DNA from: Terriglobia bacterium | Lineage (GTDB): Bacteria > Acidobacteriota > Terriglobia > Acidiferrales > UBA7541 | Assembly (NCBI GenBank): GCA_020073585.1 | Contig: JAIQEV010000060.1 | Location: 1 to 41,705 of the forward strand | DNA: 41,705 bases | Reading direction: 5' to 3' | Part shown: in pieces, positions 1 to 41,705 of the stretch | Layout of the letters: each line of letters opens with the position of its first letter | Numbering within the stretch: the first letter of the stretch is position 1 | Translations under genes and position numbers: made by a program | The notes under the pieces: generated by a model | Seen by the model: the letters and a program-made list of their open reading frames with translations, nothing else | What the model was told of the DNA's origin: nothing | Database searches by the model: none

Positions 1-180
1 ACAGGCGGGTTATAATGAGTGTACTGATGGATGAGCTTCTTGAGGTGTGGGAGAGCAGATGGTATTCTTTACATCAATTAAATTAAAATCGTATAATATC
101 TTCCAATATTATTCTTAAAACAATCATTTAAATCCATATTTCTCTAATTCCAGGAGGTTTAGGTAATTTGAACATAGTTG
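1..180. other. AT-rich terminal segment, foreign to the rest of the window
   Basis: Composition changes sharply near position 180: this stretch is clearly AT-rich with many A/T runs, whereas everything after it is GC-rich. The change falls inside the coding sequence of a permease gene, whose frame runs on into unrelated residues and stops at 128. A short plus-strand frame open at the left edge (ending near 72) could be the tail of another gene but is too short to name. It could be a chimeric contig end, an insertion boundary or recently acquired DNA; the sequence alone cannot decide. Confidence 0.6.
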
Positions 181-247
181 CCAGCACGGCAATGAAGGTG
201 CGCAGCGGGCGGTGCACGAGATTGCGCAGGATGAACTGGCCCATCAT
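128..247 (-). pseudogene. Truncated ABC transporter permease (FtsX/MacB-like), N-terminus only
   Basis: The frame begins ATG ATG (247 or 244) and overlaps the lipoprotein stop codon in an ATGA arrangement, so the two genes were probably translationally coupled. The first ~23 residues (MGQFILRNLVHRPLRTFIAV and the next two) have the basic patch followed by a hydrophobic start that is typical of FtsX-like permease domains of lipoprotein-exporting or MacB-type ABC transporters. After the sequence AVLA the reading frame enters the AT-rich segment, loses any transmembrane character and stops at 128-130. The intact family protein is normally about 400 residues, so over 90% is missing. The family call rests on a short N-terminus and the coupling to a lipoprotein gene. 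Confidence 0.5.
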
Positions 248-1149
248 GGCTTTTTCTCTTCCGGTGTTTCGCCGACGCGCACCAGCTCCGTTCCCTCGGG
301 CTGCGCCAAGTGGAAGCGCTCCGCGGGGAAGCTCTCGTTGAGCGTCAATTTCGTGATCTGCAGATCCAGGCGGTAATCGTCGTGCGGACGCACGATGCGG
401 AGCGCGCGGGGAAACGTCGCGGGAGATTCCGGGGCGGGGGCGGGCGCGCCGGGCGCGGCCAGCGGCTGCCAGTCCGAGACGTACACGTCGGAGAGCAGCG
501 TTCCGCCGGGGCCGTAGGTGACCAGGCGCGCAACCTGCAGGTCGGCACGGTTGATCCAGATTTTGCGGGCAATTTCCGGCGTTTCCGGGCCGCGCAGCAC
601 GGTCAGGATGTAATAGCGCCCGCTCTCGTCATTGAATTCTTCCACCAGCACGGCGTCCTTCGCGGTGATCTCCGGCCAGAGCAGGGCGTCGAGGAGATGC
701 TGCGGGCGGAGATTTTCGATGGGCTTCTTGCTGGCGCGCTCGAAGGCCACGGCGCCGGTGAGGAACTTCTGCTTGGAGGGGATGAAGACGCGGAAGGTGT
801 CGCCGTCGCTGGCCATGTCGAAAACCGTGGAGCCGATCACCGGGGCCTGGCCCACCACGCGGATGGCCGCGGGGCGCTGGGCCAGGAGAAAGGCCTTCAC
901 CTCGTGGTATTCCTCGATGACGCCGCTATAAGCCGAACCCGCGGTGGGCTTCAGCTCCAGGGTGGCGTTTACGGAGCGCACGGTGCTGGAGGTCGCGCCG
1001 TAGATGGCCAGGAGTTGCTCGCGGGTGGCGTCGCGCACCACCGGCTTGGTCCCCGGGGCCATCACCGTGGTCTTCTTGACCGCGCCGCCGCAGCCGCCGG
1101 AAAGGGCCGTCAGTGTCGCCAGAACCGTACACGCGAGAATGCGTTTCAA
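244..1149 (-). CDS. Outer-membrane-type lipoprotein, LolA/DUF4292-like
   Basis: 301 residues. A signal peptide with a basic start, a hydrophobic stretch and a Cys at about residue 20 (LSGGC) suggests cleavage and lipidation by signal peptidase II. The rest is a beta-rich soluble domain with no recognised catalytic motif; alternating hydrophobic strands and length resemble LolA/LolB or DUF4292-type lipid-binding folds, a resemblance only. Two Pro/Ala-rich stretches lie near residues 230-245. The start is TTG with a GGAG box about 11 nt upstream. The gene directly precedes and overlaps the truncated permease, so an ABC-exporter accessory role is plausible. A real, exported protein is likely; the precise family is uncertain. 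Confidence 0.6.
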   Translation of the reverse strand: MKRILACTVLATLTALSGGCGGAVKKTTVMAPGTKPVVRDATREQLLAIYGATSSTVRSVNATLELKPTAGSAYSGVIEEYHEVKAFLLAQRPAAIRVVGQAPVIGSTVFDMASDGDTFRVFIPSKQKFLTGAVAFERASKKPIENLRPQHLLDALLWPEITAKDAVLVEEFNDESGRYYILTVLRGPETPEIARKIWINRADLQVARLVTYGPGGTLLSDVYVSDWQPLAAPGAPAPAPESPATFPRALRIVRPHDDYRLDLQITKLTLNESFPAERFHLAQPEGTELVRVGETPEEKKP

Positions 1150-1255
1150 GGCTAATTACGCTCCAACACAGGTCAATCAAGCAATCTAACAACCACTGGC
1201 AGGCCCGTCAACGCGGAACACATTCGTGCTTTCCAGTGGCGGAAAAGGCGCGCCG

Positions 1256-1819
1256 CTAGTTTGGCCGGGCCAGTTCGACCTCGAAGGAGGCCAGCGCCGG
1301 GCGCACCCGGCGGAGAATCTCGCTGGGCCACAGGGTCTCGCTGAGCACGGTCATCCAGCCGTCCGCGAGGTCGCACACCGCGCAGAAGGCGTAGCGCGAA
1401 TAGGCCGCCTGGTAGGCGTCCAGACCGCGGCGCGAGAGATCGTCCTCGAGCGCGCGATCGCCCGCGCGCGCCACCGCCCCCGCGCGCATCCCGAAGGTTT
1501 CCCCCGCAAAGCGCGCCAGGAGCGCCGGGAGCTGCTCCGGCAGGGGCTGCGGGATCACCAGGCAGCGCGCGGCCTCTTCGCGGAAGGCGATGCCGTGGAC
1601 CCGGCAGAATTCGCGCACGCGCTCGAGATGGCTGAAGAAATCGAGCGTAAAAAATTCTCCGCCGGCCAGGGCCGGGAAAAGCGCCGCCCAGATCTGCGTG
1701 GCCGCCTCGCCGCCCAGGGGCTCGCGGCTTTCCTTGTCGATCAGTTCGAGCCCCGCGGCCTTGAGGTCCGCTCCGAGGTCCATGGCCTCCACTTCCAGCG
1801 CGTAGGGCTTGCGTTCCAT
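1256..1819 (-). CDS. Hypothetical protein (187 aa)
   Basis: I do not recognise this protein. It is an acidic-to-neutral soluble sequence of 187 residues without signal peptide or transmembrane segment. It has several aromatic residues (FFTLDFFSHLERV near residue 56) and three cysteines that do not form a CxxC pair. The start is supported by a GAGGAAT box about 8 nt upstream, and the gene lies 4 nt after the stop of the preceding hypothetical gene, so it is the last member of the ruvX-mltG-hypothetical operon. The tight spacing supports it being a real gene despite the lack of a family match. Confidence 0.6.
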   Translation of the reverse strand: MERKPYALEVEAMDLGADLKAAGLELIDKESREPLGGEAATQIWAALFPALAGGEFFTLDFFSHLERVREFCRVHGIAFREEAARCLVIPQPLPEQLPALLARFAGETFGMRAGAVARAGDRALEDDLSRRGLDAYQAAYSRYAFCAVCDLADGWMTVLSETLWPSEILRRVRPALASFEVELARPN

Positions 1820-1823
1820 CGCG

Positions 1824-2381
1824 CTATTCCTCGAGGGCCGCGGCGCCGAAGCGCGCCTGGTAGTCCGGCGATTGCTTGCGCACTTCCAGCCAGTCGAAAA
1901 AGGCGGCCGGGGCTTCCAGCCAGATGCGGAACCAGCCGGCGATTTCCTGTTTTTCGGCGCGCTTCGCCGCTTCCACTTTGGGATTGCGCGCGATCATCTC
2001 CGCGCGGCGCTTGCCCAGGCGGGCGATCTCCAACACGCGCTCGACGGCGGCCAGTTCCTGGTGCGCCTGGAAGCGGTGCAGCAGCTCGTCCAGGCGCGTC
2101 AGGGAGACTTCCGCGTCCTCCAGGGTGCGGAAATGCAGCAGGTCCTCGAACTCCTCCTCGTACTGCTCCTCGGCCTCTTCCTGCAGCGTCAGCAGGAGCC
2201 GGAAGCCCGCGTCTTTCAACACCTCGGAGATGTACTCGCCGCTGGTCTTACCCTCCTCGCCGTGCTCGGCCAGGAGTTTGCGGCGAAGCTGCTCGATCTC
2301 CGCGGGGGTGAAGCGCTCGGCGCCGAGGGCGCGCGCCGCGGCGAGGATCAGGGCCTTCTTGGTTTTCAGGGTTTCGGTCAT
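1824..2381 (-). CDS. Hypothetical protein (185 aa), predicted helical
   Basis: I do not recognise this protein. It is 185 residues, very rich in Glu, Leu, Arg and Ala, and almost certainly all-helical. A highly acidic run (EEAEEQYEEEFEDLL, about residues 66-80) may form part of a coiled coil. There is no signal peptide. The start ATG overlaps the stop of mltG (ATGA) and has a GAGGA box just upstream, so the two are probably translationally coupled. The 4-nt gap to the next gene extends the operon. No function can be assigned; cell-envelope context is suggested only by mltG. Confidence 0.6.
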   Translation of the reverse strand: MTETLKTKKALILAAARALGAERFTPAEIEQLRRKLLAEHGEEGKTSGEYISEVLKDAGFRLLLTLQEEAEEQYEEEFEDLLHFRTLEDAEVSLTRLDELLHRFQAHQELAAVERVLEIARLGKRRAEMIARNPKVEAAKRAEKQEIAGWFRIWLEAPAAFFDWLEVRKQSPDYQARFGAAALEE

Positions 2382-3511
2382 CGTCCTCTGCTCCTCGACG
2401 AGTTGCCGGCTTTGTGCTTGTGCCGCGGCGGCGCGTGCGCTTTTGGCGGCGCAGGCTCGGGGATATCCGGCAGGCCGGCCAGCAGGCGGTGGTAGCGGCG
2501 CACGTTGCGATTATGCTCTGCCAGGGTCTTGCCGAAGAAATGGCCGCCCTGGGTGTTGGCCACGAAATAGAGATAGTCGCTGTGCGCGGGAGCGAGAGCG
2601 GCGCGCAGCGCGGCCTCGCCGGGATTGCCGATGGGGCCGGGGGGCAGGCCGCGGTTGCGATAGGTGTTGTAGGGGGAATCGACGCGCAGGTCGGCGAGGG
2701 TGAGCTTGCCGGAATAGCTGCCGTCGCGCTCCAGGGCATAGATCACCGTGGGGTCGCACTGCAGGAGCATGCGCTTGCGCAGGCGGTTGTCGTAGACGCC
2801 GGCGACCAGCGGGCGCTCGTCCGGCTGCGGCGTCTCGCGCTCGACGAGCGAGGCCAACGTGACGATGGATTCTACGGAAGCTGATTGGCCTTCTCCGGCG
2901 GGGTCGCTGCCGTTGTTCTTGCCGGAGGCCGCGCCGCGCACGATTCGTCCCCACTGCTCCTTGAATTTGCCGACCATCGCGGAGGTTACCGCCGTTGCCG
3001 CGGGATGCCGCGGAAACTGGTAGGTGGCGGGGAAGAGAAAACCTTCCAGGGTTTCCGCCCCCGGCGCGAGATCGCGGATCAGCGCGGGGTCCTGCGCGGC
3101 ATGCAGAAAAGCGTCGGCGCCGACGAATCCGGCGGATTCCAGCTCGCGGGCGATCTCGAACATGGTCAGGCCCTCGCGCACGACGAAGGACTTCTCGAAA
3201 ACCTTGCCGCTGGCCAGCGTCCAGAAGACGTCGCGGCCGGTGAGGGCGCGGTCGAAGAAGTATTCTCCGGCCTGCAGATGGCGGCGCGGATGGCGGCGGC
3301 AATAAAGCTGGAAGGCCAGGGCGCTGCGCACCACGCCTTCTTGTTGCAGCAGGCGCGAGACGGTCCGGCAGGAGGCGCCGTGCGGCACTTCCACAAAGAC
3401 GCCTTCGGCGGGAAAGTTTTGGTAGGGCTGGGTCACCGACACCCACAGCCAGGCGCCCGCACCGGCGGCCGCCAGCAGCACCAGCAGGAGATGTGTCAGC
3501 AGAGCTTTCAT
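2378..3511 (-). CDS. mltG: Endolytic murein transglycosylase MltG (YceG family)
   Basis: 377 residues. MltG cleaves nascent glycan strands within the chain at the periplasmic face and is thought to set glycan length or end polymerisation. An N-terminal membrane anchor (residues 4-26) is followed by the YceG domain. The catalytic Glu is E224 in LASLVERET, equivalent to E218 of the E. coli enzyme. Also present are LEGFLFPATY (155-164), the CDPTVIYAL segment (252-260), SPYNTYRNRGLPPGPIGNPG and YLYFVA. Length matches the family. The C-terminal 30 residues are a basic, Pro-rich tail outside the domain. The gene starts 1 nt after the ruvX stop, a common mltG-ruvX pairing, and overlaps the next hypothetical gene. 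Confidence 0.95.
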   Translation of the reverse strand: MKALLTHLLLVLLAAAGAGAWLWVSVTQPYQNFPAEGVFVEVPHGASCRTVSRLLQQEGVVRSALAFQLYCRRHPRRHLQAGEYFFDRALTGRDVFWTLASGKVFEKSFVVREGLTMFEIARELESAGFVGADAFLHAAQDPALIRDLAPGAETLEGFLFPATYQFPRHPAATAVTSAMVGKFKEQWGRIVRGAASGKNNGSDPAGEGQSASVESIVTLASLVERETPQPDERPLVAGVYDNRLRKRMLLQCDPTVIYALERDGSYSGKLTLADLRVDSPYNTYRNRGLPPGPIGNPGEAALRAALAPAHSDYLYFVANTQGGHFFGKTLAEHNRNVRRYHRLLAGLPDIPEPAPPKAHAPPRHKHKAGNSSRSRGR

Positions 3512-3512
3512 C

Positions 3513-4031
3513 TCAATGTTTTTCCCGGGCCGCTTCGCTGCGTTCCAGATAGTCGCGCAGAATCACCGCCGCCGCCAGCGCGTCCACGGAATCTTTTCCT
3601 TCCGGCCGCTTCTTTCTTTTTTCTGTGCTCTCTGGGCCTCGGGGGCCAATCTTTTTCTCGCGTTGCTGCTCCGCTTCCCAGCTGCTCAACCGCTCGTCCA
3701 CCATCTCCACCGGCAGGCCGATCTGCTTGCGGATGCGCTCGGCAAAGCGCGCGGCTTCTTCGGCCATCGCGCCGCGCGTGCCGTCCAGGCGCAGAGGCAG
3801 CCCGACAATCACCTGGCGCACGCCGTGCTCGCGGATGACCTCGCGCAGGCGGCGCATGTCCTCGTTGCGGTTCTTGCGCAGCAGCGTCCCGAGCGGCCGG
3901 GCGATCCGTGCCTCCATGTCCGCCAGCGCCAGGCCAATGCGCGCGCGGCCGTAATCCACGGCCAGCAACGCGCGGCGCGCGGGCGGAGCCTTGTGCGGCT
4001 CTCCCGGCGAAGTATGGGTGGCATGGGCCAT
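3513..4031 (-). CDS. ruvX: Putative pre-16S rRNA nuclease / Holliday junction resolvase-like RuvX (YqgF)
   Basis: 172 residues with the RNase H-like YqgF fold. Members are implicated in trimming the 5' end of pre-16S rRNA in E. coli. The first metal-binding Asp is D26 in LLAVDYG. VIVGLPLRLDG and DERLSSWEAE follow, and the C-terminal DSVDALAAAVIL motif supplies the last acidic residues. A basic stretch (about QREKKIGP to KRPEGK) replaces the usual linker between the last two motifs and is longer and more charged than normal. Residues 1-19 precede the domain and may be partly untranslated. It is first in the ruvX-mltG operon. An rRNA gene is in the same window, but that is probably coincidental. 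Confidence 0.9.
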   Translation of the reverse strand: MAHATHTSPGEPHKAPPARRALLAVDYGRARIGLALADMEARIARPLGTLLRKNRNEDMRRLREVIREHGVRQVIVGLPLRLDGTRGAMAEEAARFAERIRKQIGLPVEMVDERLSSWEAEQQREKKIGPRGPESTEKRKKRPEGKDSVDALAAAVILRDYLERSEAAREKH

Positions 4032-4038
4032 CTTGTAA

Positions 4039-5622
4039 TTATAGCCCGCCTTCTTTCCGTCCGCGGGTGCCCTTCTGCCAGGAGTCCCAGTAGCCGAGGA
4101 GCTTCATCTGCTGGTCGAGGCCGGTCTCCTTGACGAGGGCGTCGAGCTCGGCGCGGGTGAGGCGCTTGCCGAGGGGCTCGGGGCGGTCGGCGACGCCCCA
4201 GGCGGTGACCGCGGCCAGGGCGGTGTTGATCTTTAGCTCGCGAATGTCCACTTTGTCGAAGGTGTCCGAAGCGGCGTGGTAGTTGGCGAGATAGTTGGCG
4301 ACCTCGTTGTTGGCCACCAGCGTGGGCACGCCTTCCAGCAGAAAATCGAAATTGTCGGTGCCGAACGAGGCGTCATAGGTGTGTTGCGTGGCGCCCCAGG
4401 AGTCGAGCGGCTTCATGGCCTCGCGCACGCCGGCTGCGATGTCGCGGCGCCCGCCGAGGGAATAGCCGGTGACGCGGCCGTTGCCGGAGTCGTAGATGAT
4501 GACGGCGCGGATCTTGTCCAGCTCGGCGCGGTGCGCCTTCACGTATTCGTAGGAGCCGACCGTGCCCTGCTCCTCGCCGGAAAAAAGAATGAAGCGGAGG
4601 GTGCGGCGCGGCAGGAGGCCGGTGGCCTTGATGGCGCGCGCCGCTTCGATGACCAGCGCGGCGTTGCAGCCGTTGTCCAGCGCGCCGGCGCCCAGTTCCC
4701 AGGAGTCAAGGTGCGCGCCGAGGATCACCACTTCTTCGGGCTTTTCGCGGCCGCGGATTTCGCCGACGACGTTCTCCTGCGCGAGGGGCCCGCCGATCTT
4801 GTTGGGCATGGAGAAGCGCACGCGCAGGTTGCCGCCGGCCACGGCCAGGCGCGCCAGGCGCAGGGCGTCCTCGCGCGCCACGACCGCCTGGGGAATTTTG
4901 TCCACTGCGCCATCCAGAGTGTTGGTGTGGCGGTAGAGCAGCATGCGCTCGCGCGCGCCGGTCCAGAGAATGGCCGCGGCCCCGCCCTGGAGGGCCCGCG
5001 CGATGATCTCCGGCGGGCGCATGTACTCGTTGAAGAGGTCCGCCCAGGTTGAGCCGATGTCGCTGCGCACGAGCAGGATCGCGCCTTTGATGGCGCCCGC
5101 GCGGGCAAACTCTTCGGCCGTGCCGTCACCGACGTAGACGAGCCGCGCTTCGGCGCCGCCCGCCGAGCCATCCTGCGGAAAGGCGGGGGACCAGCCTTCG
5201 GAGACCAGATGCACCGGGAAGGTCACCGGGCCGAGCAGGTCGAGGCGCGTCTCGCCCTCGCTCCAGGTCACCGGCAGGGTGTATTTCTCGGTGTGCACGT
5301 CGATGCCGGCGGCGCGAAAGGCGGCCTTGGCCCACTCGACCGCTTTGGCCATCTGCGGCGTGCCGGTGACGCGCCCGCCGACCTCGTCGGTGAGGCGGCG
5401 CAGATTGTCTTCCAGCGGCGAGGGGCCCAGCACCACGGGGAGAATCTTCGCGGCGGCCTGTTCGCAGGAAGAGGCTTCGGTGAGCGAGCATCCGGCGGCG
5501 CTCGGTGGCATCTTCGGCGCCAGCGAATCGGGCTTTGTGGGCGCGAGTTGCGCCGCAGCGGGAAGCGGGGCGGCAAGGAAGCAGAGAAGCAAGGAAGTGA
5601 GGAGAATGGCGCTGCGACGCAT
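4039..5622 (-). CDS. Secreted M28-family metallopeptidase with PA domain
   Basis: 527 residues. The signal peptide ends near AAAQ (residues 22-25). A protease-associated (PA) domain occupies roughly 130-270 and is inserted before the zinc peptidase core. Co-catalytic zinc ligands can be assigned: H304 (LGAHLDS), D316 (GALDNG), catalytic E350 with E351 (SGEEQG), D378 (YDSG) and H449 (NYHAASDT). This order matches M28 aminopeptidases and carboxypeptidase Q-like enzymes, which release terminal residues from peptides outside the cytoplasm. Substrate is not predictable. It ends 8 nt before ruvX starts, so it may head that operon. All key ligands are present, so an active enzyme is expected. Confidence 0.9.
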   Translation of the reverse strand: MRRSAILLTSLLLCFLAAPLPAAAQLAPTKPDSLAPKMPPSAAGCSLTEASSCEQAAAKILPVVLGPSPLEDNLRRLTDEVGGRVTGTPQMAKAVEWAKAAFRAAGIDVHTEKYTLPVTWSEGETRLDLLGPVTFPVHLVSEGWSPAFPQDGSAGGAEARLVYVGDGTAEEFARAGAIKGAILLVRSDIGSTWADLFNEYMRPPEIIARALQGGAAAILWTGARERMLLYRHTNTLDGAVDKIPQAVVAREDALRLARLAVAGGNLRVRFSMPNKIGGPLAQENVVGEIRGREKPEEVVILGAHLDSWELGAGALDNGCNAALVIEAARAIKATGLLPRRTLRFILFSGEEQGTVGSYEYVKAHRAELDKIRAVIIYDSGNGRVTGYSLGGRRDIAAGVREAMKPLDSWGATQHTYDASFGTDNFDFLLEGVPTLVANNEVANYLANYHAASDTFDKVDIRELKINTALAAVTAWGVADRPEPLGKRLTRAELDALVKETGLDQQMKLLGYWDSWQKGTRGRKEGGL

Positions 5623-5752
5623 CAGACGGCACCTCGGTGGAGGAATGGGCCAGCCGCAAAGCGTGGATGGCTGTGAGCGGGCGGATTATAGCGCAGGGAG
5701 AAGGCTGCGCGCTGGTGAGGGTGCTCTTGCGGGGGCGCGGGGCGGCGCGCGG

Positions 5753-6592
5753 CTACACGTCCTGGGGAATCGCGGACTCCGCCAGGCTGTGGCCCTTGAT
5801 TTCGCGCGCGGGGGTGCCGCCGCGGATGTCGCGGCCGGTGGGCAGCCAGGCGCACACCTGAGTTTCGTCCACCCAGACGGTGGTGCAATCGCCGGGGGCG
5901 AAGAATTCGGCGAAGACCATCTCCTCGCCGTCCCCGGCCGAAAGATAATGGCGCTCGCGATCGTAGTAGTAGACGACGTCGCCCGCGCGCACCGGGAAGG
6001 GCTGCTCGCTGGCGTAGGCGGTGCCGCGGCCGCGCAGGATGTACATGAAGTGCTCGGCGCCCTCGTGATGATGGTTGGCGGCGGTGGTTCCCGGGGGGTA
6101 GATGATCATCTCGCCCTTGATGGCCTTGGTGCCGAAGAGCTTGGGGGTCACGAGATAGATACGCTGGCGCGCGTCATGTTGCGAGCTGAGCACGGGCTCG
6201 CGCGTCCAATCCACCACGCGGAAGCGCGGAGGATGCGCCGCGAGGGCGGGATCGAAGCGCGTGGCGTTGGGAACCTCGGCGTACAGCAGGCGCGCCCCGC
6301 GCTCGCTCGCCAGCGTCCCGCGGAAGCCCGGGGGCAGAAAAACGACGTGGGCCTCGGAAAGGGCCTCGCGGCCCTGGGGGTGAGCGATGCTGGCCTCGCC
6401 CGCGAGCATCTGGAACCAGGCTAGGCTCTCGCCGGGGACCGCGCACTCGAAGGAGGCGCCCGCCGCGAACGTCAGCCGGTCGAGCAGGATGTTCGTGCCG
6501 GGGACGCGCTCTGGCGTGAGAAGCCTCTGGCGCGCGACTCCGTTGCCGAGCGGCTCGGCGGCTACCGCGCTTTCGTTGAAAGTGACGGCCAT
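5753..6592 (-). CDS. Bicupin protein, ureidoglycine aminohydrolase-like
   Basis: About 279 residues from the chosen ATG at 6592, which has a strong GGAGGT box 7 nt upstream; longer in-frame starts at 6649 and 6673 lack such a site. Two cupin barrels are visible. The second carries the metal motif (NHHHEGAEHFMYILRGRG and later ERHYLSAG). The first is degenerate and lacks a His cluster. This architecture is that of (S)-ureidoglycine aminohydrolase-type and related bicupin proteins. No other purine-catabolism gene is nearby, so the substrate is not established. The protein is cytoplasmic. Genes on both sides are unrelated, so it is probably monocistronic. Confidence 0.75.
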   Translation of the reverse strand: MAVTFNESAVAAEPLGNGVARQRLLTPERVPGTNILLDRLTFAAGASFECAVPGESLAWFQMLAGEASIAHPQGREALSEAHVVFLPPGFRGTLASERGARLLYAEVPNATRFDPALAAHPPRFRVVDWTREPVLSSQHDARQRIYLVTPKLFGTKAIKGEMIIYPPGTTAANHHHEGAEHFMYILRGRGTAYASEQPFPVRAGDVVYYYDRERHYLSAGDGEEMVFAEFFAPGDCTTVWVDETQVCAWLPTGRDIRGGTPAREIKGHSLAESAIPQDV

Positions 6593-6651
6593 GGCGGGAC
6601 CTCCAGCAGAAACCGGCGATGCGCTCCGCCCGCGAAAGGGAACAGCCATCG

Positions 6652-6694
6652 CGGGCGCGGATCCTGCAATCAATCTAGCGCAAATCCGCGCCCG
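6652..6694. repeat. Perfect 11-bp inverted repeat with a 21-nt loop
   Basis: CGGGCGCGGAT at 6652-6662 pairs with ATCCGCGCCCG at 6684-6694. It lies between the stop of the small membrane protein gene and the cupin start, so it can fold in the minus-strand transcript as a leader hairpin or act as a transcript end. There is no T-run on either side, which argues against a simple intrinsic terminator. Confidence 0.5.
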
Positions 6695-6763
6695 GCGGCC
6701 AGGTCTTCTTGCGGTAACTTGTTGCGGATGAATTCGGCAAACCAGCGACCGCCAGGCCGCGGC

Positions 6764-7156
6764 TCACGGGGTTTCGGAAACGGCGCCGCGGGGCGTCAAA
6801 ACCGCCAGAAGCAGGGCCACCACGGCCAGCGCAGGGATGTCTCCGAACAGATGGCCGTGTTCGGCCGGGGCATGGAGCGCTTGCACGGTCATGATTCCAG
6901 CGTGGACCACGCTGGACCAAACGGTGAACCAAATCAGGCTACGGTGTTGCAGAGGGTTTCGGGAGGCAATGAGGAGAAATACCCCGAGCGTCGCATAGAT
7001 GCCGAGAATCATCTGCTCGTACTCGGGTTGGTGGGGCTGCCAGCGCCATCCCGAAGGCCACCAGGCCATCATGAGGGGGTAAACGCCCAGAATAAAAATC
7101 AGGCCCACGAAAACCAACGCAGCGCGGAGATAGCGCAACCGGGTAGCAGCGTTCAC
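6764..7156 (-). CDS. Small integral membrane protein, DUF6632-like
   Basis: 130 residues with four predicted transmembrane helices: roughly residues 10-33, 48-65, 72-92 and 105-122. The composition resembles the small DUF6632-type membrane proteins of unknown function, so the family name is a suggestion only. The start is GTG at 7156, decided by an almost perfect ribosome-binding site (AGGAGGT) 6 nt upstream. A near-consensus promoter (7206-7234) lies upstream, after the end of folP, so this gene has its own transcript. No catalytic motif is visible. Confidence 0.7.
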   Translation of the reverse strand: MNAATRLRYLRAALVFVGLIFILGVYPLMMAWWPSGWRWQPHQPEYEQMILGIYATLGVFLLIASRNPLQHRSLIWFTVWSSVVHAGIMTVQALHAPAEHGHLFGDIPALAVVALLLAVLTPRGAVSETP

Positions 7157-7205
7157 TGGTCACCTCCTAGATTTGCTTTGGAGTTGCTATGCCACTGGGG
7201 CGGGG

Positions 7206-7234
7206 ATGCTAGCCGCTGTGCTCAGGAATGTCAA
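7206..7234 (-). promoter_or_regulatory. Sigma70-type promoter for the small membrane protein gene
   Basis: Read on the minus strand, a perfect TTGACA (7234-7229) is separated by 17 nt from TAGCAT (7211-7206). The start point would be near 7199, giving a leader of about 40 nt that includes the strong ribosome-binding site. Confidence 0.7.
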
Positions 7235-7304
7235 CTTCGGCGAAGGGCGCACCCTTACTGCGTCGAGAGGGAATGGTGCGCTGAATGCCGCTTGTAACAA
7301 AGCG

Positions 7305-8213
7305 TCAGCGGTTGCGGGGGCTTTTGCGGGGATCGAGGAGGCAGTCGGCGACGCGGGCGACTTGCGCCATTTCGGCGACATCGTGAACACGAACGATGTG
7401 CGCGCCGCCGAGGATGCAGGCGGTGACGGCGGCGGCGGTGCCCCAGATGCGCTCACTGGACGGGAGCGGCTGGGCGTCGCGGGCGAGCCTTGCGAAAAGC
7501 GGGGCGAGAGTCGCGCCGAGGAACTGCTTCCGCGAAACGCCGACGAGGAGCGGGAAGCCCAGGCGGGCCAGCTCGGGGAGGCGCGCGAGGAGTTCGTAGT
7601 TCTGGCGGAAACTTTTTCCGAAGCCGATACCGGGGTCGAGAACGATCTGGTTCTGCGGCACGCCGGTGCGGCGGGCGCGCTGGGCGGCGGCGCGCAGGCC
7701 GGCCGCGACGTCCTTCAGCACATCGCGCGCGAAGGGTTTCTTCTGCATGGTGCGCGGCTCGCCGCGCATGTGCATGAGAATGAGCGGGACGCGGTGGCGC
7801 ACGGCCACTTCGGCGATGCGCGGGTCGTTCTTCAGGCCGGAAATATCGTTGATCAGCTCGGCGCCGGCGGCGAGGGCCGCTTCGGCGACGCCGGCTTTTT
7901 GCGTGTCAATGGAAATGGGAATTTTGAGACGGCCGCGCAGCGCTTCCAGTACCGGAAGGACGCGCTGCAGTTCTTCTTCGGCGGGGGTGCCGCCGGAGTC
8001 GGGGCGGGTGGATTCGCCGCCGATGTCCAGGAGGTCCGCGCCGACTTGCTCCATGGCCAGGGCGTGGTCGATGGCGCGCTGCGGATCGAAGAATTTGCCG
8101 CCGTCGGAAAAGCTGTCCGGGGTGACGTTGAGCACGCCCATGACCAGGGTGCGCTGGCCGAGCGCGAGGGTTCGCGCCGGGAGTTTCAGGCGGTATGGTT
8201 TGCGGCGGAGCAT
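7305..8213 (-). CDS. folP: Dihydropteroate synthase
   Basis: 302 residues, a TIM-barrel enzyme that joins p-aminobenzoate to dihydropterin pyrophosphate in folate synthesis; it is the sulfonamide target. Family signatures are in order: GVLNVTPDSFSDGG (26-39), DIGGESTRP (about 63-71), ISIDT, ELINDISGL, LILMHMRG, DPGIGFGKSF, LLVGVSRKQF and IVRVHDV at the C-terminal side. Length is slightly above the usual 270-285 owing to short N- and C-terminal extensions. No clear Shine-Dalgarno box precedes the ATG, so the exact start is less certain. It is the downstream neighbour of the ftsH region, similar to the tilS-hpt-ftsH to folate-gene order known in Bacillus. Confidence 0.95.
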   Translation of the reverse strand: MLRRKPYRLKLPARTLALGQRTLVMGVLNVTPDSFSDGGKFFDPQRAIDHALAMEQVGADLLDIGGESTRPDSGGTPAEEELQRVLPVLEALRGRLKIPISIDTQKAGVAEAALAAGAELINDISGLKNDPRIAEVAVRHRVPLILMHMRGEPRTMQKKPFARDVLKDVAAGLRAAAQRARRTGVPQNQIVLDPGIGFGKSFRQNYELLARLPELARLGFPLLVGVSRKQFLGATLAPLFARLARDAQPLPSSERIWGTAAAVTACILGGAHIVRVHDVAEMAQVARVADCLLDPRKSPRNR

Positions 8214-8310
8214 GGTGCAGGAGGAGTGTACCGCAGAGTGGACTGCTGCGAGGAAGGCGGGGAGGTCTGCGGATTTTTTTGCGGGGGTGGCGAATCGCGC
8301 AGACCTGAAG

Positions 8311-8336
8311 AAAAAGCCGCGGGGCTGGCGCCCCGC
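8311..8336 (-). terminator. Intrinsic terminator after the zinc-ribbon-like gene
   Basis: On the minus strand a GC-only stem (GCGGGGC / GCCCCGC, 8319-8336) is followed by CGGC and a run of T from the plus-strand AAAAA at 8311-8315. It lies about 20 nt after the stop of the 8357-8665 gene. Confidence 0.6.
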
Positions 8337-8356
8337 GCTACAGCCCGCGCTACAGC

Positions 8357-8665
8357 TCAGTCCAGGTCGAAGTCGCGGATGGGTTTTACGGCGGGCTGGT
8401 CTTTGGCTTTTTTCATGGCCTCGTCGAATTTCTTGGCGAGGATGTCTTCCTTGTTGGATTCGGTGAACCAGGAGTCGCGGAACTTGTCTTCGCGCTGGCG
8501 ATTCTGCTCGGCGAGGATCTTGGCGGCGTCGGAGAGGTCCACGTCGGGGCCCTTGTGGGGCGGGGCTTCATGGGAGAGCACGACGCCGAGGGCGGGGTCC
8601 ACGGTCAGCTTGGCCTGGCAGCAGGGGCAGGCGACGAGGATGGGCTTGTCGTGGGTCTTGGCCAT
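8357..8665 (-). CDS. Small protein with an N-terminal zinc-ribbon-like CPCC motif
   Basis: 102 residues. CPCCQAKLTVDP (about residues 13-24) resembles the first half of a zinc ribbon, but only one CxxC knuckle is present, so metal binding would need a dimer or another ligand. The rest is charged and helical, ending in an acidic DFDLD tail. Similar short proteins occur in Acidobacteriota as uncharacterised genes; I do not know a function. It sits between ftsH and folP with its own terminator downstream and a palindrome upstream, so it is probably transcribed alone. Confidence 0.65.
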   Translation of the reverse strand: MAKTHDKPILVACPCCQAKLTVDPALGVVLSHEAPPHKGPDVDLSDAAKILAEQNRQREDKFRDSWFTESNKEDILAKKFDEAMKKAKDQPAVKPIRDFDLD

Positions 8666-8729
8666 AAAGATATTCTACGCCAATTTGGGGGGAAGGGGCA
8701 CGGGCGGCGGGCAGGCGACGATGAAAGAC

Positions 8730-8749
8730 GGGCACGATGTATCGTGCCC
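8730..8749. repeat. Palindrome GGGCACGATGTATCGTGCCC
   Basis: A perfect 8-bp stem with a TGTA loop is followed by CCTAC. The form (GTAGGGGCACG...CGTGCCC) resembles short dispersed palindromic units found in many copies in several bacterial phyla. Only one copy is in this window. It lies between the ftsH terminator and the start of the zinc-ribbon-like gene. Confidence 0.5.
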
Positions 8750-8766
8750 CTACGGAGAGGTCCGGG

Positions 8767-8806
8767 AAAAAAGGCCAGGGGCGCGGCGTGCCGGGCCCCT
8801 GGCCTT
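8767..8806 (-). terminator. Intrinsic terminator of the tilS-hpt-ftsH operon
   Basis: On the minus strand the stem AAGGCCAGGGGC / GCCCCTGGCCTT (12 bp, 8771-8806) is followed by a T6 run from the plus-strand A6 at 8767-8772. It begins 17 nt after the ftsH stop. Confidence 0.85.
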
Positions 8807-8823
8807 GAGATAAATCGATTTAC

Positions 8824-10773
8824 TTAAGCCTTGGCGGGGTTCTCGCCGCGCGTGAAGCCCGGCGCGGGACGCAGCTCCGGACGGCCGGCGGCGGGCTTGG
8901 GCTCGGTGGCCGGGGCCGGCGGAGCGGTGGGCGGGGTGCGCGGCTTTTCCGGCAGGGGCTTGCCCTCCATGATCAGCTTCACCTCGGCGGCGTCGATGAC
9001 TTCGCGCTCGAGCAGGGCCTGGGCGATGCGCTCGAGGGTGTCGCGGTTGGCGCTCAGGATGTTGCGGGCCTTTTCGTAGCCGCTGCTGACGATGCGCTTC
9101 ACTTCCTTGTCAATCTGGATGGCGGTGTCTTCGGAGTAGTCGCGGTGCTGGGCGATCTCGCGGCCCAGGAAGATGGCCTCTTCCTTTTTGCCGTAGGCCA
9201 GCGGCCCGAGCTCGCTCATGCCCCATTCGCAGACCATGTTGCGGGCGATATCGGTGGCGCGCTCGATGTCGTTGCCGGCGCCGGTGGTGATGTGCCCGAG
9301 GAAGAGCTCTTCGGCGGAGCGGCCGCCCATGAGCACGGCGAGCATGCCCTCGAGATAGTCCTTGGTATAGGTGTGCTTGTCGTCGATGGGCAACTGCATG
9401 GTCAGGCCCAGGGCCATGCCGCGGGGGATGATGGTGACCTTGTGCACGGGATCGGCGCCGGGGGTCATCTCGGCGACGAGGGCGTGACCGGCCTCGTGAT
9501 AGGCGGTGTTCTTCTTCTCCTCGTCGGAGAGAATCATGGACTTGCGCTCGACGCCCATGAGCACCTTGTCCTTGGCCATCTCGAAATCGACCATGAGGAC
9601 GGACTTGCGGTTCTGGCGGGCGGCCCAGAGAGCGGCCTCGTTGACCAGGTTGGCGAGGTCCGCGCCGGAAAAGCCCGGAGTGCCGCGGGCGATGACCGAG
9701 AGATCCACATCGTCGGAGATGGGCACCTTGCGGGTATGCACGCGGAGAATCTCTTCGCGGCCCTTGACGTCGGGGCGGGCCACGACCACGCGGCGGTCGA
9801 AGCGGCCGGGGCGGAGCAATGCCGGGTCCAGCACGTCGGGGCGGTTGGTGGCGGCGATGAGGATGACGCCTTCGTTGGATTCGAAGCCGTCCATCTCGAC
9901 GAGCAGGGCGTTGAGGGTCTGTTCGCGCTCGTCGTGGCCTCCGCCGAGTCCCGCGCCGCGGTGGCGGCCGACGGCGTCAATTTCGTCGATGAAGATGATG
10001 CAGGGGGCGTTCTTCTTGCCCTGCTCGAAAAGATCGCGGACGCGGCTGGCGCCCACGCCGACGAACATCTCGACGAAATCCGAGCCGGAGATGGAGAAGA
10101 AGGGCACGTTAGCTTCGCCGGCGATGGCCCGGGCGAGCAGGGTCTTGCCCGTGCCCGGGGGGCCGACAAGCAGCACGCCCTTGGGGATGCGTCCGCCGAG
10201 CTTCTGGAATTTCTGGGGGTCCTTGAGGAACTCGATGATCTCCTGCAGCTCTTCCTTGGCTTCATCGGTGCCGGCCACGTCCTTGAAGGTGGCCTTTTTC
10301 TGCTGCGCGGAAAGCAGGCGCGCGCGCGATTTGCCGAAGCTCAGGGCCTTGTTGCCGCCGGCCTGCATCTGGCGCATGAGGAAGAAGCAGAAGCCGACCA
10401 GGAGAAGGAGCGGAGCGGCCTGCACCAGGAACATGATCCAGTCGTTGCTGCGCACTTCCTGGACCTTGACCTGCACGGCTTTCTCGCGCAGAGCCTTGGA
10501 GAGATCCGGCGCGCCTTCCTTGAAAACGGTCATGTGAAACTTGCGGTTGGCGGGGCGGGTGTATTCGCCCTTGAGCTCGTAGCTGTTCGGGGAGAGGTAG
10601 ATGGTGACCTCTTTGACGTCGCCGGCATCGACCTTGCCCATGAATTCGCTGTAGCTGGGCTCGTCCTCGCGCGCCGTCTGCCCGTTGGCGGAGACCAGCT
10701 TCCAGAGCATGACGCCCAGGAAGATGATCGAGATCCAGAAGAGAATTGTCTTAACCGCAGAACTCGAATTCAC
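8824..10773 (-). CDS. ftsH: ATP-dependent zinc metalloprotease FtsH
   Basis: 649 residues. FtsH is a membrane-anchored hexameric AAA+ protease that degrades misfolded membrane proteins and regulatory proteins. Two transmembrane segments (about residues 8-26 and 112-133) flank a periplasmic domain. The AAA module has Walker A GPPGTGKT (204-211), Walker B FIDE (261-264), the pore FVGVGA segment and the SRH region [21 protein letters not shown]. The zinc site HEAGH is at 426-430. The C-terminus is a Pro/Ala-rich tail of about 45 residues. The start is GTG with a GAGGA box. It is last in a tilS-hpt-ftsH order and is followed by a strong terminator. Confidence 0.97.
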
Positions 10774-10904
10774 AGTGTCCTCACGTTTACCCCGTCCGCA
10801 GCGAGGCGTTCTTTCCCGGTACGGCGGGGAAGGCGCTGCCAGGGTTGCCGTCCCCGGCCGGCCATTCCCATCCCAGGCCTTATCTTACTATTTTACCCGG
10901 CAAC

Positions 10905-11471
10905 TCACTTCCGGCCGCGGTTTTTTCCGCGGGGCGTGCCCTTCCGTGTGCCAGCCGCCAAAGCCGGCAGGTTGCGCCCCAGGCCATTGGGCGCAGGCAG
11001 GCCGTAACCCACCCATACTTGATTAGATGCAGTCCGGAAGCCAAAGTAATCCGGCTCCAGGCTGACGTGGCGCCGCGCCGGCTTGTCCAGAAGGACGGCC
11101 AGGCGCAGCGAGCGGGGCCGGCTTTCGCCGAGGCGGCGCAGGAGAAATTCCTGGGTCACGCCGCTTTCGATCACGGCATCCACCAGCAGGACGTCCCGGC
11201 CGCGGAGGTCGGGGCGCTTGCCGAAGAAGACCTCGCGCAGGGGGCGGCTATTGTATTTCACGTCGCGCACGTCCGCGGAAACAAAGTGACAGGTCAGCGG
11301 CCCGGGCAGGTGGCGGACGAGGTCGGCGGCAAAAATGAAGCCGCGGTCCATGGTGATGACCACGTCCAGGCGGCGGCCGCGGTAGTCCCGGTGGATGGCC
11401 CTGCCCAGGGCGGCCACTTGTTTAGCGATGCGTGGCGCGGAATAGCCCGCGCGGGAACGGCTGCTCAACAT
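10905..11471 (-). CDS. hpt: Hypoxanthine phosphoribosyltransferase-like protein
   Basis: 188 residues, a type I phosphoribosyltransferase that would salvage hypoxanthine or guanine using PRPP. Family features are the FIFAADLVR segment after the first strand, the LDKPARR motif, PDYFGF for base binding and the VGYGLPAPNGLGRNLP end. The PRPP loop reads VLLVDAVIESGVT: the second acidic residue of the usual E/D-D pair is Ala, and the usual Lys-Gly near residue 42 is Asp-Arg. It is therefore a divergent member and its activity should not be assumed. The start has a GAGGA box; the gene overlaps tilS by 7 nt, matching the widespread tilS-hpt-ftsH order. Confidence 0.85.
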   Translation of the reverse strand: MLSSRSRAGYSAPRIAKQVAALGRAIHRDYRGRRLDVVITMDRGFIFAADLVRHLPGPLTCHFVSADVRDVKYNSRPLREVFFGKRPDLRGRDVLLVDAVIESGVTQEFLLRRLGESRPRSLRLAVLLDKPARRHVSLEPDYFGFRTASNQVWVGYGLPAPNGLGRNLPALAAGTRKGTPRGKNRGRK

Positions 11472-13021
11472 GATTCCTCGACGATCACGATTCCGGCCCG
11501 GGTACGTTCATCCGGTGCGAATTCCGCGGCGACCGGAAAGCCGCGGACCCACGCGATCGCTCCGCCGCTCGTCAGGACCGGCCAGCCCTCGCGTTGCCAC
11601 CGGCTGATGCGCTTTTCCAGGAACAAGCGCTTCAGTTTGTGCGGGCGCTGGTGGCCCGCGGGGCGAAAGGCATCCCCGGGCCGCCAGTTGCGCAGAAGGA
11701 GTGGCGCACGGAGGCGGTTGCGGTCCAATACCGCCGCTACCTCCCTAGTTTCCCCCCTCCGCGCAGGCCAGTCAATGACCCTGAGATGGAAGACGCAGTT
11801 CAGTTCCGGCACGATAACGGTTGCGCCGCGCGCTCCGAGATGCACGGGATAGGCGAACTCCCGCGCCGCCGGGCCAGCCGCGGGCTTTCCGGGCGGCGCG
11901 GATTGTCCGCGGATCACGACATCGTCCAGATCGCGGCGCGCTTCCACGCCGCCCGGCAGCTGGAGGACGTTGCCGCTGGGGCCGTGCTCGGCCAGATGCA
12001 GGAGCGCTTCGAGGTGCTGCGCGGTGAGCTGGCCGGGGCGCTGCTTCACGCTCGCGACGATGCGCCGCAGCAGGCGCTTGCTCAGGGCCCGCGCCGTCGC
12101 GGCTCTTTCTTTCGCAGGGGTTTCGGGGCCCTCGGTGCCGAGCCTTGCTTCTTCCTTCCAGGGCCGCAGCAGATCCGCGGCTCGGATGCGCACCGCATGC
12201 TCTTCGCGCCGGGCCAGCGCCGCCACGCGCTCCGCCGCCAAGGCCTCGAGGAAGGCCTCGTCTTCGCGGGCCCGCTCGGCCAGCTCGGTCAGGTGCGCGA
12301 CCACGGCGGGCTGGAAAGACCGCTCCAGCAGCGGCAGCAGCTTGCGGCGAATGCGCGCGCGCAGGCGCGTGAGGTCCAGGTTGGTGACGTCCTCGCGCCA
12401 GCGCTGTTTGCGGGCCCGCAGATAGGCGCGCAGCTCCTCGCGGCGCAGCTCGAGCAGCGGGCGCAGCACGTGGTCCACGAGCGGATGGATGCCGCCGAGC
12501 CCGGCCAGCCCGGTGCCGCGCAGGATGTGCGCCAGCACGGTTTCCGCCTGGTCGTCGGCGGTGTGGGCCACGGCGACGCGGTTCGCGTGGCCCTCCTGCA
12601 CCAGGCGGGCGAAAAATTCGTAACGCAGGCGCCGCGCCGCGTCTTCGAGATTGCCGCGCCGCCGCCGGGCCTCCGCGGCTACGTCCGCGCGGTGCACGTG
12701 GAAGGGAAGTGCGCGGGCCGCGGCGAGGCGGGCCACGAACTTTTCATCCGCGTCGGAAGCCTTGCCGCGCAACTGGTGATTGAAGTGCGCCACACTGAGC
12801 ACGATGCCCAGGCGCTCGCGCAGCTCCTCGAGCAGGAGCAGCAGGGCCACGGAATCGGCGCCGCCGGAAACGGCCACGGCGACGCGGTCGCCGGGGCGCA
12901 GCATGGCCTGGCGCTGGAGCGAGTGCAGGACGCGGCGCGGCAGGTCGTTCGGTGCGGGGCGCCCGGGGCGCCCGTGGCGTTCGATACGCGCGCGTTGCGG
13001 CGCTGGCTTTTTGGGGGGCAT
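11465..13021 (-). CDS. tilS: tRNA(Ile)-lysidine synthetase TilS
   Basis: 518 residues. TilS attaches lysine to C34 of tRNA-Ile(CAU), so that it reads AUA instead of AUG; it is essential in most bacteria. The N-type ATP pyrophosphatase loop SGGADS lies near residue 54, followed by AHFNHQLRGKASDADE and VAVAHTADDQAETVLAHILRGTGLAGLGGI, all standard for the family. The central region is helical, and the C-terminal domain has NWRPGDAFRPAGHQRPHKLKRLFLEK and AWVRGFPVA. Length fits the long TilS form. Residues 1-38 are basic and variable; no strong ribosome-binding site precedes the ATG, so the start could be internal. It overlaps hpt by 7 nt. Confidence 0.95.
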   Translation of the reverse strand: MPPKKPAPQRARIERHGRPGRPAPNDLPRRVLHSLQRQAMLRPGDRVAVAVSGGADSVALLLLLEELRERLGIVLSVAHFNHQLRGKASDADEKFVARLAAARALPFHVHRADVAAEARRRRGNLEDAARRLRYEFFARLVQEGHANRVAVAHTADDQAETVLAHILRGTGLAGLGGIHPLVDHVLRPLLELRREELRAYLRARKQRWREDVTNLDLTRLRARIRRKLLPLLERSFQPAVVAHLTELAERAREDEAFLEALAAERVAALARREEHAVRIRAADLLRPWKEEARLGTEGPETPAKERAATARALSKRLLRRIVASVKQRPGQLTAQHLEALLHLAEHGPSGNVLQLPGGVEARRDLDDVVIRGQSAPPGKPAAGPAAREFAYPVHLGARGATVIVPELNCVFHLRVIDWPARRGETREVAAVLDRNRLRAPLLLRNWRPGDAFRPAGHQRPHKLKRLFLEKRISRWQREGWPVLTSGGAIAWVRGFPVAAEFAPDERTRAGIVIVEESC

Positions 13022-13111
13022 GGCGTTCCGCAGCTATCGTAGCAACGCCAGCCGGGCAGGTCGAGCGCCTATCCTGGTATTGCGCTTCCGCGACCGGCGG
13101 CGGAGCGGGAA

Positions 13112-15061
13112 CTAGCGCGCGCGGGACATGTGGAAAAAGAAGATCACGAGGAGTTGGGCGTCGCGGAGCAGGTTGAAGGGAAGCTGGAGAACGGGGATGC
13201 GCACCCAACGCCGTTCGCTCCAGCGTTCCCGCACGGTGCTCCAGAACGCAGCGAGATCCCGGCGCGTGTACACCTTGCCGGGCACCAGCAGCGGGCTCCA
13301 CTTGGCCCAGAAGAGATGCAGCTTGGAGGGCACGCGCAGCGAAGGGAAGTGCGCCTTGGCGCGCCGGTAGGCGGCCTGCAGGTCCGCGGGCTTCAGGCGG
13401 CCGTAGGCGGCGCGAATCCTGGTGAGCTCTTCCACGACGCGCTGTTCGGCTTCGGAGGGGTGGCGCGTCTGCAGCCACAGCTCTTCCATCTCGGTCAGGA
13501 TGCGCAGCATGCCCCGGAGATCCGCGTGAATCTCCTTGGCGCGGGTCTTGAAGTACGCCCAGCGCGAGAGGATGGGAAAGCCCGGGCGGCGGTTTTTGCG
13601 GCCTTTCAGGCGGAAGAAGCCGCACATCATGGGGTGGCGGCCCTCGGTGAGGATGGAGTTGCGGTACCACAGGAAGCGCAGGAAATTGTTCCAGTAATTG
13701 GCGCGCGGGCCGCGCTGCAGCAGTTCCTTCATGTTTTCGAAGCTGTAGAAGGTGTTCCAGGCTTCGAAATAGCTGGCGCGCCACGCGCCGTCTTTCATGT
13801 GCGGATGCGCGGTGACCTCGTGGTGCGAGTCGTAGAGGTTGAAATCGGGGTGCATCCATTCGCCGCGGCGGGCGGTGTGCAGATGGTCCATGGAGCCGGG
13901 CAGGGGCATGAGCATGAAAAAGGAGGCGTGGTCGGGGCGCACGGTATGCTTGAGGAACTCCACGTCGCGGCGCACCGATTCGGCCGTGTCGTGGGGGAAG
14001 CCGATGATGTAGCCGACGTGCGTGGAGATGTCGGAGGTGCGGTAGGCCTCGATGAGCTGAGCATACTCGTGCACATGGTTCTGGTTCTTGCCTGCGGCGG
14101 CCAGGTTGGCGGGGTTCACGCTCTCCATGCCGATGAAGACGTTGATGCAGCCGGCGCGCCGCGCCTTGCCGACAAAGTTCTTGATCTTCCAGGAGAGCAC
14201 GTCCACCTGCATCATGAACTCGACGGGAATGTGTTCTTCCTCGCGCAGGCGGATCAGGGCGTCGAAGATGGCTTCCCAGTTCTTGTTGCGGGCGAAATTG
14301 TCGTCGGTGAAGAAGTAGAACGTTACGTGGTGCACGCGGTGATTGTGGCGGATGGCTTCGGCGATGTGCTCCGCGGAGCGAAAGCGCATCTTGCGCCCCT
14401 GCACGTTGATGATGGTGCAGAAGGTGCATTCGAAGGGGCAGCCGCGCCCGCAGTCCAGGGTGCCGAAGTTGGGGGCGACGAACTTGCGCAGGTATTGCTT
14501 GCGGACCACCGGAATCGGCTTGGTGTACAGGTCCGGCTTGTCGTTCAGGAAGTCGTAGAGCGGCTTCAGCCGGCCGTGCACCGCGTCGGCGAGCAAGTCG
14601 CCCCAGCTCTCTTCGACCTCGCCCTTGACGATGGTCACGCCCGCGTCGAGGAGCTGCTGGATGTCCGGGGGGATCGCCGGGAGCAGGGCCAGGTAGCCGC
14701 TGACGTGGAAGCCGCCGATCAGCACGGTGAGGCCGGCGCGGCGGAAGACGCGCGCCAGATCGGCGGCGCGGGGAAACTGATTGGTCTGCACGCCAGCGAG
14801 GCAGACGATGGTTTTGGTGCGGGCGCTGCGCTGCGAGCGGCAGATGCGCTTCACCGGGACCTTGTCCACGGTCTCGTCGAAGAGGTGCACCTGGACGCGT
14901 ACGTCCTCACCGAGGCGCTTCTGGGCCACCACTTCTTCGGTTAAACCGGCGAGGCAGGCCAGGGTGTTGCTGGGCAGGACGCCGCGCCAGTGGCGGACGA
15001 CGTAGCCGTCGTCGTCATATTGCGTGGGCTTGATGAGGTAAAGCTGAACGTTCCGTACCAT
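13112..15061 (-). CDS. Radical SAM protein of the B12-binding-domain type
   Basis: 649 residues from ATG 15061 (MVRNVQLYLI), the first plausible start; a longer frame upstream looks non-coding. The N-terminal ~180 residues resemble a Rossmann-type cobalamin-binding domain (LIGGFHVSGYL near 114-124), but the DxHxxG cobalamin motif is absent, so B12 binding is not shown. The radical SAM cluster is CPFECTFC (C208, C212, C215), followed by the TIM-barrel pieces FYFFTDDNFARN and FIGMESVNPANL. The C-terminal 200 residues are helical, rich in Arg and Trp, and ends in hydrophobic IPVLQLPFNLLRDAQLLVIFFFHM, perhaps membrane-associated. Lipid-modifying radical SAM enzymes share this layout, but no substrate is indicated. 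Confidence 0.8.
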   Translation of the reverse strand: MVRNVQLYLIKPTQYDDDGYVVRHWRGVLPSNTLACLAGLTEEVVAQKRLGEDVRVQVHLFDETVDKVPVKRICRSQRSARTKTIVCLAGVQTNQFPRAADLARVFRRAGLTVLIGGFHVSGYLALLPAIPPDIQQLLDAGVTIVKGEVEESWGDLLADAVHGRLKPLYDFLNDKPDLYTKPIPVVRKQYLRKFVAPNFGTLDCGRGCPFECTFCTIINVQGRKMRFRSAEHIAEAIRHNHRVHHVTFYFFTDDNFARNKNWEAIFDALIRLREEEHIPVEFMMQVDVLSWKIKNFVGKARRAGCINVFIGMESVNPANLAAAGKNQNHVHEYAQLIEAYRTSDISTHVGYIIGFPHDTAESVRRDVEFLKHTVRPDHASFFMLMPLPGSMDHLHTARRGEWMHPDFNLYDSHHEVTAHPHMKDGAWRASYFEAWNTFYSFENMKELLQRGPRANYWNNFLRFLWYRNSILTEGRHPMMCGFFRLKGRKNRRPGFPILSRWAYFKTRAKEIHADLRGMLRILTEMEELWLQTRHPSEAEQRVVEELTRIRAAYGRLKPADLQAAYRRAKAHFPSLRVPSKLHLFWAKWSPLLVPGKVYTRRDLAAFWSTVRERWSERRWVRIPVLQLPFNLLRDAQLLVIFFFHMSRAR

Positions 15062-15240
15062 GGATGCTGTCGTTCTGCGGGCGAAGTTTCTTGGCGAAGG
15101 AAGGCCTTGAACCACTACACAGTCTACGCGCTCGGGCAGGAGGCGGCAAGACGAAACGCGCGCGGAGAAAAGTTCATTCCCATGTTGAAACTGTCTTGCA
15201 GAAGAGATGCCCGGCCATTTTGCTCGACAGTCACGGCTGC

Positions 15241-16710
15241 TCACAGGTTCGGCCGGCGCTGGTGCCAGTCGGTGGCCAACTGGTAGGCGTGGGCGCACTC
15301 GATGCAGGCATCCTCGCGGAAGGCGTCGGCCACGAACTGGATGCCCATGGGCAGGTTCTTCTCCTTGGTGAAGCCGCAGGGCACGGAGATGGCCGGCAAG
15401 CCCGCAACGTTGGACATGCCGATGACGTTCCACCTCTGGGTGCCGGGCGGCGGCGCTTCCGTTTTCTTCTCAGTCGGCTGCTCTTTTTTTTCGGGAGGCG
15501 CGGCGTCGAAGTCGCGGTCCAGTGGCGGCGCGGGGGCGATGCGGCTGGGGGCCACCAGCGCGTCGTGCTTTTCGAACAGCCGGGCAACTTCCGCCTGGAT
15601 CCGGGTGCGGATGCGGAAGGCGTCGAGATAGTCCGCGGCGGTCAAGGACAGTGCGGAGCGCAAGCCGGCGCGCTGGGTTTCGTCGAGCAGTTCGTCCACG
15701 CGCCCGCTTTCGATGAAGGGGCGGAAGATGGAGCCGGCCTCCGCCAGGTACAGGGCTTCCGCCACCGCGCCGTAGGGGAACTCCGGCAACTCGATGGGCT
15801 CGAGTTTGGCGCCCAGGGAGCGCAGCACGGCGCAGGCCGCGTCGAACGCCGCGCCTACTTCGGGATCGCCGTGCGCCGTGAAGTCCGGACGGACCACGCC
15901 GAGGGTCTTGCCGGAGAGCGAGCGGGCGCGCTTCTCGTCGTTCGGCGGCCACCAGAAAAAAGGAACCTTGCCGGAGGCGGCGTCACGCGGGTCTTCGCCG
16001 GCGATGGCGTTGAGCACCAGCCCGCAGTCCACCGCGCTGCGGCACATGGGACCAAGCTTATCCATGGTCCAGGAGAGGGCCATGGCGCCGTGGCGGCTGA
16101 CGCGGCCGTAGGTGGGGCGCAGGCCGCTCACGCCGGAAAACGCGCTAGGGGTGATGATCGAGCCGAGCGTCTCCGAGCCGATGGCGAAGGCCACCAGGCC
16201 CGGGGGCACCGCCGCGCCCGGCCCGCTGGAGCTGCCGCCGGCCCAATGCGCGAGGTTGTAGGGGCAGCGCGCGGCGCCCTGCAGGGAGGCGTGGCCGCTG
16301 TTGTAGCCGCCGCCGCCGGCCAGCTCGATCATGGCCAGCTTGGCGACGAGGATGGCGCCGGCTTCGCGCAGCTTGCGCACCACGGTGGCGTCGTAGTCGA
16401 AGAGCTGGTTCCGGAAGGGCGGCGCGCCCCAGGTGGTGGGGATACCGCGCGTGGCCAGGAGGTCCTTGGCGCCGTAGGGAATGCCGTGCAGCGGGCCGAG
16501 GGAGCGTCCGGCGGCGATTTCGCGCTCCGCGCTGCGCGCTTCGTCGAGGGCGCGCTCGCGGGTGATGGTGGCCACGGCGCCGAGCTTCGGCCCCAGTTGC
16601 TCGAGGCGCGCGAGGGTGGCTTCGGTCAGTTCCACCGGCGAAATCTTGCGCTCCTGGATCAGCTTGCCCAGTTCCTGCACGCTCAGATAGAGGATGTCTT
16701 CGCCGATCAT
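15241..16710 (-). CDS. Amidase-signature family hydrolase
   Basis: 489 residues from ATG 16710, chosen for the AAGGAG box 7 nt upstream; an in-frame ATG at 16776 has none. The Ser-cisSer-Lys triad is visible: K82 (GAKDLLA), S160 (AGGSSSGPG) and S184 (GSETLGSI). The glycine-rich signature matches GatA-type amidases, but there is no gatB or gatC nearby, so a stand-alone amidase acting on amide substrates is likelier than a tRNA amidotransferase. A low-complexity insert rich in Pro, Glu and Lys lies at about 405-430. It has no signal peptide. It is 159 nt downstream of the SIMPL gene across a hairpin, so co-transcription is uncertain. Confidence 0.88.
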   Translation of the reverse strand: MIGEDILYLSVQELGKLIQERKISPVELTEATLARLEQLGPKLGAVATITRERALDEARSAEREIAAGRSLGPLHGIPYGAKDLLATRGIPTTWGAPPFRNQLFDYDATVVRKLREAGAILVAKLAMIELAGGGGYNSGHASLQGAARCPYNLAHWAGGSSSGPGAAVPPGLVAFAIGSETLGSIITPSAFSGVSGLRPTYGRVSRHGAMALSWTMDKLGPMCRSAVDCGLVLNAIAGEDPRDAASGKVPFFWWPPNDEKRARSLSGKTLGVVRPDFTAHGDPEVGAAFDAACAVLRSLGAKLEPIELPEFPYGAVAEALYLAEAGSIFRPFIESGRVDELLDETQRAGLRSALSLTAADYLDAFRIRTRIQAEVARLFEKHDALVAPSRIAPAPPLDRDFDAAPPEKKEQPTEKKTEAPPPGTQRWNVIGMSNVAGLPAISVPCGFTKEKNLPMGIQFVADAFREDACIECAHAYQLATDWHQRRPNL

Positions 16711-16760
16711 GCCGCTTCTCCTTGTGGCGCCGGATGAGGCTGTGGTGTGCTGCAGCTGAG

Positions 16761-16796
16761 ATCCTTCGGGCTGCAAAAAACAGAGCCCTCAGGATG
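16761..16796 (-). repeat. Imperfect hairpin in the SIMPL-amidase gap
   Basis: ATCCTTCGGGCT (16761-16772) is nearly complementary to AGCCCTCAGGAT (16784-16795), with an A-rich loop. Similar units with an AGATCCTTCG...CTCAGGATGAC outline are common intergenic repeats in soil bacterial genomes. There is no clear T-run. Confidence 0.4.
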
Positions 16797-16869
16797 ACAA
16801 CGGGGTTGAAATCGCCTGCCCAGAACGAAGGATGCTTTCCCCGGTCATTCGAATCGGCGGCTCTGCTCG

Positions 16870-17649
16870 CTACTGAATCTGAAACGCGCACTGAACTGTC
16901 GCGCTTACCGTGATTTTCTCCGGCTGCGGCACTGGCGGAGGAGCAGCAGCTCTCTGATTCTTGCTGAACATTCCGCTGTCAGCAGTGACTTCGACGGCTT
17001 GCATTGAGCTGAGTCCGGCTACCGAATAGGCGTCCATGCGGGAGACGCCGACGAGTTGTTTCACGTCCAGATTGGCAAAACGCAGGGACCCGACCTTTTG
17101 TCCCTTCTGCTCGAGCGCCGCGCCGGCGCGCCCGATAGCGCGTTTCATGGCTTCGGCGACAGCTTTTTGCTTGGCGGCTTCCTCGTCGGCCAAAGAATAG
17201 GTCAGCGAGCGGAAATCGGCGATCCCATCCTGGATGGATTCGTCCATGAGGGTTCCGAGCCTGGAAAAGTCTTTCACCTTGAGCACGAGATGGCCGCTGA
17301 CCTGGTAGGAGCGCGCGCGTTTTTTGCGGTCGCCTTCGTAGAAGGGCTGCACGGTGAGCACGCCCAAGGCAATCTCGTCTTTCTTAAGGCCATTGCGTTC
17401 GGCCAGGTCCACGATCTTACGCATGGACTGGGTGGCCTTGTCGTAGGCCAGCTTCAGCTCCTTTTCCTGGGCGCTGATGTCGAAGCTCAGAGTGGCCAGG
17501 TCCGGATCGGCTTCATAGGTGCCTTCGGCCTGCACCACCAGCGTATCGGCGATAAATTTCACGTCCGGGCTTTGCGCTCCGGCCGTGAGGGAGAGGAAAC
17601 AGAGGGAAAAGAGAAGCAGAAACCCCAGGGAGAAGAACAGGCGTTTCAT
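16870..17649 (-). CDS. SIMPL domain protein (DUF541), exported
   Basis: 259 residues. A signal peptide covers residues 1-25 (hydrophobic, ending AGAQS). The SIMPL domain fills the rest: LVVQAEGTYEADPDLATLSFDIS is the first strand set, followed by helices and strands with the YQVSGHLVLKVKDFSRLGTLMDESI segment and the final KITVSATVQCAFQI. SIMPL proteins assemble into periplasmic or extracellular oligomers of largely unknown role. A likely ribosome-binding site (GGAGG) lies 5 nt before the ATG. It follows the small Tat protein by 48 nt and may be co-transcribed with it. Confidence 0.88.
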   Translation of the reverse strand: MKRLFFSLGFLLLFSLCFLSLTAGAQSPDVKFIADTLVVQAEGTYEADPDLATLSFDISAQEKELKLAYDKATQSMRKIVDLAERNGLKKDEIALGVLTVQPFYEGDRKKRARSYQVSGHLVLKVKDFSRLGTLMDESIQDGIADFRSLTYSLADEEAAKQKAVAEAMKRAIGRAGAALEQKGQKVGSLRFANLDVKQLVGVSRMDAYSVAGLSSMQAVEVTADSGMFSKNQRAAAPPPVPQPEKITVSATVQCAFQIQ

Positions 17650-17697
17650 GTGAGCCTCCAGAATATAAGGATCGTCGACGATTCAGACCTGACTCCT

Positions 17698-17967
17698 TTA
17701 CCGGTCAACTCTCTGGCCTCTCTGTTTTTTCTTCTCGCGTGGTTTGGCGGCAAAGACGAAGGCGGGCTCGAGATCATAGGGCAGGGGCGCGGCGCGCAGC
17801 GCCGCGAGCATCTGCGCGCGCTCCGCATCCGCCTTTTTCTGCAGCTCTGTGGCGCGGCTGGGCGGGGGTGCGGTTTCTTGCGGGGATGGCGGACAGTGCG
17901 CGGCCAGGGGCAGGGCCGCGGCGAGCGCGGCACGGCGGGAAAAGTCGCGGCGGGTGATTTTGGTCAT
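17698..17967 (-). CDS. Small protein with a twin-arginine signal
   Basis: 89 residues. The N-terminus ITRRDFSRRAALAAALPLAA contains a twin-arginine export motif (R6-R7-D-F) followed by an Ala-rich hydrophobic core. The mature part is short and charged, with a predicted helix and a PYDLEPAFVFAAKPR segment that also occurs in other small Tat-signal proteins of this phylum, as far as I recall. No catalytic residues are apparent. No convincing ribosome-binding site precedes the ATG. It stands 48 nt upstream of the SIMPL gene and 175 nt from the 16S promoter on the opposite strand. Confidence 0.65.
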   Translation of the reverse strand: MTKITRRDFSRRAALAAALPLAAHCPPSPQETAPPPSRATELQKKADAERAQMLAALRAAPLPYDLEPAFVFAAKPREKKKQRGQRVDR

Positions 17968-17977
17968 GGTTTAAGTG

Positions 17978-17995
17978 TGACCGCGCAGCGGTCAA
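17978..17995. repeat. Palindrome copy 1 of TTGACCGC-NNN-GCGGTCA
   Basis: On the minus strand this reads TTGACCGC-TGC-GCGGTCA. It is 11 nt upstream of the Tat-protein start. Two further copies with other loop triplets occur at 25924 and 34068. Confidence 0.65.
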
Positions 17996-18142
17996 CCTTT
18001 CCTCCGGCTCCGGGCTAGCTTTTTCTGAGCGGACATGCTAACATGTTTAAGTTGGCTATGTGTCTTGCGGAAGAGAGTAAGACGCTTCTTTGACGAATTC
18101 CCACAACATCTGTGGAAAAGCGAAAAAGAGCCGAGAGAGATG

Positions 18143-18171
18143 TTGACAACGCCGCATCTCTTGCGTATAGT
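18143..18171 (+). promoter_or_regulatory. 16S rRNA promoter (sigma70 type)
   Basis: A perfect TTGACA (18143-18148), a 17-nt spacer and TATAGT (18166-18171). The start point would be near 18179, some 190 nt before the 16S gene, leaving room for the boxA and processing stem. Confidence 0.85.
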
Positions 18172-18212
18172 CAGTGTTTGTCAGTACGCCTTTCTGCAGG
18201 ACAGGGGGGCCT

Positions 18213-18224
18213 TGCTCTTTGACA
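18213..18224 (+). promoter_or_regulatory. boxA antitermination element in the 16S leader
   Basis: TGCTCTTTGACA closely matches the boxA consensus bound by NusB-NusE in rRNA leaders. It overlaps the left arm of the processing stem. Confidence 0.75.
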
Positions 18225-18248
18225 ACCGATACGATGTGCCAGAATCCG
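18214..18248 (+). repeat. Left arm of the 16S processing stem
   Basis: GCTCTTTGAC ... AATCCG pairs with 19963-19994. 32 of its bases are complementary, interrupted only by a 2-nt bulge and one mismatch. This long helix encloses the whole pre-16S rRNA and is the type of structure RNase III cleaves. Confidence 0.85.
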
Positions 18249-18327
18249 TTCGAAACCATTCGGCTTTTCGAGCCCGAATGGTCTGAGTAGTAAATCGAGC
18301 GATCAACAATTTGCTTGGACAGGCTGG

Positions 18328-18351
18328 CTCCGGTGCAAACCGGAGTTTTTT
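18328..18351 (+). terminator. Intrinsic-terminator-like hairpin in the 16S leader
   Basis: CTCCGG (18328-18333), loop TGCAAA, CCGGAG (18340-18345) and T6 (18346-18351). Outer GGACA / TGTCC bases extend the pairing. It stands between boxA and the 16S 5' end, so rRNA transcription must pass it; boxA-dependent antitermination would be the expected means. Confidence 0.6.
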
Positions 18352-18371
18352 ATTTGTCCAGGCGACAGGTT

Positions 18372-19802
<1,431 letters not shown>

Positions 19803-19962
19803 AAAGAAAACGGCTCGTACGTCCCGTGCAGGTGTGCGGGATTCGTACGGCCCACTTCCCAGGCAAGCTTGCTTGTTTGGGAGGGCTGCTCCAGGCTCTC
19901 ACGGGTCTGCGGCAGGCTCGCTTTACTCTCTACTCGCAGCGCGCAAGCGCTGCGGGTTCGGG

Positions 19963-19994
19963 CGGATTCTGGCAGATCGTATCGGTCAAAGAGC
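19963..19994 (+). repeat. Right arm of the 16S processing stem
   Basis: The reverse complement of this segment matches 18214-18248 (32 nt) apart from the bulge and one mismatch. The arm begins about 160 nt after the mature 16S 3' end. Confidence 0.85.
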
Positions 19995-20015
19995 GCACAA
20001 CGTATCGGGTTTGCA

Positions 20016-20042
20016 GGGCGGACTTCGGGTCCGCCCTTTTTT
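20016..20042 (+). terminator. First 16S terminator
   Basis: GGGCGGAC, loop TTCGG, GTCCGCCC and T6. It follows the right processing arm by about 21 nt, so transcription stops without reaching a 23S or tRNA gene. Confidence 0.85.
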
Positions 20043-20073
20043 ATTGGCGCAGACAGTGCAGAAGAAGGGAAAA

Positions 20074-20110
20074 GGGCTGCTGAGAATTCGGCGGCCCTTT
20101 TTGTTTTTGG
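20074..20110 (+). terminator. Second terminator, copy A of a GAGAATTC-loop type
   Basis: GGGCTGC (20074-20080), loop TGAGAATTCG, GCGGCCC (20091-20097), then T5 G T5. It backs up the first 16S terminator and precedes the DinB gene. A related unit follows that gene at 20814. Confidence 0.7.
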
Positions 20111-20183
20111 CGGAATTCGCGGTTGACGCGCGGAGCGGGTGGAGAGACGATTCCAGCGAGAATTTCAGCGTGGAAGGGCGGCG

Positions 20184-20795
20184 ATGAGGTACGGCTTTCT
20201 GGTTGAAACCTACGAGACGGAGCGGCTGAAGGTCGTGAATGTGTGGAGCGAATTCCGCGACGAGGACCTGGCGTTTCGTCCGCGGGAGGGCGATGCGCGG
20301 GGCCGCAGCGTGCACGAGCAGATGGTGCACCAGTGCATGAGCGAGGACATCTGGTTTCGCACCATGCTGGGCATTGACGTGGGCGCGCCGCCCCTGCCCG
20401 CGTCGGAGACGCGCCTCGAATTCATCCGGCGTTATACGGAAGACAGCGGCAGGCGCTTGGCTGCCCTGCGCGCCCGCGACGAGCGCTGGTGGGAGGAAGA
20501 GACGGCATTTTTTGATGTGCAGCGGTCCCGGGCGTGGGTGATGGTGCGGCGCATCGCGCACACGGCGCATCACCGCGGGCAGCAGATGGCCATGCTGCGC
20601 ATGCTGGGCCGCGCCGTGCACAGTAATTACGGGCCGACGGCCGACACCGGCGGCCTCATGGCCAACAAGGCGCCGACCATTTATGCCTACCCCAGCCAGG
20701 AGGCGCTGCTGCAGGGAGAAATTGCCGGCGGGGCCAAACAGCCTCTGCCAGGGCCCGGCAGCAAGCCCGTCACCGAGCGGCCAGAAGTAAAATAA
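20184..20795 (+). CDS. DinB-family metal-binding protein
   Basis: 203 residues from ATG 20184, which has a GGAAGGG box about 6 nt upstream; an in-frame ATG at 20139 has none. The DinB four-helix bundle is suggested by VHEQMVHQ (H44, H49) near the N-terminus and IAHTAHHRGQQM (H126, H129, H130) two-thirds along. These form the three-His metal site of the family, which includes bacillithiol- and mycothiol-type transferases. The substrate is not known. The C-terminal 50 residues are a Pro/Gly-rich extension beyond the bundle. It is flanked by two similar terminators, so it is probably monocistronic, with its promoter in the preceding 75 nt. Confidence 0.85.
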   Translation: MRYGFLVETYETERLKVVNVWSEFRDEDLAFRPREGDARGRSVHEQMVHQCMSEDIWFRTMLGIDVGAPPLPASETRLEFIRRYTEDSGRRLAALRARDERWWEEETAFFDVQRSRAWVMVRRIAHTAHHRGQQMAMLRMLGRAVHSNYGPTADTGGLMANKAPTIYAYPSQEALLQGEIAGGAKQPLPGPGSKPVTERPEVK

Positions 20796-20813
20796 TGCTA
20801 GGAAAGAAAAAGA

Positions 20814-20844
20814 GCCGCTGGAGAATTCAGCGGCCCTTTTGTTT
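20814..20844. terminator. Bidirectional terminator, copy B of the GAGAATTC-loop type
   Basis: GCCGCTG (20814-20820), loop GAGAATT, CAGCGGC (20828-20834), then a T-rich run on the plus strand. The A-rich lead-in (AGAAAAAG) gives a T-run on the minus strand too, so it can end both the DinB transcript and the RCC1 transcript arriving from the right. Confidence 0.75.
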
Positions 20845-20909
20845 TGCTGTGCCGAAGATCAGCGCGCGGGCGGCGGCCAGATCCGCAAGCCGCCACAGAC
20901 GGAAGCCCA

Positions 20910-22145
20910 TCACGGATTCTTCGCGGCGTTCTTCGGAAAGATGCGCGTTGGGCTCCGGAACAACCCGGACTTGGGATGCGACCCGGCGGCTAGAATGGAA
21001 CCATCGCGCAAGATGAAATAGGAACGGTTGTAGCCGGTGGCGATCGCGGCCACGGAAGAAACATGGGGCGTCTGCAGGCCCTTGGGATATTCGAGCTGGT
21101 TGCCCAGGCCCATGGAAGCGCCGCCGTTCCAACCCCACGCGCGGACCGTACCATCGGCCAGCAGGGCCAGGGCAGAGGTGCCCGTGGCGATGGCCACAGC
21201 GTTGCGCAGTCCCGGAATCGCAACGGGCTTGGCGGTCCAATGGGCGTCGGTGTCGGTGTGAATGGAAGGGCTGCGCGAGCCGGCGAAATGGACACCCTCG
21301 AAGGCGCCGCTGCCCCAAACGCGGACGGTGCCGTCGCGCATGATGGCCAGGGCGTAGTCCAGGCCGGCGGAGATCGCGACGGCCGAGTCAATGCCGGGCA
21401 CGGTCACGGGAACCGTGCTGCCGGAGATGACCTCGTCGCCGATTTCGCCGTCCTTGTTTCTGCCCCAAGCCTTGATGGTGCCATTTTCGAGCAAGGCCAG
21501 AGCGAAGCCGCCGCCCGCGGAGATGGCCTTGACGCCGGCGAGACCGGGAATCGCTTGCGGCCGCCAGAGATAGGCTCCGTTGTGGCTTTCCGGGTTTTTG
21601 GGGATGGGCATGCCCAGACCAAAGCCGTCACTGAAAGAGGCGCCCCAAGTGAGAACCGTGCCATTGTCGAGAAGGGCCATGGCGTAGCCGCCCTCCTCCG
21701 GCATGGCCAACTGGCGCACATGCGCCAGACCGGGAACCCGTGTGGGCCGGGGCACGGGCTTGGGGTATTCCCAGGCGGAAGGGACGATGCCCAGGCCAAG
21801 CTGGCCCGAGTGGTTGTCGCCCCAGGCCAGGACGGTGCCGTCGGCGCGCAAGAGCAGGAAGGAGCCGCCGCCCACGGCGCCGTCCACGGCGTCGGTGACG
21901 CCGGGGAGGAGCAGGCCGTCATCGGAAAACTCAGGAACGCCGAGGGTCCCCTGTCCCAACTGGCCGCTCTTGTTCTCATGAGCGAAGACTAGGACGGAGC
22001 CGGAGGGCTGGATGATCATCATTACCGACTGGCCGGCCAGGACCTTGGGGAGACGGGAAGTCTCCGCAGCGGCGTCGAGGGAAGGACACAATGCCGCCGA
22101 GAGAAGAAACAAGCAAAACCAGGAAAACCCGCGTGCAGCAAGCAT
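20910..22145 (-). CDS. Exported RCC1-repeat beta-propeller protein (copy 1)
   Basis: 411 residues. The signal peptide ends near residue 26 (LDAAAE). The rest is a chain of RCC1-type blades of about 50 residues each with the signatures NGTVLTWG, DGTVRVWG and DGTVRAWG, and spacing that suggests one seven-bladed propeller. In eukaryotes RCC1 is a Ran exchange factor; in bacteria RCC1 domains are mainly protein-binding scaffolds and the role here is unknown. The ribosome-binding site is GGAGGTG, 5 nt before the ATG. It lies 81 nt after copy 2 and is its clear paralogue, ending with the same NRSYFILRDGS-type block. Both end close to a Pro/Asn tail. Confidence 0.88.
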   Translation of the reverse strand: MLAARGFSWFCLFLLSAALCPSLDAAAETSRLPKVLAGQSVMMIIQPSGSVLVFAHENKSGQLGQGTLGVPEFSDDGLLLPGVTDAVDGAVGGGSFLLLRADGTVLAWGDNHSGQLGLGIVPSAWEYPKPVPRPTRVPGLAHVRQLAMPEEGGYAMALLDNGTVLTWGASFSDGFGLGMPIPKNPESHNGAYLWRPQAIPGLAGVKAISAGGGFALALLENGTIKAWGRNKDGEIGDEVISGSTVPVTVPGIDSAVAISAGLDYALAIMRDGTVRVWGSGAFEGVHFAGSRSPSIHTDTDAHWTAKPVAIPGLRNAVAIATGTSALALLADGTVRAWGWNGGASMGLGNQLEYPKGLQTPHVSSVAAIATGYNRSYFILRDGSILAAGSHPKSGLFRSPTRIFPKNAAKNP

Positions 22146-22225
22146 TCAGACACCTCCGATGAAAACTATCGCCGGGATTTTCCGGCGCCTTGCCAGGCCA
22201 GGAGAAAAGCTTTTTCGGCGGCCGC

Positions 22226-23473
22226 TCACGGATTCTGCACGCTGTCCTTTTTCAGGAGCGGCATGGGGACCAGGTACAGCTTTCCCTCACTGATGAGTTG
22301 AGAGCCAGCGGCCATCACCGAGCCATCGCGCAAAACGAAATAGGAGCGGTTGAAGCCGGTGGCGATGGCGGCCACGGGAGGAACCCGGGCGGTCTTCAAG
22401 CTCGCGACGTATTCGATGCGGTTGCCCAGGCCCATGGAACCGAAACCGTTGTAGCCCCACATGCGCACGGAGCCGTCGGCAAGCAGGGCCAGGGCGGTGG
22501 CGCCGGCGGAGATGGCCACCACGTTGCGCAGTCCCGGGATGGCAACGGGTTTGGCCGTCCAGGGGTAGTTGGAGTCGGCGTGAATGGAGGGGCTGCGCGC
22601 GCCGGCGAAATAGGCGGAATCGTTGGTGCCGCTGCCCCAGACGCGGACGGTGCCGTCGCGCAGCAGAGCCAGGGCGTAGTCCTCGCCGGCGGAAATGGCG
22701 ATGGCTGAATCGATGCCGGGCACGGTCAGGGGAACCGGGCTGTCGGAGATGACCTCGTCACCGACCTGGCCGTACTTGTTTTTGCCCCAGGCCTTGACAG
22801 TGCCATCTTCGAGCAGGGCCAGGGCGAAGTCGTGGCCTGCGGCGATGGATTTGACGCCGGCGAGATTGGGGATGGGCTGGGGCTTAAAGACGCGGGTTCC
22901 GCCGCGAGTGTCCGGGATATTGGAGAGGGAGGATCCCAGGCCGAGCTGGCCGTTGAAAGCAGCGCCCCAGGAGCGAACCGTGCCGTCCTCGAGGAGGGCC
23001 AGGGCGAAGGTGCCGTTATCCGCGATGGCTAACTGGCGGACATGCACCAGGAAGGGAACGCGTGTGGGATGGGGGACAGGACTGGGGTCATCGCCGGACT
23101 TGGGGTTAATGCCGAGAGCGAGCTGCCCGGCGCTGTTCTTGCCCCAGGAGAGGACGGTGCCGTCGGCGAGGAGCAGCAGGAAGGAGCCGCCGCCCACGGC
23201 GCCATCCATGGCGCCAGTGACAGCCGGCAGGGGAATGCCTAATTCGGCGGAGGGAGGAGTGCCGAGAGTCCCCTGACCCAGCTCGCCGTAGTCGTTGCTC
23301 TTGGCGAAGACCGTGACGGCGCCGGAGGGCAAGATGATCATCCCTTCCGTCGCGCCGGCGACGACCTTGGGCAGGCGGGGTGAATCGGCGGCAATGGCCG
23401 GGGCCGGGAAAAGGCAAGGCGCGGCCAGGAAAAGAATCAAGCAGGTTAAGAAGAAATTGCGTACGGAAAGCAT
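22226..23473 (-). CDS. Exported RCC1-repeat beta-propeller protein (copy 2)
   Basis: 415 residues from ATG 23473 (MLSVRNFFLT), which has AAGGAAGG about 7 nt upstream; a longer frame at 23542 has none. The signal peptide ends near AIAAD (residue 28). The blades parallel those of copy 1 in order and spacing, including SRSPSIH-like, PWTAKPVAIPGLRN and NRSYFVLRDGS segments, so the two arose by tandem duplication. It starts 70 nt after the TPR gene stop and is followed by copy 1, in one direction, which suggests an operon. No enzymatic motif is visible; a binding scaffold on the cell surface is a reasonable guess. Confidence 0.88.
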   Translation of the reverse strand: MLSVRNFFLTCLILFLAAPCLFPAPAIAADSPRLPKVVAGATEGMIILPSGAVTVFAKSNDYGELGQGTLGTPPSAELGIPLPAVTGAMDGAVGGGSFLLLLADGTVLSWGKNSAGQLALGINPKSGDDPSPVPHPTRVPFLVHVRQLAIADNGTFALALLEDGTVRSWGAAFNGQLGLGSSLSNIPDTRGGTRVFKPQPIPNLAGVKSIAAGHDFALALLEDGTVKAWGKNKYGQVGDEVISDSPVPLTVPGIDSAIAISAGEDYALALLRDGTVRVWGSGTNDSAYFAGARSPSIHADSNYPWTAKPVAIPGLRNVVAISAGATALALLADGSVRMWGYNGFGSMGLGNRIEYVASLKTARVPPVAAIATGFNRSYFVLRDGSVMAAGSQLISEGKLYLVPMPLLKKDSVQNP

Positions 23474-23542
23474 GCACACACCTTCCTTGAGAAAATGAGC
23501 AAAAATGATCCGGCGTCTTGCGCGGCCGGGGACCAGCGGCAA

Positions 23543-25744
23543 TTATTCGCCGTGGCCTCCCATGCCGCTGAGAATGCCTTTGCCGGCCAGGGAAGCGCTG
23601 GAGTTCCAACCCCAGCGGCCTTCGACGCCGGCCTCGACGGAGAAGGGCAGGTCGCCGACGTTGACGGATTCGCCGTGGCCCACGTGGACTTCCGTGGGGT
23701 CGGTGCCCTCGCGGAAGTTGACGCCGGCTTCGGCTTTGGCCATGACCAGCGGGCCGAAATCGGTGACGCCGGTGTCGCCATATTCGATGAAGGCGCCGAC
23801 GCCGGCCTTGGCCTCGATCTTGACGGGGCCGGCCTCCAGGCCTTTGCCGATGCCCGCGGAGAGCATGATCTCGACACTGCCGCTGATGATTTTTCCGGTA
23901 TTCAAGTCCTCGACGTGCGTGCCTTGGACGAAAATAGCGTCGTATTCCAGCTTGGATGTGTTGCAGTCAAATTCCGCGTTGACCAGGAACATGTTCAACT
24001 GGATGCGCGTGTCGCAGTGCATGTCATCGTAGCTTTGCAGCTTGTCCGGGGACGGTTTCTTGTTGTCCCTGGATTTTCTGGGGATGCATTTCCCCGCTTC
24101 GGCATGGGCCAGGGAGAGCAGGGAGTTGAGATAGGTGCGCTTGGCGTCCGCTTTCGCGGCTTCAAACGCATCCTTGCTGCTGACCATATACTGGACGAAG
24201 TAGGTGTCTTCGTTGATTTTGCGCATTAAGTTGTGCATCTGCTCGTTCTGAATCTTTTCGTTGATGGTATTGGCGGTCTGGAGAAATCTGCTGTTTTCCG
24301 CGTTGTAGTCCGCGCACATGGCCTCATCATCGTCTACCTCATCGCCTTCTCCGCCTTCCCGGTTATACTTTTGATAAATCGCGTTGAGGGCCGCGAGGTG
24401 CGCTCTTTTGAACTCGCCGATCTTGGCGCGCTCCTGCTTGGCGCTCTCGGCGCGGAGTTTTTCCTGGATTTCCATCTGTTCGTCGAACGCTTTCATGGCC
24501 AGGGTGGCCTTGGGGGCAAACGGGGGCAAGACCAGCGGAATGGGGTTGCCCCCGGCCTGGGCCATGGCCATGGCCTTCTGCAACATCTGGTTTCTATTCT
24601 GCTCTGCCGGGGCCTCGTGAGCGCGCTTCTCCGCCTCCAATTGACGGATCAGGTTGCGCACGCCGTCCTTGAAGCTTTCCCACCGGGGAGCCAGAGCGTC
24701 GGACTCCTCGACGCTGTGGGAGTAGGCGGGAACCTGGTAGAGGTGGAGGGCGAGCGGGTCCTGGGGCATGTGAAAGTTCCAGGCGATGTCGTCCTTGTCC
24801 ACAGGGGAGCCGAGTTGGCGGAGCTTGTTCACCTTTTCGTTGCTGAAGGCGGAGCGGATGGAACGCTTCATGGCGCTGACGGCGGCTTGCTTGTTTCCCT
24901 TGGATTCTTCGATCAGGCACATGGTGAAGTTGGCTTGCGAGTGATAGCCGAACACCTTGATGGCGGCGTTCAGATACTTTTCCGCTTCCGGCAAATCGCC
25001 CAGACCAAACCAGGCCTGCCCCATGTTGTTCAGGACGGTGCTGTTCTGGGGGTATTTCTGATTCAGTTTCTGGAGCAGGGGCAAAGCGGCTTCTTCCTTG
25101 CCCGCCATGGTGAGGAAAGCGGCGTAGTTATTGAGGTGGTCCGGATTGGCGGGGTCTTCGAGCGAGGCCCTGCCCATGAGGTAGAGCGCGGGCCCCAGGG
25201 CTCCCTTCATCCAGAGTCCGCTGGCGGCGGCCGCCAGGCCGGCCGCTCCGGGGTAGCGGGTGCGGAGCTTCTGAGAGACCTCCTCGGCGAATTTTCTGGA
25301 TTTTGGAGAGAGTCTTTGTTCCACCGCGGCGCTAGTCTGCTGCAGAAAGGGTTTCAGCTCCGCGTCCGTCAGGATTGATTTCCGGAGCTTGGCAATGCGG
25401 GCAGCATCTTTCCTGGGGATGGCCGATGTGTCCAGGTCCCCTGGTCCGGCATGTTTCATGACCTCCTTGGCTTTCTTCGTTTTTTCGTCGAGGCCCATCT
25501 GTTTCATCATCTGCTCTATCTCGGAACTTGCCTGTTTGGCCTTCTCCATCTCTTTTTGGAGTTCCTCGTTGTCCGGATATTCGCCGGCTGCCGGCTTCTT
25601 GGTGACAGGCTTCTTGGCGGCAGGTTTTTTCTCGGCGGGGGGCTTCTCCTGCGGAGAGTCTCGCTGTGCCATAGCGGAGGAGGGCAGCAGGATGCCGAGA
25701 AGGAAGATAAGCAGGATCGGTGGAATCCAGGATTGTTTGCTCAT
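23543..25744 (-). CDS. Exported TPR-repeat protein (733 aa)
   Basis: From ATG 25744; a longer frame (to 25966) is open but looks non-coding. The signal peptide ends at AMAQ (about residue 26). A Lys/Pro-rich linker (KKPAAKKP) is at about 39-55, a helical region at 60-145 and TPR units at about 165-275 (AAFLTMAGKEEAALPLLQKL, LNNMGQAWFGLGDLPEAEKYL). The middle is long helical and charged. The C-terminal 100 residues are Gly-rich with repeated strand-like segments (VEIMLSAGIGKGLEAGPVKIEAKAGVG). No catalytic motif is known to me. It is first of three consecutive minus-strand genes with the RCC1 pair, so all three probably act together outside the cytoplasm. Confidence 0.75.
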   Translation of the reverse strand: MSKQSWIPPILLIFLLGILLPSSAMAQRDSPQEKPPAEKKPAAKKPVTKKPAAGEYPDNEELQKEMEKAKQASSEIEQMMKQMGLDEKTKKAKEVMKHAGPGDLDTSAIPRKDAARIAKLRKSILTDAELKPFLQQTSAAVEQRLSPKSRKFAEEVSQKLRTRYPGAAGLAAAASGLWMKGALGPALYLMGRASLEDPANPDHLNNYAAFLTMAGKEEAALPLLQKLNQKYPQNSTVLNNMGQAWFGLGDLPEAEKYLNAAIKVFGYHSQANFTMCLIEESKGNKQAAVSAMKRSIRSAFSNEKVNKLRQLGSPVDKDDIAWNFHMPQDPLALHLYQVPAYSHSVEESDALAPRWESFKDGVRNLIRQLEAEKRAHEAPAEQNRNQMLQKAMAMAQAGGNPIPLVLPPFAPKATLAMKAFDEQMEIQEKLRAESAKQERAKIGEFKRAHLAALNAIYQKYNREGGEGDEVDDDEAMCADYNAENSRFLQTANTINEKIQNEQMHNLMRKINEDTYFVQYMVSSKDAFEAAKADAKRTYLNSLLSLAHAEAGKCIPRKSRDNKKPSPDKLQSYDDMHCDTRIQLNMFLVNAEFDCNTSKLEYDAIFVQGTHVEDLNTGKIISGSVEIMLSAGIGKGLEAGPVKIEAKAGVGAFIEYGDTGVTDFGPLVMAKAEAGVNFREGTDPTEVHVGHGESVNVGDLPFSVEAGVEGRWGWNSSASLAGKGILSGMGGHGE

Positions 25745-25843
25745 GGATGTTGGCCCTCTTCCCTGAGAGTGGATGGCTGTCTGTTCAAGTTTTGGAGACA
25801 GATCCCAGAATGCCAGCGGAGCCGGCAAGGCTGGATTGGGCGC

Positions 25844-25864
25844 ATTATGAAATACAAGCACGCA
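25844..25864 (-). promoter_or_regulatory. Upstream element shared with the 26026-27132 gene (TPR copy)
   Basis: On the minus strand TGCGTGCTT is followed after 6 nt by CATAAT, about 100 nt upstream of the TPR start. The same arrangement with a 5-nt gap lies at 27220-27239. CATAAT resembles a -10 box, but no good -35 hexamer stands 17 nt upstream, so any promoter role is only a suggestion. Confidence 0.4.
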
Positions 25865-25923
25865 GGCGGGCAAGGGGAACGGAACCTGTAGTGCGCGGTG
25901 AGAACCCCCCGGGCTGCTGCGGG

Positions 25924-25941
25924 TTGACCGCTTTGCGGTCA
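25924..25941. repeat. Palindrome copy 2 of TTGACCGC-NNN-GCGGTCA
   Basis: Reads TTGACCGC-TTT-GCGGTCA on the plus strand. It lies in the gap between the TPR gene start and the end of the next gene upstream, 34 nt from that gene's terminator. Confidence 0.65.
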
Positions 25942-25964
25942 CGGAAATAAAGGGATTTGTCCGC

Positions 25965-26000
25965 AAGAATAAAAGGCCGCTCCGGCGGATCGGAGCGGCC
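25965..26000 (-). terminator. Intrinsic terminator of the 26026-27132 gene
   Basis: A perfect 10-bp stem, GGCCGCTCCG (25975-25984) and CGGAGCGGCC (25991-26000), with a 6-nt loop. On the minus strand it is followed by TTTTATTCTT (complement of 25965-25974). It starts about 25 nt after the stop. Confidence 0.85.
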
Positions 26001-26025
26001 TCGTTCTTCCTCTGGAATAAGATGG

Positions 26026-27132
26026 CTATTTTTCGGGACTGGGGTTGATGAACTGGCTGGGATCCCCTTGCACGCGGGTATAGCCCGCGGGAATCTCGAA
26101 GAGGCTGCCGCTGAGCGTGTCGCTCGAGAAGGAAGTGACCTCGATGGTCATTTCGATCAGGGCATTGGGATTCGCGGGCGGCGGCGGATTCTTGCTGTCC
26201 TGAGCCGCAGCTTCCTCTTCTTCCTGCTTCTTCTTTTTCTTGCCGAAGAGCCCGCCGAGGCCTTTGACCATCGCGCCGGAAGCAGATGTGGGAACGTTTT
26301 CATGGGAGGAGGCGCTCGACTTTGCGGGCGGGGCGCTGCTCGCAGCCGCTCCGTCCGGCGCGGCTACGCTCATGCTCACGTACTGCAAGAGCGGCATGCC
26401 TTTGAAATCGTCCTGGTTCTTCTGCAATTCTCCCATGCTTTTGGACAAGCGCGGATCGACGCGGATAGTGGACGGGGGGACCCAGTCGGTTTCCTTGGCC
26501 ATGAGGCGATAGAAGCGCATCAGCTCTTCATGCCCGGGGACCTTCGGGGTCACCCAGGAATCGATATCCGTGATGACCGCCGCTTTGGCCGACGCGGCGG
26601 AAGGTTTTCCGGTCTTCTGGTCCACCGGGGTCGCTTCCTCCTCCATTTCCATTTTTACCTTTACCTCATGGGTCGCCAGCCCCAGGATCTCGCGGCTGCC
26701 CTCGCCGGCCGTGGCGCTCACCTTCACATTCAGTTTGGCATTGGCGTCCGGCTGTTTGGCGGCCTGTTTCGCGCGCGCCTGGGCATCTTCCTGAGCCTTT
26801 TTCATCGCGGCTTTCAGCTCCTCGAAGGTGATCTGGGAATAGGCCTTGTTCTGCGAATCGAGTTCGATGATGCGGCGGCCGTCGAGGTCAATGATGCGAA
26901 TCTTGCCGTCGGAGCTTTCCCTGCGCAGCTTGTTGCCCTTGAGAGAAAGAGTGGTGGTGACCGGCTTCATCGCCTGGGAGGCTTGCTTATTGAACATGCC
27001 CACGGTCTTCATCATGCTCTTCATGGCTCCGCCGGTGATCTTCGAGGTTTCGGTGTACTGGAAGTCGGCCCGCGCGGGAACCGCCCCGAGCACCAGCAGA
27101 ACACTTAGAACTACCGCAAGAATAGCTTTCAT
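26026..27132 (-). CDS. Exported protein of unknown function, beta-rich (368 aa)
   Basis: Start ATG 27132 has a GGAG box 8 nt upstream; a longer open frame exists upstream and is a shadow. The signal peptide ends near ARAD (residue 23). The mature N-terminus reads FQYTETSKITGG, then KLRRESSDGKIRIIDLDGRRIIELDSQNKAYSQITFEELK, which recalls outer-membrane lipoprotein-sorting or DUF4412-like domains. Coiled helices rich in Ala/Lys/Gln (about 115-145) and a Ser/Ala-rich stretch (about 275-300) precede GLGGLFGKKKKKQEEEEAA, a strongly basic-then-acidic patch. The final 60 residues are strand-like. It is possibly a periplasmic or outer-membrane protein; function unknown. Confidence 0.65.
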   Translation of the reverse strand: MKAILAVVLSVLLVLGAVPARADFQYTETSKITGGAMKSMMKTVGMFNKQASQAMKPVTTTLSLKGNKLRRESSDGKIRIIDLDGRRIIELDSQNKAYSQITFEELKAAMKKAQEDAQARAKQAAKQPDANAKLNVKVSATAGEGSREILGLATHEVKVKMEMEEEATPVDQKTGKPSAASAKAAVITDIDSWVTPKVPGHEELMRFYRLMAKETDWVPPSTIRVDPRLSKSMGELQKNQDDFKGMPLLQYVSMSVAAPDGAAASSAPPAKSSASSHENVPTSASGAMVKGLGGLFGKKKKKQEEEEAAAQDSKNPPPPANPNALIEMTIEVTSFSSDTLSGSLFEIPAGYTRVQGDPSQFINPSPEK

Positions 27133-27442
27133 TTCGTCTCCTTCGGAGGTGCGTGACAGTGCGCAGATAAGGACCGAGCCCGCGGACGTAAACGGAGCCG
27201 GCGGATTTTGCTGCAGCGGATTATGGACCAAAGCACGCAAATCGAGAGAGATAAAAAGAGCCTGCCATGTCCAGTAAGGAAAGACGGGGCCTGCCGCGCC
27301 GTGTCCGCTCCCCGGAAGCGCCTGCTGGTCCGAGGTCTGATAACCGTTACGGAGCAGCAACCATTCTGCCGCGTCCGCCGGGGCCCCCTTGGGACTACGA
27401 TTGTGGGTACGGGTTTCCTTGCGGAATCCGCGGGAGAAAGCC
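27133..27442. other. Divergent intergenic region (310 nt)
   Basis: Lies between two divergently transcribed exported-protein genes. The minus-strand TGCGTGCTT-5 nt-CATAAT element (27220-27239) is the only signal I can support. No plus-strand promoter with good spacing is clear, and no small ORF or RNA is recognised. Confidence 0.5.
27220..27239 (-). promoter_or_regulatory. Upstream element shared with the TPR gene
   Basis: On the minus strand TGCGTGCTT (27239-27231), 5 nt, CATAAT (27225-27220), about 88 nt before the start of the exported protein gene. See 25844-25864 for the second copy; the flanking GGATT and GCG bases are also shared. Confidence 0.4.
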
Positions 27443-28543
27443 ATGAAACGAACATTTGCGAACCTTTGTGCGGCGTCTGTTCTGCTGCTCGCTGGCCTGG
27501 CGGGGAGCGCTCCGGCGCAGACGCCGGCGAACGTTACCGTGCGGCTGGTCGAGAGCCTGAGCAGCGAGAGCAATAAGGCCGGGGACAGCTTCACCGCCAC
27601 GCTGACCGAGCCGCTACTCATGGGCGACCGGGTGGTGGCCCCCAAGGGCGCGCGCGTGAGCGGAAAGATAACCGAAGCCGTGAGCTCCGGCCGCCTGAGC
27701 CGTCCGGCGCTCCTCACCCTGAGCCTGACGCAAGTGCAGTCCGGGCGCGGGCAGTATCCGCTGGAGACCGGCGACCTGACCGTCAAGCACGACGGGCATG
27801 CCAAGCGCAACGTCATCATCATCGGCGGCTCGGCGGGTGCCGGGGCGGCGATTGGCGGCATCGCGGGCGGCGGAAAGGGCGCGGGCATCGGCGCGCTGGC
27901 GGGCGCCGGTGCGGGCACATTGGGCGCCCTGTTGACTGGAAAACAGGAGATCACGCTGCCCTCGGAAACGGTGCTGACGTTCCGCGTGCGCAGCGTGCAG
28001 GTGAGCCCCAAAGAACTGGCGCGGCTGCAGCGCGCGGCTCCACAAAGCGACACCGCCGGGCGGAACAACGACGCCGATCCGGAAGAGAATGCGCGGCCGT
28101 CCGTGGAGCACCGCAGGCCGCAGCGGGATGACTACTATGACGACGACTCGCGCGCGGGCATGGAGCGGCGGCGCCACCGCCACGGGGACGTCGACGAAGA
28201 CGAAGATGGGGACCATGATCGCGACGGCCGGAATGCCGACATCGTCTTCACGAATCACGACCGCCGGATCCTGGTGGACTGGTTCAGTACGCACGAAAGC
28301 AACCTGCCGCCGGGTTTGGCCAAGCGCGACCGACTGCCGCCGGGGCTTGAGAAGCAGCTGCGCGAGCGCGGCACGCTGCCTCCGGGTCTGCAGAAGCGGG
28401 TGCAGCCGCTGCCCGATGAACTGGAGCGCCGCTTGACGCGGCTGCCGCGGGGCTACCGCCGCGTGAGCCTTGGCGCCCACGTGATTCTGATGAACGAGGA
28501 GACCTCGGTCATCGTGGACATCGTTCGCGACGTCATCCGCTAA
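27443..28543 (+). CDS. Exported glycine-zipper protein with RcnB-like C-terminus
   Basis: 366 residues from ATG 27443 (GGGAG box upstream). The signal peptide ends near APAQ (about 25). Residues 25-120 form a beta-rich domain (VTVRLVESLSSESNKAGDSF) resembling the copper-resistance/Lysozyme-inhibitor type, a weak match. A glycine zipper follows (IIIGGSAGAGAAIGGIAG to LGALLTG, about 130-175), suited to membrane insertion or oligomerisation. An Arg/Asp/Glu-rich low-complexity stretch covers 210-270. Three LPPGL motifs (about 288-320) lead into a C-terminus LPRGYRRVSLGAHVILMNEETSVIVDIV that is the RcnB-like pattern. It is probably membrane-associated; role unknown. Confidence 0.7.
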   Translation: MKRTFANLCAASVLLLAGLAGSAPAQTPANVTVRLVESLSSESNKAGDSFTATLTEPLLMGDRVVAPKGARVSGKITEAVSSGRLSRPALLTLSLTQVQSGRGQYPLETGDLTVKHDGHAKRNVIIIGGSAGAGAAIGGIAGGGKGAGIGALAGAGAGTLGALLTGKQEITLPSETVLTFRVRSVQVSPKELARLQRAAPQSDTAGRNNDADPEENARPSVEHRRPQRDDYYDDDSRAGMERRRHRHGDVDEDEDGDHDRDGRNADIVFTNHDRRILVDWFSTHESNLPPGLAKRDRLPPGLEKQLRERGTLPPGLQKRVQPLPDELERRLTRLPRGYRRVSLGAHVILMNEETSVIVDIVRDVIR

Positions 28544-28843
28544 CCGCAACTGGAAGCACAGCACGCCGGGTGCGCAGCGCGATGCCCTAAGAGTGTGGAT
28601 GGGGTGAACTAAAGAATTCGCCCGTCCATTTGCACCTTCCATCCGTTCGAGCACTCGTGGATTCTGCGGTTGCGTTCCGCGAGTTTGAGAATGCGGCAGG
28701 ATGCGCGGGAAGCGCCTGCGAATTTGCACGAAAAGTGTTGAACGGGGCCGGAAAAGTGCGAGAATGGCCCGGAAGCGCCCGCGAGGGGTGCTGGCCACGC
28801 TGGAAGACCTGCAGAGAATACCCGCACAACGCGAGGAGGCATC
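28544..28843. other. Intergenic region upstream of cydAB (300 nt)
   Basis: I see no gene or RNA. A loose promoter-like pair is TTGAAC (28738-28743) and GAGAAT (28760-28765), 16 nt apart. Redox-regulated sites (FNR, ArcA) are not evident. The strong ribosome-binding site of cydA (GAGGAGG) is at the right end. Confidence 0.4.
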
Positions 28844-30175
28844 ATGGACGAAGCCCTCGACGTGCACCGCCTGCACTTCGCATTCACAGTCACGTTCCAC
28901 TACATCTTCCCGCAACTGACCATGGGGCTGGCGCTGCTGCTGGTCTATCTGAAGACCAAGGCGCTGCGCACCGGCGATGAGCACTACAACCGCGCGGCGC
29001 GTTTCTGGGCGCGAATTTTCGGGATCAATTTTGCGCTGGGGGTGGTGACGGGCATCCCGATGGAATTCCAGTTTGGCACCAACTGGGCAGAATTTTCGAA
29101 GAGCGCCGGCGGCGTCATCGGACAGACGCTGGCGATGGAAGGCGTCTTTTCCTTTTTCCTGGAGTCCAGTTTTCTCGGCCTCTTTTTGTTCGGGGAGAAG
29201 AAACTCGGCCGGGTGGGGCACTGGTGGGCGGCCTTTCTGGTGTGGCTGGGATCGTGGTTGTCGGGGTATCTGATCGTGGCCACCGATGCGTGGATGCAGC
29301 ACCCGGCAGGGTACACCCTGGGGCCGGACGGCCAGTTCCAGCTCGCCAGCTTTTGGGGATTGGTGGTGAACCAGTGGGCGCTGTGGCAGTACGCGCACAA
29401 CATGGTGGGCGCGGTGCAGACCGGGTGCTTCGTGATGGCCGCGGTCGGCGCGTTCTATCTGCTGACCAGCCAGCATGAGCAGTACGCACGGACATTTGTG
29501 AGAACGGGCGTGCTGGTCGGAGCCATCGCCGCGGCGCTGCAGATCTTCCCGACGGGGGACCTGCAGGGCCGGATGATTGCCAAGCACCAGCCGCCGACGC
29601 TGGCGGCCATGGAGGGGCTGTTCGTTTCCGAGCAGGGCGCGCCGCTGGTGATCCTCGGCCAGCCGGACGTGCAAAAGCGCCGCCTGGACAACCCGCTGGT
29701 GGTGCCCCGGGCGCTGAGTTTTCTCACCTATCAAAGCTGGAGCGCGAACGTGAAAGGGCTCGACAGCTTCCCCGAGGAGCAGTGGCCGGACAAGATTCCC
29801 CTGCTCTATTACAGCTATCACGTTATGGCCGGGCTCGGAACGATTTTCCTTGCGGTGATGGTCCTGGCGGCGTGGCTGTTGTGGCGCGGCACCTTGTACA
29901 CCTCCCGCGCCATGCTCTGGACGCTGCTGCTTTGCGCGCCGCTGCCGTATATCGCCAATACCGCGGGATGGATGACGGCGGAGTTGGGCCGCCAGCCCTG
30001 GCTGATCTACGGCCTGATGCACACGGCGAAGGGCATCTCGCCGCGGGTGGCCGCGGGGAATGCGTGGTTCACGCTGCTGGGGTTCATGGGAATGTACGCG
30101 GTGCTGACGATCCTGTGGCTGTTTCTCATCCACCACGAGATCGAACGCGGGCCGGAACCGGCCGTAGCGGAGTGA
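28844..30175 (+). CDS. cydA: Cytochrome bd-type oxidase subunit I, short Q-loop
   Basis: 443 residues. With CydB it oxidises quinol and reduces oxygen to water at high affinity, without proton pumping. Haem ligands in the E. coli scheme are present: H19 (FHYIF), H185 (QYAHNM) and M328 (YHVMAG). Glutamates E99 and E107 (AMEGVFSFFLESSF) line the proton path. Quinol-site residues K247 and E257 lie in AKHQPPTLAAMEGLF. The protein is about 80 residues shorter than E. coli CydA because the C-terminal part of the Q-loop is missing, as in the short-loop subfamily. The start follows a GAGGAGG box. It precedes cydB by 12 nt. No cydX or cydDC gene is seen in the window. Confidence 0.95.
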   Translation: MDEALDVHRLHFAFTVTFHYIFPQLTMGLALLLVYLKTKALRTGDEHYNRAARFWARIFGINFALGVVTGIPMEFQFGTNWAEFSKSAGGVIGQTLAMEGVFSFFLESSFLGLFLFGEKKLGRVGHWWAAFLVWLGSWLSGYLIVATDAWMQHPAGYTLGPDGQFQLASFWGLVVNQWALWQYAHNMVGAVQTGCFVMAAVGAFYLLTSQHEQYARTFVRTGVLVGAIAAALQIFPTGDLQGRMIAKHQPPTLAAMEGLFVSEQGAPLVILGQPDVQKRRLDNPLVVPRALSFLTYQSWSANVKGLDSFPEEQWPDKIPLLYYSYHVMAGLGTIFLAVMVLAAWLLWRGTLYTSRAMLWTLLLCAPLPYIANTAGWMTAELGRQPWLIYGLMHTAKGISPRVAAGNAWFTLLGFMGMYAVLTILWLFLIHHEIERGPEPAVAE

Positions 30176-30187
30176 GGAGGAGCCGAA

Positions 30188-31240
30188 ATGGAAACGATCT
30201 GGTTCTGCCTCGTCGCGATCATGATCGCAATGTACGTGCTGCTCGACGGATTCGACCTGGGAGCGGGCGCGATTCACCTGCTGGTGGCCAAGACGGACGC
30301 CGAACGGCGGCAGGTGCTGGCGAGCATCGCCCCGGTGTGGGACGGCAACGAAGTGTGGCTGCTGGCCGCGGGCGGCGTTCTGTACTTCGCCTTTCCCGCG
30401 CTGTACGCCTCGGGCTTCAGCGGCTTCTACCTGCCGCTGATGATCGTGTTGTGGCTGCTGATCCTGCGCGGGAGCGCCATCGAATTCCGCAACCACATCC
30501 AGAGCGCCATCTGGGCTCCGCTGTGGGATGTCTTGTTCTGCGCCTCGAGCCTGCTGTTGGCCGTGTTCTACGGCGCGGCGCTTGGCAACGTCGTGCGCGG
30601 CGTGCCGCTGGATGCCAGCGGATACTTTTTCGAGCCGCTGTGGACGAATTTCCGGCTGGGCGAGGAGACCGGGATCCTGGACTGGTACACGATCCTGGTC
30701 GGCGTGCTGGCGCTGGCCGCGCTGGTGATGCACGGCGGACTGTGGGTGCAGTGGAAAACCCGGGGCGCGGTGAACCGGCGCGCGGGCCGGGTGGCGGGAC
30801 AGGCGTGGGGAGCGGTGATTGCGCTGACGGCGCTGGTGACCGCTGTGACTTTGCGCGTGCAGCCGCAGGTGGCCCTGAATTTCCGGACCTGGCCGTGGGG
30901 CTATTTCCTGCCGCTGCTGGCGGTGGCGGGTCTGGCCGGGGCGGGTTGGAACCTGGTGAGAAAGAATGAGCGCATGGCGTTCTTTTCCTCGTGTCTGTAC
31001 CTCGTGGGGATGCTGACGAGCGTGGTGTTCGGGGTGTACCCGATGGTGCTGCCGGCGCGGAATCCGGTGCATGCCCTGACGATTGCGAACGCCAAAGCTG
31101 GCGCCTACGGCCTGAAGATCGGGCTGGTCTGGTGGGTCATCGGGATGATCCTGACGGCGGGATATTTCACATTCGTGTACCGGTCGTTTGCCGGAAAGGT
31201 CGAGGCCGAAGAGAAGTTACAAGATTCCTGGGGCGAATGA
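30188..31240 (+). CDS. cydB: Cytochrome bd-type oxidase subunit II
   Basis: 350 residues with eight or nine hydrophobic segments. The N-terminal signature YVLLDGFDLGAGAIHLL (about residues 16-32) and PVWDGNEVWLLAAGG (50-64) match the CydB family. Length fits the usual 335-380. CydB carries no haem and stabilises the oxidase. A GAGGAGG box precedes the ATG, and only 12 nt separate it from cydA, so they form an operon. The protein ends in an acidic tail (EAEEKLQDSWGE). Confidence 0.95.
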   Translation: METIWFCLVAIMIAMYVLLDGFDLGAGAIHLLVAKTDAERRQVLASIAPVWDGNEVWLLAAGGVLYFAFPALYASGFSGFYLPLMIVLWLLILRGSAIEFRNHIQSAIWAPLWDVLFCASSLLLAVFYGAALGNVVRGVPLDASGYFFEPLWTNFRLGEETGILDWYTILVGVLALAALVMHGGLWVQWKTRGAVNRRAGRVAGQAWGAVIALTALVTAVTLRVQPQVALNFRTWPWGYFLPLLAVAGLAGAGWNLVRKNERMAFFSSCLYLVGMLTSVVFGVYPMVLPARNPVHALTIANAKAGAYGLKIGLVWWVIGMILTAGYFTFVYRSFAGKVEAEEKLQDSWGE

Positions 31241-31547
31241 GCCGCGGCGGAAGCGGCCTCGCTCCTTGCCGCGTCGCGGGCACACCTATCATGGACGCAA
31301 CATCCGCTTCCGAATAACGGGCTCCGGAACCGTCCGTCATCCACAAGCTACGTGCTAAGTGCGAAACACGGTACGGCGGCGGCATTGACCAAGCGAAAAG
31401 CAGGTGAGTAAGGTGAAAGATGGGTGCTCGGGTGTGCGCGAAGCCCGGGGCAGGGCGAAGTGTCGCTGACCCACCTGGCATTGCCCCCGAGGGCCGGCGA
31501 AGGAAAGAGGAAGAGCGAGCGGATTTTTTCTGCTTGCGGAACTGCTG
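31241..31547. other. Intergenic region upstream of the protein kinase (307 nt)
   Basis: No gene is supported: an ORF starting in the cydB stop (about 26 codons) has no transmembrane pattern and is not a CydX. A weak promoter-like pair, TTGACC (31385-31390) and TAAGGT (31409-31414), 18 nt apart, could drive the kinase gene. The kinase ribosome-binding site is poor. Confidence 0.4.
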
Positions 31548-33821
31548 ATGGGGACGCTGATCAAAGCCGGGCGGTACGAAATTATCGGGGAACTGGGCCG
31601 CGGCGCCATGGGAGTCGTCTACAAGGCCATGGACCCGGTGATCGGGCGCACCGTGGCGGTCAAAACGATCCGTCTTTCCGCGGAAGGTTCGGGGCTGTCG
31701 CGGCCGGAGATGCTGCAGCGCTTCCAGACGGAAGCGCGCGCCGCGGGCCTGCTGACGCACCCCAACATCGTGGTGGTCTACGACGCGGGCGAAGAAGACG
31801 GCCTGTACTACATCACCATGGAACTGGTGGAGGGCAAGAGCCTGCAGGCCCTGCTGGAGTCGGGACAGAGATTCCCGCTGGCGCGGGTGCTGCGCATCCT
31901 GGAGCAGACCTGCTCGGCGCTGCAGTTCGCGCACGAACGCAACGTGGTGCACCGCGACATCAAGCCCGCCAACCTGATGATGACCGCCGACGACATCGTG
32001 AAGGTGACGGACTTCGGGACCGCCAAGATCCTGCAGTTCGGCAGCACCCAGCAGACCGCGCACGTCATGGGCACGCCCAGCTACATGTCCCCGGAACAGG
32101 TGAAGGGCAAGGCCGTGGACGGGCGCTCGGACATTTTTTCGCTGGGCGTGATGTTCTACGAGATGATGACCGGGGAAAAACCCTTTCCGGGGCAGAACAT
32201 CACCACGGTCATCTACAAGATCGTGAACGAGGAGCCGCAGGCGCCGCGGCAACTTGATCCTTCCATCCATCCCGGGATCGAAGCGGTGATCCTGAAGGCG
32301 CTGACCAAAGACCCCAACGCCCGCTACCAGAGCTGCTACGAGATGCTCGAGGATTTGCGCAGGTACCGCTCGGTGGGCGGCAATGCGGACTCCACCATGG
32401 TGCTGAGCGCGGCTCCGGCCGCGGGTGGCAACCGGGCCCCGCGCGCCGCGGTCCCGCCGCCGCGGGGGCCTGCGGCCCAGGCGCCGGCGCTAGCCCCGCC
32501 ACTGCGCCTGCGCCCGGATACCAGCCCGGCGAGCCCCGCAAGTCCGGCGCCAGGGCCCGCCGTGCACCGCGCCGCACCGGCCGAGCCGCCGCAAAAGCCG
32601 AAGAGCATGCTGGGGACGATGCTTGCCGCGCTGTTTCTTCTCGGGGTGATCGTTTTCGGCGGCTACCGTGTGCGCCCGTTCTTCGACGACCTGATGCAAC
32701 GGCGCGAGGCGCAGCGCGCGGACGCAAAGAATCCCGCAGCGGCTCTCACGTCGCCCGCGTCCGTGGAGAACCCCTCCGCGGAGAAGGAAGCAACTTTGCC
32801 AGCGCCTCCCCCCGGGGGTTCCGACACCGGCGCTGTCGAGATGAAGCCCGTGGCGAGTCCGGCTGCGAGCGCGCCGCTGAAGAGATCCGGAAATCCCCTG
32901 AGCCCCGGCGCAACGGAATTCCAGGGGCGCATGGAGGATGCCATCGCGCAAAAGGGTCTAACCGGCCGTGTGAAATTGGACGGCACCGGAGACACCCTGA
33001 CGCTGACCGGGCGGCTGCGCCCCCGCGAGCATCGCGAACTCCTGAAGGAGCTGCGCTCCGCGCCGAAGGGCGTGCAAATCGTGGACGACATCAACTATGA
33101 CGATACGGCGGAGGGCGCGCCGGGATCGGAAGCCGCCGGGGAACATCCCATACCGCTCGCCGGGCATGGCGCGGTTCATGTGGTGACGGATGTGATCGGG
33201 GCCACGGCGACCTTGCGCGGCGCCACCGGGCACGTGGTCAGCGATTGCCAGACGCCGTGCAGCTTCAACAATCTGCCGCCGGCGCCCTACAACCTGGAGG
33301 TCAGCAAGGACGGCTATCAGCCGGTGCGCGCGAATCTGGAGGTGCGTTCCCAGGCCGTGATTGACAAGAAGTTCGCGCTCGAATCGCTGCTCCAGGGTAT
33401 TTATGTGCGCAGCCGGCCCCCGGGCGCGGATGTGTTCGTCAATGGCCAGAAGCAACCCGGGAAAACGCCCCTGAAACTGCCCATTGCTGCGGGCCAGTAC
33501 GATCTGGTCGTGAGCCTGGAAGGCTATGAGCACCATTCCGAACAGGTGCAGATCAAGGACAACATTCAGACGCAATTGGATGTCACGCTCACGCCACGCT
33601 CCTACCATCCTGCCTGGGCCAACGTGGAAACCCGCCCGCCCGGCGCGGAGATCCTGATCGATGGTAAGCCCACCGGCAAATTTGCCCCGGCGCGCGTCGA
33701 GATGACCGCAGGAAACCATTGGGTATCCTTCAATCTGAGCGGCTATCTCCCAGTCAAGAAGCTCGTCGGCGTGCAAGAAGGCCAGACCGTGGAGGTCAGC
33801 GCCGAGCTAAAGGCCCGTTAA
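31548..33821 (+). CDS. Membrane-anchored Ser/Thr protein kinase with three PEGA-type repeats
   Basis: 757 residues. A PknB-type (Hanks) kinase domain spans about 9-275 with the Gly-rich loop GELGRGAMGVVY, ATP-binding K39, HRD (135-137) in VHRDIKPANLM, DFG (155-157) and APE-like SPEQ (181-184). It should be active. A Pro/Ala-rich linker (about 295-350) is followed by one transmembrane helix (354-374). The outside part has a BON-like region (about 457-517), then PEGA-type domains near 545-612, 615-683 and 688-752, the last two with the RPPGA-motif (RPPGADVFVNGQ, RPPGAEILIDGK). Such kinases may sense envelope signals; the target is unknown. It probably forms its own transcript. Confidence 0.92.
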   Translation: MGTLIKAGRYEIIGELGRGAMGVVYKAMDPVIGRTVAVKTIRLSAEGSGLSRPEMLQRFQTEARAAGLLTHPNIVVVYDAGEEDGLYYITMELVEGKSLQALLESGQRFPLARVLRILEQTCSALQFAHERNVVHRDIKPANLMMTADDIVKVTDFGTAKILQFGSTQQTAHVMGTPSYMSPEQVKGKAVDGRSDIFSLGVMFYEMMTGEKPFPGQNITTVIYKIVNEEPQAPRQLDPSIHPGIEAVILKALTKDPNARYQSCYEMLEDLRRYRSVGGNADSTMVLSAAPAAGGNRAPRAAVPPPRGPAAQAPALAPPLRLRPDTSPASPASPAPGPAVHRAAPAEPPQKPKSMLGTMLAALFLLGVIVFGGYRVRPFFDDLMQRREAQRADAKNPAAALTSPASVENPSAEKEATLPAPPPGGSDTGAVEMKPVASPAASAPLKRSGNPLSPGATEFQGRMEDAIAQKGLTGRVKLDGTGDTLTLTGRLRPREHRELLKELRSAPKGVQIVDDINYDDTAEGAPGSEAAGEHPIPLAGHGAVHVVTDVIGATATLRGATGHVVSDCQTPCSFNNLPPAPYNLEVSKDGYQPVRANLEVRSQAVIDKKFALESLLQGIYVRSRPPGADVFVNGQKQPGKTPLKLPIAAGQYDLVVSLEGYEHHSEQVQIKDNIQTQLDVTLTPRSYHPAWANVETRPPGAEILIDGKPTGKFAPARVEMTAGNHWVSFNLSGYLPVKKLVGVQEGQTVEVSAELKAR

Positions 33822-33905
33822 ACACCCTCCCTTCCCCGTAAGGCTGCCAGGTAGTACCCGATAGGTGTCACTTAGGAACAGGCGTCCCAACATAGTTCTA
33901 GTACT

Positions 33906-33914
33906 TGGTATACT
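33906..33914 (+). promoter_or_regulatory. Extended -10 promoter candidate
   Basis: TGG followed directly by TATACT (33909-33914) forms the TGn-TATACT extended -10 pattern. There is no good -35 hexamer, so the call is only moderate. Confidence 0.4.
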
Positions 33915-34067
33915 GCCTGGTGTAGGCAAAGGATTTATCCGGGTTTTCTTACGGATGGTCAATTGCTCTACTTTCCAGGTGGAAGGCCTCTGCCTGCTCC
34001 GCACCAGATTTGCGGACATAGGGGGCTTCGCAGACTTATCCAGGCTGGGAGGCAGCTGGAAGGGAAG

Positions 34068-34085
34068 TTGACCGCTTCGCGGTCA
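34068..34085. repeat. Palindrome copy 3 of TTGACCGC-NNN-GCGGTCA
   Basis: Reads TTGACCGC-TTC-GCGGTCA. It lies 82 nt upstream of the PilZ gene ATG, inside the possible long leader. Confidence 0.65.
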
Positions 34086-34167
34086 GGCAGGAAGGGTTCC
34101 GGGATGTAGGCAAAGCAGCCCGGTATTGCGCGATGAGGCAGGAGTCACAGAGGCTCAAGGATTGACG

Positions 34168-36765
34168 ATGTCCGCGATGAAAGAACTGCCGGCAATGATG
34201 GATGATGTGCCGACGCTGGCCGCGCAGCCGGTGCGCATGGGCGACGCGCGCCGGCGCGAGGTGCACGTCGCGAAGGTGCAGCGTGCGCTGCGCTCCCTGC
34301 AGATCCTGCTGCGTTCCACGCGGCTCTATCAGAAAGACCACCCGCAGACGATGGAAAGCCTGGATGCCGCCTACGAAGCATTGCGCGACGTGGCCGGCAG
34401 CCTGAACGGGCTGGAACTGCGCCTGGAGCGCGGCGGCATCCTGGTGCCCAAGCTGGGCCCGGCGCCGCTGCCGGATGGGCGCGGCGAATTGGCGTCGCTG
34501 GCGGACGATCTGCAGCGCGCGGGCATTCACGCTCTGTTCTTCGCGGAAAAGTTCCACGTCGGCGAACTGGACAGTTTTGCGCGCCTGATGCACGCGCCGC
34601 CGCTGCGCGCGGAAGAGAAAGCGCTGAACCAGAGCGGGGCCGGCCCCTGGACGGCGCGCCTGGCGGAGCATTGCATGGAAGGAATCCTGGTCAACGCCGA
34701 GACGGAGCGGACCGTGGATTCGGTGTTGGCGAGCATGGTGGCCGCTCTGGTGGCTTACGGCGGAAGCTCGCCGCAGGACACCGGGGACGACACGCCGTTC
34801 CGCGCGCCCTGCGTGGAAGATCTGGTGGCCGCGCTGCGCCTGCTGGCCCGTCTGACGCCACCGCTGGAAGTGGCGCGCGGGCTTTCCGCGGAGGATGCGG
34901 CGCGGGCCATCCATGCGGTCCTGGAACAGACCAGCAAGGCCACCGTGCGCCTGCTTTTCAGCACCATTTCCCAGTACGCGCCGCGCGATGCCGAGCGCGC
35001 GCAGCCCTATCTGTTGCGGCTTTCCGAGAGTCTGGTGCTGGAATTCCTGGGCGCGGAATTTTCCGCCGGAACGCTGGCCGCGGCCGGCGTACGGCCGCTG
35101 TTCCAGCGCTTGGGAGACGAACTGGCGGCCGCGGGCGCCTATGGCGGGCCGCATGCTTCACAGCATCTTTCCGCGCTGGCCATGGAATGGGCCAAGGAAG
35201 AGCACCGCGAGCAGCTCATCGAGCGCTTCTGGTCGGAGTTGCCGGCGCGGGAACGCTCCGCGACGCTGCGCGGGCCGGAGATCTGGTGCGTGCCGGTCTC
35301 GGCGCTGCGCCGCACCCTGCGCCATCTGGTGGACGCCGGAACCGATGCCGCGCGGCGCGAGGCGCGGGGCATCCTGCTGAACTATGCGCGGGGTCTGGCC
35401 CTGGCTGATCCTCTAGCGCGGCGCACGGTGGCCGCGGGCCTGGCGGAACTGACGCCGCTTCTGGAAACCCTGTGGCCCAATCAGCTTCCCGAGGAACTCA
35501 GCCGCGGCGCGTTGCAGGCCTTGGAGAAAGAAACTATCCCCGAGAACGGGGCGCTGCTGGCGGCTTTTCTGGAGACGCTGGGGGGCATCGCCGTCACCCG
35601 CGCGGACTTTGCGGGTTTCGAAGCGATCCTGGCGGGGCTGGAGACGGCGCCGCGCGATAGCCAACACGGGCACATGGCGGCACTGGCGGAGCGGCTGGTA
35701 GCTCAGGACCGCTGGTTACTGCTGGTGGATGCGGCGCTGGCCAACCGCGCCCTCGATCCCATCGTGCCGCGCCTGCTGCAGCGCGATCCGGAGCGTCTGC
35801 TGGACCGCCTGACGCTGCTGCTGACCGAGCCCCGCGGCCAGGAGCAGGTGCCGGCCATGGTGCGCCTGCTGCGCGCGATCGGGGTGCCCGTGCTGGGTTT
35901 GCTCGAGGCCCGGCTGTATGAAGCGCGCCGGCAGCGCGTGCTGGCGGCGATCAAGCTGCTCGCCGCCACCGACGCCGACCGCCTGCTGCGCGCGCTGCCT
36001 CGCGCGCTGGCGAGCTGGGAATGGAATCTGCAGGACCTGGCGGTATCCGAGCTGGCGCGGCCGGCCAATGCTGCTTCCGCGGTGAGCGCCGCGTTCGTCT
36101 TTTCGGCGCTGCTTGCGGAAGCGCATCCCCTGGTGGTGCCCATGATGATTGACCACATCGGGGTGACTCAGGAGATGACCGCCGTAGCCACCCTGATGGA
36201 GATCGCCGCCGGGGAGCACACCGTTCTCCGCGACGTTTTTGCGCGCATCAAGGCCATCGAAGCTCTGGGGCGCATGCGCGCGGCGGAAGCCGCGGGGCTG
36301 CTGTACGAACTGGCCGAGCGCCGCGACGGCTTGAGTTATGCCGAGCCCGGCGGGCTGCGCGCCGCGGCCGAAGAAGCCCTGGCGCTGATCGAGAACCGCC
36401 CGTCTTCCGTACGCGTGCGCGCGGCCTACGAGACCCTGGGACAAGCGAACCGGCCGTTCCCGGTGCCGCGGCGCTACACGCGCGTGGCCCTGGATTCCCC
36501 GCTGACGGCGCAGATCGCGGGGCCGCAGGCCGGCGCCGTGCGCGTGCGCACCATCAGCCTGGGCGGCGCCTATCTGGAATCACCGCGCAAGCTGGCGGTG
36601 GGCGACTCCATCCAGCTGGAGATGCGCTCGGGTTTGCGCAAGATCCACTGCACCGCCGTGGTGCGCAATGTCGGTCCGGGCGGCAGCGGCATCGAGATCG
36701 TGCACATGAAGGAAGACGACCGCGAGAAGCTGCGCCGCCTGGTGCACCGCCACCTGGACGCCTGA
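34168..36765 (+). CDS. Large PilZ-domain protein with a HEAT-like helical N-terminus
   Basis: 865 residues from ATG 34168 (AAGGA box 7 nt upstream); a TTG start at 34126 is also possible. Residues 1-760 are almost entirely helical with Ala/Leu-rich pairs of helices, suggesting HEAT-like or ARM-like repeats, but no exact repeat signature is clear. The last ~100 residues form a PilZ domain, the c-di-GMP receptor fold: RRYTR (RxxxR motif) followed by ISLGGAYLE. The second motif is normally D/N-x-S-x-x-G; here the first position is Thr (TISLGG), so binding may be weakened. There is no signal peptide or transmembrane helix. It is probably a cytoplasmic effector of c-di-GMP signalling; partners unknown. 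Confidence 0.8.
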   Translation: MSAMKELPAMMDDVPTLAAQPVRMGDARRREVHVAKVQRALRSLQILLRSTRLYQKDHPQTMESLDAAYEALRDVAGSLNGLELRLERGGILVPKLGPAPLPDGRGELASLADDLQRAGIHALFFAEKFHVGELDSFARLMHAPPLRAEEKALNQSGAGPWTARLAEHCMEGILVNAETERTVDSVLASMVAALVAYGGSSPQDTGDDTPFRAPCVEDLVAALRLLARLTPPLEVARGLSAEDAARAIHAVLEQTSKATVRLLFSTISQYAPRDAERAQPYLLRLSESLVLEFLGAEFSAGTLAAAGVRPLFQRLGDELAAAGAYGGPHASQHLSALAMEWAKEEHREQLIERFWSELPARERSATLRGPEIWCVPVSALRRTLRHLVDAGTDAARREARGILLNYARGLALADPLARRTVAAGLAELTPLLETLWPNQLPEELSRGALQALEKETIPENGALLAAFLETLGGIAVTRADFAGFEAILAGLETAPRDSQHGHMAALAERLVAQDRWLLLVDAALANRALDPIVPRLLQRDPERLLDRLTLLLTEPRGQEQVPAMVRLLRAIGVPVLGLLEARLYEARRQRVLAAIKLLAATDADRLLRALPRALASWEWNLQDLAVSELARPANAASAVSAAFVFSALLAEAHPLVVPMMIDHIGVTQEMTAVATLMEIAAGEHTVLRDVFARIKAIEALGRMRAAEAAGLLYELAERRDGLSYAEPGGLRAAAEEALALIENRPSSVRVRAAYETLGQANRPFPVPRRYTRVALDSPLTAQIAGPQAGAVRVRTISLGGAYLESPRKLAVGDSIQLEMRSGLRKIHCTAVVRNVGPGGSGIEIVHMKEDDREKLRRLVHRHLDA

Positions 36766-36946
36766 GTGCGCGCCTCGAACGCTTCCGCCATTCCCCCGAA
36801 ATAGATCAAGTGATTGCAGAAGCGGGCGGAGCCGCCTTTTCCGCAGGCCTGGCCCGCTCTGCACCTTGGAGACCCGCGGCTAGGCGCCGAGGATTCATTC
36901 GACAGCCGCGGAAAAATCCGGCAAGCTTCTGACAGGAGAGCGAAGA

Positions 36947-37255
36947 ATGAGTGTGCAAACCTGGATTGCCATCGTGGGGAATTGCGGCGCGGTGTGCACC
37001 ACCGGCGCGTTTGTGCCCCAGGTCTGGAAGATCTGGAAGCAGGGCGGGCGCGACCTGTCCTACTCCATGCTGGGCATTTACCTGCTCGGCGTGCTGCTCT
37101 GGCTGGTCTATGGCCTGCTCCTGCGCGCGGAGGCCGTGATCCTGGCCAATGCCGCCACGACGGTGCTGGTGCTGGCCTCGCTGATCCTCAAGCGGCGGGC
37201 CGAGAAGAGCGTCCCGGCGGTGGGCGGGGTCCAGGCCAGGGTGTCTGTTTCGTAG
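36947..37255 (+). CDS. SemiSWEET-like small sugar transporter (MtN3/PQ-loop)
   Basis: 102 residues with three transmembrane helices (about 5-24, 38-57, 63-80), the half-size SWEET unit that dimerises to move sugars across the membrane. The PQ motif is P24-Q25 in TTGAFVPQVWKIWKQGG, and RDLSYSMLGIYLLGVLLWLVYG matches the family's second helix. An AGGAG box is upstream. The C-terminus is basic. It stands alone between the PilZ gene and the TonB-dependent receptor, with a receptor promoter directly after it, so it is likely an independent transcript. Sugar is not predictable. Confidence 0.88.
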   Translation: MSVQTWIAIVGNCGAVCTTGAFVPQVWKIWKQGGRDLSYSMLGIYLLGVLLWLVYGLLLRAEAVILANAATTVLVLASLILKRRAEKSVPAVGGVQARVSVS

Positions 37256-37282
37256 TCGCCCATCCTCGAAAAAAGATTCCTG

Positions 37283-37311
37283 TTGAAAAGAGCCTGGGGT
37301 TGCAGTAAAAG
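37283..37311 (+). promoter_or_regulatory. Promoter candidate for the TonB-dependent receptor gene
   Basis: TTGAAA (37283-37288), 17 nt, then TAAAAG (37306-37311). The start point would be near 37319, some 88 nt before the ATG, whose ribosome-binding site GGAGGAGGGG is very strong. Confidence 0.5.
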
Positions 37312-37406
37312 CCGAGTATTCATTCGCTTACACCTTAGGGGCGAACAGGTCTGCAAACCGCAGCGGGGTAGCGGGAGACGAACGACATCGTTGGAGGAGG
37401 GGTAGC

Positions 37407-40400
37407 ATGCATTTCTCAAAGCGTGTGCTGGCCGGTGTGCTGGTGTGTGTGGTGGCGCTGGTTTTTGCCGGAACCGCGGCGGCGCAGAGAAACACAGCCG
37501 ATCTTTCCGGAACGATTTCCGACCCGCAGGGACTGGCGGTAAAAAGCGCGAAGGTGACGCTGACCAGCCTGAGCACCGGCGCCGAGCGCACCGCGGTGGC
37601 CGATGAGAACGGCCGCTACAGCCTGGTGGGCTTGCCCCCGGGCAAGTACAAGCTGAGCGTGGATGGCGGGGCCAACTTCGCGGCCTTTGAGAATCCCGGA
37701 CTGGTGCTGACGGTCGGCGAAGCGGCCACCTTCGACCTGCAACTCCAACTGCGCGGGGTGCAGCAGACGGTGACGGTGACCACGGAAACAGCGCCCATCG
37801 AGACCACCAAGACGGAAATTTCGCAGACCGTCGAACAGCGGCGCATCGACAACCTGCCCATTAACGGCCGCAGCTACATCAACTTTACCCTGACCAGTTC
37901 GCAGACCAGCCGCGACGTCGCCCCCTCCATCGGCCCCGCGCCCACCAGCGGGCTGAACGTCGGCGGGCAGCGCGGGCGCTCCAACCAGGTCAACGTGGAT
38001 GGCGCGGACGCCGTGGATAACTCGATCAACGGCATCCGGGCCACCGTCTCGCAGGAGGCGGTGCAGGAGTTCCAGCTCATCCTGAGCAACTACAACGCGG
38101 AGTACGGCCGCGCCACCGGCGGCGTGGTGAATATCGTCACCAAGAGCGGCGGCAACGATGTGCACGGCAATCTCTTCGGCTACGTGCGCAACAAATCGTT
38201 CCAGGCGCGCAACGCCTTCTCGGGGCAAGTGGATCCCGTCAGCGGCAATCTGATGCCGGTCAAGCAGGCCTACACCCGCGTGCAGGCGGGCGCCACGCTG
38301 GGCGGGCCCATCAAGAAGGACAAGTCCTTCTACTTCTTCTCCTACGAATACACGCAGCGCGAGGAGACCGGCTTCTCCAGCATCGGCAAGAACAATTTCG
38401 ACATGCAGTCCTACAACTTTCCATTTTTTCCGGCGCCTCTGTGGCTGATGCCGGCGCAGGCCAGCGCGGTGAACCAGTTGCTGCTGACAGGGGTCCCCGC
38501 GCTGCAGAGCCTCGGCGCGCAGTATGCGGTGCTGATGGGCTCGGCCTCGAGCGTGGCCCTGAACAAGTTCGATTACGGCGCCGTCGCCCCGGCATTGACT
38601 TCCGGGTTCGTCAATCCCGGACCGGGTGCGCAGTTTCCACTTCCCGTGACCTGCCCGGCGCTGCAGACCGTGAATGGGGTCAACTGCTCAGCGATCGGCT
38701 ACGGCGCGGCGCCTCTGCCGACGTCTTACGTCGGCCTGATGTCCCTGCGCGGCAACTTTCCGGTGATGGAAAAGACCAGTCTGTGGTCCGGCCGCCTGGA
38801 CCAGCGCTGGAACAACCACAACACCTCCTTTCTGCGCGTGGGCGTTTCCCCCTCGCTGGTCACCGGGATTCAGACCACTTCGCAGAACCAGGTCTTCGGA
38901 CAGAATTCCGGATCGCGCACCGGCATGAACCAGAGCCGCGACGTTTCCGGCACCTTCCAGCACGACACCATCATCGGCGAGCGCACTTTCAACCAGTTCC
39001 GCTTTCAGTTCGCGCGCCGCGGCCTGCATTACGGCTATTCGAAACTTCCCGGCGGCGATCAGCTCGGCGTGAACATTCCGGGCTATGCCTACTTCGGGCG
39101 CGAGCCGTACGCGACGGTGGACCGCATCGAGCGGCGTTGGGAGTGGACCGACAACATCACTTTTGTGCGCGGCAGCCATACGGTCAAGATGGGCGGGGAC
39201 GTGAACATCGTGCAGTTGCGCACCTCCAAGCCCACCATTTTCCAGCTCGACTTCGGCGGGGTGGCCAATTTCGGCGGACTCTCGGCCTCTACCTTCGGGA
39301 TGCCGAATTGCGTTCTGGGAAGCGGGCCCGCGTGTACCGGAGGGATTGCGCTTCCAGGTACGAGCGCCGTGCAGTCCTATGGCCTGGGCATTCCCACCAC
39401 GTACATCCAGGGCATCGGAGGCGCCAACCGCCCGTTCAATAACATCCCCCTGGCCTTCTTCGTACAGGATAGCTGGCGGGTGAACCGCAAGCTGACGTTC
39501 AACTATGGCGTGCGCTACGACGTGGAATTTACGCCGCTCTTTCCGGCGGCGACCGCGGTGAACCAGGCGGCGGAAAGGGTCCTGGGCATCGTGGAAGGCA
39601 TCCCGCGCGACAAAAACAACTTGGCCTCGCGCTTCGGCCTGGCCTGGGATCCCAAGGGCGACGGCAAGACGGTGATCCGCGCCGGCTACGGCATCTTCTA
39701 CGACCATCCGCTGCTGGCAGTGGCCTTCGACGCGCTGACTGTAGATGGCGGCCAGTCCGTGCAACTGATCTCCGCCGGAGGCGCCGCCTCCGCCTGCGGC
39801 GTGATTCCCGTGGGGCCTCCGGGCTACCCGATGTGCGGAGGCGGCTTGGACAGCCCGGCGAATCTCAATGGCTCGTCGATCTTCCAGGGCGTGCTGAACT
39901 CTCTGCCCAGCATGTACTATCAGCCGAATCAGCAGCGCTTCGATCCCTTCGGCGCGAATTCCTTGTTTGCCAACCAGAACTACCTGACGGCGGGCTTCCC
40001 GCTGCCGATTCTGCCGTTTACCTTGCCGGTGTCCAGGGATTTCAAATACGGCTATGCCCAGCAAACCAACCTGACAATCGAGCGGGAGATTGCCGGCTCG
40101 TGGAAGATCAGCGCGGGCTATCAGTACACGCACGGGCTGCGCTTGAACCGGCCGGTGGACATCAACGCCACGGATCCGCGGTTGCTGACGCAGAACCTCT
40201 TCAATGCCGACGCGGCAGGACTCGGTTTCAGCAGTCCGGTCACGGTCGTCGCTCCGGCCGCCACGGTTATGCCGACGGCGAGCACCTGCGGCGTGGGCGT
40301 TATCGCTCCGCAGGTCCTGGGTGCGCTCTTTGGCTGCCCGGCGCCGCTGGCTGCGCTCAACGGGCAGTTTGTCGGCACGCCGGCGTTCTTCAATTTCTTC

Positions 40401-41303
40401 CGCCCGTCCGGGCCCAATCCCTCCTTCGCGGGTCTGGCGGGGGGCTACGCCAATCAAGTCGCCCTGGCGGGATTTGCCGGATACCCCGTAGGCTTTGGCG
40501 CGCCCGTGCCCTTCAACAGCGTGGATGCCCAGATGTCCAACGGCAATTCGGTCTATCACGGCCTGACGGTGAACGTGACCAAGCGCTTCTCCAAGGGCTT
40601 CGAAGTGCTCTCCAGCTACACCTGGTCGCACACCATCGACGACTCGATCGACTTGCAGTCTCCCCTCGAGCCGCAGGATAGCCGCTTCCCCAACCAGGAA
40701 CGCGGCAATTCCAATCTCGACCAGCGCCACCGCTGGGTCACCAGCGCCGTCTATCAGAGTCCCAGCGCCAAGAGCGGCGACAGCTTCTGGAAGCATTTCC
40801 TGGGGGACTTCTCCCTGGCCCCGATCGTCGAGTTTGCCTCCGGGCGGCCCTACACGGTGATCACCGGCGTGGACTACCGTCTGGACCTGGGGGCTTCGAA
40901 CGGCCGGCCTTCCGTGGGCTCGGGAGCCGTCACGACCACCTCGCCGTTCATTCCCGGGGCAATCTTTACGCTCCCGAACTCCTGCCTCACCCGCAGCGGC
41001 GCTTCGTTCAGCGTGCCCGGTGTGACAACCTTGGGCTATGGCTGCAACGGCAATCTCAGCCGCAACGCCTTCGTCGCCCCCAACTTCTTCCAGTGGGATC
41101 TGCGCGTTTCCAAGCGGGTGCCCTTCGGCGAGCGCTTCAAGCTGGACCTGATCGCCGACGCCTTCAACCTGGCCAACCGCACCAACGTCGCGGCGGTGAA
41201 CCAGCTCTGCAACCCGGCCGCGGGGGCAACCTGCACGGCGGGCGCGCCCACGGCCGCCAGCGACGCGCGGCAATTCCAGTTCGCGCTGAAACTGAACTGG
41301 TAG
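37407..41303 (+). CDS. Oar-like TonB-dependent receptor with carboxypeptidase-regulatory-like domain
   Basis: 1298 residues. The signal peptide ends AAAQ (about 26). Residues 28-110 form a CarboxypepD_reg-like fold (ADLSGTISDPQGLAVKSAKVTL, RYSLVGLPPGKYKL). A plug domain follows (about 118-260) with the usual DNLPINGR, EAVQEFQLILSNYNAEYGRATGGVVNIVTKSG and KSFQARNAF blocks. The remainder is a large outer-membrane beta-barrel ending in the aromatic FALKLNW, consistent with BamA-dependent insertion. This family (Oar-like) is highly expanded in Acidobacteriota and takes up large substrates, powered by TonB. It is the start of its own transcript; no TonB or SusD gene is adjacent. Confidence 0.95.
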   Translation: MHFSKRVLAGVLVCVVALVFAGTAAAQRNTADLSGTISDPQGLAVKSAKVTLTSLSTGAERTAVADENGRYSLVGLPPGKYKLSVDGGANFAAFENPGLVLTVGEAATFDLQLQLRGVQQTVTVTTETAPIETTKTEISQTVEQRRIDNLPINGRSYINFTLTSSQTSRDVAPSIGPAPTSGLNVGGQRGRSNQVNVDGADAVDNSINGIRATVSQEAVQEFQLILSNYNAEYGRATGGVVNIVTKSGGNDVHGNLFGYVRNKSFQARNAFSGQVDPVSGNLMPVKQAYTRVQAGATLGGPIKKDKSFYFFSYEYTQREETGFSSIGKNNFDMQSYNFPFFPAPLWLMPAQASAVNQLLLTGVPALQSLGAQYAVLMGSASSVALNKFDYGAVAPALTSGFVNPGPGAQFPLPVTCPALQTVNGVNCSAIGYGAAPLPTSYVGLMSLRGNFPVMEKTSLWSGRLDQRWNNHNTSFLRVGVSPSLVTGIQTTSQNQVFGQNSGSRTGMNQSRDVSGTFQHDTIIGERTFNQFRFQFARRGLHYGYSKLPGGDQLGVNIPGYAYFGREPYATVDRIERRWEWTDNITFVRGSHTVKMGGDVNIVQLRTSKPTIFQLDFGGVANFGGLSASTFGMPNCVLGSGPACTGGIALPGTSAVQSYGLGIPTTYIQGIGGANRPFNNIPLAFFVQDSWRVNRKLTFNYGVRYDVEFTPLFPAATAVNQAAERVLGIVEGIPRDKNNLASRFGLAWDPKGDGKTVIRAGYGIFYDHPLLAVAFDALTVDGGQSVQLISAGGAASACGVIPVGPPGYPMCGGGLDSPANLNGSSIFQGVLNSLPSMYYQPNQQRFDPFGANSLFANQNYLTAGFPLPILPFTLPVSRDFKYGYAQQTNLTIEREIAGSWKISAGYQYTHGLRLNRPVDINATDPRLLTQNLFNADAAGLGFSSPVTVVAPAATVMPTASTCGVGVIAPQVLGALFGCPAPLAALNGQFVGTPAFFNFFRPSGPNPSFAGLAGGYANQVALAGFAGYPVGFGAPVPFNSVDAQMSNGNSVYHGLTVNVTKRFSKGFEVLSSYTWSHTIDDSIDLQSPLEPQDSRFPNQERGNSNLDQRHRWVTSAVYQSPSAKSGDSFWKHFLGDFSLAPIVEFASGRPYTVITGVDYRLDLGASNGRPSVGSGAVTTTSPFIPGAIFTLPNSCLTRSGASFSVPGVTTLGYGCNGNLSRNAFVAPNFFQWDLRVSKRVPFGERFKLDLIADAFNLANRTNVAAVNQLCNPAAGATCTAGAPTAASDARQFQFALKLNW

Positions 41304-41344
41304 AAGAAAAAGAAGTTGCAAGTCGAAAATTAAAAGTTAAAAGA

Positions 41345-41377
41345 GGGCTTCCCGGTCCGGCTGGGGAGCCCCTTTTA
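41345..41377 (+). terminator. Intrinsic terminator after the TonB-dependent receptor
   Basis: GGGCTTCCC (41345-41353) pairs with GGGGAGCCC (41363-41371), one G-T pair, followed by CTTTTA. It lies about 42 nt after the stop. Confidence 0.75.
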
Positions 41378-41453
41378 CTTTCCAGGGTTTTCAGAATTGC
41401 GCTCCTGCGAGTAGAGTAGGGAGGCTGTTTCCCGCGAGGGAGTTGGAGAAGCG

Positions 41454-41705
41454 ATGAATGTAGTCCTGATGGTGCTGGCGGTTGCGGTGGCGCTGCTCGT
41501 GCTCTGGCAGGTGCTGCAGAGCGGGCAGAGCCGGAGGCGCGAGGAAGAGGCGCGCGCGCGCAGTGAACAACTGCAGCGCGACCTGCAGACGCTCGCCGGA
41601 CAGACGCAGAATTTCAGCCAGCAGATCGGGCAGATGCAGCAGAACGTGGCCCAGCGGCTGGAGTCGGTGACCCAGGCGCTGCACAAGGGCGTGACCGATT
41701 CCGCG
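41454..41705 (+). CDS. rmuC: RmuC-like protein, N-terminus (cut by window end)
   Basis: 84 codons are visible, open at the right edge. An N-terminal transmembrane helix (about residues 3-20) is followed by a long coiled-coil stretch rich in Gln, Arg and Glu (RRREEEARARSEQLQRDL, GQMQQNVAQRLESVTQALH). This opening is typical of RmuC family proteins, which limit DNA inversions and carry a nuclease-like domain further on. The domain itself lies outside the window, so the call rests on the N-terminus. The start ATG has a GGAG box (GGAGAAGCG). Confidence 0.75.
   Translation, partial: MNVVLMVLAVAVALLVLWQVLQSGQSRRREEEARARSEQLQRDLQTLAGQTQNFSQQIGQMQQNVAQRLESVTQALHKGVTDSA

Follow-up and report, generated by a model that had tools for sequence, protein, structure and literature searches.

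Three consecutive genes of a Terriglobia bacterium were found to encode a TPR protein and two RCC1-type propellers. We gave a probability of about 0.5 to the reading that these genes form a clade-specific, probably co-transcribed row, whose products would be exported, non-enzymatic binding proteins acting outside the cytoplasm. The window was the whole stretch of DNA analysed, 41,705 nucleotides in length (assembly GCA_020073585.1, contig JAIQEV010000060.1, positions 1-41,705 of the forward strand). The genes and the candidate elements around them were as follows.

25973..26002, minus strand: terminator-like hairpin of 12 pairs, separating the TPR gene from the gene upstream
25844..25873, minus strand: promoter-like TTGCCC-18-CATAAT before the TPR gene (3 found against 2.1 expected, not above chance)
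23543..25744, minus strand: TPR, helical and C-terminal beta-rich protein, probably exported, 733 aa
23481..23487, minus strand: ribosome-binding-like site AGGAAGG of propeller a
22226..23473, minus strand: RCC1a, RCC1-type seven-bladed propeller, probably exported, 415 aa
22170..22187, minus strand: small terminator-like hairpin of 6 pairs with a poor T tail, between the propeller genes
22151..22157, minus strand: ribosome-binding-like site GGAGGTG of propeller b
20910..22145, minus strand: RCC1b, RCC1-type propeller, probably exported, 411 aa, 60% identical to RCC1a
20808..20840, minus strand: terminator-like hairpin of 13 pairs behind propeller b (the contig of G008, the sister species, ends before its counterpart)

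The three consecutive minus-strand genes at 20910-25744 were confirmed with 733, 415 and 411 codons, RCC1a being started at the ATG downstream of the AGGAAGG site, which gave 415 aa. As the original prediction had stated, no enzyme gene lay between the TPR gene and the RCC1 twins. The predicted export was borne out at the level of the signal. All three N-termini were signal-peptide-like by eye: each had a hydrophobic stretch, an AxA-like site and no lipobox cysteine. The same kind of N-terminus was seen by eye in 9 of 9 proteins inspected (four TPR-family and five RCC1). The suggested role in surface adhesion had no specific support, and the Pfam matches included no adhesin family. Anti-phage defence was rejected with 0 PADLOC families for the three proteins (E up to 0.01). 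A phage origin was also rejected, as the PHROGs hits of the twins were RCC1-named, apart from a single weak hit of copy a to a tail protein. The TPR protein matched none of 50,697 phage records and one of 72,556 plasmid records, there only over residues 197-312, and propeller a matched one remote locus in the viral contigs (L046, 27% identical). Nothing connected the row to the 16S gene, which lies 1.1 kb away, and such a link was discarded.

The arrangement of the genes pointed to one transcription unit. The intergenic spacers were 69 and 80 bases long, carried ribosome-binding-like sites and were similar in G008. On G008 contig 146, the gene order was identical to that of the window's row. 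In G008, the hairpin at 25973..26002 retained every one of its 12 pairs, two of them by two-sided changes and one by a one-sided change. Because this hairpin lies between, the upstream gene (26026-27132) was excluded from the unit; it had no Pfam match, and its last 276 codons gave nothing near an NCBIfam cut-off. At the promoter-like site, G008 kept CATAAT, and the -35-like hexamer had a one-base gap. The long blastn match to G008 ended at 25874. Terminator-like sites were numerous (18 found against 11.1 expected). Judged from the sequence, the row looks like one hairpin-bracketed unit, in the same order in G008, and is probably co-transcribed. The small hairpin at 22170..22187 could dampen the expression of copy b.

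Comparison with G008 indicated that the row is under purifying selection, with dN/dS of about 0.2. The TPR protein was 82% and propeller a 85% identical between the two species at a synonymous divergence of about 0.4-0.5, and dN/dS was 0.20 for the TPR protein, 0.21 for propeller a, and 0.28 and 0.20 for the two parts of propeller b. The second propeller of G008 had a frameshift near the contig end, where the last bases repeated an inner segment. This interruption may be an assembly error, a blade duplication or decay.

Both propellers were assigned to the RCC1 type. An RCC1-like domain was found on the twins with E 6e-56 and 7e-58 in Pfam. PF25390 gave 197.1 and 190.7 bits against a cut-off of 150, PF13540 gave 116.3 and 135.3 against 22, and PF00415 gave 75.4 and 116.9 against 21.7. 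The seven PF00415 matches in the 4.03-Mb assembly (E up to 0.01) were all within RCC1a and RCC1b. Copy a was modelled as a seven-bladed RCC1/UVR8-type propeller (pLDDT 82.3, pTM 0.84), and the model superposed on UVR8 with Z 46.5 and 1.9 A over 342 residues.

The claim that the paralogous propellers arose by tandem duplication was upheld. The twins were 60% identical over 415 columns and the spacers preceding them were partly alike, which fits a tandem duplication. The dN/dS between the twins was 0.58. Of 118 four-way sites in loops BC and DA, 35 carried differences fixed between the twins, whereas only 4 of 54 such sites did in loops AB and CD (Fisher p 0.0008 for a comparison chosen after the table was seen). 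This contrast is weakened by other counts: 20 of all 59 fixed differences fell in strands (8 of 31 in strand C), and the BC and DA loops also varied more among orthologues of propeller a (24/138 against 6/64, p 0.20). Their location on a common face was inferred from strand order, without coordinates. Most fixed differences nevertheless fell in loops BC and DA, which suggests that the twins bind different ligands. To our knowledge, bacterial RCC1 propellers are numerous and their targets are mostly not known, BLIP-II and a few effectors excepted. A twin pair that seemingly keeps one side and changes the other offers a workable way into the search for propeller ligands.

The 733-residue protein was predicted to be a TPR protein, and this held for part of its length. 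TPRs were present, but they covered only about residues 110-300; the rest was helical, with a beta-rich C-terminal part. TPR_19 (PF14559) gave 28.8 bits against a Pfam cut-off of 25 and PF13428 gave 23.7 against 23.5, while the other TPR models listed were under their cut-offs. From the N-terminus, a putative signal peptide and a linker rich in lysine and proline were followed by about four TPRs, then by long helices and a C-terminal domain rich in beta strands. The mean pLDDT of the whole model was 50.1, and the C-terminal strands 604-710 were of low confidence. Within this model, residues ~165-301 matched the fold of OGT and designed TPRs at Z ~15. The C-terminal beta-rich part had no match in the libraries searched, and the sole hit of its profile against solved structures was an antibody chain at E 0.29.

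This protein represents a lineage-restricted family, whose C-terminal part was unnamed by any library used. The family was present in three genomes (the window's, G008 and G484) at four loci, and in the phylum sample in the window's own genome alone. In G484 and on G008 contig 19, the TPR part was 54-55% and the C-terminal part 45-48% identical to P0003. At the G008 contig 19 locus, a protein combining TPR and an NHL-like propeller was divergently placed; at the G484 locus, a divergent neighbour had the same TPR-like start and no propeller match. Several weaker matches were dropped before counting: G000 contig 13 (E 0.0076, 27%), G458 (E 0.002, one internal stop), and G040, G048 and G008 contig 128 (26-27%, in the TPR region and in G048 also some preceding stretch). 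G339 (E 6e-5), G404 (1e-4) and G427 (0.008), which matched in the C-terminal part only, were dropped as well. The G404 alignment covered ~106 residues closing a 1612-aa frame, and this frame end may be genuinely, if remotely, related to the beta-rich part. In the phylum sample of 396, the only matches of the C-terminal model were in G000, G339, G404 and G427, and the model matched none of the six genomes of the order with RCC1_2 and without the TPR family.

The distribution of the two families was different from that expected of a fixed system. Among 95 genomes of the order, RCC1_2 was found in 8, the TPR family in 3 and both in 2 (Fisher p 0.018, the two co-carrying genomes being close relatives and not independent). 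RCC1_2 occurred without the TPR family in 6 genomes, and the reverse in 1. The TPR-family genes of G008 contig 19 and G484 had no RCC1 neighbour, and the G484 genome had no RCC1_2 match. Conversely, when translations around seven further RCC1 loci (G046, G216, G248 twice, G381, G389 and G008 contig 91) were read by eye, no neighbour belonged to the TPR family. These loci came from 5 of the 11 additional genomes in which RCC1 matched at E 1e-30, plus G008 contig 91; this reading left out G057 and the six order genomes with RCC1_2 alone. Co-occurrence of the TPR-RCC1-RCC1 set across relatives was thus contradicted by both kinds of locus. Because relatives keep the genes apart, an obligate system was not supported, and it was rejected with both families in only 2 of 95 order genomes. 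What remained of the predicted system was the apparent unit, the order kept in G008 and this 2/95 co-occurrence. So far the row has been seen in just two genomes, which are close relatives, and listings of open papers showed no description of its composition.

The same distribution lends itself to a second explanation, which we regard as a real possibility at less than even odds: the three proteins would share a transcript and act independently, the TPR/beta protein in a role of its own and the propellers having landed behind its promoter by chance and then been duplicated. It is in line with the well-kept TPR and C-terminal parts of the two TPR-family genes that lack an RCC1 neighbour, and with the seven RCC1 loci. 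However, G008 keeps the order in spite of its synonymous divergence, and hairpins bracket the three-gene unit.

A dedicated stable complex, in which the TPR superhelix holds both propellers, is rather unlikely. The common unit and the order in G008 agree with it. In addition, a short Asn-Pro-ending tail was present on window propellers a and b and on G008 propeller a and absent from the six other RCC1 proteins of alignment A5, and short C-terminal peptides are frequent ligands of TPRs. However, the TPR part was equally well kept in G484, where RCC1_2 was unmatched. This meant that the TPR groove was not kept for RCC1 alone.

More speculatively, and with low probability, the TPR/beta-rich family could serve as a platform in the envelope on which exported propellers dock and can be exchanged, the twins docking by their Asn-Pro tails and turning different faces to different ligands. 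If so, it would carry RCC1 twins in the window and on G008 contig 146, and the NHL-like propeller protein on G008 contig 19.

It is improbable that the propellers are secreted inhibitors of a competitor's enzyme in the manner of BLIP-II, a propeller of the RCC1 group that soil bacteria secrete (PMC9218822). Propeller a matched BLIP-II in sequence (E 8e-11) and in fold (Z 25.8, 2.5 A over 241 residues), but UVR8, HERC2, HERC1, RPGR, RCC2 and RCC1 were better fold matches; the lower Z of BLIP-II is also due to its shorter length. A eukaryote-directed role is very unlikely: Legionella effectors also carry RCC1 repeats (PMC7157520), but those proteins are delivered by type IV secretion as opposed to the signal-peptide-like N-termini here, and the sister genome is labelled an environmental MAG.

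We return to the favoured reading, a probably co-transcribed row of exported binding proteins. The TPR protein would be an envelope scaffold from a family that is found in the absence of RCC1 as well. A propeller would have joined this older TPR/beta protein and then undergone duplication, before the split of the window's species and G008. All three products would leave the cytoplasm by Sec-type signals and may act in a common pathway. The twins would keep the same fold with diverged BC and DA loops, each probably binding a different ligand.

Among known systems, PilW and PrsT are envelope TPR scaffolds. The TPR stretch of the 733-aa protein matched PilW (TIGR02521) and PrsT (TIGR02917) in NCBIfam with 35.5 and 30.8 bits, but did not reach the equivalog cut-offs of 154 and 312.2, and these identities were rejected. 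The match was confined to the TPR part and left the beta-rich C-terminal part unmatched. RCC1 proper is a Ran exchange factor; no Ran is expected here, given a bacterial gene with a signal-peptide-like start. BLIP-II is a beta-lactamase inhibitor with a 273-residue chain, whereas propeller a is a 415-residue precursor. MXAN_0889 of Myxococcus xanthus, an outer-membrane-vesicle protein with RCC1 repeats, is listed by the authors of its study among proteins predicted to act extracellularly; it is likened by description only, and passages on it mention no TPR partner (PMC4158809). UVR8 was the nearest solved fold to copy a, with a whole-length match. Both twins belong with the RCC1/BLIP-II propeller group (PF00415, PF13540, PF25390), carrying RCC1 repeats above the cut-offs. 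Unlike that group, they have a signal-peptide-like start, form a tandem pair behind a TPR gene and end in the short Asn-Pro tail.

The gene row on the minus strand was examined together with its transcription signals. The features were as follows.

Features of the gene row, in transcription order
26002-25973, minus strand, terminator-like hairpin 3' of the upstream gene
25873-25844, minus strand, promoter-like site from the pattern scan
25744-23543, minus strand, TPR gene, 733 codons, first in the row
23473-22226, minus strand, propeller a gene, 415 codons, second
22187-22170, minus strand, small hairpin of 6 pairs between the two propeller genes
22145-20910, minus strand, propeller b gene, 411 codons, third
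20840-20808, minus strand, terminator-like hairpin 3' of propeller b, with no counterpart for comparison

The original prediction described a TPR protein followed by RCC1 twins, and these facts were right. Pfam assigned a TPR stretch to the 733-codon product and RCC1 to the 415- and 411-codon products, which were 60% identical. All seven PF00415 matches of the assembly (113 contigs, 4.03 Mb, the window being contig 40) were inside the two propeller genes. Export of the three products was likely, because each N-terminus had a charged and then a hydrophobic stretch with an AxA-like site, and no lipobox was seen by eye. The same N-termini were present in 6 of 6 relatives examined. These judgements were made from N-terminal sequence by eye.

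The favored reading of the row was a clade-specific transcription unit whose products are exported and have no enzymatic role, with a propeller joining an older TPR/beta-rich protein and then being duplicated. The spacers within it were 69 and 80 bases, with a ribosome-binding-like site in each, and those 5' of propellers a and b were partly similar, as expected from a tandem copy. Since the scan gave 18 terminator-like sites against 11.1 expected by chance, the pattern match alone was weak. In the sister species G008, 12 of 12 pairs of the upstream hairpin were kept, two through two-sided changes and one through a one-sided change. The promoter-like pattern was not above chance in the scan (3 versus 2.1 expected); in G008 the CATAAT part of the site was kept, and the -35 part had a one-base gap. 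The small hairpin could dampen the expression of propeller b.

Upstream, a gene at 26026-27132 (minus) encoded a protein of 368 residues whose start resembles a signal peptide; Pfam gave no match for it. Its G008 relative was in the same position (62%), and it was otherwise found in 3 of 44 other genomes searched. Cytochrome bd oxidase subunits I and II were located at 28844-31240 and 31548-33821 (both plus), and the gene after them encoded a PEGA-domain protein kinase. On the other side, a solitary full-length 16S rRNA gene was at 18372-19800 (plus), with a promoter-like TTGACA-17-TATAGT at 18143-18171 on its 5' side. No tRNA or further Rfam match at gathering level was found within the 41.7-kb window.

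Contig 146 of G008 carried the identical order TPR, propeller a, propeller b, with 82% identity for the TPR protein and 85% for propeller a. Its propeller b (locus L026, 1-1138) had a frameshift near the contig end, and the final bases repeated an inner segment; assembly error, blade duplication and decay are the alternatives. In dN/dS between the window and G008, the TPR gene had a value of 0.20 and propeller a one of 0.21; two parts of propeller b gave 0.28 and 0.20, and nearby cydA 0.11. The value between propellers a and b was 0.58. Propeller b and its G008 counterpart agreed in 285 of 332 residues, compared with 61% for the twins against each other, which indicated that the duplication predates the split. 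The 59 fixed twin differences comprised 20 in strands, 35 in loops BC and DA (118 four-way sites) and 4 in loops AB and CD (54 sites; p = 0.0008), with loops assigned to faces by strand order rather than coordinates and the grouping picked after the table was seen. Loops BC and DA also varied more between propeller a orthologues, not significantly (24/138 versus 6/64, p = 0.20). These results fit twins that retained one face and changed the other, with general looseness of the BC and DA loops accounting for part.

The TPR family was found in three genomes: the window's own (one gene), G008 (two genes) and G484 (one gene). The near-genome search matched 4 of 61 genomes, two of which (G040 and G048) were left out as generic TPR matches. 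The order search with the C-terminal part matched 4 of 95, with G458 left out as weak. The class search gave 3 of 399 genomes, and the phylum search of 396 gave the window's own genome only. A close-relative scan of 84,980 species returned a single locus, JAIQGC010000056.1 (Terriglobia bacterium isolate SRVP_33). In another genome (G404), the end of a 1612-residue frame at L057 7112-11950 (minus) aligned weakly with the beta-rich C-terminal part and may be a distant relative found in a different context.

The view of the row as one system was only partly upheld. It was favored by the shared apparent unit and the order kept in G008, but TPR-family and RCC1 genes were apart in other relatives. 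The TPR-family gene on G008 contig 19 (41% identical to that of the window) adjoined an FtsY-like gene, named by eye. Its divergent neighbour had a TPR start and a borderline TEN_NHL match (27.4 against a 27.1-bit cut-off), with the NHL model itself below cut-off. The G484 gene (36% identical) had a divergent neighbour with the same TPR start, and no RCC1_2 match was found in that genome. These two TPR-family genes, at L027 4771-6342 (plus) and L055 4681-6609 (minus), thus had no RCC1 neighbours and each faced a divergent gene; the divergent genes had a TPR-like N-terminal part in common and different C-terminal parts, one NHL-propeller-like. Seven other RCC1 loci, inspected by eye, had a single RCC1 gene each and no TPR-family neighbour. 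One of these, on G008 contig 91 (L028 8350-10355, minus), had its propeller, with a signal-peptide-like start, 23 bases 3' of an OmpA-family gene, which encodes an envelope-type protein. Of the 95 genomes searched in the order, 8 had RCC1_2 and 3 had the TPR family, with both occurring together in 2 (Fisher p = 0.018); this was not independent evidence, because the two co-carrying genomes are closely related.

The model of the whole TPR protein was poor (pLDDT 50.1, four-sequence alignment), with residues about 111-260 confident. The fold of the TPR part matched that of OGT and of designed TPR proteins at Z about 15. Identity to two distant family members was 54-55% in the TPR part, 45-48% in the C-terminal part and 23-30% in the helical middle; the TPR and C-terminal parts were conserved in this comparison and the middle was not. 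The C-terminal part had no match in Pfam or NCBIfam and no meaningful sequence match among solved structures. The conservation of the TPR part in G484, where RCC1_2 was not matched, counts against a groove maintained solely for RCC1. The one concrete lead for docking was a short tail ending in Asn-Pro, a candidate docking element; it was present in 3 of 3 propellers of this type with known ends and absent in 6 other RCC1 proteins. The suggested adhesion locus was without specific support.

The predicted model of propeller a, the copy modeled, gave pLDDT 82.3 and pTM 0.84. Its nearest solved fold was UVR8 (Z 46.5, 1.9 Å, 342 residues), followed by HERC2, HERC1 and RPGR domains, whereas BLIP-II was a lower match (Z 25.8, 2.5 Å, 241 residues). 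A literature search of open papers, mostly at listing level, found no description of the TPR-RCC1-RCC1 composition. RCC1 propellers, including secreted ones, are already known from reports on BLIP-II (PMC9218822) and the Myxococcus vesicle protein MXAN_0889 (PMC4158809). In the row, known folds and a single part without a name are combined in a new way, and this was seen in two genomes related to each other.
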